Source of the DNA: a virus
Virus record (IMG/VR): IMGVR_UViG_3300042154_000130
Coordinates: 1-34,307 of that record
Length of the DNA stretch: 34,307 nucleotides
Strand: one strand, 5' to 3'
Shown: positions 1 through 34,307 of the stretch, piece by piece
Layout: every line of letters begins with the position of its first letter
Position numbering within the stretch: position 1 is the first letter of the stretch
The notes under the pieces: model-generated
Database searches by the model: none
The model's input: only the letters and a program-made list of their open reading frames with translations
What the model was told of the DNA's origin: nothing
Translations under genes and position numbers: made by a program

Positions 1-26
1 AGAGCAGGATAAACTCCTGAAATCGG
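1..26. repeat. left copy of 26-bp terminal overlap
   Basis: Bases 1-26 match 34282-34307 at 25 of 26 positions. The one difference is G at base 25 against A at the other end. It falls in the third position of a serine codon of the gene that crosses the ends, so it is silent. This is the pattern expected when a circular or circularly permuted genome is assembled as a linear contig. Confidence 0.88.
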
Positions 27-190
27 CTGGTTCACAAGCGTCTAAGGCACAGCAAGTAGCTAAAGCTAAAGCAACTGCTGTTAGTCCACGATCCGTTACT
101 CCTAGCGGTCAAGTGTCTAAAGGAGATGCAAAGGATAGACGATCCTTGCTGATGGCTAATTTAGCCGATGCAGAGGGTGGTCGGGTTTAA
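1..190 (+). CDS. scaffold-like protein, C-terminal part (continues from 33383-34307)
   Basis: An open frame enters from the left edge (codons start at base 2) and stops at TAA 188-190. It is the same frame that leaves the right edge of the window. When the ends are joined over the 26-bp overlap, one gene of 362 codons plus stop results. This C-terminal part is rich in Ala, Lys, Gln and Ser and ends in a short mixed-charge tail, which suits the capsid-binding end of a phage scaffolding protein. The capsid gene starts 24 bases further on with a good ribosome site. The role is inferred from position and composition, since scaffolds are poorly conserved. Confidence 0.8.
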   Translation, partial: EQDKLLKSAGSQASKAQQVAKAKATAVSPRSVTPSGQVSKGDAKDRRSLLMANLADAEGGRV

Positions 191-213
191 CTTAATCTAA
201 TAAAGGAAATATC

Positions 214-1194
214 ATGGCATTCGCAAATAGCGCAATCACCGATATTATCGCTACTACCATTCAAAGTCGTAGCGGAGTATTGGCAGATAACTTAACAGAA
301 AACAATGCAATTCTTCAACGATTGAACTCCAAGGGTAATGTACGGCCTTTTTCGGGCGGTAATGTAATTTTGGAAGAAATCATGTACAACGACCCAGCAA
401 CCAACAATGCTAATAGCTATAGCGGTTACGAAGTCTTGAACATTACCCCTGATAGCCCAATCTCGGCTGCTCAGTTCAGCATTACGCAGTACGCTGACTC
501 AGTAACCATGAGTGGCCTAGAAATGCTCCAAAACAGCAGCAAAGAAGCAATCATCGACCTGTTAGATGGTCGTATGCAAGTTTCTGAAGCTCGTCTGCTT
601 AACCGCATTTCGGGTGACTTGTACGGTGACGGCACAGGTAACGGTGGTAAGAACATTACAGGTCTAGCCGCTGCTATCAGCACTTCACCTACAACTGGTA
701 CATACGGTGGTATTAACCGTGCAAACTGGACTTTTTGGCGTAACCAAGCAACAACTGGTGCGGATTCAGCCGCATTGATCCAAGCTGCTATGACTACTGC
801 TGCTATCAAATCTGTTCGTGGTAATGATAAGGTTGACCTTATTATTGCTGGTAACACTTTGTATTCACGCTATGTAGCTTCTTTGCAAGCAATTCAGCGT
901 ATTGCTGGTGTAGACGAAGGTGCAGCAGGTTTTGCATCCCTCAAGTTCTACGGTGGCGGTATGTCTGCTGATGTGGTATTAGGTGGTGGTATTGGCGCAC
1001 AAGAGAACGCATTGTATATGTACCTCTTGAACACCGATTACATCTTCTTCCGCCCACACAAAGAGCGTAATTTCGTTCCTATCGGTGGCGAGCGTCAGTC
1101 GATCAACCAAGATGCAATCGTGAAGCTGTATGGCTGGGCTGGTAACTTAACTTGCTCTAACGCTTCCCTGCAAGGTATCTTGACTGGTTCTTAA
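214..1194 (+). CDS. major capsid protein
   Basis: This 326-residue protein follows the scaffold-like gene and has a clear ribosome site (AAAGGAAA, 8 bases before ATG). It should form the icosahedral shell. Size, position and sequence style fit a widespread family of phage capsid proteins: an N-terminal part reading SRSGVLADN, a glycine-rich segment with DGTGNGGKNITGL around residues 135-150, then TYGGINRANWTFWRNQ near residues 164-179. That last motif is typical of capsid proteins annotated in many podovirus-like genomes. No protease gene is nearby, which fits scaffold-directed assembly. The name is confident from context plus motif; the fold is presumed HK97-like. Confidence 0.88.
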   Translation: MAFANSAITDIIATTIQSRSGVLADNLTENNAILQRLNSKGNVRPFSGGNVILEEIMYNDPATNNANSYSGYEVLNITPDSPISAAQFSITQYADSVTMSGLEMLQNSSKEAIIDLLDGRMQVSEARLLNRISGDLYGDGTGNGGKNITGLAAAISTSPTTGTYGGINRANWTFWRNQATTGADSAALIQAAMTTAAIKSVRGNDKVDLIIAGNTLYSRYVASLQAIQRIAGVDEGAAGFASLKFYGGGMSADVVLGGGIGAQENALYMYLLNTDYIFFRPHKERNFVPIGGERQSINQDAIVKLYGWAGNLTCSNASLQGILTGS

Positions 1195-1222
1195 TCAACT
1201 GACTAATTAAAGGAAAATTATC

Positions 1223-1516
1223 ATGTCATATTCAACTCTCCCCATCGCTGGTGTAGATTTAGGTGAAAATGCTTACACTAACCTAAACTCCGCTGGCACA
1301 GCAGTTCCAACTATTGGCCCACTCGGTCTGCAAACTTTTGGCGCAGATGGTTTCCGCTATGTGTTTGCCCAAGCTGGTGTTGCAATTGCGGCTTCAACCG
1401 CTACTTGCGTAGTCAACGCATCTACATTCCAAGCTACCTTGGGTGCAGGTACATACTTGTCAGGTGCTTCTATGGCATCAGGCGATTACGGTTGGTTTAG
1501 CAAAGCTAGTGTTTAA
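1223..1516 (+). CDS. small virion protein, possible capsid decoration protein
   Basis: This 97-residue protein is rich in Gly, Ala, Ser and Thr and lies directly behind the capsid gene, with its own strong ribosome site (AAAGGAAAA). The sequence alternates small and hydrophobic residues as in beta-rich decoration or head-fibre proteins. Its N-terminal part carries LGENAYTNLN and its centre GPLGLQTFGADGFRYVFAQ. A rho-independent terminator follows, so capsid and this protein may be transcribed at higher level than the genes behind. The decoration role is inferred from size, composition and position; I recognise no catalytic motif. Confidence 0.6.
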   Translation: MSYSTLPIAGVDLGENAYTNLNSAGTAVPTIGPLGLQTFGADGFRYVFAQAGVAIAASTATCVVNASTFQATLGAGTYLSGASMASGDYGWFSKASV

Positions 1517-1538
1517 TAGCAAAATGTAGTAAAAACAG

Positions 1539-1573
1539 GGGGTTACCTTAATTGGTAGCCCCTTTTTCCTTTT
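1539..1573 (+). terminator. rho-independent terminator after the capsid gene pair
   Basis: The arms GGGGTTACC (1539-1547) and GGTAGCCCC (1554-1562) pair over 9 bp with one T-G wobble around a 6-base loop. They are followed by TTTTTCCTTTT. This is the clearest intrinsic terminator in the window and separates the capsid pair from the connector genes. Confidence 0.88.
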
Positions 1574-1602
1574 AACAACCTAATACCTTAGGAGAATTAA
1601 AA

Positions 1603-2253
1603 ATGGCTTTACCTTCAGATACACAAGGAGCAGATTCACGCCTACAAGTACGCTTTTACAAAAAATCCGTACAACAAGAGCAGGAATCTATAGACGCTGG
1701 CAGACCAATCTACAAAGACTTTGATTTTGTGCAAATCTGCGTTGCTGGCGATACCCTAACCGAAATCGACACTTATGCGTTACAAAACCATAAGACCCGT
1801 TTCCCTATTCAATGGGCTAATTACATGAATAGACAGGGAGCGCACGATGAGGAAGTGATTGGAACGCCTATAACGGAATGGCCTTTAGTATCAAAAAGCC
1901 AAGCCGAAGAATTAAGGGCAATTAAATTCCAAACGGTAGAATCTATTGCAAATGCTTCAGATCAACAGTTACAGCGTATGGGAATGATTGCAGGTATGTC
2001 ACCCTATGCGTTTCGTGACAAGGCAAAGGGATTTTTAAATCTAGCAACAACGGCAGCGGAAACCGATAAGCGTGAGCATGAAATTAACGCTTTAAAAGAA
2101 GAACTTGCCAAAAAGGAACTAGAAACTGCTAAAATAAAGGCAGAAACAGATGCGAAGTTAGCCTTAATGCAAGAGCAAATGGCTACTATACTTGCTGCTG
2201 TTGGTGAAAAGAAACCCCGTAAACAGAAAACGGTAGCCACAGAGGAAGCCTGA
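1603..2253 (+). CDS. conserved phage protein with HhH-like segment and coiled-coil tail
   Basis: This 216-residue protein lies between the capsid and adaptor genes and is preceded by TTAGGAGAATTAAAA. The middle reads VIGTPITEWPLVSKSQAEEL and goes on to a helix-hairpin-helix-like stretch (about residues 105-125) with an ASDQQLQRMGM motif. I know this arrangement from many phage genomes just after the capsid gene. From about residue 145 the protein becomes a long charged helix rich in Glu, Lys and Ala, likely a coiled coil, and ends in a basic patch. It is probably a virion or head-completion protein, but I know of no established function. Confidence 0.72.
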   Translation: MALPSDTQGADSRLQVRFYKKSVQQEQESIDAGRPIYKDFDFVQICVAGDTLTEIDTYALQNHKTRFPIQWANYMNRQGAHDEEVIGTPITEWPLVSKSQAEELRAIKFQTVESIANASDQQLQRMGMIAGMSPYAFRDKAKGFLNLATTAAETDKREHEINALKEELAKKELETAKIKAETDAKLALMQEQMATILAAVGEKKPRKQKTVATEEA

Positions 2254-2254
2254 T

Positions 2255-3157
2255 ATGTCATCAACAATGCTTGAACTTGTACAGCAAGTTACTGCTGAAC
2301 TTAACTTAGCCGTACCTACTTATGTAGCAGGAAACACAAACCAAGATGTGCAACAGGTCTTGGCTTTGATGAACCGTGCAGGGTACGACTTAATTAAGGA
2401 ACACAATTGGCAAGCGTTGGAACTGGAATATCGCTTCTACACCACAGCACTCACCACAACCTGCGACACCATCAACAATACTTATGATTTATTAAATGTT
2501 GGTGATGTCACAGGTTTGGATAACACTTATTCAATCGTTGGCACAGCAATTCCCCAAGATACCTATGTGGAAACTGTTGCAGGATCAACCGTAACTGCTA
2601 GTCAATTAGCATCTTCTACAAGCGTTGGCGGTTCAGTTACATTTAGTAAAACCATTTACCCCTTGCCGCCTGATTACGAAACCATTACCGATAACACCCA
2701 TTGGGATAAGACAAAACATTGGCAAATGCTTGGCCCAGTTGATGCACAGCAATGGCAATGGCTTAAATCAGGCTATATTTCAACAGGCCCAAGGGTTCGT
2801 TGGCGTATTCTTGGCAATCAGTTTGAAATATGGCCGCCTTACAATACCCTTGAATATTTAGGCTTTGAGTATCGTTCTAAAGGTTGGGCTAGAAGCGCAG
2901 CCAACGCTGTTAAGAACAGCTTTACAGCCGACACAGACACAACCGTATTAGACGATTCAATTATTGTATTACTGACTAAACTCAAGTATTTCCAAGTTAA
3001 ATCGTTTGATACTACTGCGCTGCAACAAGACTATAGCCGCTATTTAAGCATTGCTAAAGCCAACGATAAAGGCTCTGCTACCCTTTCTTTTGCACCGCAA
3101 CCAAGTGCTGTGCTTATTGGCTGGGCAAACATACCTGATACTGGCTACGGTAGTTAA
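2255..3157 (+). CDS. head-to-tail adaptor protein (P22 gp4-like)
   Basis: This 300-residue protein starts one base after the previous stop, with GAGGAAG as ribosome site. The N-terminus (LELVQQVTAELNL, then a gap and VQQVLALMNRAGYDLIKEHNW) has the helical pattern of the gp4-type connector family. That family binds the portal and closes the head. A threonine/serine-rich insert of roughly 55 residues (about 55-125) interrupts the compact domain before YPLPPDYE. The C-terminal part (WRILGNQFEIWPP, then GFEYRSKGWAR) is also typical. Order and pattern agree well with the family, although the insert makes it longer than P22 gp4 (166 residues). Confidence 0.75.
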   Translation: MSSTMLELVQQVTAELNLAVPTYVAGNTNQDVQQVLALMNRAGYDLIKEHNWQALELEYRFYTTALTTTCDTINNTYDLLNVGDVTGLDNTYSIVGTAIPQDTYVETVAGSTVTASQLASSTSVGGSVTFSKTIYPLPPDYETITDNTHWDKTKHWQMLGPVDAQQWQWLKSGYISTGPRVRWRILGNQFEIWPPYNTLEYLGFEYRSKGWARSAANAVKNSFTADTDTTVLDDSIIVLLTKLKYFQVKSFDTTALQQDYSRYLSIAKANDKGSATLSFAPQPSAVLIGWANIPDTGYGS

Positions 3158-3159
3158 TC

Positions 3160-4926
3160 ATGGCTGTTGCTAAACGGTTTACAGCCACAACTGCTTCAGT
3201 GCCAGCACCTATTGGCGGTTGGAACGCTAGGGATTCTGTTGCCGAAATGAACCCTTTGGATGCGGTAGTTTTAAGCAACTTTTACCCTACACCATCCCAA
3301 ATACAGCTTAGAAAAGGCTACACCCAATACGCTACGGGCATTACAGGGCAAGTTGATACCTTAATGCAGTATTCAGGCGGTTCTACAAGTGAATTATTTG
3401 CTGCGGCTGGAAGCACAATTTATGATGTTTCTACTGCTGGCGCAGCAACTTCTGTAGTAACGGGTCAAGGTAGCGATAGATGGCAGTATGTTAATGCGTC
3501 AACGGCAGGTGGTAACTTTCTAACCGCAGTCAATGGCGCAGACCCAGCCCTTATTTATGACGGTACAACTTGGATTAAATACGCTAATATAAGCACCGCG
3601 CAGACAATTAGTAACCTTACATCTTCAGGAACGACTTGTACGCTTACAACTAGCGCAGCGCACGGTCTTGTAACAGGCAATCAGGTCACAGTTACAGGCG
3701 CAAGCCCAGCCGCATATAACGGAACTTTTAGAATTACCGTTACTAGCGGAACAATTTTTACCTATACAGCACTTTCAACCCCAGCTACTAGCCCTGCAAG
3801 CCCATTAGGTTCATACACAGTAGCTAAATTTATTACTGGCGTTGATTCAAGTAACCTTATTCATGTCAATTTGCATAAAGAACGCTTGTATTTTGTTGAA
3901 GAAGGCACTTTAAACTTTTGGTATTTAGGTGTAAACGCCATTAGCGGTGCTGCAACCTCATATCCATTAGGTGCAATTGCCCGTAACGGTGGTTTCATTA
4001 TGGCTATGGGTACTTGGACACTAGATGCAGGTTACGGGGTTGATGATTACGCTGTTTTTATTACCAATAACGGGGAAGCTATTGTTTTTAAAGGTTCTGA
4101 CCCATCCGACCCTAACGATTGGTCGTTAATTGGGGTATGGCAACTTGGTCAAGTTTTTGCTAGACGGTGTTTTTTCAAATTTGCAGGCGATTTATTGTTA
4201 ATTACTCAAGATGGCATAGTCCCATTGGCTTCAGCCTTGCAATCTAGCCGTTTAGACCCAAGAATTAACATTACCGACAAGATTTATTACGCTGTTAGTG
4301 AAGCTGCCGATTTATATAATACCGAGTTTGGTTGGCAAATCCACTATTACGCCAAACAGAATATGCTGATATTTAACATTCCTGTTATTGGTGGACAGCA
4401 ACAGTATGTAATGCACAACATTACTAAGGCTTGGGCAAGTTTCTCAGGTCTAAACGCTACTTGCTTTGAAGTTTATGAAGAAAATATGTATTTTGGCGGC
4501 AATGGTTTTGTTGGTAAATTTTGGGATGGATTGTCAGACAATGACCAAAACATTAAAGCCAGTTGCCAGCAAGCATACAGCTATTTTGATTCAAGAGGGC
4601 AGTTAAAACGCTTCACAATGGTACGCCCTATCCTGTTTACAGATAACGGCCTGCCAGCCATTTTATGCGGTATAAACACCGATTTTGACACCCAAAACAA
4701 CATTGGTCAGGTTAGTTTTAACCCAGCCTTAGTTTCTGTTGGTATTTGGGATACTTCTACATGGGATGACTTTGATTGGGGCGGTGGTAATACCATATCT
4801 AAACAATGGCAAGGCGTAACTGGAATCGGTTATGCAGCAGGTATTATTCTTAATATTGCAACGCAAGATATTGATGTGCGATGGGCTAGTACGGATTATG
4901 TAATGGAGCGTGGCGGAGTTCTGTGA
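3160..4926 (+). CDS. tail hub / tail tube protein (gp10- or TTPB-like)
   Basis: This 588-residue protein follows the adaptor. Its start (APIGGWNARDSVAEM, then DAVVLSNFYPTPSQIQLRKG) is a well-known opening for phage proteins thought to form the short tail nozzle. It should assemble below the adaptor ring and keep DNA in the head. Residues about 148-222 hold a separate beta-rich module (HGLVTGNQVTVTGASPAAYN and following) that recurs in the tail fibre at 9972-10889, so it looks like an inserted accessory domain. The remaining C-terminal body is beta-rich. The stop overlaps the GTG of the next gene. Confidence 0.72.
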   Translation: MAVAKRFTATTASVPAPIGGWNARDSVAEMNPLDAVVLSNFYPTPSQIQLRKGYTQYATGITGQVDTLMQYSGGSTSELFAAAGSTIYDVSTAGAATSVVTGQGSDRWQYVNASTAGGNFLTAVNGADPALIYDGTTWIKYANISTAQTISNLTSSGTTCTLTTSAAHGLVTGNQVTVTGASPAAYNGTFRITVTSGTIFTYTALSTPATSPASPLGSYTVAKFITGVDSSNLIHVNLHKERLYFVEEGTLNFWYLGVNAISGAATSYPLGAIARNGGFIMAMGTWTLDAGYGVDDYAVFITNNGEAIVFKGSDPSDPNDWSLIGVWQLGQVFARRCFFKFAGDLLLITQDGIVPLASALQSSRLDPRINITDKIYYAVSEAADLYNTEFGWQIHYYAKQNMLIFNIPVIGGQQQYVMHNITKAWASFSGLNATCFEVYEENMYFGGNGFVGKFWDGLSDNDQNIKASCQQAYSYFDSRGQLKRFTMVRPILFTDNGLPAILCGINTDFDTQNNIGQVSFNPALVSVGIWDTSTWDDFDWGGGNTISKQWQGVTGIGYAAGIILNIATQDIDVRWASTDYVMERGGVL

Positions 4927-5360
4927 GGACTGTTACCACTAAAGATCAGAAATACATGGGAGATTGGTTGGTTCGGGTTATGAACCATCCGATGCCCATA
5001 GAAACAGTATGTATTGGGCAGGAAATAGACGGTAATTTGGTAGCGGTGGTTGGATATAACAACTTCATGCCTAATGCCTGCCAAATACACATTGGCGCAG
5101 TTAGCGATGTAAATTGGATGAGTAAAGATTTATTGTGGGCAGCATTTGATTACCCCTTTAATGTTTTAGGTGTTAAGGTTATACTAGGTCAAATTTGTGC
5201 AAATAACGAAGATGCACTTAGATTAAACCGACACCTTGGTTTTAAAGTGGTAGCCGAAATAGCTGATGCCCATATTGATGGGGACTTAGTAATTATGGCT
5301 ATGCGTAAAGAGGATTGTCGGTGGCTCAACATCCGATCCTCTCTTAATAAGGGAGATTAA
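4923..5360 (+). CDS. GNAT-family N-acetyltransferase
   Basis: This 145-residue protein starts at GTG, which overlaps the previous TGA (GTGA), so the two are translationally coupled. The C-terminal half matches GNAT enzymes: a strand VKVILGQICANNEDALRLN (residues about 84-102) followed by RHLGFK is the usual acetyl-CoA-binding and C-terminal motif. Compact GNATs of this kind are often found among phage structural genes. The substrate is unknown; it could be a virion protein or a host target. The fold call is good; the biological role is open. Confidence 0.78.
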   Translation: MRTVTTKDQKYMGDWLVRVMNHPMPIETVCIGQEIDGNLVAVVGYNNFMPNACQIHIGAVSDVNWMSKDLLWAAFDYPFNVLGVKVILGQICANNEDALRLNRHLGFKVVAEIADAHIDGDLVIMAMRKEDCRWLNIRSSLNKGD

Positions 5361-5361
5361 C

Positions 5362-6414
5362 ATGGGTGGTGGTGGATTTTTAGGATTAGGCCCTGCGCCA
5401 AGTGCGCCTAGTGCGCCTAATTATTCAAGCGCGGCTAGGGAAACAGCGGCAGGTAATTTAGATGCTGCAAGGCAAGCCACAGCCGCTAATCGTGTAAATC
5501 AATATACCCCTTACGGCTCTCTTGAATACACAATGTCAGGAGAAGATAAGTATGGCAACCCAATGTGGTCAGCCACACAAAAGTTTAGCCCTGACCAACA
5601 ACGCCTTTTAGATATTCAAAACCAATTAAGCTATGGCGTAGGTCAGCTTGGTACAAAAGGTCTTGAATATGTAGGTCAACAATTAGAAAGCCCGTTTGAT
5701 GTAAGTCAATTAGCAAGCGTAGGTATTAACCCTAGTGAAACTTATTCTGATGCCATTATGCGTAGACTTGCTCCGCAAATGGAACAAGGTCGGGGAAGAT
5801 TAGAGCAGCAATTAGCCAATCAAGGTATTCAAATTGGCACAGAAGCATATGACCGTGCTATGCGTAACTTTGACCAAAAACAAAATGATTTAATGCTTGG
5901 CGCACAAACACAAGGTCTGCAAGCTGGATTACAAGCCCGTCAGCAAGGTTTTAATGAATTAGCTTACCGCAGAAACGAACCGTTAAATATGTTAAGTGCT
6001 TTGCGTACTGGTTCACAAGTAACTGCCCCAACTTATGTAAATTCTTCACAGCAAGCTACAACTGCTGGCCCTGACTTATTAGGCGCATCGCAGATGGGCT
6101 ACAACGCTCAAATGGGTAACTTTAATGCTCAACAAGCGGCTCAATCTAACTTAAACCAAGGCTTATTTGGTCTTGGCGGTGCTGGAATTATGGCTTTTTC
6201 TGACATTCGCATGAAAGAAAACATTAAACAGATTCATTGGTTACCTAATGGCTTGCCAGTCTACGAATACGAATACAAGCCTGAATTTAAAGACATTGCA
6301 GGGCATGGCGTACACATTGGTGTTATGGCTCAAGAAGTTGAAATGGTGCAGCCTAAAGCAGTTATTACCAATGCTAACGGCTACAAGATGGTTAATTACG
6401 GACTATTAACATGA
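5362..6414 (+). CDS. virion protein with C-terminal S74 intramolecular chaperone domain
   Basis: This 350-residue protein is preceded by AAGGGAGATTAAC. It opens with a glycine/proline-rich segment, then a Gln- and Ala-rich helical body (about 25-270). The end, residues 280-350, reads SDIRMKENIKQI then YEYEYKP and HIGVMAQEVEMVQPKAV, which is an S74-type chaperone/autoprotease domain. Ser280 and Lys285 occupy the Ser-x4-Lys spacing of the self-cleaving dyad. S74 ends are usually found on trimeric fibres; here the domain sits on a helical protein in the slot normally used by internal or ejection proteins. The stop overlaps the next ATG (ATGA). Confidence 0.78.
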   Translation: MGGGGFLGLGPAPSAPSAPNYSSAARETAAGNLDAARQATAANRVNQYTPYGSLEYTMSGEDKYGNPMWSATQKFSPDQQRLLDIQNQLSYGVGQLGTKGLEYVGQQLESPFDVSQLASVGINPSETYSDAIMRRLAPQMEQGRGRLEQQLANQGIQIGTEAYDRAMRNFDQKQNDLMLGAQTQGLQAGLQARQQGFNELAYRRNEPLNMLSALRTGSQVTAPTYVNSSQQATTAGPDLLGASQMGYNAQMGNFNAQQAAQSNLNQGLFGLGGAGIMAFSDIRMKENIKQIHWLPNGLPVYEYEYKPEFKDIAGHGVHIGVMAQEVEMVQPKAVITNANGYKMVNYGLLT

Positions 6415-6797
6415 ACTTTGATCCCTATTATTTAGCTATGAACCCAATGGGCAACCCAAAACCACAAGTGCAAGATATTGGTGGTTTAAGCCCTGTATTT
6501 CAAAACATTGCAGCGCAACAAGCAAATCAAAATGCGGCAATGCAACAGGCACAAGGTTTAACCCAAGCTGCTGGTCAAACTGGGCAAGGCGGTGGAATGA
6601 ACCCAATGGCTATGGCTATGATGTTGCGTAAAGGCAAAGGCGATAATTCAATGCTAGGTGCAAGAATGGATATGGCTTTAAATTCGCAAGCATCACCATA
6701 CCTTAAAGATCAAGTAGCGCAATTAGGCAGCAGCACTTCCAACCCATTTAGTAATTACAACATGGGTACTGGCGGCTTTGGAAATTACGGGGAATAA
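6411..6797 (+). CDS. Gln/Met-rich small virion-block protein
   Basis: This 128-residue protein starts in the ATGA overlap with the S74 gene. It is dominated by Gln, Asn, Met, Ala and Gly, including a run of AQQANQNAAMQQAQ around residues 33-46 and a methionine cluster near residues 62-70. Low-complexity proteins of this kind are common among the proteins injected with DNA in podoviruses. I do not recognise a family, and the ejection role is inferred from position only. Confidence 0.6.
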   Translation: MNFDPYYLAMNPMGNPKPQVQDIGGLSPVFQNIAAQQANQNAAMQQAQGLTQAAGQTGQGGGMNPMAMAMMLRKGKGDNSMLGARMDMALNSQASPYLKDQVAQLGSSTSNPFSNYNMGTGGFGNYGE

Positions 6798-6799
6798 TT

Positions 6800-8176
6800 A
6801 TGGCTATTAATTTAACTGGTGGATTACCACCCGAAATTTTAGGTCAGCAACAAGCATTAAACCGCCAGCAACAAATGGCACAGGCTTTGATGCAACAAGG
6901 TATGCAGCAACCACAAGGCCAAATGGTTAGTGGTCGTTATGTTGCACCTAGTTTCTTCCAAAACATACTGCCTTTAGCGCAAATGTACGCTGGCACACGC
7001 ATGGCTGAAAAAGGCGATAAACAAGCATTAGAACTAGCCAAACAATTGCGTCAAGTTTATGGCAATGAAATTAAAGAGTTTCGCAACCTTATGCAAGGCA
7101 GAGAAGAACTTGCACCTGAACAAGCAGGGCCAACACAAACTGGTCAAGCTATTCCTCAAGAAATGGTACGGGGCGCACCCAATGTACAAGGTGCTTATGA
7201 CTTTGCTGCAAGTGCTTCTAACCCTGCATTGCAAGCAGTTGGCATTAAAAACTTAACTCCTGAAGCCTTTACTTTAAATGAAGGCGCAAAACGCTTTATG
7301 ACTATGCCTGATGGCACTTCTAGAGAAATAGCTGCTGGCGGTCAAAAGCCCCGTGCGCCATTGCAAATTGATACTGGTACTGCTATTGAATTGCGTGATC
7401 CTAACAATCCTACAATCGTATTGCAGCGTATTCCTAAATCTATAAGCCCTGCTGATGCTGCTAGGATGCAATTTGAAGGTATAACTGGTGGTGGTATGCC
7501 TATGGGTAACGCACCTGCTGGCGGTATGCCAATGGCTAATGCGCCACAGCCACCAAAAAACAACTTTACTCCTGCCGTACAGCCGCAATATCAATACAAT
7601 CCGACTATATCGCCAAAAGCAAACCAAGAAGCAGCAGCTAAATTTAGCGATGAGTTAGCAAAAAATCAACGAAACGCTAAAGACAGCTTTGATTTAATGA
7701 AATCAGCTTCAACTTTGTTAAGTTCAGAAGCACCAAGTTCAGGAAGATTGTCTAATATTGTTACTGGCACTAGAGAGTTTTTTGGTGGCGGTGGAGAAGC
7801 ATCTAAAGCTGATGCACGATTAAATCTGTTGTCAGGTGCTTTGACAATGAAGCAACCACGATTTGAAGGCCCACAAGGCGTTCTTGATGTGATCTTGTAC
7901 CAAAAACTTGCTGGCGATTTAGGTAATCCAAACATTCCAATTGCTTCCCGTTTAGGAACTATTGAAGAAATGATTGATTTGCAGAAAAAATATTACCCTG
8001 AAGGTGATTGGGATAGCATTAGCACAAAAACTAAAGGTGATACCCAAACGCAAGCTGCTAGATCGGCTGGCAAAGTTTCTGTTGGCGCACCGCAATACGC
8101 TGTTAATCCAACAACGGGTGAGCGCATAGTGTCTACGGATGGCGGTATTAACTGGAAACCAACGGGGAAAAAGTAA
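6800..8176 (+). CDS. putative internal virion (ejection) protein
   Basis: This 458-residue protein begins three bases after the previous stop. The N-terminus is Gln/Met-rich (about residues 14-45) and leads into a helical part with QMYAGTRMAEKGDKQALELA. Later come a Gly/Met/Pro-rich linker (about 228-255) and an Ala/Ser-rich helical region. The last 40 residues look like a separate small beta tail (YAVNPTTGERIVSTDGGINW). Length, composition and location between the tail hub and the fibres fit an internal virion protein. The stop TAA overlaps the next ATG by one base. No enzymatic motif is seen. Confidence 0.6.
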   Translation: MAINLTGGLPPEILGQQQALNRQQQMAQALMQQGMQQPQGQMVSGRYVAPSFFQNILPLAQMYAGTRMAEKGDKQALELAKQLRQVYGNEIKEFRNLMQGREELAPEQAGPTQTGQAIPQEMVRGAPNVQGAYDFAASASNPALQAVGIKNLTPEAFTLNEGAKRFMTMPDGTSREIAAGGQKPRAPLQIDTGTAIELRDPNNPTIVLQRIPKSISPADAARMQFEGITGGGMPMGNAPAGGMPMANAPQPPKNNFTPAVQPQYQYNPTISPKANQEAAAKFSDELAKNQRNAKDSFDLMKSASTLLSSEAPSSGRLSNIVTGTREFFGGGGEASKADARLNLLSGALTMKQPRFEGPQGVLDVILYQKLAGDLGNPNIPIASRLGTIEEMIDLQKKYYPEGDWDSISTKTKGDTQTQAARSAGKVSVGAPQYAVNPTTGERIVSTDGGINWKPTGKK

Positions 8177-9972
8177 TGGCACTTCCACAAGGATTCGTAT
8201 TAGAACAAAAAGGCGGTTTACCTGCTGGATTTGTCATGGATCAAGGAAACATTATTACTAGCGATGTTCCTACCTTAGTAGGCGAAGTTCCAAATCCACC
8301 TGTAGTACAAGAACCACCCCGTACCATGATGGATCGGGTAAAGGCTATATATGAAGTACCAGCAACCATCGCTACGGGTGCTGTAGCCCCGTTCTTAGGT
8401 GTCGGTACAGGTATTGTTGAAAACATACGACAAGGCACAAATAAGCGTGTTGATAGCCCTGAGTTTGCACAACGGTTTCAATACCAGCCTACCAGCCCCG
8501 TAAGCCAAGACATACTGCAAAGCATGGGTAATGTGTTTGAAGCTAGTAAATTGCCACCTGTTCTTCCTAATGTGGGAATGTTGCCAAGTTATGCTAGATC
8601 AGTAAGCGGTACACCTACACAGGTACGCCAAGCTGCACAAACCGTACAAGAAGCAGGGCCACGCATTGCACAAGCCCTGCGTCAACCTGAACCACCAATG
8701 GCAACCATGTCAGGCGTAGGTTCAGCAGAAGTTCCATTAGCTGCACAAAGAGTAGAAATGGCTAGACAGTTGCGTGTTCCTATTGATATAAGCAAAGGTC
8801 AAGCTACTAGAAATCTAGCAGATCAACAGTTTGAAGCTGAAACAATGAAAACCTACCCTGAAGATATAGGCAGACCATTGATTGCAGCCCAAGAATTAAG
8901 AAATACCAAAATTGGTCAAAACTTAGATGCTTATGTAGATGCTACAGGTGCAAGAGTAGCCAATGAGTTTTATATGCGACCAACTGGCGAAGCAGTTGAT
9001 ACTGCATTAAGAGAAACCGCCAATAAATCTAAAAATGCTTACAAAAGTGCGTACACAACCGCTAGAGCATCGGAAGAAGGTCAACAAAAAGTTAATGTTC
9101 AAAGCATTATTGACACGCTTGACACAATGGAAGCTGAAGCGGTTAATGCACCAGTTATCAATAGTGCCAAGATTAAACTAGGTCAACTAGCCAAAAACGG
9201 TGAAATGACATTAAATGAAATTGAGGAAGTACGCAAGATGGTTAATAGACTATCAGGCGATACACCTAGCAACATGGCTTTTGGTGGCGATATTAAAAAA
9301 ATGATTGATATAGTCACAGAAAACGCTGGCGGTGATTTATTTAAAGAAGCTAGAAGATTGAGAACTAAATTTGCTAATGAGTTTGAAAACATTGGTTTAA
9401 TTGACGATTTACTGAAAAACAAGCCTAATTCTAAAGACAGAGTTGTTGCTTTAGAAAAGGTATTCGATACTGCAATTATGCAATCTGATTTAGATAGCTT
9501 GAAAGCATTAGGAAGAACCCTTAAAAAGACACCTAATGGACAACAAGCATTTAGAGAATTGCAAGGTCAAACTATTGAAAACATTAGAAGTGCTATTACC
9601 AAAAACATTGAAACAGACTCTTTAGGGCAGCGTAATTTCAATCCTAAACAATTTGACACCATTGTTAAAAACTTAGATAAATCAGGCAAATTAGACTATA
9701 TGTTTGGTAAGTCAGGCGCACAAGAAATTAGAAACCTGAGAGATACTGCCATTACAATTAATTCACCAGTAAAAGGCATTAATCAGTCTAATACTGCTAG
9801 TGCAATGGATAAGGTTTTAAACAAACTAATAAACAGAATTCCGTTAGTTGGCCCAATGGTAGAAGTAGGATCAGAAGCCTTAGAAAAGAAAAAATTAACT
9901 AAACAAGTAGAAGAAGCCATTAATTTCACCCCTGAAAAGCTGGCTGACGAATTAAGAAAAGGGAAAAAATAA
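8176..9972 (+). CDS. large helical internal virion (ejection) protein
   Basis: At 598 residues this is the largest protein of the ejection block. The first 25 residues hold a short doubled motif (LPQGFVLEQKG and LPAGFVMDQGN), which may be a binding repeat. A possible amphipathic or membrane-active stretch (IATGAVAPFLGVGTGIVENI) lies near residues 61-80. From about residue 190 the protein is almost entirely charged helix with few aromatic residues, as in the pilot proteins of short-tailed phages. It starts in a TAATG overlap and ends in another. Function is inferred from context; no lytic transglycosylase motif was found. Confidence 0.6.
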   Translation: MALPQGFVLEQKGGLPAGFVMDQGNIITSDVPTLVGEVPNPPVVQEPPRTMMDRVKAIYEVPATIATGAVAPFLGVGTGIVENIRQGTNKRVDSPEFAQRFQYQPTSPVSQDILQSMGNVFEASKLPPVLPNVGMLPSYARSVSGTPTQVRQAAQTVQEAGPRIAQALRQPEPPMATMSGVGSAEVPLAAQRVEMARQLRVPIDISKGQATRNLADQQFEAETMKTYPEDIGRPLIAAQELRNTKIGQNLDAYVDATGARVANEFYMRPTGEAVDTALRETANKSKNAYKSAYTTARASEEGQQKVNVQSIIDTLDTMEAEAVNAPVINSAKIKLGQLAKNGEMTLNEIEEVRKMVNRLSGDTPSNMAFGGDIKKMIDIVTENAGGDLFKEARRLRTKFANEFENIGLIDDLLKNKPNSKDRVVALEKVFDTAIMQSDLDSLKALGRTLKKTPNGQQAFRELQGQTIENIRSAITKNIETDSLGQRNFNPKQFDTIVKNLDKSGKLDYMFGKSGAQEIRNLRDTAITINSPVKGINQSNTASAMDKVLNKLINRIPLVGPMVEVGSEALEKKKLTKQVEEAINFTPEKLADELRKGKK

Positions 9973-10889
9973 TGTCAAGAAACGGATCGGGGGTCTATAC
10001 ACTCCCAGCAGGTAACCCCGTAGTATCGCAAACTGTTATTTCGTCATCATGGGCTAATAACACCATGAACGACTTGGCTGCTGCAATGACTGATTCTGTT
10101 GCCGCAGACGGTCAGACCCCAATGACAGGGCCATTAAATGTAAACAGCAACAAAATAGTAAATCTAGCAAACGCTACAATATCTACAGATGCCGTTAATT
10201 ATGGTCAATTTAGCACCCCAACCTTTAGCGGTGCAGTAGTCTGTTCTTCTACTTTAACGGTTACAGGGGCTACTATTTTAAGTAGCACATTAGCGGTAGG
10301 TGGAAATACTACAGTTACAGGGGATGGCACATTTAGTGGCAATTTAGCGGTAAATAGCACAGGTCAAATTAAGCTGCCTAACGGCACGACTGCCCAGCGT
10401 TCTGCTACCCCAACAATAGGTTCGGTGCGTTATAACACTACATTACAGACTTTTGAAGGCTATTCAAACTATAGCGGTCAGACTATTAGTACGATTACTA
10501 ATGTAACGACAACCGCTACATTAACAACTGCTGCAAACCATAATCTAGTTTCAGGTACTTTTATAACCGTTAGCGGTGCTACACCTGCCGCCTACAACGG
10601 TACTTTTAGCATTACTGTAACTGGAGATACTACTTTTACTTACACCATGTTGACTACCCCAGCAGGTTCAGCATCACCTGTAGGTTCTTATTTAGTAGGT
10701 TATTGGGGTCAAATTGGTGGTGGTGCAACAGGCAACGGTGGAAATCAAGTATTTGTATTAAACGACCAAACAGTTACAGCTAGTTATACAATCCCATCAA
10801 CTAAAAACGCTTCTTCGGCAGGCCCAATAACCATTGATACAGGTGTTACAGTAGATGTAAGCACAGGGTCGACATGGGTTATTGTTTAG
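9972..10889 (+). CDS. tail fibre protein
   Basis: This 305-residue protein starts MSRNGSGVYTLPAGNPVV, a typical virion-attachment end of podovirus fibres. It is followed by a hydrophobic collar and a region with DGQTPMTGPLNVNSNKIVNL. Serine/threonine-rich beta repeats fill residues 75-150. Residues about 170-243 carry the same beta module as in the tail hub at 3160-4926. The last 45 residues (YTIPSTKNASSAGPITI, then STGSTWVIV) match the end of the long fibre at 29550-31634. It should attach to the tail and reach the host surface. Family confidence is high; the receptor is unknown. Confidence 0.85.
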   Translation: MSRNGSGVYTLPAGNPVVSQTVISSSWANNTMNDLAAAMTDSVAADGQTPMTGPLNVNSNKIVNLANATISTDAVNYGQFSTPTFSGAVVCSSTLTVTGATILSSTLAVGGNTTVTGDGTFSGNLAVNSTGQIKLPNGTTAQRSATPTIGSVRYNTTLQTFEGYSNYSGQTISTITNVTTTATLTTAANHNLVSGTFITVSGATPAAYNGTFSITVTGDTTFTYTMLTTPAGSASPVGSYLVGYWGQIGGGATGNGGNQVFVLNDQTVTASYTIPSTKNASSAGPITIDTGVTVDVSTGSTWVIV

Positions 10890-10918
10890 TCTAAAATACT
10901 GAGAACAAAGGATAAATT

Positions 10919-11314
10919 ATGGCAGGCAAAGTCGTAGTAAGCACACTAAACAACGATACAGGCGTTCTTGCAACACAGAACGGCATGACTGGTATTGCTA
11001 AAGCATGGGTAAATTTTAATGGTTCAAGTGGTGCAAGCCCTGTAGTTCGTTCATCGTTTAATATTTCTTCTGTTACTAGAAATTCTACTGGTTATTACAC
11101 AGTAAATATTACAACCGCAATGGCAGATGCTAATTATTGTATTTCTGCAAGCACAGGTTCAGGTTCGCCCACTCCAATTATGCTTATAAACGCAAGTTCT
11201 TTTAATACTGCCGTTACTCCAACTACATCTGCATTTGCTTTAGCTACACTTAATGCGGCAACTGGTTCAGGTGCAGACATTCTTTACATTTCAGCTTCAG
11301 TATTTAGTTCATAA
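10919..11314 (+). CDS. beta-rich tail fibre / receptor-binding module, copy 1
   Basis: This 131-residue protein has its own ribosome site (AAAGGATAAATT). It carries GIAKAWVNFNGSSG and then FNISSVTRNSTGYYTVNI with ADANYCISAS, a motif set common in the C-terminal parts of phage fibres, here as a free-standing gene. It shares layout with the next gene, so the two look like an old tandem duplication. A role as exchangeable tip or decoy of the receptor-binding apparatus is likely, though direct evidence is only sequence style and location. Confidence 0.7.
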   Translation: MAGKVVVSTLNNDTGVLATQNGMTGIAKAWVNFNGSSGASPVVRSSFNISSVTRNSTGYYTVNITTAMADANYCISASTGSGSPTPIMLINASSFNTAVTPTTSAFALATLNAATGSGADILYISASVFSS

Positions 11315-11323
11315 GGATAAATC

Positions 11324-11698
11324 ATGGCTGGCACACTAACAATATCAACCCTTTCAGACGGCACTAATAGCACTTCTGCAACTAACTGTATTAAAGGTTC
11401 AGCAAAAGTTATGGTTCTTTATAATATGGTTACACAGACCATATTAAGTTCATACAATGTTAGCTCTGTTACTTACAATACAACAGGGCAATTCACTATA
11501 AATTTTTCAATTACTTTTGCAAATACTAATTATTTAGTCACAGGAGCAAGTGCGCCAGTAGCTTCCGTTGGAACTGGTAGGGGTGGAGCTGGAGATAAAA
11601 CAACATCTAGCGTAGTTATATACAACGGATTTATTTCAGGCGGCGGTTATTTAGGCTCTAATAATGACTTTGTATCAATTACAATTTTGAGTGTTTAA
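11324..11698 (+). CDS. beta-rich tail fibre / receptor-binding module, copy 2
   Basis: This 124-residue protein starts MAGTLTISTLSDGT, parallel to MAGKVVVSTLNNDT of the preceding gene. It also has the same core in diverged form: KGSAKVMVLY, then YNVSSVTYNTTGQFTINF and FANTNYLVTGAS. It has a separate ribosome site (AAGGATAAATC). The two neighbours probably arose by duplication and diverged at the surface-exposed loops. The glycine-rich insert near residues 85-92 is absent from copy 1. It is probably a virion tip protein with unknown receptor. Confidence 0.68.
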   Translation: MAGTLTISTLSDGTNSTSATNCIKGSAKVMVLYNMVTQTILSSYNVSSVTYNTTGQFTINFSITFANTNYLVTGASAPVASVGTGRGGAGDKTTSSVVIYNGFISGGGYLGSNNDFVSITILSV

Positions 11699-11713
11699 TT
11701 TAAAGGAATAAAA

Positions 11714-12121
11714 ATGACCCAAGCAATTATATTTCAGAACGATAACGGTGGAGTTTCTACCTGCATCCCTACTGGCGAAATCAGCATTGATGCCGTAATG
11801 GAAAAGGATGTTCCTAAAGGTAAAGGCGCACGAATTGTTAATCTAACCGACCTACCCCGTGATAACGACTTCTACGATGCGTGGGAAATGGATGCTACTT
11901 CTGTTACCGTCAACTTTGCCAAAGCCGTAGAGATTACCAAAGCCCGTCTACGAGCAGAGCGTACCCCACTTCTAGCCGCACAAGATGTAGCGTTTCAGCG
12001 AGCCTTAGAAGAAGGTAAAGCTACTGCCGCTATCGTTGCTGAGAAACAAAGACTGCGTGATATTACTAACATCACCGCTACAACCTTAGACGAATTACGG
12101 GCTTTGAAAGCAGAGGTGTAA
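11714..12121 (+). CDS. conserved phage tail protein, probably fibre assembly-related
   Basis: This 135-residue protein has a strong ribosome site (AAAGGAATAAAA). It starts with a beta segment (AIIFQNDNGGVSTCIPTGE) and ends in a charged helix with RAERTPLLAAQDVAFQRALE and EKQRLRDIT. I have seen this combination repeatedly beside fibre genes in podovirus and siphovirus genomes. The helical half resembles tail fibre assembly proteins, which help fibres trimerise or attach. The exact role has not been established to my knowledge. The next gene starts two bases after the stop. Confidence 0.66.
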   Translation: MTQAIIFQNDNGGVSTCIPTGEISIDAVMEKDVPKGKGARIVNLTDLPRDNDFYDAWEMDATSVTVNFAKAVEITKARLRAERTPLLAAQDVAFQRALEEGKATAAIVAEKQRLRDITNITATTLDELRALKAEV

Positions 12122-12122
12122 T

Positions 12123-12476
12123 ATGGCAGTAACAATAAACGGCACAACTGGTTTAACTTTTAATGACGCTAGTGTTCAAGGTGCAGCAGGTATTGGTTTT
12201 GGTCAAACTTGGCAAACAGTTACAAGAACAAGTGGTGTTACATACACAAATTCAACTGGAAAACCAATTTTTGTTTATTCTGCCGCAAGCGGTATTAGCT
12301 CTAGTAATTCTAACACTACCATTTCTGTTTCAGGTGGCACGGCAATTTTAATTGCTTTTGGCAACAACACAGTTGGCTTTATGGGTGCTTACGGTGGATT
12401 TTTAGTACCAAATGGCGCAACTTATGTATTAACTGATACAAATATATCTAGTGTAACTAGGTGGGAATTAAGATAA
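12123..12476 (+). CDS. small tail fibre protein
   Basis: This 117-residue protein begins MAVTINGTTGLTFNDASVQ, the short attachment segment seen on many phage fibres. It continues with GFGQTWQTVTRTSGVTYTNS and GKPIFVYSAAS. The rest is beta-rich and ends in the basic strand VTRWELR, as in compact fibre tips. It is the fourth fibre-like gene in a row here, so the phage may display several alternative tips. The TAA stop overlaps the next ATG. Confidence 0.72.
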   Translation: MAVTINGTTGLTFNDASVQGAAGIGFGQTWQTVTRTSGVTYTNSTGKPIFVYSAASGISSSNSNTTISVSGGTAILIAFGNNTVGFMGAYGGFLVPNGATYVLTDTNISSVTRWELR

Positions 12477-12700
12477 TGAAACATTATAAATCACCCGATA
12501 ATGCTATTTATGCGTATGAGTTAGATGGCTCACAAGATTATTTAATACCTTCTGATTTTGTTTTCATTACTGATGAAGAAGCAAATATAATTCTTAAAGC
12601 ACAAGCAGAGGTTCGGTATGCAGAATGGTTAGCCGCACAGCCAACCAAAGAAGAACAAATTGCTAAACTGCAAGAGCAGATTGACGCACTAAAGGCATAA
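12476..12700 (+). CDS. small tail fibre assembly-like protein
   Basis: I place the start at ATG 12476, in a TAATG overlap, giving 74 residues. A GTG 15 bases upstream is in frame but would overlap the previous gene for no gain. The protein opens MKHYKSPDNAIYAYELDGSQ and continues SDFVFITDEEAN, a pattern common in small proteins behind phage fibre genes. The last 25 residues form a charged helix (EEQIAKLQEQIDALKA). It probably acts as a fibre chaperone or adaptor; the function is inferred from company. Confidence 0.66.
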   Translation: MKHYKSPDNAIYAYELDGSQDYLIPSDFVFITDEEANIILKAQAEVRYAEWLAAQPTKEEQIAKLQEQIDALKA

Positions 12701-12701
12701 C

Positions 12702-12848
12702 ATGATTAAGTTAGAACTAGACATTAATTCAGTCAATTTTATTCTTCAGACTTTAGGTGAATTGCCGACTAAAACTGGCGCATGGGAATTGTTAAAAATA
12801 ATTAAAGAACAAGCTGAACCACAAGTTCCAAAAGAAGAAAAAAGTTGA
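12702..12848 (+). CDS. small conserved-type phage protein, 48 residues
   Basis: The frame starts ATG 12702, one base after the previous stop, and ends TGA 12846-12848. The peptide begins MIKLELDINSVNFILQTLGE and continues with a TGAWELLKIIKEQ helix and a charged tail. Its tight spacing and the amphipathic pattern support a real gene. Similar 45-60-residue peptides are found between fibre and lysis genes in other phages. I know no function. Confidence 0.62.
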   Translation: MIKLELDINSVNFILQTLGELPTKTGAWELLKIIKEQAEPQVPKEEKS

Positions 12849-12855
12849 TTAAATC

Positions 12856-13095
12856 ATGGAAGATAAAGGTTCTATTGATTTAGTTCGTTATGGGGTCTTG
12901 TGGAACAAGGTCGAAAACTACGAGCAAAAGTTCACATCAATGGAAAAAAAGATTGATGAAATGGAAGCTGACCTTAAAAAGTTGGTTCTTATGGCTGAAC
13001 GATCTAAAGGCAGTCTTTGGGCGTTAATGGGCGTTGCTTCCGTTGTAGGCGGTGCTATTTCAATTCTTACTGATTTTTTCTTTTTAAAGAAATAA
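12856..13095 (+). CDS. XhlA-like membrane protein with coiled coil, likely lysis accessory
   Basis: This 79-residue protein has a charged coiled-coil helix (about residues 14-45, with MEKKIDEMEADLKKL) followed by one membrane segment (about 53-76) and a short Lys tail. This is the layout of XhlA/hemolysin-type phage proteins that act with holins at the inner membrane. It opens a run of four membrane or lysis genes. No strong ribosome site is visible before ATG. The lysis role is inferred from topology and location. Confidence 0.6.
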   Translation: MEDKGSIDLVRYGVLWNKVENYEQKFTSMEKKIDEMEADLKKLVLMAERSKGSLWALMGVASVVGGAISILTDFFFLKK

Positions 13096-13111
13096 TTGCA
13101 AACGCAGTTTT

Positions 13112-13723
13112 ATGCCTGAAAAGTTAAATGCAGACGATACGCTGACTAAAATATTAGCGTATGTAGACTCACCGTTTAAGTTGTTTGCCATTGTTTTAAT
13201 GGCGGTTTTTGCATTTACGGGCTACATTATTTATGACTACCGAGAGCTAATTGTTGGTACGTACAAGGAAAGCCAAAAGCTACCTAGTATTAACAAAGAC
13301 AGGGTGGATGAAGTAGCAGTTCATTTGTTTAAAACGACTGATGCAACTGTAGTAACGATATTTAAAGTTAATCCCTTGCTTGCCACTCGAATACAGTACC
13401 GTGCTTATACAACGAATGGTCGGGATAAAACAAACGATGGTTTAGATGTAGGGTTGTTTACAAGTAATCAAGCAAATAACCAAGATGTAGTAGCTTTAAT
13501 GGCTGGCAATATACCTTGTGGTGAATACAAGACGGCTCAGTCAGAAATTGGATTGTGGTATTTAGAAAAAGGGATGCGGTATGGTTGCAGAATTAGTGTG
13601 CCGCCTGACCCCAGTAAGTTTGTAGGGCAGATTACGGTTGGCTGGGAAAAACAACCAGCCGATTTAGAGCAAACAAAAGCAATGCTTTTTATTGCGGCAA
13701 CTATGTTATCAAGGAAAAAATAA
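13112..13723 (+). CDS. membrane-anchored periplasmic protein in lysis block
   Basis: This 203-residue protein has one membrane segment (about residues 23-43, LFAIVLMAVFAFTGYIIY) followed by a soluble domain of about 160 residues with a few cysteines (near 135 and 155). By charge the domain should face the periplasm. It sits between the XhlA-like protein and the holin, so a role in lysis or envelope contact is possible. I do not recognise the family. It is not an obvious spanin: it has no proline-rich or lipoprotein partner. The stop TAA touches the next ATG. Confidence 0.6.
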   Translation: MPEKLNADDTLTKILAYVDSPFKLFAIVLMAVFAFTGYIIYDYRELIVGTYKESQKLPSINKDRVDEVAVHLFKTTDATVVTIFKVNPLLATRIQYRAYTTNGRDKTNDGLDVGLFTSNQANNQDVVALMAGNIPCGEYKTAQSEIGLWYLEKGMRYGCRISVPPDPSKFVGQITVGWEKQPADLEQTKAMLFIAATMLSRKK

Positions 13724-14127
13724 TGCTAGGACTAGAAACCATTGTTGGCGTAGGAATGAAGCTAATTGACAAGCTGATACCTGATCCCCAAGCTAAAGCA
13801 CAAGCCCAGCTAGACCTAGCCAAACTTGCCCAAGAAGGCAAACTAGCCGAAATACAAGCAGATACCGCAGAATCCCAAGAAATAACCAAACGGGCGCAAG
13901 CGGACATGGCAAGCGATAGCTGGTTAAGCAAAAACATACGCCCAATGACCCTTATTTTTATCCTTGGTGGCTACTTTGTATTTGCCATGATGAGTGCTTT
14001 CGGCAATAACGCCAATGAAAAGTATGTAGAACTGCTAGGCCAATGGGGTATGTTGGTTATGTCATTCTATTTTGGCGGCAGAACTTTAGAAAAGATCATG
14101 GATATGAAAGCCAAAAAAGATGCTTGA
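13723..14127 (+). CDS. holin of the three-transmembrane type
   Basis: This 134-residue protein has a helical, Gln/Ala-rich N-terminal half (about 20-65), then DSWLSKNIRPMTLIF, the signature of the 3TM holin family first known from gene-transfer agents. Membrane helices lie at about 74-92 and 103-118. It should form the timed inner-membrane lesion that lets the endolysin out. It overlaps the endolysin gene by 8 bases, the usual holin-endolysin pair. The family call is strong from the motif and the neighbour. Confidence 0.85.
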   Translation: MLGLETIVGVGMKLIDKLIPDPQAKAQAQLDLAKLAQEGKLAEIQADTAESQEITKRAQADMASDSWLSKNIRPMTLIFILGGYFVFAMMSAFGNNANEKYVELLGQWGMLVMSFYFGGRTLEKIMDMKAKKDA

Positions 14128-14713
14128 AGCCCAGTTATTAGCTTTAGGTATTGAAGGCAAGTGGTTTGAGCCATTGCAAGAAACCTTTGAAAAGTACCAA
14201 ATAAACACTCCTAAACGGCAAGCCTGTTTTATTGGTCAATGTATGCACGAATCAGGCGGGTTTAAATTCTTGCGAGAAAACCTGAATTACTCGGCTAAAG
14301 CGTTAATGGCTACATGGCCCAGCCGATTCCCTGATGCTGATATTGCTGAAAAGTATGCTCGGCAGCCTGAAATGATTGCCAACAAGGTCTATTCGGGCAG
14401 AATGGGCAACACCGAAGATGGTGACGGTGCTAAGTTTATTGGGCGTGGATTGATCCAATTGACTGGCAAAGACAACTATATGGCGTTTGGAGAAGCGATT
14501 GGTGAGGACTTGGTAGCTAACCCTCAACTTGTAGAACAACCGCGCTATGCGGCTCTTTCTGCTGGCTGGTTTTTTAATAAAAGAAACCTAAACGCTTTAG
14601 CCGATGTAATGGATATTGAAACCATGTCAAAACGCATAAATGGTGGCAATATAGGAATGGCAGACAGAATTGCTAAAATTAACAAAGTTTTGGATGTATT
14701 GACAGGTGGCTAG
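14120..14713 (+). CDS. endolysin, glycoside hydrolase family 19 (chitinase-like)
   Basis: This 197-residue protein is a complete GH19 domain that cleaves peptidoglycan glycan strands. The motif QCMHESGGFKFLRENLNYSA (about residues 40-59) contains the catalytic acid Glu44. Glu99 in YSGRMGNTEDGDGAKF is the likely second carboxylate. GRGLIQLTGKDNY (108-120) is the family signature. There is no signal peptide or cell-wall-binding domain, so export depends on the holin immediately upstream. The length is normal for single-domain phage GH19 enzymes. Confidence 0.92.
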   Translation: MLEAQLLALGIEGKWFEPLQETFEKYQINTPKRQACFIGQCMHESGGFKFLRENLNYSAKALMATWPSRFPDADIAEKYARQPEMIANKVYSGRMGNTEDGDGAKFIGRGLIQLTGKDNYMAFGEAIGEDLVANPQLVEQPRYAALSAGWFFNKRNLNALADVMDIETMSKRINGGNIGMADRIAKINKVLDVLTGG

Positions 14714-15161
14714 TTCAAAAGAATACTTTGCTGAGTATCGTGAAAAAAACCGTGAAACTTTGCGGGAATATAAACGGGCATGGCGTTTAGAAAATAAACA
14801 AAAACAGCAAGAAAAAGAAGCCGAGTATTACAAGCTAAATCAAGAAAAGATTAAGCAATACCAACTTACCTACAAAAAGCAAAATCCAGCTAAAGTAAAT
14901 GCGTTAAGCAAAAAGCGCAAAACAAGCAAAAAGCTAAGAACACCTTGCTGGCTAACTGAAATTCACTTTGAACGCATAGAAAACCAATATAGACTAGCTA
15001 ACCTTTTGACCAAGGTAACTGGTCAATTGCACCATGTAGATCACATTATTCCGCTGCATGGAAAAACAGTATCAGGGCTACATACTCCATCCAATTTACA
15101 AGTAATTTCTGCAAAAAAAAATTTACAAAAAGGTATCAGCTTTTCCACTATCCGCAGTTAA
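14706..15161 (+). CDS. HNH endonuclease
   Basis: This 151-residue protein starts at GTG inside the end of the endolysin gene. The first 80 residues are strongly charged, Lys/Glu/Gln-rich helix, probably for DNA contact. The C-terminal part has HHVDHIIPLHG (109-119), then SGLHTPSNLQVISAKKNLQKG, a clear HNH fold with histidine-metal residues and Asn130. It may be a free-standing homing-type nuclease. A run of nine A (15113-15121) near its end is prone to slippage or sequencing error. The end overlaps the opposite-strand gene by 39 bases. Confidence 0.85.
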   Translation: MASSKEYFAEYREKNRETLREYKRAWRLENKQKQQEKEAEYYKLNQEKIKQYQLTYKKQNPAKVNALSKKRKTSKKLRTPCWLTEIHFERIENQYRLANLLTKVTGQLHHVDHIIPLHGKTVSGLHTPSNLQVISAKKNLQKGISFSTIRS

Positions 15162-15497
15162 TTCTTTTAACTCAAACAAGCAATCCCGTTCAGGAAATAC
15201 AGCAATATAAAGCCTAGCAAGGTAAGGCGATACATTGTTGCTGATTTTAAATGGCTTTGGATTCATTGGGCTTTTGTTTTGCGCTTCAGATATAGCCGAT
15301 TCATGCCGTAAATAGGCGCATAAATCTCTTGCTGAATGGTGTCTGCGCCCTGATCCCCATACCCGATTTGCTTCATGGAAAAAAGCCACAATAATGTGCC
15401 AATTTTTAGGCATCCATTCGTCAAAGCCAAGCCTGTAGTTATCAGGATCGCTGGCAACAATATCCATCAAGCGTTGTTTTTTATCGTCTGCAAGCAT
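15123..15497 (-). CDS. conserved phage protein of unknown function
   Basis: This 124-residue leftward protein contains WHIIVAFFHEANRVWGSGRR and HHSARDLCAYLRHESAIS, then FKISNNVSPYLARLYIAVFPE. I recognise this pattern from uncharacterised phage proteins but know no function. It overlaps the end of the converging HNH gene by 39 bases, which leaves no room for a shared intergenic terminator. On its own strand the stop is followed by a nine-T run, a weak candidate for transcription end. Confidence 0.65.
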   Translation of the reverse strand: MLADDKKQRLMDIVASDPDNYRLGFDEWMPKNWHIIVAFFHEANRVWGSGRRHHSARDLCAYLRHESAISEAQNKSPMNPKPFKISNNVSPYLARLYIAVFPERDCLFELKELTADSGKADTFL

Positions 15498-15697
15498 TAG
15501 CTAGTAGCAATTAACACAACGATTACAGCCAAAACGCAGATATAGGTAAAGTTGGCCCAATACTTACGCCTAGCGGCTGCTGGATCACCAATAAGCCAGC
15601 CCTGAATCTGAATCATGTCATCGTCTTGCTCGACATTTAGTGGCTTTTGGTAATACTTGCCTATCTGAATCTTGCCTGTGTTGTATGGGGTATTCAT
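15497..15697 (-). CDS. small membrane protein
   Basis: This 66-residue protein has a soluble N-terminal part and a single C-terminal membrane segment (about residues 48-66, ending LAVIVVLIATS). It overlaps the upstream leftward gene by 4 bases (ATGA) and touches the downstream one, so the three form one operon. No family was recognised. Tail-anchored early phage proteins often act on host membrane functions, but nothing here shows which. Confidence 0.58.
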   Translation of the reverse strand: MNTPYNTGKIQIGKYYQKPLNVEQDDDMIQIQGWLIGDPAAARRKYWANFTYICVLAVIVVLIATS

Positions 15698-15927
15698 GCG
15701 TCATTCCTTCCTGCATAAGCAGCTTGTACGCTATCGTTAAATTTATCCCAGCCACCTAGACCGTAAATCATCTCAAGTACGCTAGTATCAGTATCGGCTA
15801 TGCAAACATCTTCAATATCAACCCCACCAATATGACCTACATCGGGCTCATCTTTATCAATGCTGCCGTACACATCAAGATATGTGTCACCGCAATATAA
15901 GGAAACTACATAGTTTTTGTTTTTCAT
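15694..15927 (-). CDS. small acidic protein, first gene of leftward operon
   Basis: This 77-residue protein is notably acidic (for example DKDEPDVGHIGGVDIEDVCIADTDTS, about residues 24-49). It could mimic DNA or bind a host protein, but no family was recognised. It is the first gene behind the strong leftward promoter at 15958-15986. It carries the leader sequence GTGAGATAGA right before its ATG, shared with two rightward early genes. Confidence 0.58.
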   Translation of the reverse strand: MKNKNYVVSLYCGDTYLDVYGSIDKDEPDVGHIGGVDIEDVCIADTDTSVLEMIYGLGGWDKFNDSVQAAYAGRNDA

Positions 15928-15928
15928 T

Positions 15929-15938
15929 TCTATCTCAC
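15929..15938 (-). promoter_or_regulatory. shared leader motif GTGAGATAGA before gene 15694-15927
   Basis: On the minus strand GTGAGATAGA ends one base before the start codon. The same ten bases occur before 18596 and 18843, and a one-mismatch form before the leftward gene starting at 17758. The GGUGA-like core could pair with the extended anti-Shine-Dalgarno sequence, so this may be a translation signal. A binding site for a regulator is also possible. Confidence 0.55.
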
Positions 15939-15957
15939 TTTTAGTTAAAGTAAAAAC

Positions 15958-15986
15958 AGAATAATTAAGTTATCTTAATTCGTCAA
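15958..15986 (-). promoter_or_regulatory. leftward promoter with operator filling its spacer
   Basis: On the minus strand the order is TTGACG (-35, 15981-15986), 17 bases, then TATTCT (-10, 15958-15963). The -35 box matches the sigma70 consensus at five of six positions and the -10 box at four. The 17-base spacer contains TTAAGATAACTTAA, which is the perfect palindrome TTAAG-N4-CTTAA at 15965-15978. A repressor bound there would exclude RNA polymerase. It drives the three genes 15927 down to 15123. Confidence 0.75.
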
Positions 15987-16161
15987 GCAGAATGTGACAA
16001 AAAGCAACAGGGCAGTATTTGGCAGTTGCTATCAATGGGCAGGAAAGCCGCAAAATTACCCAATTACTGCATCCTACTGTGGCGGCTTAACGCCCTACTG
16101 AGGTGGGCGGTAGTCCCGTGAAGGAGTATAGATTTTGTCTAAACCCACCGCCCATACCCCA
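15987..16161. other. non-coding gap with several inverted repeats
   Basis: No gene is seen between the two leftward groups. AGCAAC (16003-16008) pairs with GTTGCT (16025-16030). TGGGCGGT (16104-16111) pairs perfectly with ACCGCCCA (16147-16154) and encloses TAGA/TCTA (16129-16132 and 16138-16141). There is no T-run after the long stem on either strand, so it is not a standard terminator. It may be a processed leader or part of another RNA. Confidence 0.4.
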
Positions 16162-16923
16162 TTATATTCCGTTCTTGATCTGATAAACCCGTAGTAAATG
16201 CTCAAAGCACTCCCAACCCTTTTGTAGCCGATCCTGCTCAATTTCTATTAGCTTTACCTGATTGGTCGTGCCGTTGACAAAGACGATAGCGCATCTAGCA
16301 GTTGGAACGCCCAACCCTTCGCGGTAAGCTGCCAGTTGCATCTCATGTTCAAAGTACACATCTATCTTGTCTAAGTCGGTATCTTTAGTCTTGAAATCAA
16401 CAATAAAGCCATCGCCCTTGCCGTTGACTGGTTTAGCCATTAGATCGCATTTGCCACCAAACCCTAACGGATGCCCAAACGACTTCTCAGGCAGCCATAG
16501 CTGGTTTCCAAACGCATCTATCAAGGCTGTAGTAATCGTATCTAAGTACGGTGGCTTTTCAGGCATATAGACTTGGTCAAAGTAGGCTTCAATAACCGCA
16601 TGAATAGCCGTACCCCGTTCCGCAGCTTCACGGCCTGTAGCCTTACTATCTTGCATTACCCTAGCCAACCAGTCAGCTTCAGGTTCGTCAGGCTGCCTAG
16701 GCAGGGTTAAAGCAGCTAATAAGACTTGTTGCTGCTTCCATGTATCAAGCCCTGCTTTGGATAGCATCCCGTTAATAGTAGTGACCGAAGGCAAAAGCCC
16801 CAGCTTACGGGCATCACGCAGGGTCGTGTTTCTAACCCCTGTTTTACCTTCTACCGTGTACGCTGGAGTACCGTCTTTCTTGTACCAATGGCCTGTATCT
16901 TGCTGTTTATTTTTTATTAACAT
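16162..16923 (-). CDS. RecB/Cas4-type PD-(D/E)XK exonuclease
   Basis: This 253-residue protein shows the whole RecB-family nuclease motif set in order: GTAIHAVIE with His108, GGKCDLM with Asp160, VDFKTK with Asp176 and Lys178, and EMQLAAY with Gln196 and Tyr200. Such phage enzymes resect DNA ends for recombination or repair, alongside a single-strand-binding partner. The SSB-like gene lies two bases upstream in the same operon. The length suits a stand-alone nuclease with no helicase domain. Assignment to the superfamily is firm; polarity and substrate are not known. Confidence 0.86.
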   Translation of the reverse strand: MLIKNKQQDTGHWYKKDGTPAYTVEGKTGVRNTTLRDARKLGLLPSVTTINGMLSKAGLDTWKQQQVLLAALTLPRQPDEPEADWLARVMQDSKATGREAAERGTAIHAVIEAYFDQVYMPEKPPYLDTITTALIDAFGNQLWLPEKSFGHPLGFGGKCDLMAKPVNGKGDGFIVDFKTKDTDLDKIDVYFEHEMQLAAYREGLGVPTARCAIVFVNGTTNQVKLIEIEQDRLQKGWECFEHLLRVYQIKNGI

Positions 16924-16925
16924 AA

Positions 16926-17540
16926 TCAGAACGGAATATCGTTAAGGTTGTCATCTTCAATCTTAGGTGCAGCAGCTTCACGCTGTTTCTGACCACGCCA
17001 TTCACTACTTTCTGCAATCTTTTCCTTGTAATACTTAGGCAGCGCATCGTATTTAGACTGGTCAAATTCAGCCAGCCAAAAATGATTAGTAGGGTTGATG
17101 CCTTCAGGCTGTGCGTTACGCAATGCGCTAGGAACAGGGCTAATGCCGCTAATATTGGCGTACTTGCCATCTTCACTATGCGTAATGTTTACCATGCAAA
17201 ACTTACCTAGTAAGCCTTTAAGGTCAAAGTTCTTACGATCTTCCGCAGTCATCTTTTTGTTTGACCAGCTTTCAAGGTCTTGGCGTAACCGTGCTTGATC
17301 GCCTAACGATACCGTATAGCGTTTAGATACGATTAATGGCTTTCCATCGTCTGTTTTTAGTGGAAGTCCTGCATCATCGTCACCGTGCAATTCCCAAGTA
17401 AACACAACTTTGTGCATAATTTTGGTTTCGCCAGCCCATTCGGTAGCTTGGTGGCCTAGATCAATGATTGAGTAAAGCCGTGCCATATGTAAACCAGCAG
17501 GGGCGATCTTAAAGTTTTTTTGCGTATCAGTAATAATCAT
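16926..17540 (-). CDS. SSB-like single-stranded DNA-binding protein
   Basis: This 204-residue protein has a beta-rich body and a C-terminal acidic tip, DDNLNDIPF (196-204). That tip matches the conserved ending of bacterial SSB proteins that recruits partner enzymes. A flexible, charged linker precedes it. The body contains KRYTVSLGDQARLRQDLESW and GKFCMVNITHSEDGKYANI, which I have seen in phage proteins paired with exonucleases. It probably coats single strands made by the neighbouring RecB-type nuclease. It overlaps the upstream gene by 4 bases. Annealing activity is possible but not shown. Confidence 0.72.
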   Translation of the reverse strand: MIITDTQKNFKIAPAGLHMARLYSIIDLGHQATEWAGETKIMHKVVFTWELHGDDDAGLPLKTDDGKPLIVSKRYTVSLGDQARLRQDLESWSNKKMTAEDRKNFDLKGLLGKFCMVNITHSEDGKYANISGISPVPSALRNAQPEGINPTNHFWLAEFDQSKYDALPKYYKEKIAESSEWRGQKQREAAAPKIEDDNLNDIPF

Positions 17541-17758
17541 TTGTTTGCTCCAAAAATTTTGCCAAAGTCGTTGACAACATCACGAATGACGGGGTTTACA
17601 TGGTTATTGCGTTTAGGTGCGACATATCCGCAGCAATGGCGTAATAAGTCTATTTGACGCTCGGTAAGAAAAACACCTTCTTCCAAGTCTTTGAACACTT
17701 CATCAAGTTCAAACTGCATATGAACTTGGTCTGCTAACTGCTGGTCATAATCACTCAT
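17537..17758 (-). CDS. small protein, first gene of recombination operon
   Basis: This 73-residue protein has an acidic N-terminal half and contains FLTERQIDLLRHCCGYVAP near the centre. No family was recognised. It overlaps the SSB-like gene by 4 bases (ATGA), so it belongs to the recombination operon. Upstream, on its strand, are GGGTGAGAAAGA and then the operator at 17815-17828. It may assist the nuclease or SSB, but nothing in the sequence shows how. Confidence 0.6.
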   Translation of the reverse strand: MSDYDQQLADQVHMQFELDEVFKDLEEGVFLTERQIDLLRHCCGYVAPKRNNHVNPVIRDVVNDFGKIFGANK

Positions 17759-17764
17759 TTTTAG

Positions 17765-17774
17765 TCTTTCTCAC
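17765..17774 (-). promoter_or_regulatory. leader motif GTGAGAAAGA before gene 17537-17758
   Basis: On the minus strand this is one base different from the GTGAGATAGA motif of three other early genes and lies 6 bases before the start codon. The preceding GG gives a GGTGAG ribosome-site-like core. Confidence 0.4.
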
Positions 17775-17814
17775 CCTATTGGGTAGTTATCACGGCACAT
17801 ACCGTATTTAGATA

Positions 17815-17828
17815 TTAAGCTAACTTAA
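17815..17828 (-). promoter_or_regulatory. operator palindrome for leftward recombination operon
   Basis: TTAAGCTAACTTAA has perfect TTAAG/CTTAA arms around four bases. It lies 57 bases upstream of the leftward gene at 17537-17758. A weak leftward promoter can be drawn around it (TTATTG, 17 bases, TCTAAA), again with the palindrome in the spacer. Its twin at 17870-17883 faces the divergent regulator gene. Confidence 0.65.
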
Positions 17829-17847
17829 ACAATAAAACAAGTATTAT

Positions 17848-17883
17848 TTGTAAAAATGTTGTAAATAAGTTAAGATACCTTAC
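17848..17883 (+). promoter_or_regulatory. promoter and operator of the regulator gene, probably leaderless
   Basis: TTGTAA (17848-17853) and TAAGAT (17871-17876) are 17 bases apart and match the sigma70 boxes at four of six positions each. Transcription would start at about 17883-17884, that is at the ATG itself, and no ribosome site is visible upstream. The palindrome TTAAGATACCTTAC (17870-17883, one arm base off) covers the -10 box and start point, so the regulator could shut off its own gene. Confidence 0.55.
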
Positions 17884-18105
17884 ATGAACGCAACTGCAAT
17901 AATTAAACTTTTAGGTGGCCCAACCCGTATATCCAAGCTGGTAGGGGTTTCTGTGCCTGCGGTTTCTATGTGGCAAAACGGTGAGATACCAATGGATAAG
18001 CTGGTGATCCTTGCTGCAACATTAGAAAAAGAATCGCACGGGCTAATTACTCGTAAAACCTTATTTCCGCACAACCATAAATTAATTTGGCCTGAATTGG
18101 AATAA
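17884..18105 (+). CDS. Cro/YdaS-like helix-turn-helix transcription regulator
   Basis: This 73-residue protein has a Cro-type DNA-binding domain. Residues 14-33 (TRISKLVGVSVPAVSMWQNG) form the helix-turn-helix, and EIPMDKLVILAATLE follows as the closing helix pair. Small Cro-like proteins bind short palindromes as dimers. Five TTAAG-N4-CTTAA sites occur in the window, two of them flanking this gene's divergent promoter region, so this protein is the best candidate to bind them. There is no CI-type partner with a cleavage domain and no integrase. Start ATG 17884 coincides with the predicted transcription start. Confidence 0.82.
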   Translation: MNATAIIKLLGGPTRISKLVGVSVPAVSMWQNGEIPMDKLVILAATLEKESHGLITRKTLFPHNHKLIWPELE

Positions 18106-18124
18106 GTTGTTGTACAATTAAATT

Positions 18125-18480
18125 ATTGAGGACTGAAACACTCGATAAGTAGGGATTTAGAGGTGACTTTGTGGGTTTAGGAAATAAGATAAGAGGTATT
18201 TTCTAAGCCGTTTCAGCATAAAGCCACCCCTAAATTCCTTTTTTCTTGCCCAGTCCACAATCGTACTCCAAACGATATTAAGCACCTAACTGGGTGGCGT
18301 GGAATAGAACATGGGCTGGTTTACACCTGACAGCAAGCCCCGTAGCCTTGAGTGGGGACTACACAAGTTACAAGGACAATGGTGATAGACAACCTTGTAT
18401 CGAATGAACACTACCTTCGGGAGCATTAGTTCAAGATCAACTTCTTGAATGGATGGGGTGCTATCACCTTTGGGATACCT
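18125..18480 (+). ncRNA. large structured RNA candidate with possible pseudoknots
   Basis: No gene fits between 18106 and 18595, but the sequence is dense in complementary segments. P1 is 18125-18135 with 18251-18261 (ten pairs, one A-A mismatch). P2 is 18152-18165 with 18225-18238 (thirteen of fourteen, one G-U). P3 is 18177-18186 with 18197-18206. CTGAAAC (18133-18139) pairs with GTTTCAG (18210-18216) across P2, a pseudoknot partly competing with P1. In the 3' half: 18260-18264/18272-18276, GGGCT/AGCCC (18313-18317/18336-18340), TACAAGG/CCTTGTA (18369-18375/18393-18399), a CC-UUCG-GG loop (18414-18421) and TTCAAGA/TCTTGAA (18430-18436/18443-18449). Loop bases 18381-18388 pair perfectly with 18461-18468, a second pseudoknot. 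G-U pairs and the UUCG loop favour the plus strand. tmRNA and RNase P signatures are absent. Family and function are unknown. Confidence 0.66.
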
Positions 18481-18524
18481 ATGACTAAAAAACAACACTA
18501 GGGAAACTACCTATAAAATAAATG

Positions 18525-18553
18525 TTGCATTGTTAAGTTATCTTAACTAAACT
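18525..18553 (+). promoter_or_regulatory. rightward early promoter with operator filling its spacer
   Basis: TTGCAT (-35, 18525-18530) and TAAACT (-10, 18548-18553) are 17 bases apart. The spacer holds GTTAAGTTATCTTAAC (18532-18547), whose core is the perfect TTAAG-N4-CTTAA palindrome. This is the same architecture as the leftward promoter at 15958-15986. It should drive the early rightward block from 18596. Confidence 0.72.
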
Positions 18554-18571
18554 GGTGTTACTCAATAACGA

Positions 18572-18581
18572 GTGAGATAGA
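18572..18581 (+). promoter_or_regulatory. shared leader motif GTGAGATAGA before gene 18596-18799
   Basis: This is an exact copy of the ten-base motif found before 15927 (minus strand) and 18843. Here it is 14 bases before the ATG and a separate AAAAAGGAG ribosome site lies between, so the motif does not serve as the ribosome site at this gene. Confidence 0.55.
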
Positions 18582-18595
18582 AAAAGGAGCATCAA

Positions 18596-18799
18596 ATGAC
18601 TACTACATACACCATCCAAATTGTTCACGGTTCAGGCAATTTTTATCCAAATCATGAGTTTGTAACTTATGAAACAAATGTAATTGCTAATAATTACGAT
18701 GAAGCTATTAATTTGGCAGAGAAAAAATATTTTGCTGAAGAATTGCCATTTATGACTAATTTGGCAAAAATTTACGGCATGAGTTTTTACCAAATTTAA
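18596..18799 (+). CDS. small early protein of unknown function
   Basis: This 67-residue protein is the first gene of the early rightward block, with a strong ribosome site (AAAAAGGAG, 6 bases before ATG). It starts with a beta-like segment (TTYTIQIVHGSG) and has a helix with NYDEAINLAEKKYFAEE. No family was recognised. Its position right behind an operator-controlled promoter suggests early expression, perhaps against a host function. Confidence 0.6.
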   Translation: MTTTYTIQIVHGSGNFYPNHEFVTYETNVIANNYDEAINLAEKKYFAEELPFMTNLAKIYGMSFYQI

Positions 18800-18805
18800 T
18801 TAACC

Positions 18806-18821
18806 AGCCCCTACGGGGGCT
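18806..18821 (+). promoter_or_regulatory. stable hairpin with UACG tetraloop between early genes
   Basis: AGCCCC and GGGGCT pair over 6 bp around TACG, a member of the very stable UNCG loop class on the plus strand. No T-run follows; instead the palindrome ACCTTTAAAGGT (18822-18833) and the next ribosome site follow. It may protect the upstream message from decay or partly block ribosome access to gene 18843. Confidence 0.5.
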
Positions 18822-18831
18822 ACCTTTAAAG

Positions 18832-18841
18832 GTGAGATAGA
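18832..18841 (+). promoter_or_regulatory. shared leader motif GTGAGATAGA before gene 18843-19037
   Basis: This is an exact copy of the ten-base motif, ending one base before the ATG. With the preceding AAAG it forms AAAGGTGAGAT, which can act as the ribosome site. Confidence 0.55.
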
Positions 18842-18842
18842 C

Positions 18843-19037
18843 ATGAAAACATACAAATGGGTAGTAGAGTTTGAAGTAACAGAAAACTGGGTAGAAGATG
18901 GTTTTAACATTGACCAGCGTAGAGCATTTAATATGATTGAAGGTGCGCTTCCATACGCTACAGGATTGGAAATTAAAGCCACAGTAAAAAAATCACCTTC
19001 TGAATCTGCAATTAAAAAAGCACAGGGATACAAATAA
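18843..19037 (+). CDS. small early protein of unknown function
   Basis: This 64-residue protein starts MKTYKWVVEFEVTENWVEDG, a beta-hairpin-like opening, followed by a helix (NIDQRRAFNMIEGAL) and a Lys-rich end. The pattern of two strands, helix, strand resembles a small ferredoxin-like fold. That is only a visual impression, and no family was recognised. The TAA stop overlaps the next ATG (TAATG). Confidence 0.58.
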   Translation: MKTYKWVVEFEVTENWVEDGFNIDQRRAFNMIEGALPYATGLEIKATVKKSPSESAIKKAQGYK

Positions 19038-19336
19038 TGAAAGATTTATTAGGTGCTTGTTTATTGGGTGTAGTTCTTGGCGCAATGCTGGCATACGGAA
19101 TCCCTGCACACGCTCAAACTTATGTAGTTACAAACCCACACGGTCAGGTTACTGGCTACATTCAACAAAACGGCAATACGGTCAATGTATTAACGCCTAA
19201 CGGCAATACTGTAGGCCAACCATTGACGGTTTACCCCAACCAAATTGTAACCCCGTCAAGCGCGGCTATTGGAACTCCTAGCTATACAGTTCCAATGACA
19301 CCATCAAGCCCACCCAGCGTTAGGGTGATGCAATGA
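19037..19336 (+). CDS. small exported protein with signal peptide
   Basis: This 99-residue protein has a clear signal peptide: a charged start (MKD), a hydrophobic core (residues 4-20) and a likely cut after Ala26 in IPAHAQ. The mature part is short, rich in Thr, Asn, Pro and Val, and holds repeated Asn-Gly turns (TNPHGQVTGYIQQNGN, LTPNGNTVGQPLTV). It should reach the periplasm or outer membrane early in infection. Superinfection exclusion or envelope modification are reasonable ideas without direct support. The next gene, a 34-residue membrane peptide, overlaps it by 4 bases. Confidence 0.65.
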   Translation: MKDLLGACLLGVVLGAMLAYGIPAHAQTYVVTNPHGQVTGYIQQNGNTVNVLTPNGNTVGQPLTVYPNQIVTPSSAAIGTPSYTVPMTPSSPPSVRVMQ

Positions 19337-19437
19337 TTGAAACGGTAATGATTGTCTTTGCCATCGGGGTATTTGCTATATTTGCAACCTTGATGGTATT
19401 TGCAGCCATACTTTATTTTTGGGTAAACCATGACTAA
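19333..19437 (+). CDS. 34-residue single-pass membrane peptide
   Basis: The frame starts in an ATGA overlap with the exported-protein gene and ends TAA 19435-19437, overlapping the next ATG (19430). The peptide is almost one hydrophobic helix (VMIVFAIGVFAIFATLMVFA and on), with MIET before and VNHD after. Overlaps on both sides support translation. It resembles small holin-like or regulatory membrane peptides, but it is far from the lysis block. Confidence 0.6.
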   Translation: MIETVMIVFAIGVFAIFATLMVFAAILYFWVNHD

Positions 19438-19624
19438 AAACCAAATCTTTGCTGAAAAAGACGGTTCATTAACCGTAAATGTAAATGCTGGCGAAGTTAC
19501 TGTAAACAAAGGCTTAACAGACCAAGAAATTGACGAATTGATTATGTATGTTGCTGAAAAGCCTACAGACGAAGATTTGTATGATTTTGCTAAAGCAATA
19601 CTTAAAAAGGCAAAAGAGAAATGA
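19430..19624 (+). CDS. small early protein of unknown function
   Basis: This 64-residue protein overlaps the membrane peptide by 8 bases and the next gene by 4. It has a beta-like first half (GSLTVNVNAGEVTVNKG) and a helical, acidic then basic second half (LTDQEIDELIMYV, AKAILKKAKEK). No family was recognised. Confidence 0.6.
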   Translation: MTKNQIFAEKDGSLTVNVNAGEVTVNKGLTDQEIDELIMYVAEKPTDEDLYDFAKAILKKAKEK

Positions 19625-20256
19625 CATTTTTAGTAGCCAACATTCCGCCAGTTAAATGTTTTGTGCGTAAGGAGTACCTTTACAACCATGAGAAAGGTCA
19701 CGGGGAATTAGAGCCATGCGTATGGATGACTGCCAAGGCCATCAAGGGTCAGGCCTTCCGCATAGAATCCATGCTGACCAATTACGGTGCGCTGTACGAC
19801 AAACTTCCTATAAGTGCGTATGTATGGAAAGAAGTCGTTGATCCGCTGCCGCTGGACTATTTGCAGATTTGGGATTGCCTGTCATACGACATGGCGGTAA
19901 TCGAAAAATCTAACTTGCGTGGCTTAAAGGTTAAATATTTTGGTAAAGACAAGCAGTTTCATTTTGGTAACTACTTGTTTACTATAGACTTTGCCGATCC
20001 TGACAGTAATCGTTTGGACACCACTTTTAGCGAAGGGGTTATGGAACATAAATCGTACAACTTTATCAAGCTGGATAACGGTCAATTTGCCTGCCAGCCC
20101 AATAACCGCTGCCTTTGGTACGATGTATCTTTAGTTCCTGCCGAACTCAAAACCCCTGATTTTAAGATACCAACCGAAGTCTACAGCGTTGAAAACCATG
20201 CTAAATGGTCAGCTAAAGACGAGTGGTTTTATAACTTTGACGAGATAAAACGATGA
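19621..20256 (+). CDS. conserved phage protein of unknown function
   Basis: This 211-residue protein lies in the early block with ATGA overlaps on both sides. It contains WMTAKAIKGQAFRIESMLTNYG and LYDKLPISAYVW, then PLPLDYLQIWDCLSYDMAVI, a pattern I know from uncharacterised proteins in many phages. It is rich in aromatic residues and has no obvious catalytic motif. Its neighbour is replication-related, so a DNA-metabolism role is possible, though not supported by motif. Confidence 0.68.
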   Translation: MTFLVANIPPVKCFVRKEYLYNHEKGHGELEPCVWMTAKAIKGQAFRIESMLTNYGALYDKLPISAYVWKEVVDPLPLDYLQIWDCLSYDMAVIEKSNLRGLKVKYFGKDKQFHFGNYLFTIDFADPDSNRLDTTFSEGVMEHKSYNFIKLDNGQFACQPNNRCLWYDVSLVPAELKTPDFKIPTEVYSVENHAKWSAKDEWFYNFDEIKR

Positions 20257-20636
20257 ACTTCTCTGAATTTTATAGCCTATACCCCCGTAAACAAGGTCGT
20301 AGGGCTGCTGAAAAGTCTTGGGATAGGTTGACCCACAACGAGCAAGAAGATGCGTTTAACGCCCTTTCTACGCACTTGGAATATTGGAAACTAAAGCAGA
20401 CTGAAAAAGACTTTATACCGCACCCTGCTACTTGGTTAAATCAAGGTCGCTGGGAAGATGAACTGGATATGGAAGTCAAAAAGGTTAAGAAACCCGAATT
20501 GCCTTGGTATTCCAGCGAGGAATTGACTAAAGCAAAAGCCCAAGAATTAGGAGTACACGCATATGCAGGTGAAGGTTGGCAACAATGGCGAGCAAGAATC
20601 AGCCAAAAAATCAAGCAATTGGAAGAACAGGCTTGA
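20253..20636 (+). CDS. replication-initiation-like protein
   Basis: This 127-residue protein opens NFSEFYSLYPRKQGRRAAEKSW and continues LEYWKLKQTEKDFIPHPATWLNQGRWEDE. That segment (FYxxYPRK ... HPATWLNxGRWxDE) is characteristic of phage replication proteins and helicase-loader partners, usually as part of a longer protein with a winged-helix domain. Here it stands nearly alone. It may recruit the host replicative helicase, fitting the lack of phage polymerase and helicase genes. Its last 74 bases overlap the start of the next gene in another frame. Confidence 0.68.
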   Translation: MNFSEFYSLYPRKQGRRAAEKSWDRLTHNEQEDAFNALSTHLEYWKLKQTEKDFIPHPATWLNQGRWEDELDMEVKKVKKPELPWYSSEELTKAKAQELGVHAYAGEGWQQWRARISQKIKQLEEQA

Positions 20637-20766
20637 CTACCTTGCTAACTGGTATATCGGGGTTGCTAAACGCAGGGGGTGGGATGAAGTCGTGCGGCTG
20701 CTTGCCCAGTACCCTGATATTGAAGATGAAGTAAAGCAATTAATCAAAAAGAAGCTAGGCAAATGA
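20563..20766 (+). CDS. small protein overlapping the replication gene
   Basis: The frame starts ATG 20563 and ends TGA 20764-20766. The first 25 residues lie inside the preceding gene in another frame. The part beyond it, LDYLANWYIGVAKRRGWDEVV then RLLAQYPDIEDEVKQLI, has the look of a conserved compact helical protein. An in-frame GTG at 20569 is another possible start. The four-base overlap with the next gene supports translation. Function unknown; the long overlap is unusual for this compact genome. Confidence 0.58.
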   Translation: MQVKVGNNGEQESAKKSSNWKNRLDYLANWYIGVAKRRGWDEVVRLLAQYPDIEDEVKQLIKKKLGK

Positions 20767-20993
20767 ACGACTTGTTTAATGATGAATTTGATTACGACAA
20801 AGAATGGGAAGGTATGCCTGAATTTGTTGCCGAGGATTTAAAGGCAATTGCATCAGTAACCGTTAACTTTTTGACCGTTGAAGATATGAACGCATTTAGC
20901 GAGTTAATTGGTAGACGCATTACATTTCAGACCAAAAGCGTACTGTTTCCAATCATGCCGCAGGTTAAAAAAGTCTACATTGATGAATCCTAA
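20763..20993 (+). CDS. small conserved-type phage protein
   Basis: This 76-residue protein is acidic in its first half (NDEFDYDKEWEGMPEF). Its core is VTVNFLTVEDMNAFSELIGRR followed by ITFQTKSVLFPI, a motif common in short phage proteins of unknown function that resembles the opening of ParB-type domains only loosely. It overlaps the previous gene by 4 bases and the glycosyltransferase by 11. Confidence 0.62.
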   Translation: MNDLFNDEFDYDKEWEGMPEFVAEDLKAIASVTVNFLTVEDMNAFSELIGRRITFQTKSVLFPIMPQVKKVYIDES

Positions 20994-21813
20994 ACATCCT
21001 GTTTACATCATATCTAAGGGTAGGTGGGATAGCCGCTTGACAAGCAAATCGTTAGAAAAGATGGGCGTACCGTACTACATTGCTGTAGAACCGCAAGAGT
21101 ACGAAAACTACGCACAGGTCATTGACCCAGCCAAGATACTGACATTGCCGTTTAGCAATCATGGGTTTGGTTCTACCCCTGCCCGTAACTGGTGCTGGGA
21201 ACATTCAATTCAAAACGGACATACCCACCATTGGATGCTGGATGACAACATCAATGGGTTTGTACGCCTTAACCGCAATGAGCGTGTACCCGTAGCATCA
21301 GGCACTATCTTTAAAGCAGCAGAAGATTTTGTTGAGCGTTACGACAATGTGGCACAAGCTGGTTTTGAGTACCGATTTTTTGCTGGTGGCAACAGGCGCA
21401 AAAAGCCACCGTTTAGGCTAAACAACCGCATATTTTCTTGTATGTTGATCCGCAACGACATACCGTACCGCTGGCGCACAAAGTACAACGAGGATGCTGT
21501 CTTATCGCTGGATTGCCTTGAAGGTGGTTGGTGTACGGTTATGTTCCATTGTTTCTTGCAAAACAAGGCTGCAACCCAAACCGTCAAGGGCGGCAATTCT
21601 GCTGAGTTTTACGATAAAGAAGGTACGCTTCCTAAATCGCAAATGCTGGTAGACGAATACCCTAGCAGGGTAAAGCTGGTTTGGCGGTATGAACGCTGGC
21701 ATCACGAAATAGATTACTCAGGATTTGAGAAAAATATGCTCAAAAAGAAGGCAGGGCTGGTTATACCTAAAGGTGTAAACAATTACGGAATGAAACTAAT
21801 GGAGATTGAATAA
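20983..21813 (+). CDS. TET-associated-type glycosyltransferase
   Basis: I place the start at ATG 20983, giving 276 residues. A longer in-frame version from 20908 would add 25 residues unlike the family. The opening PVYIISKGRWDSRLTSKSLE, then GVPYYIAVEPQEYENYA and LPFSNHGFGSTPARNW, matches what I know of the TET-associated glycosyltransferase family. LDDN (86-89) is the metal- and sugar-nucleotide-binding DxD-like motif, and NED (169-171) is a likely acceptor-side acid. In other phages these enzymes add sugars to oxidised methylcytosine. No TET/JBP dioxygenase, methyltransferase or hydroxymethylase gene was found here, so the acceptor is unknown. Confidence 0.8.
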   Translation: MNPKHPVYIISKGRWDSRLTSKSLEKMGVPYYIAVEPQEYENYAQVIDPAKILTLPFSNHGFGSTPARNWCWEHSIQNGHTHHWMLDDNINGFVRLNRNERVPVASGTIFKAAEDFVERYDNVAQAGFEYRFFAGGNRRKKPPFRLNNRIFSCMLIRNDIPYRWRTKYNEDAVLSLDCLEGGWCTVMFHCFLQNKAATQTVKGGNSAEFYDKEGTLPKSQMLVDEYPSRVKLVWRYERWHHEIDYSGFEKNMLKKKAGLVIPKGVNNYGMKLMEIE

Positions 21814-22139
21814 TGGAATATGATCCACACGAAGCAATTAATTACATTTACACACACGCACCTAAGTATGCAGAAGCCAAGGGGCAATTGGCCCAGCTTG
21901 AAGCGTTTAAGTCTAGCCTTAAAGCCATTATGATGAAGAAGTCTAGTGAGCAAAGCCTTGGCGGTCAAGAGCGTGAAGCCTATTCAAGCCAAGAGTACCA
22001 AGACTTGTGCGTGGCTATAGGTAAGGCTACAGAAGATGCAGAAACCCTTAAATGGCAGATTACAGCCGCTACAATGCGCTTTGACGCATGGCGCACAGAG
22101 CAAGCCAGTAACCGCAACCTTGAAAAGATGACACGATGA
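21813..22139 (+). CDS. conserved phage protein, helical
   Basis: This 108-residue protein starts in a TAATG overlap and ends in an ATGA overlap. It is mostly helix, with a first helix AKGQLAQLEAFKSSLKAIMM, then a polar middle and a second helix KWQITAATMRFDAWRTEQ. I recognise this two-helix pattern from small early phage proteins near replication or recombination genes. No function is established to my knowledge. Confidence 0.62.
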   Translation: MEYDPHEAINYIYTHAPKYAEAKGQLAQLEAFKSSLKAIMMKKSSEQSLGGQEREAYSSQEYQDLCVAIGKATEDAETLKWQITAATMRFDAWRTEQASNRNLEKMTR

Positions 22140-22300
22140 TTCAATTAACCGAAGAATTCCTTATCCTAAAAACATTAATTCGTATGTATGATGAAGCACT
22201 AAAAAACAATAGTGCAATACTAATGATGGAAATTGCCGTAGATATTGCGGAATCAGCAGAAAAACTAGAACAACGCAGCGTAGATAACGCTAATGTATAG
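22136..22300 (+). CDS. small helical protein, 54 residues
   Basis: The frame starts in an ATGA overlap and ends TAG 22298-22300, overlapping the next ATG (22293) by 8 bases. The peptide is a run of amphipathic helix (EEFLILKTLIRMYDEALKNN and on) with an acidic end. Overlaps on both sides support a real gene. No family was recognised. Confidence 0.58.
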   Translation: MIQLTEEFLILKTLIRMYDEALKNNSAILMMEIAVDIAESAEKLEQRSVDNANV

Positions 22301-22583
22301 AAACAAACAATTGCTTGAAATTGTGCGTAATTTTCCGTGCCAAAACTGCGGAACTATAAACGGAACAATTGTTGCAGCGCACTCAAATCAACTTAGGGAT
22401 GGTAAAGGTCGTGGGATCAAAGCGTCAGATTACAGAGTTGCCAGCTTGTGTTACGAATGCCACGCAGAACTTGACCAAGGAACAAAAATGTCAAAAGCCG
22501 AAAGGGTGGAATTTTGGGAAGAAGCGCATAGAAAAACGATTGCCTTGCTATTTGAATCAGGCTTTTTACATACCAAAGTTTGA
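22293..22583 (+). CDS. DUF1364-like zinc-binding protein, possible nuclease
   Basis: This 96-residue protein has Cys16 and Cys19 (CQNCG), His30 in AAHSNQLRDGKGRG, and Cys53, Cys56 and His57 (LCYECHAELDQG). The arrangement matches the DUF1364 type found in lambdoid and other phages beside recombination genes, related in layout to HNH nucleases. It lies upstream of the PAPS-reductase-like and RusA genes, so a role in DNA processing is plausible. Activity has not been shown for the family as far as I know. A 14-codon frame (22588-22632) follows before the next gene. Confidence 0.72.
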   Translation: MYRNKQLLEIVRNFPCQNCGTINGTIVAAHSNQLRDGKGRGIKASDYRVASLCYECHAELDQGTKMSKAERVEFWEEAHRKTIALLFESGFLHTKV

Positions 22584-22624
22584 AGAAATGACCCAAGACA
22601 CCGTAGAATTATTGGAATTACTAA

Positions 22625-23371
22625 GTGAGTAGAGTTATTTCTTGGTTTTCTTGCGGTGCGGCAAGCGCAGTAGCGACCAAGCTGGCTATTGCTGAAAGCA
22701 AAACACCAGTTGAGGTGGTTTATTGTCATGTTGCAGAAGAACATCCTGATAACTTACGCTTTATGAAAGACTGCGAAAAATGGTTTGGGCAACCAATTAA
22801 AGTTATTCAGAATGAAAAATACAACGGCAGCATTTACGAAGTATTTGAAAAGCGTAAGTACATTGTCGGTATTGGTGGTGCGCCATGTACCGTACACCTT
22901 AAAAAAGATATGCGTAAAGCGTTTGAATTGCCTAATGACAGACAAGTATTTGGCTACACCGCAGAAGAACAAGACCGTGTAGATCGTTTTATTGACGCTA
23001 ACAATAATGTTAATTTATGGTCAATTCTTATAGATAAAGGGCTGGGCAAGTCTGATTGCTTGGCTATGATTGATCGAGCAGGGATTGAATTGCCAGCAAT
23101 GTACAAGTTAGGCTATCAAAACAACAATTGTATAGGGTGCGTTAAGGGTGGCTTGGGTTACTGGAATAAGATTCGGCACGACTTTCCCGAGCAATTTGAC
23201 CGCATGGCAGGCATAGAGCGTACAGTCGGGGCAAAGATACTCAAACATAAAGGTGAGCGTATTTGGCTTACTGAACTACCCTTAAATGCGGGCGATTATC
23301 CTACCGAACAATCAATTGAATGCGGAATCTTTTGCCACATGGCAGAATCAGACATAAATGCTAGTACTTAA
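22625..23371 (+). CDS. PAPS-reductase-like PP-loop protein
   Basis: This 248-residue protein starts at GTG 22625. Residues 8-17 (FSCGAASAVA) form a modified PP-loop that binds the ATP-type pyrophosphate of adenylated sulphur donors. Cysteines at 88 (GAPCT), 169 and 172 (NCIGC), and 233 and 237 (ECGIFC) could hold an iron-sulphur cluster or zinc, as in PAPS reductases and DndC-type enzymes. Phage members of this family are common but their job is uncertain. It sits between a zinc protein and RusA, 0.8 kb from the glycosyltransferase, so nucleotide or DNA modification is an attractive idea without proof. Start and fold are well supported. Confidence 0.82.
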   Translation: MSRVISWFSCGAASAVATKLAIAESKTPVEVVYCHVAEEHPDNLRFMKDCEKWFGQPIKVIQNEKYNGSIYEVFEKRKYIVGIGGAPCTVHLKKDMRKAFELPNDRQVFGYTAEEQDRVDRFIDANNNVNLWSILIDKGLGKSDCLAMIDRAGIELPAMYKLGYQNNNCIGCVKGGLGYWNKIRHDFPEQFDRMAGIERTVGAKILKHKGERIWLTELPLNAGDYPTEQSIECGIFCHMAESDINAST

Positions 23372-23735
23372 CCTACCCCTGCCGCCTAGCGTAAACAGCT
23401 ACCGCACCATATTCCGTAACAGAATGGGCATAAGCAAGGCTGGCAAAGAGTTTAAAGCACAGGTTTCTGACTATGTAGTTGAGTACAAAGTGCCAAAGCT
23501 AGGCGATGCACGGCTTGAAATGAAGGTGGTGCTATATCCCCGTGACCGCAGAAAACAAGACATTGATAATCGAATCAAGGCTTTATGGGATGCGTTAGGT
23601 GATGCTGGCGTATTTGACGATGACGAGCAAATTGATGTTTTGGTTATTGAACGGGGCGAAATAAAAAAAGGCGGTGGATGCTTGGTACTTATTGATATTC
23701 TTGATAAAATAGAAGAAAATGCACCCATAAAATAA
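23358..23735 (+). CDS. rusA: RusA-family Holliday junction resolvase
   Basis: This 125-residue protein has the RusA layout. It opens LNLPLPPSVNSYRTIFRN, then KQDIDNRIKALWDALGDAGV with Asp68, Asp70 and Lys74. FDDDEQID supplies the third acid (Asp88 or 89). These match the Asp/Asp/Lys/Asp set of E. coli RusA. It cuts four-way junctions made by recombination or replication and can clear branches before packaging. It overlaps the PAPS-reductase-like gene by 14 bases. Length is normal. Confidence 0.9.
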   Translation: MLVLNLPLPPSVNSYRTIFRNRMGISKAGKEFKAQVSDYVVEYKVPKLGDARLEMKVVLYPRDRRKQDIDNRIKALWDALGDAGVFDDDEQIDVLVIERGEIKKGGGCLVLIDILDKIEENAPIK

Positions 23736-23743
23736 GGATTCGT

Positions 23744-24103
23744 ATGGAAAAGTCAATGGCGTTGTTTCTAGCAACCATGCTGCATTCGGGTACAAACGCC
23801 CATTTTTTCCATTGGGCTACCAAGTCTTATGCTAAACACAAGGCATTGGGCAGTTTTTACGACAAAATTATTGATTTAACCGATGATCTAGCCGAAACCT
23901 ATTTTGGCATTTACGGTCAAATTACTGACTTTCCAGCCACATACCATATGCCTAAAGAGCCATTGGCTTATATGCAATCCTTACAGCGGTTTGTAAAAGA
24001 TGCACGGTCAGACCTGCCAATGGATTCCGAGATCGTTCAATTGATCGACAATATCGCCCAAGAGATCGACACCACCATTTATTTACTTAAATTTAAGGCT
24101 TAA
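23744..24103 (+). CDS. ferritin/Dps-like phage protein (DUF5856-type)
   Basis: This 119-residue all-helical protein contains LHSGTNAHFFHWATKSYAKH then FYDKIIDLTDDLAETYFG. The His-x-x-His-like cluster and the spaced acids resemble the ferritin/Dps four-helix class as seen in the phage family DUF5856. It may bind DNA or metal or just share the fold. A ribosome site (AAGG) precedes ATG by 6-7 bases. It starts a run of small genes leading to the terminase. Confidence 0.66.
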   Translation: MEKSMALFLATMLHSGTNAHFFHWATKSYAKHKALGSFYDKIIDLTDDLAETYFGIYGQITDFPATYHMPKEPLAYMQSLQRFVKDARSDLPMDSEIVQLIDNIAQEIDTTIYLLKFKA

Positions 24104-24105
24104 TT

Positions 24106-24438
24106 ATGGATTCTGCTGAAAAATTAGCGGCTATATTGCGTAATTTGGATGTAGGCGGCAGGGCTATGGATGTGGGTAAAGCTGGAACAATGTATCAAGG
24201 CAGATTAGGTTATAACTTTCCTGTTGGACAAAACGCAAACATAGGCGTAGGCGCAGCAGGAATGGGTTTTGCAGACAATCGCTACAACATTCCATCAAGG
24301 GTTACTGGTGTGGATTTAAGCTACGGAACGCCAAACCAAAGCATTTCTGCTGGTTATTACCCCAATAAATCACAGTTTATGGGCGAACCAATGGGTGCTG
24401 GCGGTGTAAGTTTGATGTACAGAAAATCATTTGATTAA
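24106..24438 (+). CDS. Gly-rich beta-strand protein of unknown function
   Basis: This 110-residue protein has a short helical start (MDSAEKLAAILRNL), then alternating strands rich in Gly and aromatic residues: GRLGYNFPVGQNANIGVGAAG, VTGVDLSYGTPNQSISAGYY and GGVSLMYRKSFD. The pattern resembles part of an outer-membrane barrel, but there is no signal peptide and the length is short. It could be a virion protein. No family was recognised. Confidence 0.58.
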   Translation: MDSAEKLAAILRNLDVGGRAMDVGKAGTMYQGRLGYNFPVGQNANIGVGAAGMGFADNRYNIPSRVTGVDLSYGTPNQSISAGYYPNKSQFMGEPMGAGGVSLMYRKSFD

Positions 24439-24447
24439 GGAATAATT

Positions 24448-24633
24448 ATGCCGTTAGACAAGTCAGGCAGCGCAAAAGCAGTCGGCAAGAACATCAAAGC
24501 TGAGATGAAAGCTGGCAAGCCAAAAAAACAGGCAGTAGCCATTGCACTTAGCGTTGAGCGTGAAAACGCCAAAGGTGACCGCAAAGCTAGGCTAGAAGAT
24601 GCCTACGCCAAGTATATTGAAGAAAAAGCATGA
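24448..24633 (+). CDS. small basic phage protein (DUF6496-like)
   Basis: This 61-residue protein begins MPLDKSGSAKAVGKNIKAEM and continues KAGKPKKQAVAIALSVE, a motif common in small phage proteins near terminase genes. It is strongly basic in its first half, so nucleic-acid binding is likely. It has a strong ribosome site (AAGGAATAATT) and overlaps the next gene by 4 bases. The function is unknown. Confidence 0.66.
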   Translation: MPLDKSGSAKAVGKNIKAEMKAGKPKKQAVAIALSVERENAKGDRKARLEDAYAKYIEEKA

Positions 24634-24896
24634 GTAGAAGGGATGACATTCGTGCCGCAGTAGAAAAGCACGATAAACCCATTGCCAAGACAACTAAAGG
24701 CAAAGGCCGTCATTACCAATCAGTAGAAGAAGGCGCAGGTATGACCGCAGCAGGGCGCAAAGCATACAACGCTAAGAACAACGCTAATTTACAAGCACCC
24801 CAATCTAGTGGCCCAAGGCACGATAGTTTCTGTGCAAGGTCAGCAGGATGGACTGGGGAACGGGGCAAAGCAGCAAGAGCAAGGTGGAAATGTTAA
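24630..24896 (+). CDS. small basic phage protein
   Basis: This 88-residue protein starts in an ATGA overlap. It contains GAGMTAAGRKAYNAKNNANL and SGPRHDSFCARSAGW, a pair of motifs I have seen in small basic proteins of podovirus-like genomes close to terminase. It is rich in Lys, Arg, Ala and Gly and is likely to bind DNA or RNA or be packaged. No function is known. The TAA stop overlaps the next ATG by one base. Confidence 0.65.
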   Translation: MSRRDDIRAAVEKHDKPIAKTTKGKGRHYQSVEEGAGMTAAGRKAYNAKNNANLQAPQSSGPRHDSFCARSAGWTGERGKAARARWKC

Positions 24897-25078
24897 TGAA
24901 AAACGGACTATACGCAAATATTCACGCTAAACGGGCTAGGATCAAAGCTGGTTCAGGCGAAAAGATGGCTAAAAAGGGTGCAGAAGGCAGACCCAGCGCA
25001 CAAGACTTTAAAGATGCTGCTAAGACTGCCAAACCTACACGCAGAGAAATGATCGCTTCTAAGATGAAAGATATGTAA
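24896..25078 (+). CDS. small basic phage protein
   Basis: I place the start at ATG 24896 in a TAATG overlap, giving 60 residues. ATG 24890 is an alternative and a still longer frame from 24848 would run through the previous gene. The peptide MKNGLYANIHAKRARIKAGS then GEKMAKKGAEG is a common signature of small phage proteins near the terminase genes. It is very basic, and its function is unknown. The stop overlaps the next ATG. Confidence 0.65.
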   Translation: MKNGLYANIHAKRARIKAGSGEKMAKKGAEGRPSAQDFKDAAKTAKPTRREMIASKMKDM

Positions 25079-25236
25079 TGACCCCAATTACCCCAATGAG
25101 CCGTAAATATAAGAAAGAAGATGCAATGCTGCGTAAAGAGCATACATCTACCTTAGAAAAGAATCAGGCTGACCGCATTGCCCGTAGGAAGCTGATCGCT
25201 AACAAACTTAAAGACTTGGATAAAGAGGTAAAATAG
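25078..25236 (+). CDS. small basic protein, 52 residues
   Basis: The frame starts in a TAATG overlap and ends TAG 25234-25236. The peptide is a charged helix with many Lys and Arg (MSRKYKKEDAMLRKEHTS, then RIARRKLIANKLKDL). It belongs to the string of small basic genes before the terminase. No family was recognised. The operator at 25245-25258 follows directly. Confidence 0.55.
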   Translation: MTPITPMSRKYKKEDAMLRKEHTSTLEKNQADRIARRKLIANKLKDLDKEVK

Positions 25237-25244
25237 TAGTAGAA

Positions 25245-25258
25245 TTAACTTATCTTAA
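25245..25258 (+). promoter_or_regulatory. operator palindrome upstream of the terminase genes
   Basis: TTAACTTATCTTAA differs from the TTAAG-N4-CTTAA palindrome by one base in the left arm and has the same TTAT centre spacing. It lies 20 bases before the small terminase ATG. Promoter boxes around it are weak: TATCTT (25251-25256) could be a -10 box but has no good -35. It may link late transcription to the same regulator as the early promoters. Confidence 0.55.
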
Positions 25259-25277
25259 TCAACCACTTGGATAAGGT

Positions 25278-25601
25278 ATGCAATCTAAAGTAGAAAATCC
25301 TAGAAAAAGGGGTGGAAAGCCAAAAGGATCGCCCAAGACTGGTGGCAGACAAGCTGGTACACCTAACAAAGCTACGGGGGCTGCTCGACTAGCTTTTGCT
25401 GCGTTTGTTGATAACAATGCAGACAAATTACAAGAATGGCTAGACGCTATTGCTACTAATGATAAGCATGGCCCTAAAGTAGCGTTTGATTGCCTTATGC
25501 AGGTAGCTGAGTTCCATGTTCCTAAACTAGCCCGTACTGAGGTAGTAGGCGTAGAAGATGAACCAGTTAAACATATTCACGAACATAGCTTCTTAGATTG
25601 A
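25278..25601 (+). CDS. putative terminase small subunit / DNA-binding protein
   Basis: This 107-residue protein has a basic, Gly-rich start with KTGGRQAGTPNKATGAARLA, as in phage small terminases and DUF5681-type proteins. A helical part (FVDNNADKLQEWLDAI) and AEFHVPKLARTE follow. It should recognise the packaging site and load the large subunit. Its TGA overlaps the TTG start of the large terminase gene (TTGA), the usual pairing. The assignment rests on position and the N-terminal motif. Confidence 0.72.
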   Translation: MQSKVENPRKRGGKPKGSPKTGGRQAGTPNKATGAARLAFAAFVDNNADKLQEWLDAIATNDKHGPKVAFDCLMQVAEFHVPKLARTEVVGVEDEPVKHIHEHSFLD

Positions 25602-26947
25602 AAGAAGTTAAGCACCAGTACCGCTATCCCTATAAAGCACGGGAAGCGTTTTTAGACTTTCACAGACGCGAACAACGCTGGGCAGTCTTAGTCTGTCACA
25701 GAAGGGCAGGAAAGACCGTAGCGACCATTGCGGACATTATCCGTAGGGCAGTTATGGAAAAGAAAGAAAACGCTAGGTACGCTTATATTGCCCCTTTCTA
25801 CGCACAAGCTAAAAACATTGCTTGGGATTACTTACTTAGGTTTGCAGAACCAGCCATAGTTAAAGCCAATCAATCTGAGTTATGGGTAGAATTAGTTAAT
25901 GGGGCTAAGATCAGGCTATTTGGTGCTGATAATCCCGATGCCCTGCGTGGTTTATACCTTGATGGCGTAGTGCTGGATGAATACGCAGACATGAAACCTA
26001 GGCTTTGGGGCGAGATTGTGCGGCCTTTACTTACAGATAGACAAGGCTGGGCTACCTTTATTGGTACGCCAAAGGGCCATAATGCCTTTTATGATATATA
26101 CAACGAAGCCCAAAAAAGCCCCAATTGGTATGTTAAGACCCTAAGAGCCGACCAGTCAGGACTGCTGCCTGAAGCTGAATTACTGGATGCACAGGCTACT
26201 ATGTCAGACAACCAGTACGAGCAAGAGTTCCTATGTAGCTTTGAAGCCGCCATTCTTGGTGCTTACTATGGTCAGGAAATGCGTAGAATCACGGACTTAG
26301 AGCGTATTACCACCGTAGACTATGACCCGATGTTCCCCTGCCATACTGCTTGGGACTTAGGATTTAACGATTCCACTAGCATTTGGTGGTTTCAGGTGGT
26401 TTATGGGGAGATACGGGTACTGGATCACCACTCTAGTAACGGTCAAGCTATACCGTTTTACACCATGCTGCTAGACCAAAAAGAGGATGAGTTTGGGTAC
26501 AAATATGGCTACCATTACCTGCCGCATGACGCTAGAGCAAAAACACTAGCAAGCGGTGGAAAGAGCATAATTGAACAAATTTCTGCAAAAATTGACATAA
26601 AACATCTAAAAATCGTACCAAATCTGTCAATTCAAGACGGAATACAGGCAACACGACTTGCATTAACCCGTGCTTGGTTTGATAATAGATGCGAAGAAGG
26701 TATCGAATGTTTGCGTCAATACCAAAGAGAGTGGAACGATGATAAAAAATGTTTTAATGACCGCCCGAAACACGATTTTACGAGCCACTCTGCCGATGCG
26801 TTCCGCTATCTCAGCATTGTTTGGAAAGACGAAGATAGCCCTATCTTGTCGGATTCAAGAGTTAAAGGCCTTCATGTCGGGCAAACGGATGTAACGCTAG
26901 ACGAAATGTGGAAACAAACCCCCAAAGTAATTAACAGGAGAATTTAA
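25598..26947 (+). CDS. terL: terminase large subunit
   Basis: This 449-residue ATPase-nuclease packages DNA through the portal. It starts at TTG inside the previous stop. The ATPase part has Walker A at residues 34-40 (HRRAGKT), Walker B with VVLDEY (124-129) and the coupling motif IGTPKG (155-160). The nuclease part has DLGFND (253-258), YLPHDA (307-312) and HSADAFRY (396-403), which supply the metal-binding acids. The length is normal for podovirus terminases. Both domains appear complete. Confidence 0.95.
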   Translation: MKEVKHQYRYPYKAREAFLDFHRREQRWAVLVCHRRAGKTVATIADIIRRAVMEKKENARYAYIAPFYAQAKNIAWDYLLRFAEPAIVKANQSELWVELVNGAKIRLFGADNPDALRGLYLDGVVLDEYADMKPRLWGEIVRPLLTDRQGWATFIGTPKGHNAFYDIYNEAQKSPNWYVKTLRADQSGLLPEAELLDAQATMSDNQYEQEFLCSFEAAILGAYYGQEMRRITDLERITTVDYDPMFPCHTAWDLGFNDSTSIWWFQVVYGEIRVLDHHSSNGQAIPFYTMLLDQKEDEFGYKYGYHYLPHDARAKTLASGGKSIIEQISAKIDIKHLKIVPNLSIQDGIQATRLALTRAWFDNRCEEGIECLRQYQREWNDDKKCFNDRPKHDFTSHSADAFRYLSIVWKDEDSPILSDSRVKGLHVGQTDVTLDEMWKQTPKVINRRI

Positions 26948-27250
26948 ATGACAACAGCAGCCGCAACATTTGCACTACCCTACGAGCACGTAGCAGCTTC
27001 ACAAACAGCCCAAGTATTAGGCACAACAGGCGCAACTGGCGATTATTTACACCGTTTAGTCATTACTGTAGGAACTGCCGCAACTAGCACAGTAAGCCTT
27101 TTAGACAATACTACATCCCATGTATTAGTAGCCGCCAATACTGCAATCGGTGTTTATTCCATTGAAATAAATACTTTTTCTAAAAATGGTGCTTGGAAAA
27201 TAACAACGGGTGCTGGTGCTGAAGTAGTTGCAGTAGGTAACTTTACCTAA
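26948..27250 (+). CDS. small beta-rich virion protein between terminase and portal
   Basis: This 100-residue protein starts right after the terminase stop with an AGGAGAA ribosome site. It reads YEHVAASQTAQVLGTTGATG, then DYLHRLVITVGTAATSTVSL and GVYSIEINTFSKNGAWKIT, an all-beta pattern known from small phage proteins in this slot. It may decorate the head or tail. No experimental role is known to me. Confidence 0.68.
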   Translation: MTTAAATFALPYEHVAASQTAQVLGTTGATGDYLHRLVITVGTAATSTVSLLDNTTSHVLVAANTAIGVYSIEINTFSKNGAWKITTGAGAEVVAVGNFT

Positions 27251-27258
27251 GGATTAAT

Positions 27259-29550
27259 ATGGATCATACATACGAAGATTGGTATAACTGCATCGCCCAG
27301 TACGAGCGTACATTTAAGGAATGGGAAGGTCGTGCCGATAAGATCGTTAAACGATACCGTGACGAATCCCGAAGCCGCAACAATCCTAATGCTAAGTTCA
27401 ATATCTTGTGGAGCAATGTACAGACCATTACCCCAGCGGTATTTGCAAGACTGCCAAGACCCGATGTAAGCCGTAGATTCCGTGATAACGACCCTATTGG
27501 TCGTGTAGCGTCAATGATGCTAGAACGGGCTTTAGAGTACGAAATTGAGCATTATGGTGACTATGCCAGCGCAATGAAACAATGCGTTCAAGACCGTTTA
27601 CTGGGTGGGCGCGGTACGGCATGGGTGCGCTACGAACCACATATTGTTGGTCAAATGGGTGGTGAAGCTGGCGATGCACCTGAAGATGGCTTCCAAGTTA
27701 CTGAAGATACAGACGAAGCTGAAACCGAAGGCGGCATTTACCGTGAGAACCAAGAGCGTATTGAGTATGAGTGCGCCCCAGTCGATTATGTGTATTGGCG
27801 TGACTTTGGTATGACCGTTGCCCGTACATGGGAAGAAGTAACCGCAGTATGGCGCAAGGTCTATATGGAACGAGCCGCCCTTGTTGAACGCTTTGGTGAA
27901 GAACTCGGTGGGCGTATCCCATTAGATACAAAGCCTGAAACATCCAAGTCATTTAATGAAAAGATGGGCGAAGGTTCACGGGAAGCGTTGATCTATGAGA
28001 TTTGGGATAAATCCACAGGTCAAGTGATTTGGCTATCTAAGTCGATGGGCAAGATTCTTGATACCCGTGACGATCCGTTGCAGCTTGAAAACTTTTGGCC
28101 TTGCCCAAAACCTATGTTCTCTACCCTTACAACAGACAGCCTAATACCTGTACCTGATTTTGTACTGTACCAAGACCAAGCCCGTCAGCTAGACACGCTT
28201 GCAGATCGAATTGATGGTTTCATTCATGCCCTTAAAGTGCGTGGCGTATACGATGCAGCAGAGCCTAGCCTTGCCCGTTTGTTTACGGAAGGCGAGAACA
28301 ACGCATTGCTGCCAGTTAAGAACTACGGTGCATTTAGCGAAAAAGGCGGCATGGCTGGGGCTATTAACCTAGTAGACATTCGCCCAATTGCTGAAGGTTT
28401 GCAGATGGCTTACACGGCTATGGAACAGGTAAAGGGCCAAATCTACGAGATTATGGGCATTGCTGATATTCAGCGTGGTCAGACAGACCCTAACGAAACA
28501 CTAGGCGCACAGATTATTAAGTCAAACAACGCTTCAGGGCGTTTAAAGACCATGCAACACGCAGTAGTAGATTTTGCTACTGCTCTGCTACAGATCAAAG
28601 CGCAGATTATTTGCCAGCATTTTACCGAAGATACTATTATTAAGATCAGCGGTGCAATGCAATTAAGCCCACAAGATCAAGCACTTATCCCACAAGCATT
28701 GCAACTTCTAAAAGACGAACCAGCTAAGAACTTCCGTATCGAAGTAACTAGCGATTCCATGATTTATCAGGATGAGCAGCAGGAAAAGCAGGATCGTGTA
28801 GAGTTCCTAACCGCTGTAAGTGGCTTTATGCAGACCGCATTGCCAGTAGCACAGGGCGCACCTGAACTTACCCCATTGCTCATGGAGATGCTGAAGTTTG
28901 GCGTAACAGCATTTAAAGCTGGTAAAGGCATGGAAGGTTTGATTGACGAAACAGCAGACAAGTTCCGCAATCAAGCCAAGGCAGCCGAAGGACAACCCAA
29001 GCCACCTAGCCCTGAAATGCAGAAGTTACAGATGCAAGCCCAAATGGAGCAGACCAAACTGCAAGCCCAATCACAGGCTAAACAAGCTGAAATGCAGATG
29101 CAAATGCAACTTGAGCAACAGAAAATGCAGATGCAGATGGAACTTGAGAAGGCCAAGCAAGAGTACCAAGCCCAAGAGAACCAGCTTAAATTCCAATTGG
29201 AAGAACAGCGCAATATGATGGATCGTGAGATGGAAATGAAGGTCGCTCAGATGAAAATGAACACCGAGCGCAATACTCAGGTCTTGCTTGCCCACATTAA
29301 CAACGGTGCAAAGATCGAAGTAGCCCGTATTGGTGCTGATGAATCTAGCGGTGAACAGGCTTATATGACCGAAATGGATATGGCTAAATCAATGGAACAC
29401 CCATTGCAACCGATTGCCGATGCTATTGGTCAAAGCAACCAACAGATGACCCTTGCATTGTCTGATTTGGTAAACACCATAAACGAGAACCACAATAGAC
29501 CGAAGCAAGTATTACGGGGTCAAGACGGTAAAATTATCGGGGTTCAATAA
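27259..29550 (+). CDS. portal protein (P22-like)
   Basis: This 763-residue protein is the dodecameric ring through which DNA enters and leaves. The N-terminus (WYNCIAQYERTFKEWEGRAD, then NILWSNVQTITPAVFARLPRP) is the standard opening of P22-type portals. Residues about 390-425 (IYEIMGIADIQRG, then LGAQIIKSNNASG) are another hallmark. From about 585 to 670 lies a Gln/Met-rich coiled coil, corresponding to the long barrel of P22-like portals. The size is close to that of P22 gp1 (725). Assignment is firm. Confidence 0.92.
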   Translation: MDHTYEDWYNCIAQYERTFKEWEGRADKIVKRYRDESRSRNNPNAKFNILWSNVQTITPAVFARLPRPDVSRRFRDNDPIGRVASMMLERALEYEIEHYGDYASAMKQCVQDRLLGGRGTAWVRYEPHIVGQMGGEAGDAPEDGFQVTEDTDEAETEGGIYRENQERIEYECAPVDYVYWRDFGMTVARTWEEVTAVWRKVYMERAALVERFGEELGGRIPLDTKPETSKSFNEKMGEGSREALIYEIWDKSTGQVIWLSKSMGKILDTRDDPLQLENFWPCPKPMFSTLTTDSLIPVPDFVLYQDQARQLDTLADRIDGFIHALKVRGVYDAAEPSLARLFTEGENNALLPVKNYGAFSEKGGMAGAINLVDIRPIAEGLQMAYTAMEQVKGQIYEIMGIADIQRGQTDPNETLGAQIIKSNNASGRLKTMQHAVVDFATALLQIKAQIICQHFTEDTIIKISGAMQLSPQDQALIPQALQLLKDEPAKNFRIEVTSDSMIYQDEQQEKQDRVEFLTAVSGFMQTALPVAQGAPELTPLLMEMLKFGVTAFKAGKGMEGLIDETADKFRNQAKAAEGQPKPPSPEMQKLQMQAQMEQTKLQAQSQAKQAEMQMQMQLEQQKMQMQMELEKAKQEYQAQENQLKFQLEEQRNMMDREMEMKVAQMKMNTERNTQVLLAHINNGAKIEVARIGADESSGEQAYMTEMDMAKSMEHPLQPIADAIGQSNQQMTLALSDLVNTINENHNRPKQVLRGQDGKIIGVQ

Positions 29551-31634
29551 TGCCTATAACAGTCAAGCATTTAAAGGTATCAACCGTTCCTGATGCTGGG
29601 GATGACACACTTGTAGAGCCGTCAGATTGGAACGCAGACCATACCCTTACTGGGTTGGGTACGATGGCAGAACAAAATGCCAATGCTGTAGCTATTACAG
29701 GCGGTACGATTAGCGGTGTAACTATTCCTGCATCCAATGTCACAGGTACGCTTGGCGTTCCGAATGGCGGTACAGGTGCAACTACCCTTACAGGCTATGT
29801 AAAGGGCGCAGGTACTTCTGCATTAACCGCAGCAGCAACTATCCCAAACACGGATATTACGGGTTTAGGCACGGCTTCTACCAAGGATGCTGGCGCAGCA
29901 CTAGGCGTAGCTACCTTAGATGCAGGCGGTAAAGTACCTGTTTCTGAACTTCCAGCCGCAGTATTGGGCGCACTTAGTTACCAAGGAACATGGGATGCAA
30001 GCACTAATACCCCTACCCTTACTTCTTCTGTTGGTTCTAAGGGTTATTACTATGTGGTTAGCGTTGCTGGTAATACTAACCTTAACGGGATTACTGATTG
30101 GCTTGTGGGCGATTGGGCAGTATTTAATGGTTCTATTTGGCAAAAAGTAGATAACACCGAAACGGTAACATCCGTAAACGGTCAGACTGGCGCAGTCGTA
30201 TTAACCACAACTAATGTAGCCGAAGGTACAAACCTTTATTACACGGATGCACGGGCTAGGGGCGCAATTAGCGCAGGTACAGGCATTAGCTATAACAGCA
30301 CGACAGGCGTAGTAACCAACGCTGCTCCCGATCAAACCGTAGTTTTAACTGGCGGTACAGGCATAAGCACTAGCGGCACATACCCTAGCTTTACCGTAAC
30401 GAACACCGCACCTGACCAAACGGTAGCTTTGTCTAGTGGTACTGGCATAAGCGTTACTGGCACTTATCCTACTTTTACTGTTACTAATACTGCCCCATCT
30501 AGCGGTGGTACGGTAACAAGCGTTACAGGCACAGCACCCGTAGTATCTTCAGGCGGCAATACCCCTGCTATATCTATGCCAGCCGCAACTACTTCTGTAA
30601 ACGGGTACTTAACAAGCACAGATTGGAATACATTTAATAACAAAACTTCCAATACAGGTACGGTAACTTCTGTTGGTGGTACTGGCACAGTAAACGGCAT
30701 TACTCTTACTGGAACAGTTACCACTAGCGGTAATTTAACGCTTGGTGGCACATTATCAGGGGTTAGCCTTACAACTCAGGTAACAGGAACACTACCTTTA
30801 GGCAATGGTGGCACAGGCGGAACAACTGCTGCAACTGCTAGAACAGGCATTGGTGCTACTACCGTTGGTGGAAATTTCTTTACCCTTACTAATCCATCAG
30901 CTATTACATTCCCAAGAATGAACGCTGATAACACAGTTTCAGCTTTAGATGCAGCTTCTTTCCGTACAGCCATTGGTGCTGGCACAGGATCAGGAACAGT
31001 AACTTCAGTAGGTGCTTCAGTACCTGCGTTTTTGTCTGTTTCAGGTAGCCCAATTACTACAAGCGGAACTTTGGCTATTAGTTATTCAGGCACAGCTTTG
31101 CCTGTAGCAAACGGTGGAACTGGATTTACTACTGGTTATCGTTTGTTTCAATCCGAATTTACAACAAGTATTAACGCTAATACTAATAGGACAGTAGGAG
31201 CATATGGTAGTTATGGTTTTGGCGCAACTAATACACCAACTAACTCAGGTATTTTGTATAGTTTTACAAGCGGCTCAGACGGAAGCGGTGATGGCGGTCA
31301 ATTTTGGCAAGATTATGTAACCAATAACCTGTATTTAAGACAGCGTTGGGGCGGTTCTTATGGTAGCTGGACACAATTTTTAACAACTACTGGTAATGCA
31401 GCTACCGCTACAACAGCCACAAACCAATCAGGCGGTACTGTATCTGCAACTACTATTTCAGCTAGTGGTGGTATTACCGCTACTTCAGCAGCACCGTTTT
31501 TCTTAAACGCAACAACTGTATCTGCAAACTTTACTATTCCAGCTAGTTTTAATGCTAGTTCTGCTGGGCCAATAACCATTAATACTGGCGTTACAGTTAC
31601 CGTTTCTACTGGTTCTAGCTGGGTTGTTGTGTAA
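29550..31634 (+). CDS. long tail fibre protein
   Basis: This 694-residue protein starts in a TAATG overlap with the portal gene, an uncommon place for a fibre. It opens with PITVKHLKVSTVPDAGDDT and WNADHTLTGLGTMAEQ, then Gly/Thr-rich shaft repeats. NVAEGTNLYYTDARARGAIS near residue 230 is a classic shaft motif. Two 28-residue repeats (30330-30497) follow, then more GTVTSV-type strands. The tip carries a domain with FQSEFTTSINANTNRTVGAY and a Trp/Arg-rich part, and the end matches that of the fibre at 9972-10889. It should bind the host surface. Confidence 0.85.
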   Translation: MPITVKHLKVSTVPDAGDDTLVEPSDWNADHTLTGLGTMAEQNANAVAITGGTISGVTIPASNVTGTLGVPNGGTGATTLTGYVKGAGTSALTAAATIPNTDITGLGTASTKDAGAALGVATLDAGGKVPVSELPAAVLGALSYQGTWDASTNTPTLTSSVGSKGYYYVVSVAGNTNLNGITDWLVGDWAVFNGSIWQKVDNTETVTSVNGQTGAVVLTTTNVAEGTNLYYTDARARGAISAGTGISYNSTTGVVTNAAPDQTVVLTGGTGISTSGTYPSFTVTNTAPDQTVALSSGTGISVTGTYPTFTVTNTAPSSGGTVTSVTGTAPVVSSGGNTPAISMPAATTSVNGYLTSTDWNTFNNKTSNTGTVTSVGGTGTVNGITLTGTVTTSGNLTLGGTLSGVSLTTQVTGTLPLGNGGTGGTTAATARTGIGATTVGGNFFTLTNPSAITFPRMNADNTVSALDAASFRTAIGAGTGSGTVTSVGASVPAFLSVSGSPITTSGTLAISYSGTALPVANGGTGFTTGYRLFQSEFTTSINANTNRTVGAYGSYGFGATNTPTNSGILYSFTSGSDGSGDGGQFWQDYVTNNLYLRQRWGGSYGSWTQFLTTTGNAATATTATNQSGGTVSATTISASGGITATSAAPFFLNATTVSANFTIPASFNASSAGPITINTGVTVTVSTGSSWVVV
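30330..30497 (+). repeat. two tandem 84-bp units in the long tail fibre
   Basis: Units 30330-30413 and 30414-30497 each encode 28 residues. They begin DQTVVLTGGTGIS and DQTVALSSGTGIS and both end FTVTNTAP. The protein repeat is closer than the DNA repeat, so it is old. It likely forms repeated turns of the fibre shaft. Confidence 0.8.
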
Positions 31635-32107
31635 TGTTTTCAACAGCTTTTCAGGCTAATGCGTTTCAAAATAACGCATTTCAAGTCTACATTCCTCCAC
31701 CTTCAGATGGTAAAGTTGGTGGGGATGATGCTACTTGGACTTATGAAGAATTAAGGCGCATTAAAAAGTTACAGCAAAAGATTGCTGAACGGCAGCGTTT
31801 ACTTGAAAAAGCTACTAAAGATGCTAATGCTTCACGCAAACAAGCATTTAAAGATTTAATTGATCCTGTTGCTAAAGTTAAGCAACCTAAAGTACAATCC
31901 AAACAAGAGGTTAAAGCTGATATACCGTCAGTCGATACACAAGAATTACAGCGGTCTATAAGCTACCTTGAAAGACAACGGGATAACATCCTTGCGGCAG
32001 TAGCTTACAGAAACCAGCAATATCTCATTCAAGAGCAATTGCGAGTATTGGAAGCCAAACGCCTAGAGGAACTAGACGATGAGGTTTCATTATTACTACT
32101 GCTTTAG
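31634..32107 (+). CDS. coiled-coil protein with short N-terminal repeat
   Basis: This 157-residue protein starts in a TAATG overlap. The opening MFSTAFQANAFQNNAFQVY has three AFQ-type repeats, a known start of small phage proteins. The rest is long charged helix (IKKLQQKIAERQRLLEKATK; LERQRDNILAAVAYRNQQYL), very likely a coiled coil, ending in five leucines. A scaffold or virion-adaptor role is possible. Its last 19 bases overlap the next gene, whose apparent AUU start lies inside it. Confidence 0.65.
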   Translation: MFSTAFQANAFQNNAFQVYIPPPSDGKVGGDDATWTYEELRRIKKLQQKIAERQRLLEKATKDANASRKQAFKDLIDPVAKVKQPKVQSKQEVKADIPSVDTQELQRSISYLERQRDNILAAVAYRNQQYLIQEQLRVLEAKRLEELDDEVSLLLLL

Positions 32108-32997
32108 ACCCACACGCTGAATATAAAAAGGCTTACGACCACTTACACGCTGGCAGATACGAAGCTGGCTTTAGAGGGTTTGAATATCGTTGGCATCCTG
32201 ACATTATTGCCAAGCAAGCCCAGCCTTATGCACCTGCTTTAAAAATGCCTGTATGGAGAGGTGAACCGCTAATTGGCAAGTCGATCACCGTACAGATGGA
32301 ACAAGGCTTTGGTGACATTATTATGTTTGCCCGTTTTTTACCTGCTTTAAAGGCTTTAGGGGCTGCTAGGGTCGTTGTTTTGCAAGAAGGTACATTGCAC
32401 TACCTCTTAGGTCAAATTCACGCTGTAGATGTGTTTAGCAACGATTTAGAGAACGGTGTAGCCAAGGATTCAGACTACTGGATTGGTTCAATGTCGCTGC
32501 CGTATTACATTTCGCTACAGCACCCCATAGTCAAGGCGATGTTTCCTGTAACACGCAAGAAAATTGTAGGTTCAGAAGGCTATTTACACGCTATTCCTAG
32601 CAATATACCGCCTAAGATTGGGGTAAATTGGGAAGCATCTAAGCAAACTTTGTATTACATCAAGTCTATTGCCAATGAGCATATGGCTGAAATGGTCGGG
32701 GATGACGCATATAGCTTAAATCCTAACTCTGATGGGCTATTTCATCCACTTCCTAACGATGGTTGGAAGAAAAACTGGGTACAAACCGCATCCCACATGA
32801 AAGCAATGAAGGGAATTGTGACTGTTGACACGGGAACAGCCCATTTAGCAGGTGCTTTGGGCGTAAAATGCGTAGTTTTGCTACCTAAAGAAGAATTTGT
32901 ATGCTGGCGGTGGAAAAATGCCCGTTGGTATGACAGTATTTGCTTACTTAGGCCTAGTGAATACGATCAATTGCCTGAAATTATAAGGAGAATGTAA
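32089..32997 (+). CDS. GT9/heptosyltransferase-like protein with apparent AUU start
   Basis: Coding similarity starts well before the first ATG (32245). In the same frame, upstream codons read ALDPHAEYKKAYDHLHAGRY then EAGFRGFEYRWHP, a TPR-like opening typical of this family. In-frame TGA lies at 32080-32082 and no ATG, GTG, TTG or CTG occurs before 32245. ATT at 32089 or 32092 follows a good GAGGT ribosome site (32081-32085) at 3-6 bases, giving about 302 residues. The body has VQMEQGFGDIIMFARFLPAL and TVDTGTAHLAGALGV, the signature of glycosyltransferase family 9 and related proteins. A frameshift error near 32079-32092 is the alternative. Substrate unknown. Confidence 0.72.
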   Translation: MITTALDPHAEYKKAYDHLHAGRYEAGFRGFEYRWHPDIIAKQAQPYAPALKMPVWRGEPLIGKSITVQMEQGFGDIIMFARFLPALKALGAARVVVLQEGTLHYLLGQIHAVDVFSNDLENGVAKDSDYWIGSMSLPYYISLQHPIVKAMFPVTRKKIVGSEGYLHAIPSNIPPKIGVNWEASKQTLYYIKSIANEHMAEMVGDDAYSLNPNSDGLFHPLPNDGWKKNWVQTASHMKAMKGIVTVDTGTAHLAGALGVKCVVLLPKEEFVCWRWKNARWYDSICLLRPSEYDQLPEIIRRM

Positions 32998-33374
32998 TGC
33001 GTTGCCCCAAATGCGGATATTCCGAAGGAAATCATGTTGAAGTTAAGCAAACTGACGAGGAATTTTTCTTAGAATGGTGGACACCTACTATTGGCTTAGA
33101 AGCAGCCAAAGCATCGTGGCAGGATAAGGTAGCCATGAAATCTAGGGAAGCCCCTATGGTGATGCCTGACATTCAAGGACACATAAGCATGGCTGACGGT
33201 ACATGGGTAGGCAGCCGATCCGCACACCGTGAGAACCTAAAGCGTAATAACTGCGTGGAAATAGGCGATGCTGTGCCAATGCAGAATAAACCCATTGAAA
33301 TTAGCCGCAAAGATCAAGAAGCCCGTAAACGGCAGATTGCTGAGATTGCTTACTCCAAACTTTCTTACCGATAG
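32997..33374 (+). CDS. conserved phage protein with single CxxC knuckle
   Basis: This 125-residue protein starts in a TAATG overlap. The N-terminus MRCPKCGY has only one Cys pair (3 and 6), so any zinc site would need a partner chain or be degenerate. The core PMVMPDIQGHISMADGTWVG then SRSAHRENLKRNNCVEIGD is a widespread motif of small phage proteins located before scaffold and capsid genes. The end is a basic helix. A head-assembly role is suggested by position only. Confidence 0.68.
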   Translation: MRCPKCGYSEGNHVEVKQTDEEFFLEWWTPTIGLEAAKASWQDKVAMKSREAPMVMPDIQGHISMADGTWVGSRSAHRENLKRNNCVEIGDAVPMQNKPIEISRKDQEARKRQIAEIAYSKLSYR

Positions 33375-33382
33375 GAACAACC

Positions 33383-34307
33383 ATGTCAGATGACCGCAGA
33401 GAATTACTTGAAGCAGCACTAGACCAAGCCGAAGAAGGCACACTTGAAACCCCTGTTGAAAAGGAGATTGAAGTAAATGACGATCCAATCCAAACCGAAA
33501 ACGCCAGCGAAGAAAGTAGCAGCGAAGAAACCAGTCGTGACGAAAAAGGCCGTTTCAAAGCCCAAGAAGCCAGTTCCAGTCAAGATAGTGCTGAAGAATC
33601 TGACTTGGTGGGAGAAGCTAATGATGCTCCTGATGAGGAAATAAAACGCCCTACTACTTGGAAAAAAGAGTATGTCGATGTTTGGAACAAGATGCAGGAA
33701 GGCAAACCGCTAGATAAAGCGGAGTTTGCTAAATTTGCTGAATATGCCAACCAGCGTGAATCAGAATACAAAAAGGGCGTTTCTGCCTACAAAGCAGAAG
33801 CCGACAATGCACGGCAACTTACGGAAGCGATTGGCCCTTACATTCCTGAACTGCAAGCGCAAGGTATTCATCCTGTAACTTGGATTAACAATCTAGGTCG
33901 GGCGCACATGGTTTTATCTAAAGCACCCTACAACGAAAAGGTGCAGATGTTCCATAGACTTGCACAAGATTATGGAATACAATTAAATCAAGACGCAGTT
34001 CAGATGCCTGAACAAGCGTATGTAGACCCGTATCAGCAACAGTTAATGCAACAACTTCAAGCTACACAGCAACAAGTTCAGCAACTATCGCAGATTCGGG
34101 AGCAAGAGGAAAATGCTCGATTGACCCAAGAAATCAGTCGAGTAAGTAGTGACAAAGAGCGGTTTCCGCACTTTGAGATGGTACGGGAAGATATGGCTCA
34201 ATTACTTGAGCGAGGTTTAGCCCCAAACCTAGAAACGGCTTATGCCAAAGCGGTGCGTATGAATGACGAAGCGTACAAGCTAGAGCAGGATAAACTCCTG
34301 AAATCAG
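33383..34307 (+). CDS. scaffold-like protein, N-terminal part (continues at 1-190)
   Basis: The frame starts ATG 33383 behind ATAGGAACAACC and stays open to the right edge. Joined to bases 1-190 it makes 362 residues. The first 90 residues are very acidic and Ser/Glu-rich, followed by RPTTWKKEYVDVWNKM and a helical part (KKGVSAYKAEADNARQLTE). A Gln-rich coiled coil runs over residues about 215-250. An acidic disordered start plus a helical, Gln-rich body right before the capsid gene is typical of phage scaffolding proteins. The role is inferred from context and composition. Confidence 0.78.
   Translation, partial: MSDDRRELLEAALDQAEEGTLETPVEKEIEVNDDPIQTENASEESSSEETSRDEKGRFKAQEASSSQDSAEESDLVGEANDAPDEEIKRPTTWKKEYVDVWNKMQEGKPLDKAEFAKFAEYANQRESEYKKGVSAYKAEADNARQLTEAIGPYIPELQAQGIHPVTWINNLGRAHMVLSKAPYNEKVQMFHRLAQDYGIQLNQDAVQMPEQAYVDPYQQQLMQQLQATQQQVQQLSQIREQEENARLTQEISRVSSDKERFPHFEMVREDMAQLLERGLAPNLETAYAKAVRMNDEAYKLEQDKLLKS
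34282..34307. repeat. right copy of 26-bp terminal overlap
   Basis: This stretch matches bases 1-26 with one silent difference (A here, G at base 25). It marks the point where the circular map was opened. Confidence 0.88.

Follow-up and report, generated by a model that had tools for sequence, protein, structure and literature searches.

Cro is known as the textbook half of a switch. In phage P22 the annotated operators OL and OR each contain one perfect TTAAG-N4-CTTAA palindrome, and the C2-operator DNA in crystal 2R1J, CATTTAAGATATCTTAAATA, carries the same perfect palindrome (PMC9976882). The repressor of cluster A mycobacteriophages uses 20-30 dispersed operators or stoperators, which have a fixed orientation, lie mostly off promoters and serve lysogeny (PMC6550527). 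Here we analyse a single virus record, IMGVR_UViG_3300042154_000130, positions 1 to 34,307 (hereafter the window, 34,307 nt), in which TTAAG-N4-CTTAA occurs in three perfect and two one-mismatch copies. The ends of the window overlap by 26 nt in a near-exact manner, and it is therefore a nearly complete genome. It encodes portal, terminase, head, tail and holin/endolysin proteins, together with an exonuclease operon directed leftward and a replication/RusA operon directed rightward.

Palindromes at promoters

The original prediction gave coordinates for five palindromes, all of which are exact (Table 1), and described every copy as intergenic and upstream of the start of an operon; indeed, all five are non-coding and at promoters. 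The non-coding share of the window is 7.5%, and the chance that all five sites fall there is ~2e-6. Perfect sites are expected by chance at 0.09 per window, with a maximum of 1 across 300 simulations. When one mismatch is allowed, we observed 8 sites for 2.96 expected, a number reached in 0 of 100 shuffles; the remaining three (1912, 31751 and 31878) are all within genes, as chance predicts. We also ran the proposed weight-matrix check, with a symmetric matrix derived from the same five sites that it then scored: their scores span 19.2-24.4 bits, no other distinct site exceeds 10.3, and no in-gene site of the window scored equally. The core of the sites in the window is TTAAG-N-TA-N-CTTAA, with a centre that is looser in relatives.

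The palindrome had been said to fill the 17-base spacer of the leftward (PL) and early rightward (PR) promoters, and this holds: at both, the palindrome lies within an N17 spacer. The logo of PL' in relatives is TTGACT-N17-TAATAT, the -35 being TTGTTT in the window. O1 encloses the -10 box of Pcro (TAAGAT), and the ATG of cro lies 8 nt past this box in the window and ~5-8 nt past it in most relatives listed. Because the ATG is so close behind the -10 box, the cro mRNA is probably leaderless. At the terminase promoter, OT begins at the end of the -10 box. These positions are compatible with repression by steric exclusion.

Table 1. Coordinates of the promoters, palindromic sites, regulator gene and predicted RNA structures in the window.
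Feature	Position	Strand	Description	Evidence
PL	15958-15986	-	TTGACG-N17-TATTCT; serves 15694-15927 and genes leftward of that
PL'	17812-17840	-	TTGTTT-N17-TAATAT; serves the 17537/16926/16162 recombination operon
Pcro	17848-17876	+	TTGTAA-N17-TAAGAT	logo in relatives
PR	18525-18553	+	TTGCAT-N17-TAAACT; serves the early rightward operon from 18596 on
Terminase promoter -10	25240-25245	+	TAGAAT; conserved -35 absent	alignment of relatives
OL	15965-15978		TTAAGTTATCTTAA; perfect putative operator within PL spacer	sequence, matrix, 64/64 covering relatives
O2	17815-17828		TTAAGCTAACTTAA; perfect putative operator across spacer and -10 of divergent PL'	sequence, matrix, 93/95 relatives
O1	17870-17883		TTAAGATACCTTAC; imperfect putative operator (one mismatch) across Pcro -10/+1, abuts cro ATG	sequence, 93/95 relatives
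OR	18533-18546		TTAAGTTATCTTAA; perfect putative operator within PR spacer	sequence, matrix, 72/80 relatives
OT	25245-25258		TTAACTTATCTTAA; one half defective (one mismatch), directly past terminase -10	sequence, 17/17 relatives with the same terS
cro	17884-18105	+	73-aa P22-Cro/YdaS-like HTH protein, presumed repressor	Pfam, PHROG, AF2
PL transcript 5'-terminal hairpin	15937-15951	-	ACTTT AACTA AAAGT	compensatory changes across relatives
PL' transcript 5'-terminal hairpin	17792-17805	-	ACGGT ATGT GCCGT	compensatory changes across relatives
PR transcript 5'-terminal hairpin	18560-18573	+	ACTC AATAAC GAGT	compensatory changes across relatives
Pseudoknotted small RNA	18126-18244	+	ends in U6; own -10 TACAAT at 18113-18118; downstream of cro
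Second structured RNA block	18262-18496	+	235 nt, adjoins pseudoknot RNA; predicted

Conservation in relatives and the terminase site

We gathered ~100 distinct IMG/VR relatives with two protein queries, and the fractions in Table 1, which give how often each site is kept, count only the contigs covering each position. Searching them for the same sites upstream of the same genes, as the prediction had proposed, showed that the sites are conserved across this set. At OL, O2 and OR the mean information is 1.96-2.00 bits in the arms, 0.67-0.90 in the centre and 0.67-0.93 in the flanks. On these alignments, arms that are invariant or almost so, around a centre about as free as the flanks, are the mark of a dyad operator and not of recent common ancestry. 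O1 nearly always has a fault, which lies in its downstream arm, the one adjoining the start codon of cro. More distant kin have a similar organization: two Manatee Spring phages (MW202674 and MW202520), with Cro proteins 45-51% identical to that of the window, and their IMG/VR kin have palindromes of this class, which precede the left gene, occupy the cro gap and, in most of these genomes, also occur at the right promoter; CTAAA is frequently the right arm.

OT is always imperfect and exists in two alternative forms, TTAACnTATCTTAA in relatives with the same terS, and TTAAGCATCATTAA and close forms in those with a different first gene. TTAAGCATCATTAA, an apparent in-gene site in relatives, is thus not a chance occurrence: it is the terminase-promoter site in its alternative form, in the same promoter block and with the opposite half defective. 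These opposite broken arms in two genome groups argue for selection for a weak site, and we lean towards OT being a Cro site. Yet its centre is near-fixed, with 2 types where the remaining sites of those contigs have 8-11, which implies that something besides the dyad also constrains it, and it is embedded in a longer conserved block reaching the start codon. Together with the missing -35 box and the constant mismatch, these traits would fit an independent late-promoter element or a packaging signal that resembles the operator by coincidence. We regard this as quite possible, if not what we expect, because in both genome groups this promoter block retains a site of the 14-bp geometry, with one arm damaged in TTAACnTATCTTAA and the other in TTAAGCAnnATTAA, which is the expectation for a weak dyad operator.

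Missing lysogeny functions

Profile searches of 14 genomes (the window and 13 long relatives) identified no integrase (PF00589), as did PHROG scans, and no Peptidase_S24 repressor, even if a very diverged CI could escape profiles. HTH_3 has a single match in each of these genomes, which is cro, and no CI/C2-type prophage repressor sharing the operators was found in them. By these profiles, the genome has neither CI nor integrase, and Cro is the one repressor that can be recognised in it. OL and OR are single sites, and only the cro gap holds two. The sites could in principle have been left behind by a CI-type repressor, or still be its targets, with that repressor coming from a prophage or from an unrecognised phage gene and Cro sharing them as in lambda and P22. 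Identical operators are annotated for C2 in P22, and the related temperate phage Ab105-3phi retains a CI-type repressor next to cro. Nevertheless, we find this improbable: S24, integrase and a second HTH_3 gene are all absent from the 14 genomes, and relics should decay, but the arms are invariant. The gene at the cI position (17537-17758), which we considered as a hidden CI, was rejected because it has no HTH profile match and only a low-confidence helical model.

The nearest isolates by terminase are Pelagibacter phages of the Skadi/Greip group, with ~42% identity. Relatives of Cro encoded by bacteria come mostly from betaproteobacteria of the Burkholderiales type, which hints at a host in this group.

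The likely binder of the palindromes

Judged by their match to the annotated P22 operators, the palindromes are operators of the P22 class, and they are present in both the early left and the early right promoters. A mostly temperate clade of Cro, including those of Ab105-3phi and of betaproteobacterial prophages, has instead TTAGG-N4-CCTAA in the gap that precedes cro. The two classes are separated by clade, with 65 distinct Cro types for TTAAG and 15 for TTAGG, a contrast that tracks clades and whose data points are thus phylogenetically non-independent; the exceptions within the TTAAG-side clade are one TTAGG and two TTTAG. Serine at residue 26 of the recognition helix accompanies TTAGG in 15 of the 15 Cro types having a perfect site. 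A rule based on this one residue, by which serine in place of alanine gives TTAGG, fails, since two Cro proteins (L294 and L296) combine serine with TTAAG. That the operator changes together with the phage repressor is best accounted for by Cro binding there, which makes Cro the likely binder. The proposal that the Cro-like protein is the natural ligand of these sites is thus supported both by the P22 match and by the co-variation of operators with Cro clades.

One might think that a host regulator binds the palindromes and that the phage thereby senses the state of its host, given that the sites are within sigma70-type promoters used by the host polymerase and that binding by Cro is something we infer. 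This is very improbable, because the half-site shifts with the phage Cro clade while the 14-bp geometry stays, the P22 family binds exactly TTAAG-N4-CTTAA, and two sites flank the cro promoter.

The protein itself matches Pfam P22_Cro with an E-value of 1.2e-6 (28.6 bits, slightly below the gathering cut-off of 30.2) and the PHROG 35 transcriptional repressor with 1.2e-8, and shares 31% identity with P22 Cro across 32 aa of the HTH. Its AF2 model (pLDDT 92) has as nearest PDB folds Xfaso1 Cro, YdaS, N15 Cro and P22 Cro, with modest scores (Z 5.1 and rmsd 3.9 over 59 residues for P22 Cro). We regard it as a homologue of P22 Cro. That it would rather be an accessory autoregulator of the Aca or YdaS type is the least credible of the alternatives, since, even if structures of both types are among its fold neighbours and Pfam YdaS_toxin matches at 2.7e-4, P22_Cro is the better Pfam match, the sites are at three early operons and not just its own, and the layout is P22-like, with recombination left and replication right.

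Structured RNAs

A hairpin of the form AC-N3-loop-N3'-GT is predicted at the start of each early transcript, 6 nt past the -10 box. In an anchored comparison that did not require pairing, the arms at OL and PL' paired far more than they did with shuffled partners, and 0 of 2000 shuffles matched them at any of the three inner pairs. At OR the outer two pairs hold (0 of 2000 shuffles), but the innermost is mostly unpaired. The promoter-plus-hairpin motif has three occurrences in the window, which are exactly the three early promoters. Stem-loops at 5' ends stabilise bacterial mRNAs, and those of the early mRNAs may have a role in antitermination or protein binding.

The gap between cro and PR contains two further candidate structures. 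The alignment of the pseudoknotted small RNA has 43 pairs, with 98.2% of cells paired and 17 pairs changed on both sides, including 5 of the 7 pairs in the pseudoknot helix, and shifting the partners as a control cut pairing to 32-54%. At least five sequence types appear, by eye, to share the fold. For the second RNA block, RNAalifold predicts a structure in which 11 of 49 pairs are compensated. An Rfam search of the gap gave no match above threshold for either RNA. A consensus terminator scan of the window returned just 3 weak sites, whereas shuffles gave more. The terminator stem of the pseudoknot RNA, a longer stem with an inserted hairpin, was not among them.

Discussion

We estimate at roughly 80% the probability that Cro represses the early promoters PL, PL' and PR via the palindromes. 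Most likely it acts alone, on these three promoters via strong sites and on its own and the terminase promoters via conserved imperfect ones. All promoters would fire at phage entry, and Cro would build up from Pcro. A Cro dimer on TTAAG-N4-CTTAA would then keep RNA polymerase off any promoter that the site overlaps. The perfect sites would be filled first, closing PL (left early), PL' (recombination) and PR (right early), and a higher level of Cro would lead to autoregulation via O1 on Pcro, and perhaps limit the terminase via OT. This order, with the early promoters shut first, and cro and the terminase last or in part, is suggested by the conservation of the latter sites as weak ones. Binding, repression, dimer stoichiometry and the order of shut-off are what we infer from sequence. 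Such a circuit would be a timer and a brake for early transcription and, since there is no CI and no lysogeny function was found, not a lysogeny switch of the lambda type.

The original prediction had one small regulator controlling early, recombination and terminase/late operons. The first two are well supported; control of the terminase is plausible but weaker, because OT invariably has a defect in one half-site and shows little variation in its centre. A broader scenario, which we regard as doubtful, is that the lineage turned a P22/lambda switch into a Cro-only timer, in which half-broken operators keep cro and the terminase on longest, and which the two structured RNAs and the 5'-terminal hairpins join. 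Overall, Cro and its putative operators are conserved in a widespread lineage of freshwater phages without the other half of the switch. If confirmed, this would be a minimal natural one-repressor timing circuit, showing what Cro alone achieves. Our literature search, with most subscription journals outside its coverage, found no account of regulation by Cro alone, whether in lytic phages or in related freshwater isolates.

The system is most likely a P22-type Cro regulon, whose CI-less, promoter-by-promoter layout we did not find described. It resembles the cluster A mycobacteriophages in having a single presumed phage repressor with sites scattered along the genome. However, the lake phage studied here has five palindromes, all at promoters, and no lysogeny genes. 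The likeness to P22 immC includes the TTAAG-N4-CTTAA operator, a P22-Cro-like HTH protein, operators in the left and right early promoters, and recombination genes left and replication right. Yet, the lake phage lacks C2/CI and integrase, and has single sites where OL and OR of P22 are tripartite. A separate promoter that ends at the ATG serves its cro, whereas cro of P22 is first in the PR operon. In addition, it has a further putative operator at the recombination operon and, at the terminase, a weak one that is conserved. Finally, the temperate Acinetobacter phage Ab105-3phi and the Burkholderiales prophages share with it the Cro subfamily (~45% identical) and the 14-bp operator geometry, but their half-site is TTAGG instead of TTAAG, and the site of Ab105-3phi is between a CI-type repressor and cro. 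The two operator classes within one Cro subfamily provide a natural series for protein-DNA recognition.

Predicted RNA structures around cro and at the early promoters

Directly downstream of cro, the gene for a P22-Cro-like protein and presumed repressor, lies a predicted pseudoknotted small RNA with strong covariation that extends to the pseudoknot helix. Its long P2 stem terminates in U6, and the fold is apparently common to all of at least five sequence types. A search against Rfam returned no match for this RNA. Within a second conserved block, 11 of the 49 consensus pairs are compensated; other relatives have blocks of similar length, unrelated in appearance.

The transcripts of the three predicted early promoters would begin with hairpins that show compensatory changes among relatives, and GTG follows the hairpin. 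The cro mRNA itself appears to be translated as a leaderless template, because the start codon lies only about 5-8 nt past the -10 in most relatives listed (17870-17886 in the window).

Features of the window and their predicted nature
Feature	Position	Strand	Remark
Pseudoknotted small RNA	18126-18244	+	directly 3' of cro; -10 at 18113-18118
Second conserved structured RNA block	18262-18496	+	between pseudoknot RNA and right early promoter (PR)
5'-terminal hairpins	15937-15951; 17792-17805; 18560-18573	-; -; +	at the +1 predicted for each of the three early promoters
TAGGG-N4/5-CCCTA-like dyad and TATAAAATAA	about 18501-18515
Conserved acidic helical protein, 73 aa	17537-17758	-	cI position (prophage repressor gene in P22/lambda-type layouts); divergent from cro
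HMC-glucosyltransferase-like family protein	20908-21813	+	early right operon
PAPS reductase family protein	22625-23371	+	early right operon
Dps-like family protein (PHROG 858)	23744-24103	+	early right operon

Protein in the cI position, possible regulator site and Cro variants

The acidic protein matches no known family. In relatives, the dyad followed by TATAAAATAA precedes the -35 element by ~10-20 nt at both the left (PL) and right early promoters, and is possibly the site of a second regulator.

In the relative L082 (IMGVR_UViG_3300046028_002730), the cro reading frame could extend a further 104 codons or so upstream, and both operators are displaced by about the same distance. Two other relatives, L294 and L296, have TTAAG-type operators despite a recognition-helix serine typical of the mostly temperate Cro clade with TTAGG-N4-CCTAA operators, a combination that offers a useful natural test of recognition.

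Follow-up and report, generated by a model that had tools for sequence, protein, structure and literature searches.

Two adjacent structured RNAs, separately conserved among related phages, in front of the early operon of a freshwater phage

Introduction

Small RNAs near the junction of a regulator gene and an early operon are familiar from phages, and the P4 CI immunity RNA and the C4 antisense RNA are examples that act by antisense pairing. Much more elaborate structures also occur in phage genomes, such as GOLLD and ROOL, which are pseudoknotted structured RNAs of unknown function (PMC12286853). The window analyzed here, a virus record of 34,307 bases that represents a freshwater phage genome, has 490 bases without a plausible plus-strand gene, running from a Cro-like regulator gene to the first early gene (18596). 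The regulator matches P22_Cro at 1.2e-6, under the Pfam cut-off, and the early operon includes a replication initiation protein. The gene-free stretch had been predicted from its letters to hold one large RNA with two possible pseudoknots. Here we compare it with related viral loci, which divide it into two RNAs.

Results and Discussion

Two RNA modules between the regulator and the early operon

For positions 18106-18500 the plus strand has a folding energy of -116.8 kcal/mol (z -3.20), which none of 100 shuffles equaled, and the minus strand folds less well (z -1.61). The original prediction had favored the plus strand and is borne out in this; G-U pairs are also tolerated on that strand. 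It had found no matching family either, and indeed neither module matches Rfam: there were zero matches at gathering thresholds in the whole window, and at E<=10 only microRNA models below threshold and a single sRNA, matched by chance, were returned for 18000-18620.

Using the neighboring exonuclease as a query, we recovered 80 related viral loci. Both the regulator and the early leader could be located in 61 sequences (window included; 51 distinct), and the gap between them is always occupied, by 375-906 nt that sort into families with only parts in common. Searches with an A2 pattern and with a module 1 core pattern, which gave 80 viral contigs and at least 120 matches, respectively, enlarged this set. 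By comparison of these copies, the stretch is two adjacent RNA modules on the plus strand, each separately conserved and with a real structure, and the boundary lies at about 18245-18260 (Table 1). The prediction of a conserved pseudoknotted phage RNA outside the listed families therefore holds, but that of one large RNA gives way to two modules.

Table 1. Features of the gene-free stretch and its borders, in window coordinates.
Feature	Position	Strand	Support
Cro-like regulator gene, just 5' of the RNAs	17884..18105	+	phrog_35 transcriptional repressor, 1.2e-8
-10 hexamer TACAAT, module 1 promoter	18113..18118	+	fixed spacing across copies
Module 1 (sequence type a), small RNA with a pseudoknot and a terminator	18124..18244	+	27 distinct copies, covariation
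5' hairpin P1 (18124-18130/18141-18147), loop = pseudoknot 1 5' strand	18124..18147	+	97.2% paired
Pseudoknot 1, 5' strand (partner 18210-18216)	18133..18139	+	covariation
P2 long terminator stem (18151-18173/18217-18239), tip = P3 (18174-18186/18197-18209)	18151..18239	+	conserved
Pseudoknot 1, 3' strand (partner 18133-18139)	18210..18216	+	covariation
T-run (TTTTTT), intrinsic-terminator-like end	18239..18244	+	T-runs close the stem in alignments A1 and A2
Module 2, type A2, ~214 nt, nine short helices and two pseudoknots	18261..18474	+	46 distinct copies
A2 pseudoknot a, 5' strand (partner 18300-18303)	18267..18270	+	covariation
A2 pseudoknot a, 3' strand (partner 18267-18270)	18300..18303	+	covariation
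A2 pseudoknot b, 5' strand (partner 18461-18468)	18381..18388	+	inner 5 bp invariant
A2 pseudoknot b, 3' strand (partner 18381-18388)	18461..18468	+	inner 5 bp invariant
Candidate early promoter TTGCAT-17-TAAACT, 3' of both RNAs	18525..18553	+	read from sequence

In the 27 distinct copies of module 1 that share the window's sequence type a (48 pairs), 98.3% of 1286 cells are paired and 22 of the 48 pairs are double-changed, with 92 double-change cells compared to 22.1 +/- 4.0 after shuffling (0/500). These counts are not probabilities, as the shuffles ignore relatedness, but a slid control that keeps relatedness agrees with them, at most 52% of its cells being paired. Type b (40 copies) gave 95.6% pairing, double changes in 31 of 49 pairs, and 268 double-change cells compared to 78 shuffled. 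The loop contact predicted at 18133-18139/18210-18216 is a 7-bp pseudoknot paired in 100% of the type a cells, with five of its seven pairs double-changed in the 27 copies, and all seven are double-changed in type b. An extra pseudoknot was observed in type b alone, where it is 79.8% paired in a gappy alignment. Stems P2 and P3, drawn originally at 18152-18165/18225-18238 and 18177-18186/18197-18206, are both conserved in the relatives and reach the longer limits of Table 1. The outer stem P1 (18125-18135/18251-18261) is not conserved; its 5' strand pairs locally instead, in the hairpin of Table 1, where three pairs are double-changed in the 27 copies. The outer stem reached 6 bp or more in 11 of 29 type a copies compared to 8.2 expected from swapped partners, a count that 119 of 1000 swaps attained.

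A covariance model of module 1 (R1) scores the window, itself in the training set, at 130.6 bits. Because the type a model also picks up type b copies, at 48-66 bits, we regard the two types as one family. In types c, d, and e the same architecture was recognized by inspection, and the module 1 layout was also found upstream of RF02932-like copies without a profile match in 19 of 75 cases compared to 3 of 375 dinucleotide shuffles, in a search that recovered 49 of 50 positive controls and whose criteria were fixed after seeing examples. Judging from these alignments, the architecture of module 1 is constant while its sequence, and the pseudoknot above all, is rewritten with compensation. At three loci (L083, L201, and L202), the 3' strand of pseudoknot 1 in the same copy recurs in the linker that follows the T-run, giving 9-bp matches, as if an alternative pseudoknot partner were on offer.

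Module 1 is also arranged like a small RNA gene. The best -10-like hexamer ends 5-9 nt 5' of the hairpin in 86 of 88 distinct copies, and at exactly 6 nt in 61, a promoter at a fixed distance from the 5' end as far as its -10 goes; the commonest hexamer is TATACT (53 copies), and no consensus -35 is visible upstream in the 88 copies. This spacing is kept across several gene contexts, with copies sitting behind the regulator, a glycosyltransferase-like gene, or a PAPS-reductase-like gene (gene names by eye). A glycosyltransferase-like gene, also named by eye, lies between the regulator and module 1 in L015, L027, and L054. At the other end, a GC-rich stem is followed by a T-run in alignments A1 and A2, and such T-runs recur in types a-e. 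A generic promoter and terminator scan of the window reported nothing at its threshold, neither the module 1 terminator nor the candidate early promoter; its terminator loop limit is 8 nt. The type b model finds module 1 in 23 of 24 records, generally as one sense-strand copy each, and in two of the 24 there are copies near both ends; as the records were picked for holding such loci, this is a check of copy number rather than a survey.

The second RNA, module 2 of type A2, is supported in a similar way. In 46 distinct copies (53 pairs), 96.9% of 2434 cells are paired, 24 pairs are double-changed, and there are 189 double-change cells compared to 44.9 +/- 5.9 shuffled (0/500). Slid versions are at most 44% paired; the structure was drawn from the window and the alignment and is thus favored over them, which leaves the double changes unaffected. 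Pseudoknot a is paired in 100% of cells, with two of its four pairs double-changed. Pseudoknot b, predicted at 18381-18388/18461-18468, is conserved as well (93.5% paired in the 46 copies), but its inner five pairs are invariant, with variation in the outer three, so that no covariation information comes from the inner part. A distant copy, L002, has by eye a compensated version of pseudoknot b, GATGATGAT/ATCATCATC, at the same place. The A2 model (R3) reaches this copy at 22.3 bits (E 3e-4) and scores the window, again part of the training set, at 266 bits. The UUCG loop that had been pointed out is upheld (18416-18419), with UUNG in relatives.

The search for DNA similarity to known phages returned only a 51-base match, located in the query region outside the RNA, in GenBank record MW202753 (Manatee Spring). 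This match led to a distant pair of the two RNAs, as the record holds a module 1 (89.7 bits) with A2 directly behind it. MW202753 has a baseplate wedge gene and the window a portal of phrog_12082, and the two are unrelated-looking phages that share both RNAs. A hypothetical protein, UOF81610.1, is annotated over module 1 and A2 (MW202753 32238-32669; L002 2972-3403) and is probably not a real gene. An exact search for the A2 pattern came back empty across 84,980 bacterial genomes, the exonuclease was not found in bacterial genomes by a search that reaches close relatives, and plasmid searches gave no matches.

Downstream of both RNAs, the candidate early promoter overlaps the palindrome GTTAAGTTATCTTAAC (18532-18547), and two relatives (L106 and L131) have TTGACA-17-TAAACT at the same site. 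Just 5' of it is a small hairpin, AGGGAAACTACCT (18498-18516), with apparent compensation in relatives, which may be where the module 2 RNA ends. In relatives, the early promoter/leader sequence (18500-18596) is repeatedly found a second time, in opposite direction, upstream of leftward genes, ~200 nt beyond the end of the exonuclease (about 15930-16160 in the window).

An exchangeable slot behind module 1

Across 125 distinct sequences, the position behind module 1 is occupied by A2 in 64 cases, X2/F2 in 31, E2 in 20, D2 in seven, and otherwise by singletons. Its four main classes are thus A2, two other types unlisted in Rfam, and RF02932 (Betaproteobacteria-1), which is E2 and scores 101-108 bits in the sister phages L004, L017, and L030. 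Consensus folding with RNAalifold gave 10 double-changed pairs for X2/F2 and five for D2, from small sets in which such counts are weak. Searches of known phages for E2 and X2 found none. Copies of A2 that are 91-98% identical follow type a in the window and type b at other loci, which means that the two modules exchange independently.

The other classes provide insight into what module 2 is. X2 is preceded by module 1 in 93 of 93 cases. A -10 stands just 5' of the first E2 helix in 23 of 57 loci without module 1, compared to 2 of 50 behind module 1. Of 75 E2 loci that lack a module 1 profile match, 22 have an upstream gene with a Toprim-like motif, and 16 of these 22 genes end 90-100 nt before the RNA core, near the start of the RNA; the four upstream proteins that were tested are DNA primases by profile. 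Taken together, these patterns suggest that module 2 is the RNA to be made. In L276 (about 7868-8075), L280, L300, L304, L332, and L360, which are GC-richer phages, the RF02932-like RNA starts immediately after the stop of a Toprim DNA primase gene; contig names suggest that L276, L280, and L332 are isolate genomes. In L043, which has the same slot as L017, an HNH-endonuclease-like ORF (by eye) separates the E2 RNA from the conserved AAAAAACAACACT flank behind it, the only such ORF seen in the slot. We considered an intron on account of this frame; the reading had no Rfam support and no copy was seen within a coding gene, and group I, group II, and HEARO-type models did not match in the window.

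Proposed working of the unit

The arrangement suggests that module 1, in the phages that have it, lies between the promoter and module 2 and that its terminator would act as a gate. In our reading, which we hold at just short of an even chance, the unit would consist of a promoter, a knotted RNA, a terminator, and a second RNA, and would serve early or replication control. Host RNA polymerase would start at about 18124 and make module 1, a compact RNA of ~121 nt that would be closed by the loop pseudoknot and end at the T-run. A fraction of transcription would read past the terminator and produce module 2 (A2), which would act in early or replication control, with module 1 being both a stable small RNA and a gate that restricts the supply of the second. 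The gating step is drawn from the gene order and from the finding that no separate -10 was seen between the modules, and the occurrence of E2 without module 1 in many phages indicates that the gate is not obligatory. We further propose, tentatively and with more doubt, a widespread two-RNA module of uncultured phages, in which an RNA of constant architecture, rewritten with compensation, precedes a slot that exchanges unrelated large structured RNAs. If true, such a module would correspond, in noncoding form, to a cassette for immunity or replication specificity, and RF02932 would gain a biological setting.

The lack of a second -10 also leaves room for a read-through transcript over both modules, and the stretch could then be one continuous RNA of ~350 nt in which the T-run is the base of an internal helix and pairing between the 5' end and the linker closes the module 1 domain. 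The complementarity of these two parts exceeds that of swapped partners in type b (mean 6.83 bp compared to a maximum of 6.57 in 200 swaps), with matches such as GGCAGA/TCTGCC and AAGCGGA/TCCGCTT, which gives room for an alternative longer fold and would fit a single longer RNA, as would the adjacency of the two modules in all X2 loci. However, the same pairing is at chance level in the window's type a, T-runs follow GC-rich stems throughout types a-e, module 2 also occurs alone with its own -10, and the two modules are swapped independently. We consider a single RNA unlikely, though worth keeping in view.

A replication link is suggested by the gene neighborhood, and module 2 might itself be a replication RNA, either a primer or an origin transcript, with its supply tuned by module 1 and its types representing replication specificities. 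E2 lies directly behind Toprim primase genes in many phages, the early operon of the window has its replication initiation protein, and in L077 a module 1 of type e, a fifth sequence type, has a DUF1376 / O-like replication initiator gene immediately behind it and no module 2 in between. This is evidence of neighborhood, however, and replication genes belong to early regions anyway. The change in GC skew is no greater than gene direction gives, and the skew is uninformative about an origin because the genes turn at that point. We judge this explanation to be distinctly unlikely.

The hypervariable yet perfectly compensated pseudoknot 1, together with a constant promoter where the early region begins, would also be compatible with a decoy or antidote RNA against host defense, with a pseudoknot that would vary so as to fit or evade partners in the host. 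There is a precedent in phage PhiTE, where a pseudoknot RNA allows the phage to escape ToxIN (PMC3475682). Compensated drift of a purely structural helix also explains the variation, though, and the decoy role seems improbable. A transcription attenuator or riboswitch of the early operon is less credible still, and very improbable: a hairpin, a pseudoknot, and a terminator do lie between a promoter and downstream genes, but the candidate early promoter is downstream of both RNAs, and mean column identity is 81% for type a and 70% for type b, with unrelated types beyond, which is not the conservation expected of an aptamer. Chance folding, or a DNA-level element without RNA function, is contradicted by the covariation in types a, b, and A2 and by the G-U pairs on the plus strand and can practically be dismissed.

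Comparison with known systems

Regardless of how the unit works, the analysis adds two covariation-supported phage RNA families that are new to Rfam, places the orphan family RF02932 in a definite slot of phage early or replication regions, and describes RNA modules that are shuffled like gene cassettes. It also raises the question of whether pseudoknot 1 is purely structural or whether its sequence determines a specificity.

Module 1 shares its -10, compact body, GC-rich stem, and T-run with an ordinary small RNA gene that ends at an intrinsic terminator, but differs in that the terminator stem is knotted to the loop of the 5' hairpin and that a second structured RNA stands behind it. The P4 CI and C4 RNAs occupy a comparable junction, but here the candidate early promoter comes after the RNAs, and none of the Rfam models, that of C4 among them, gave a match. 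The likeness to GOLLD and ROOL that had been raised does not go beyond that of a phage RNA of unknown role: there was no match at E<=10, and these RNAs are far larger (659 nt for ROOL env-120 and more than 800 nt for many GOLLD RNAs) and are commonly, though not universally, near tRNA islands, whereas the window has zero tRNA genes. The closest known RNA in position is RF02932, a structured RNA of phage regions that takes the place of A2 behind module 1 in sister phages. The window's A2 gives no match to its model, either at the threshold of 49.4 bits or at E<=10 in 18000-18620, and the sequence and helices differ; RF02932-like RNAs are also found at loci that lack module 1, where a primase gene often precedes them.
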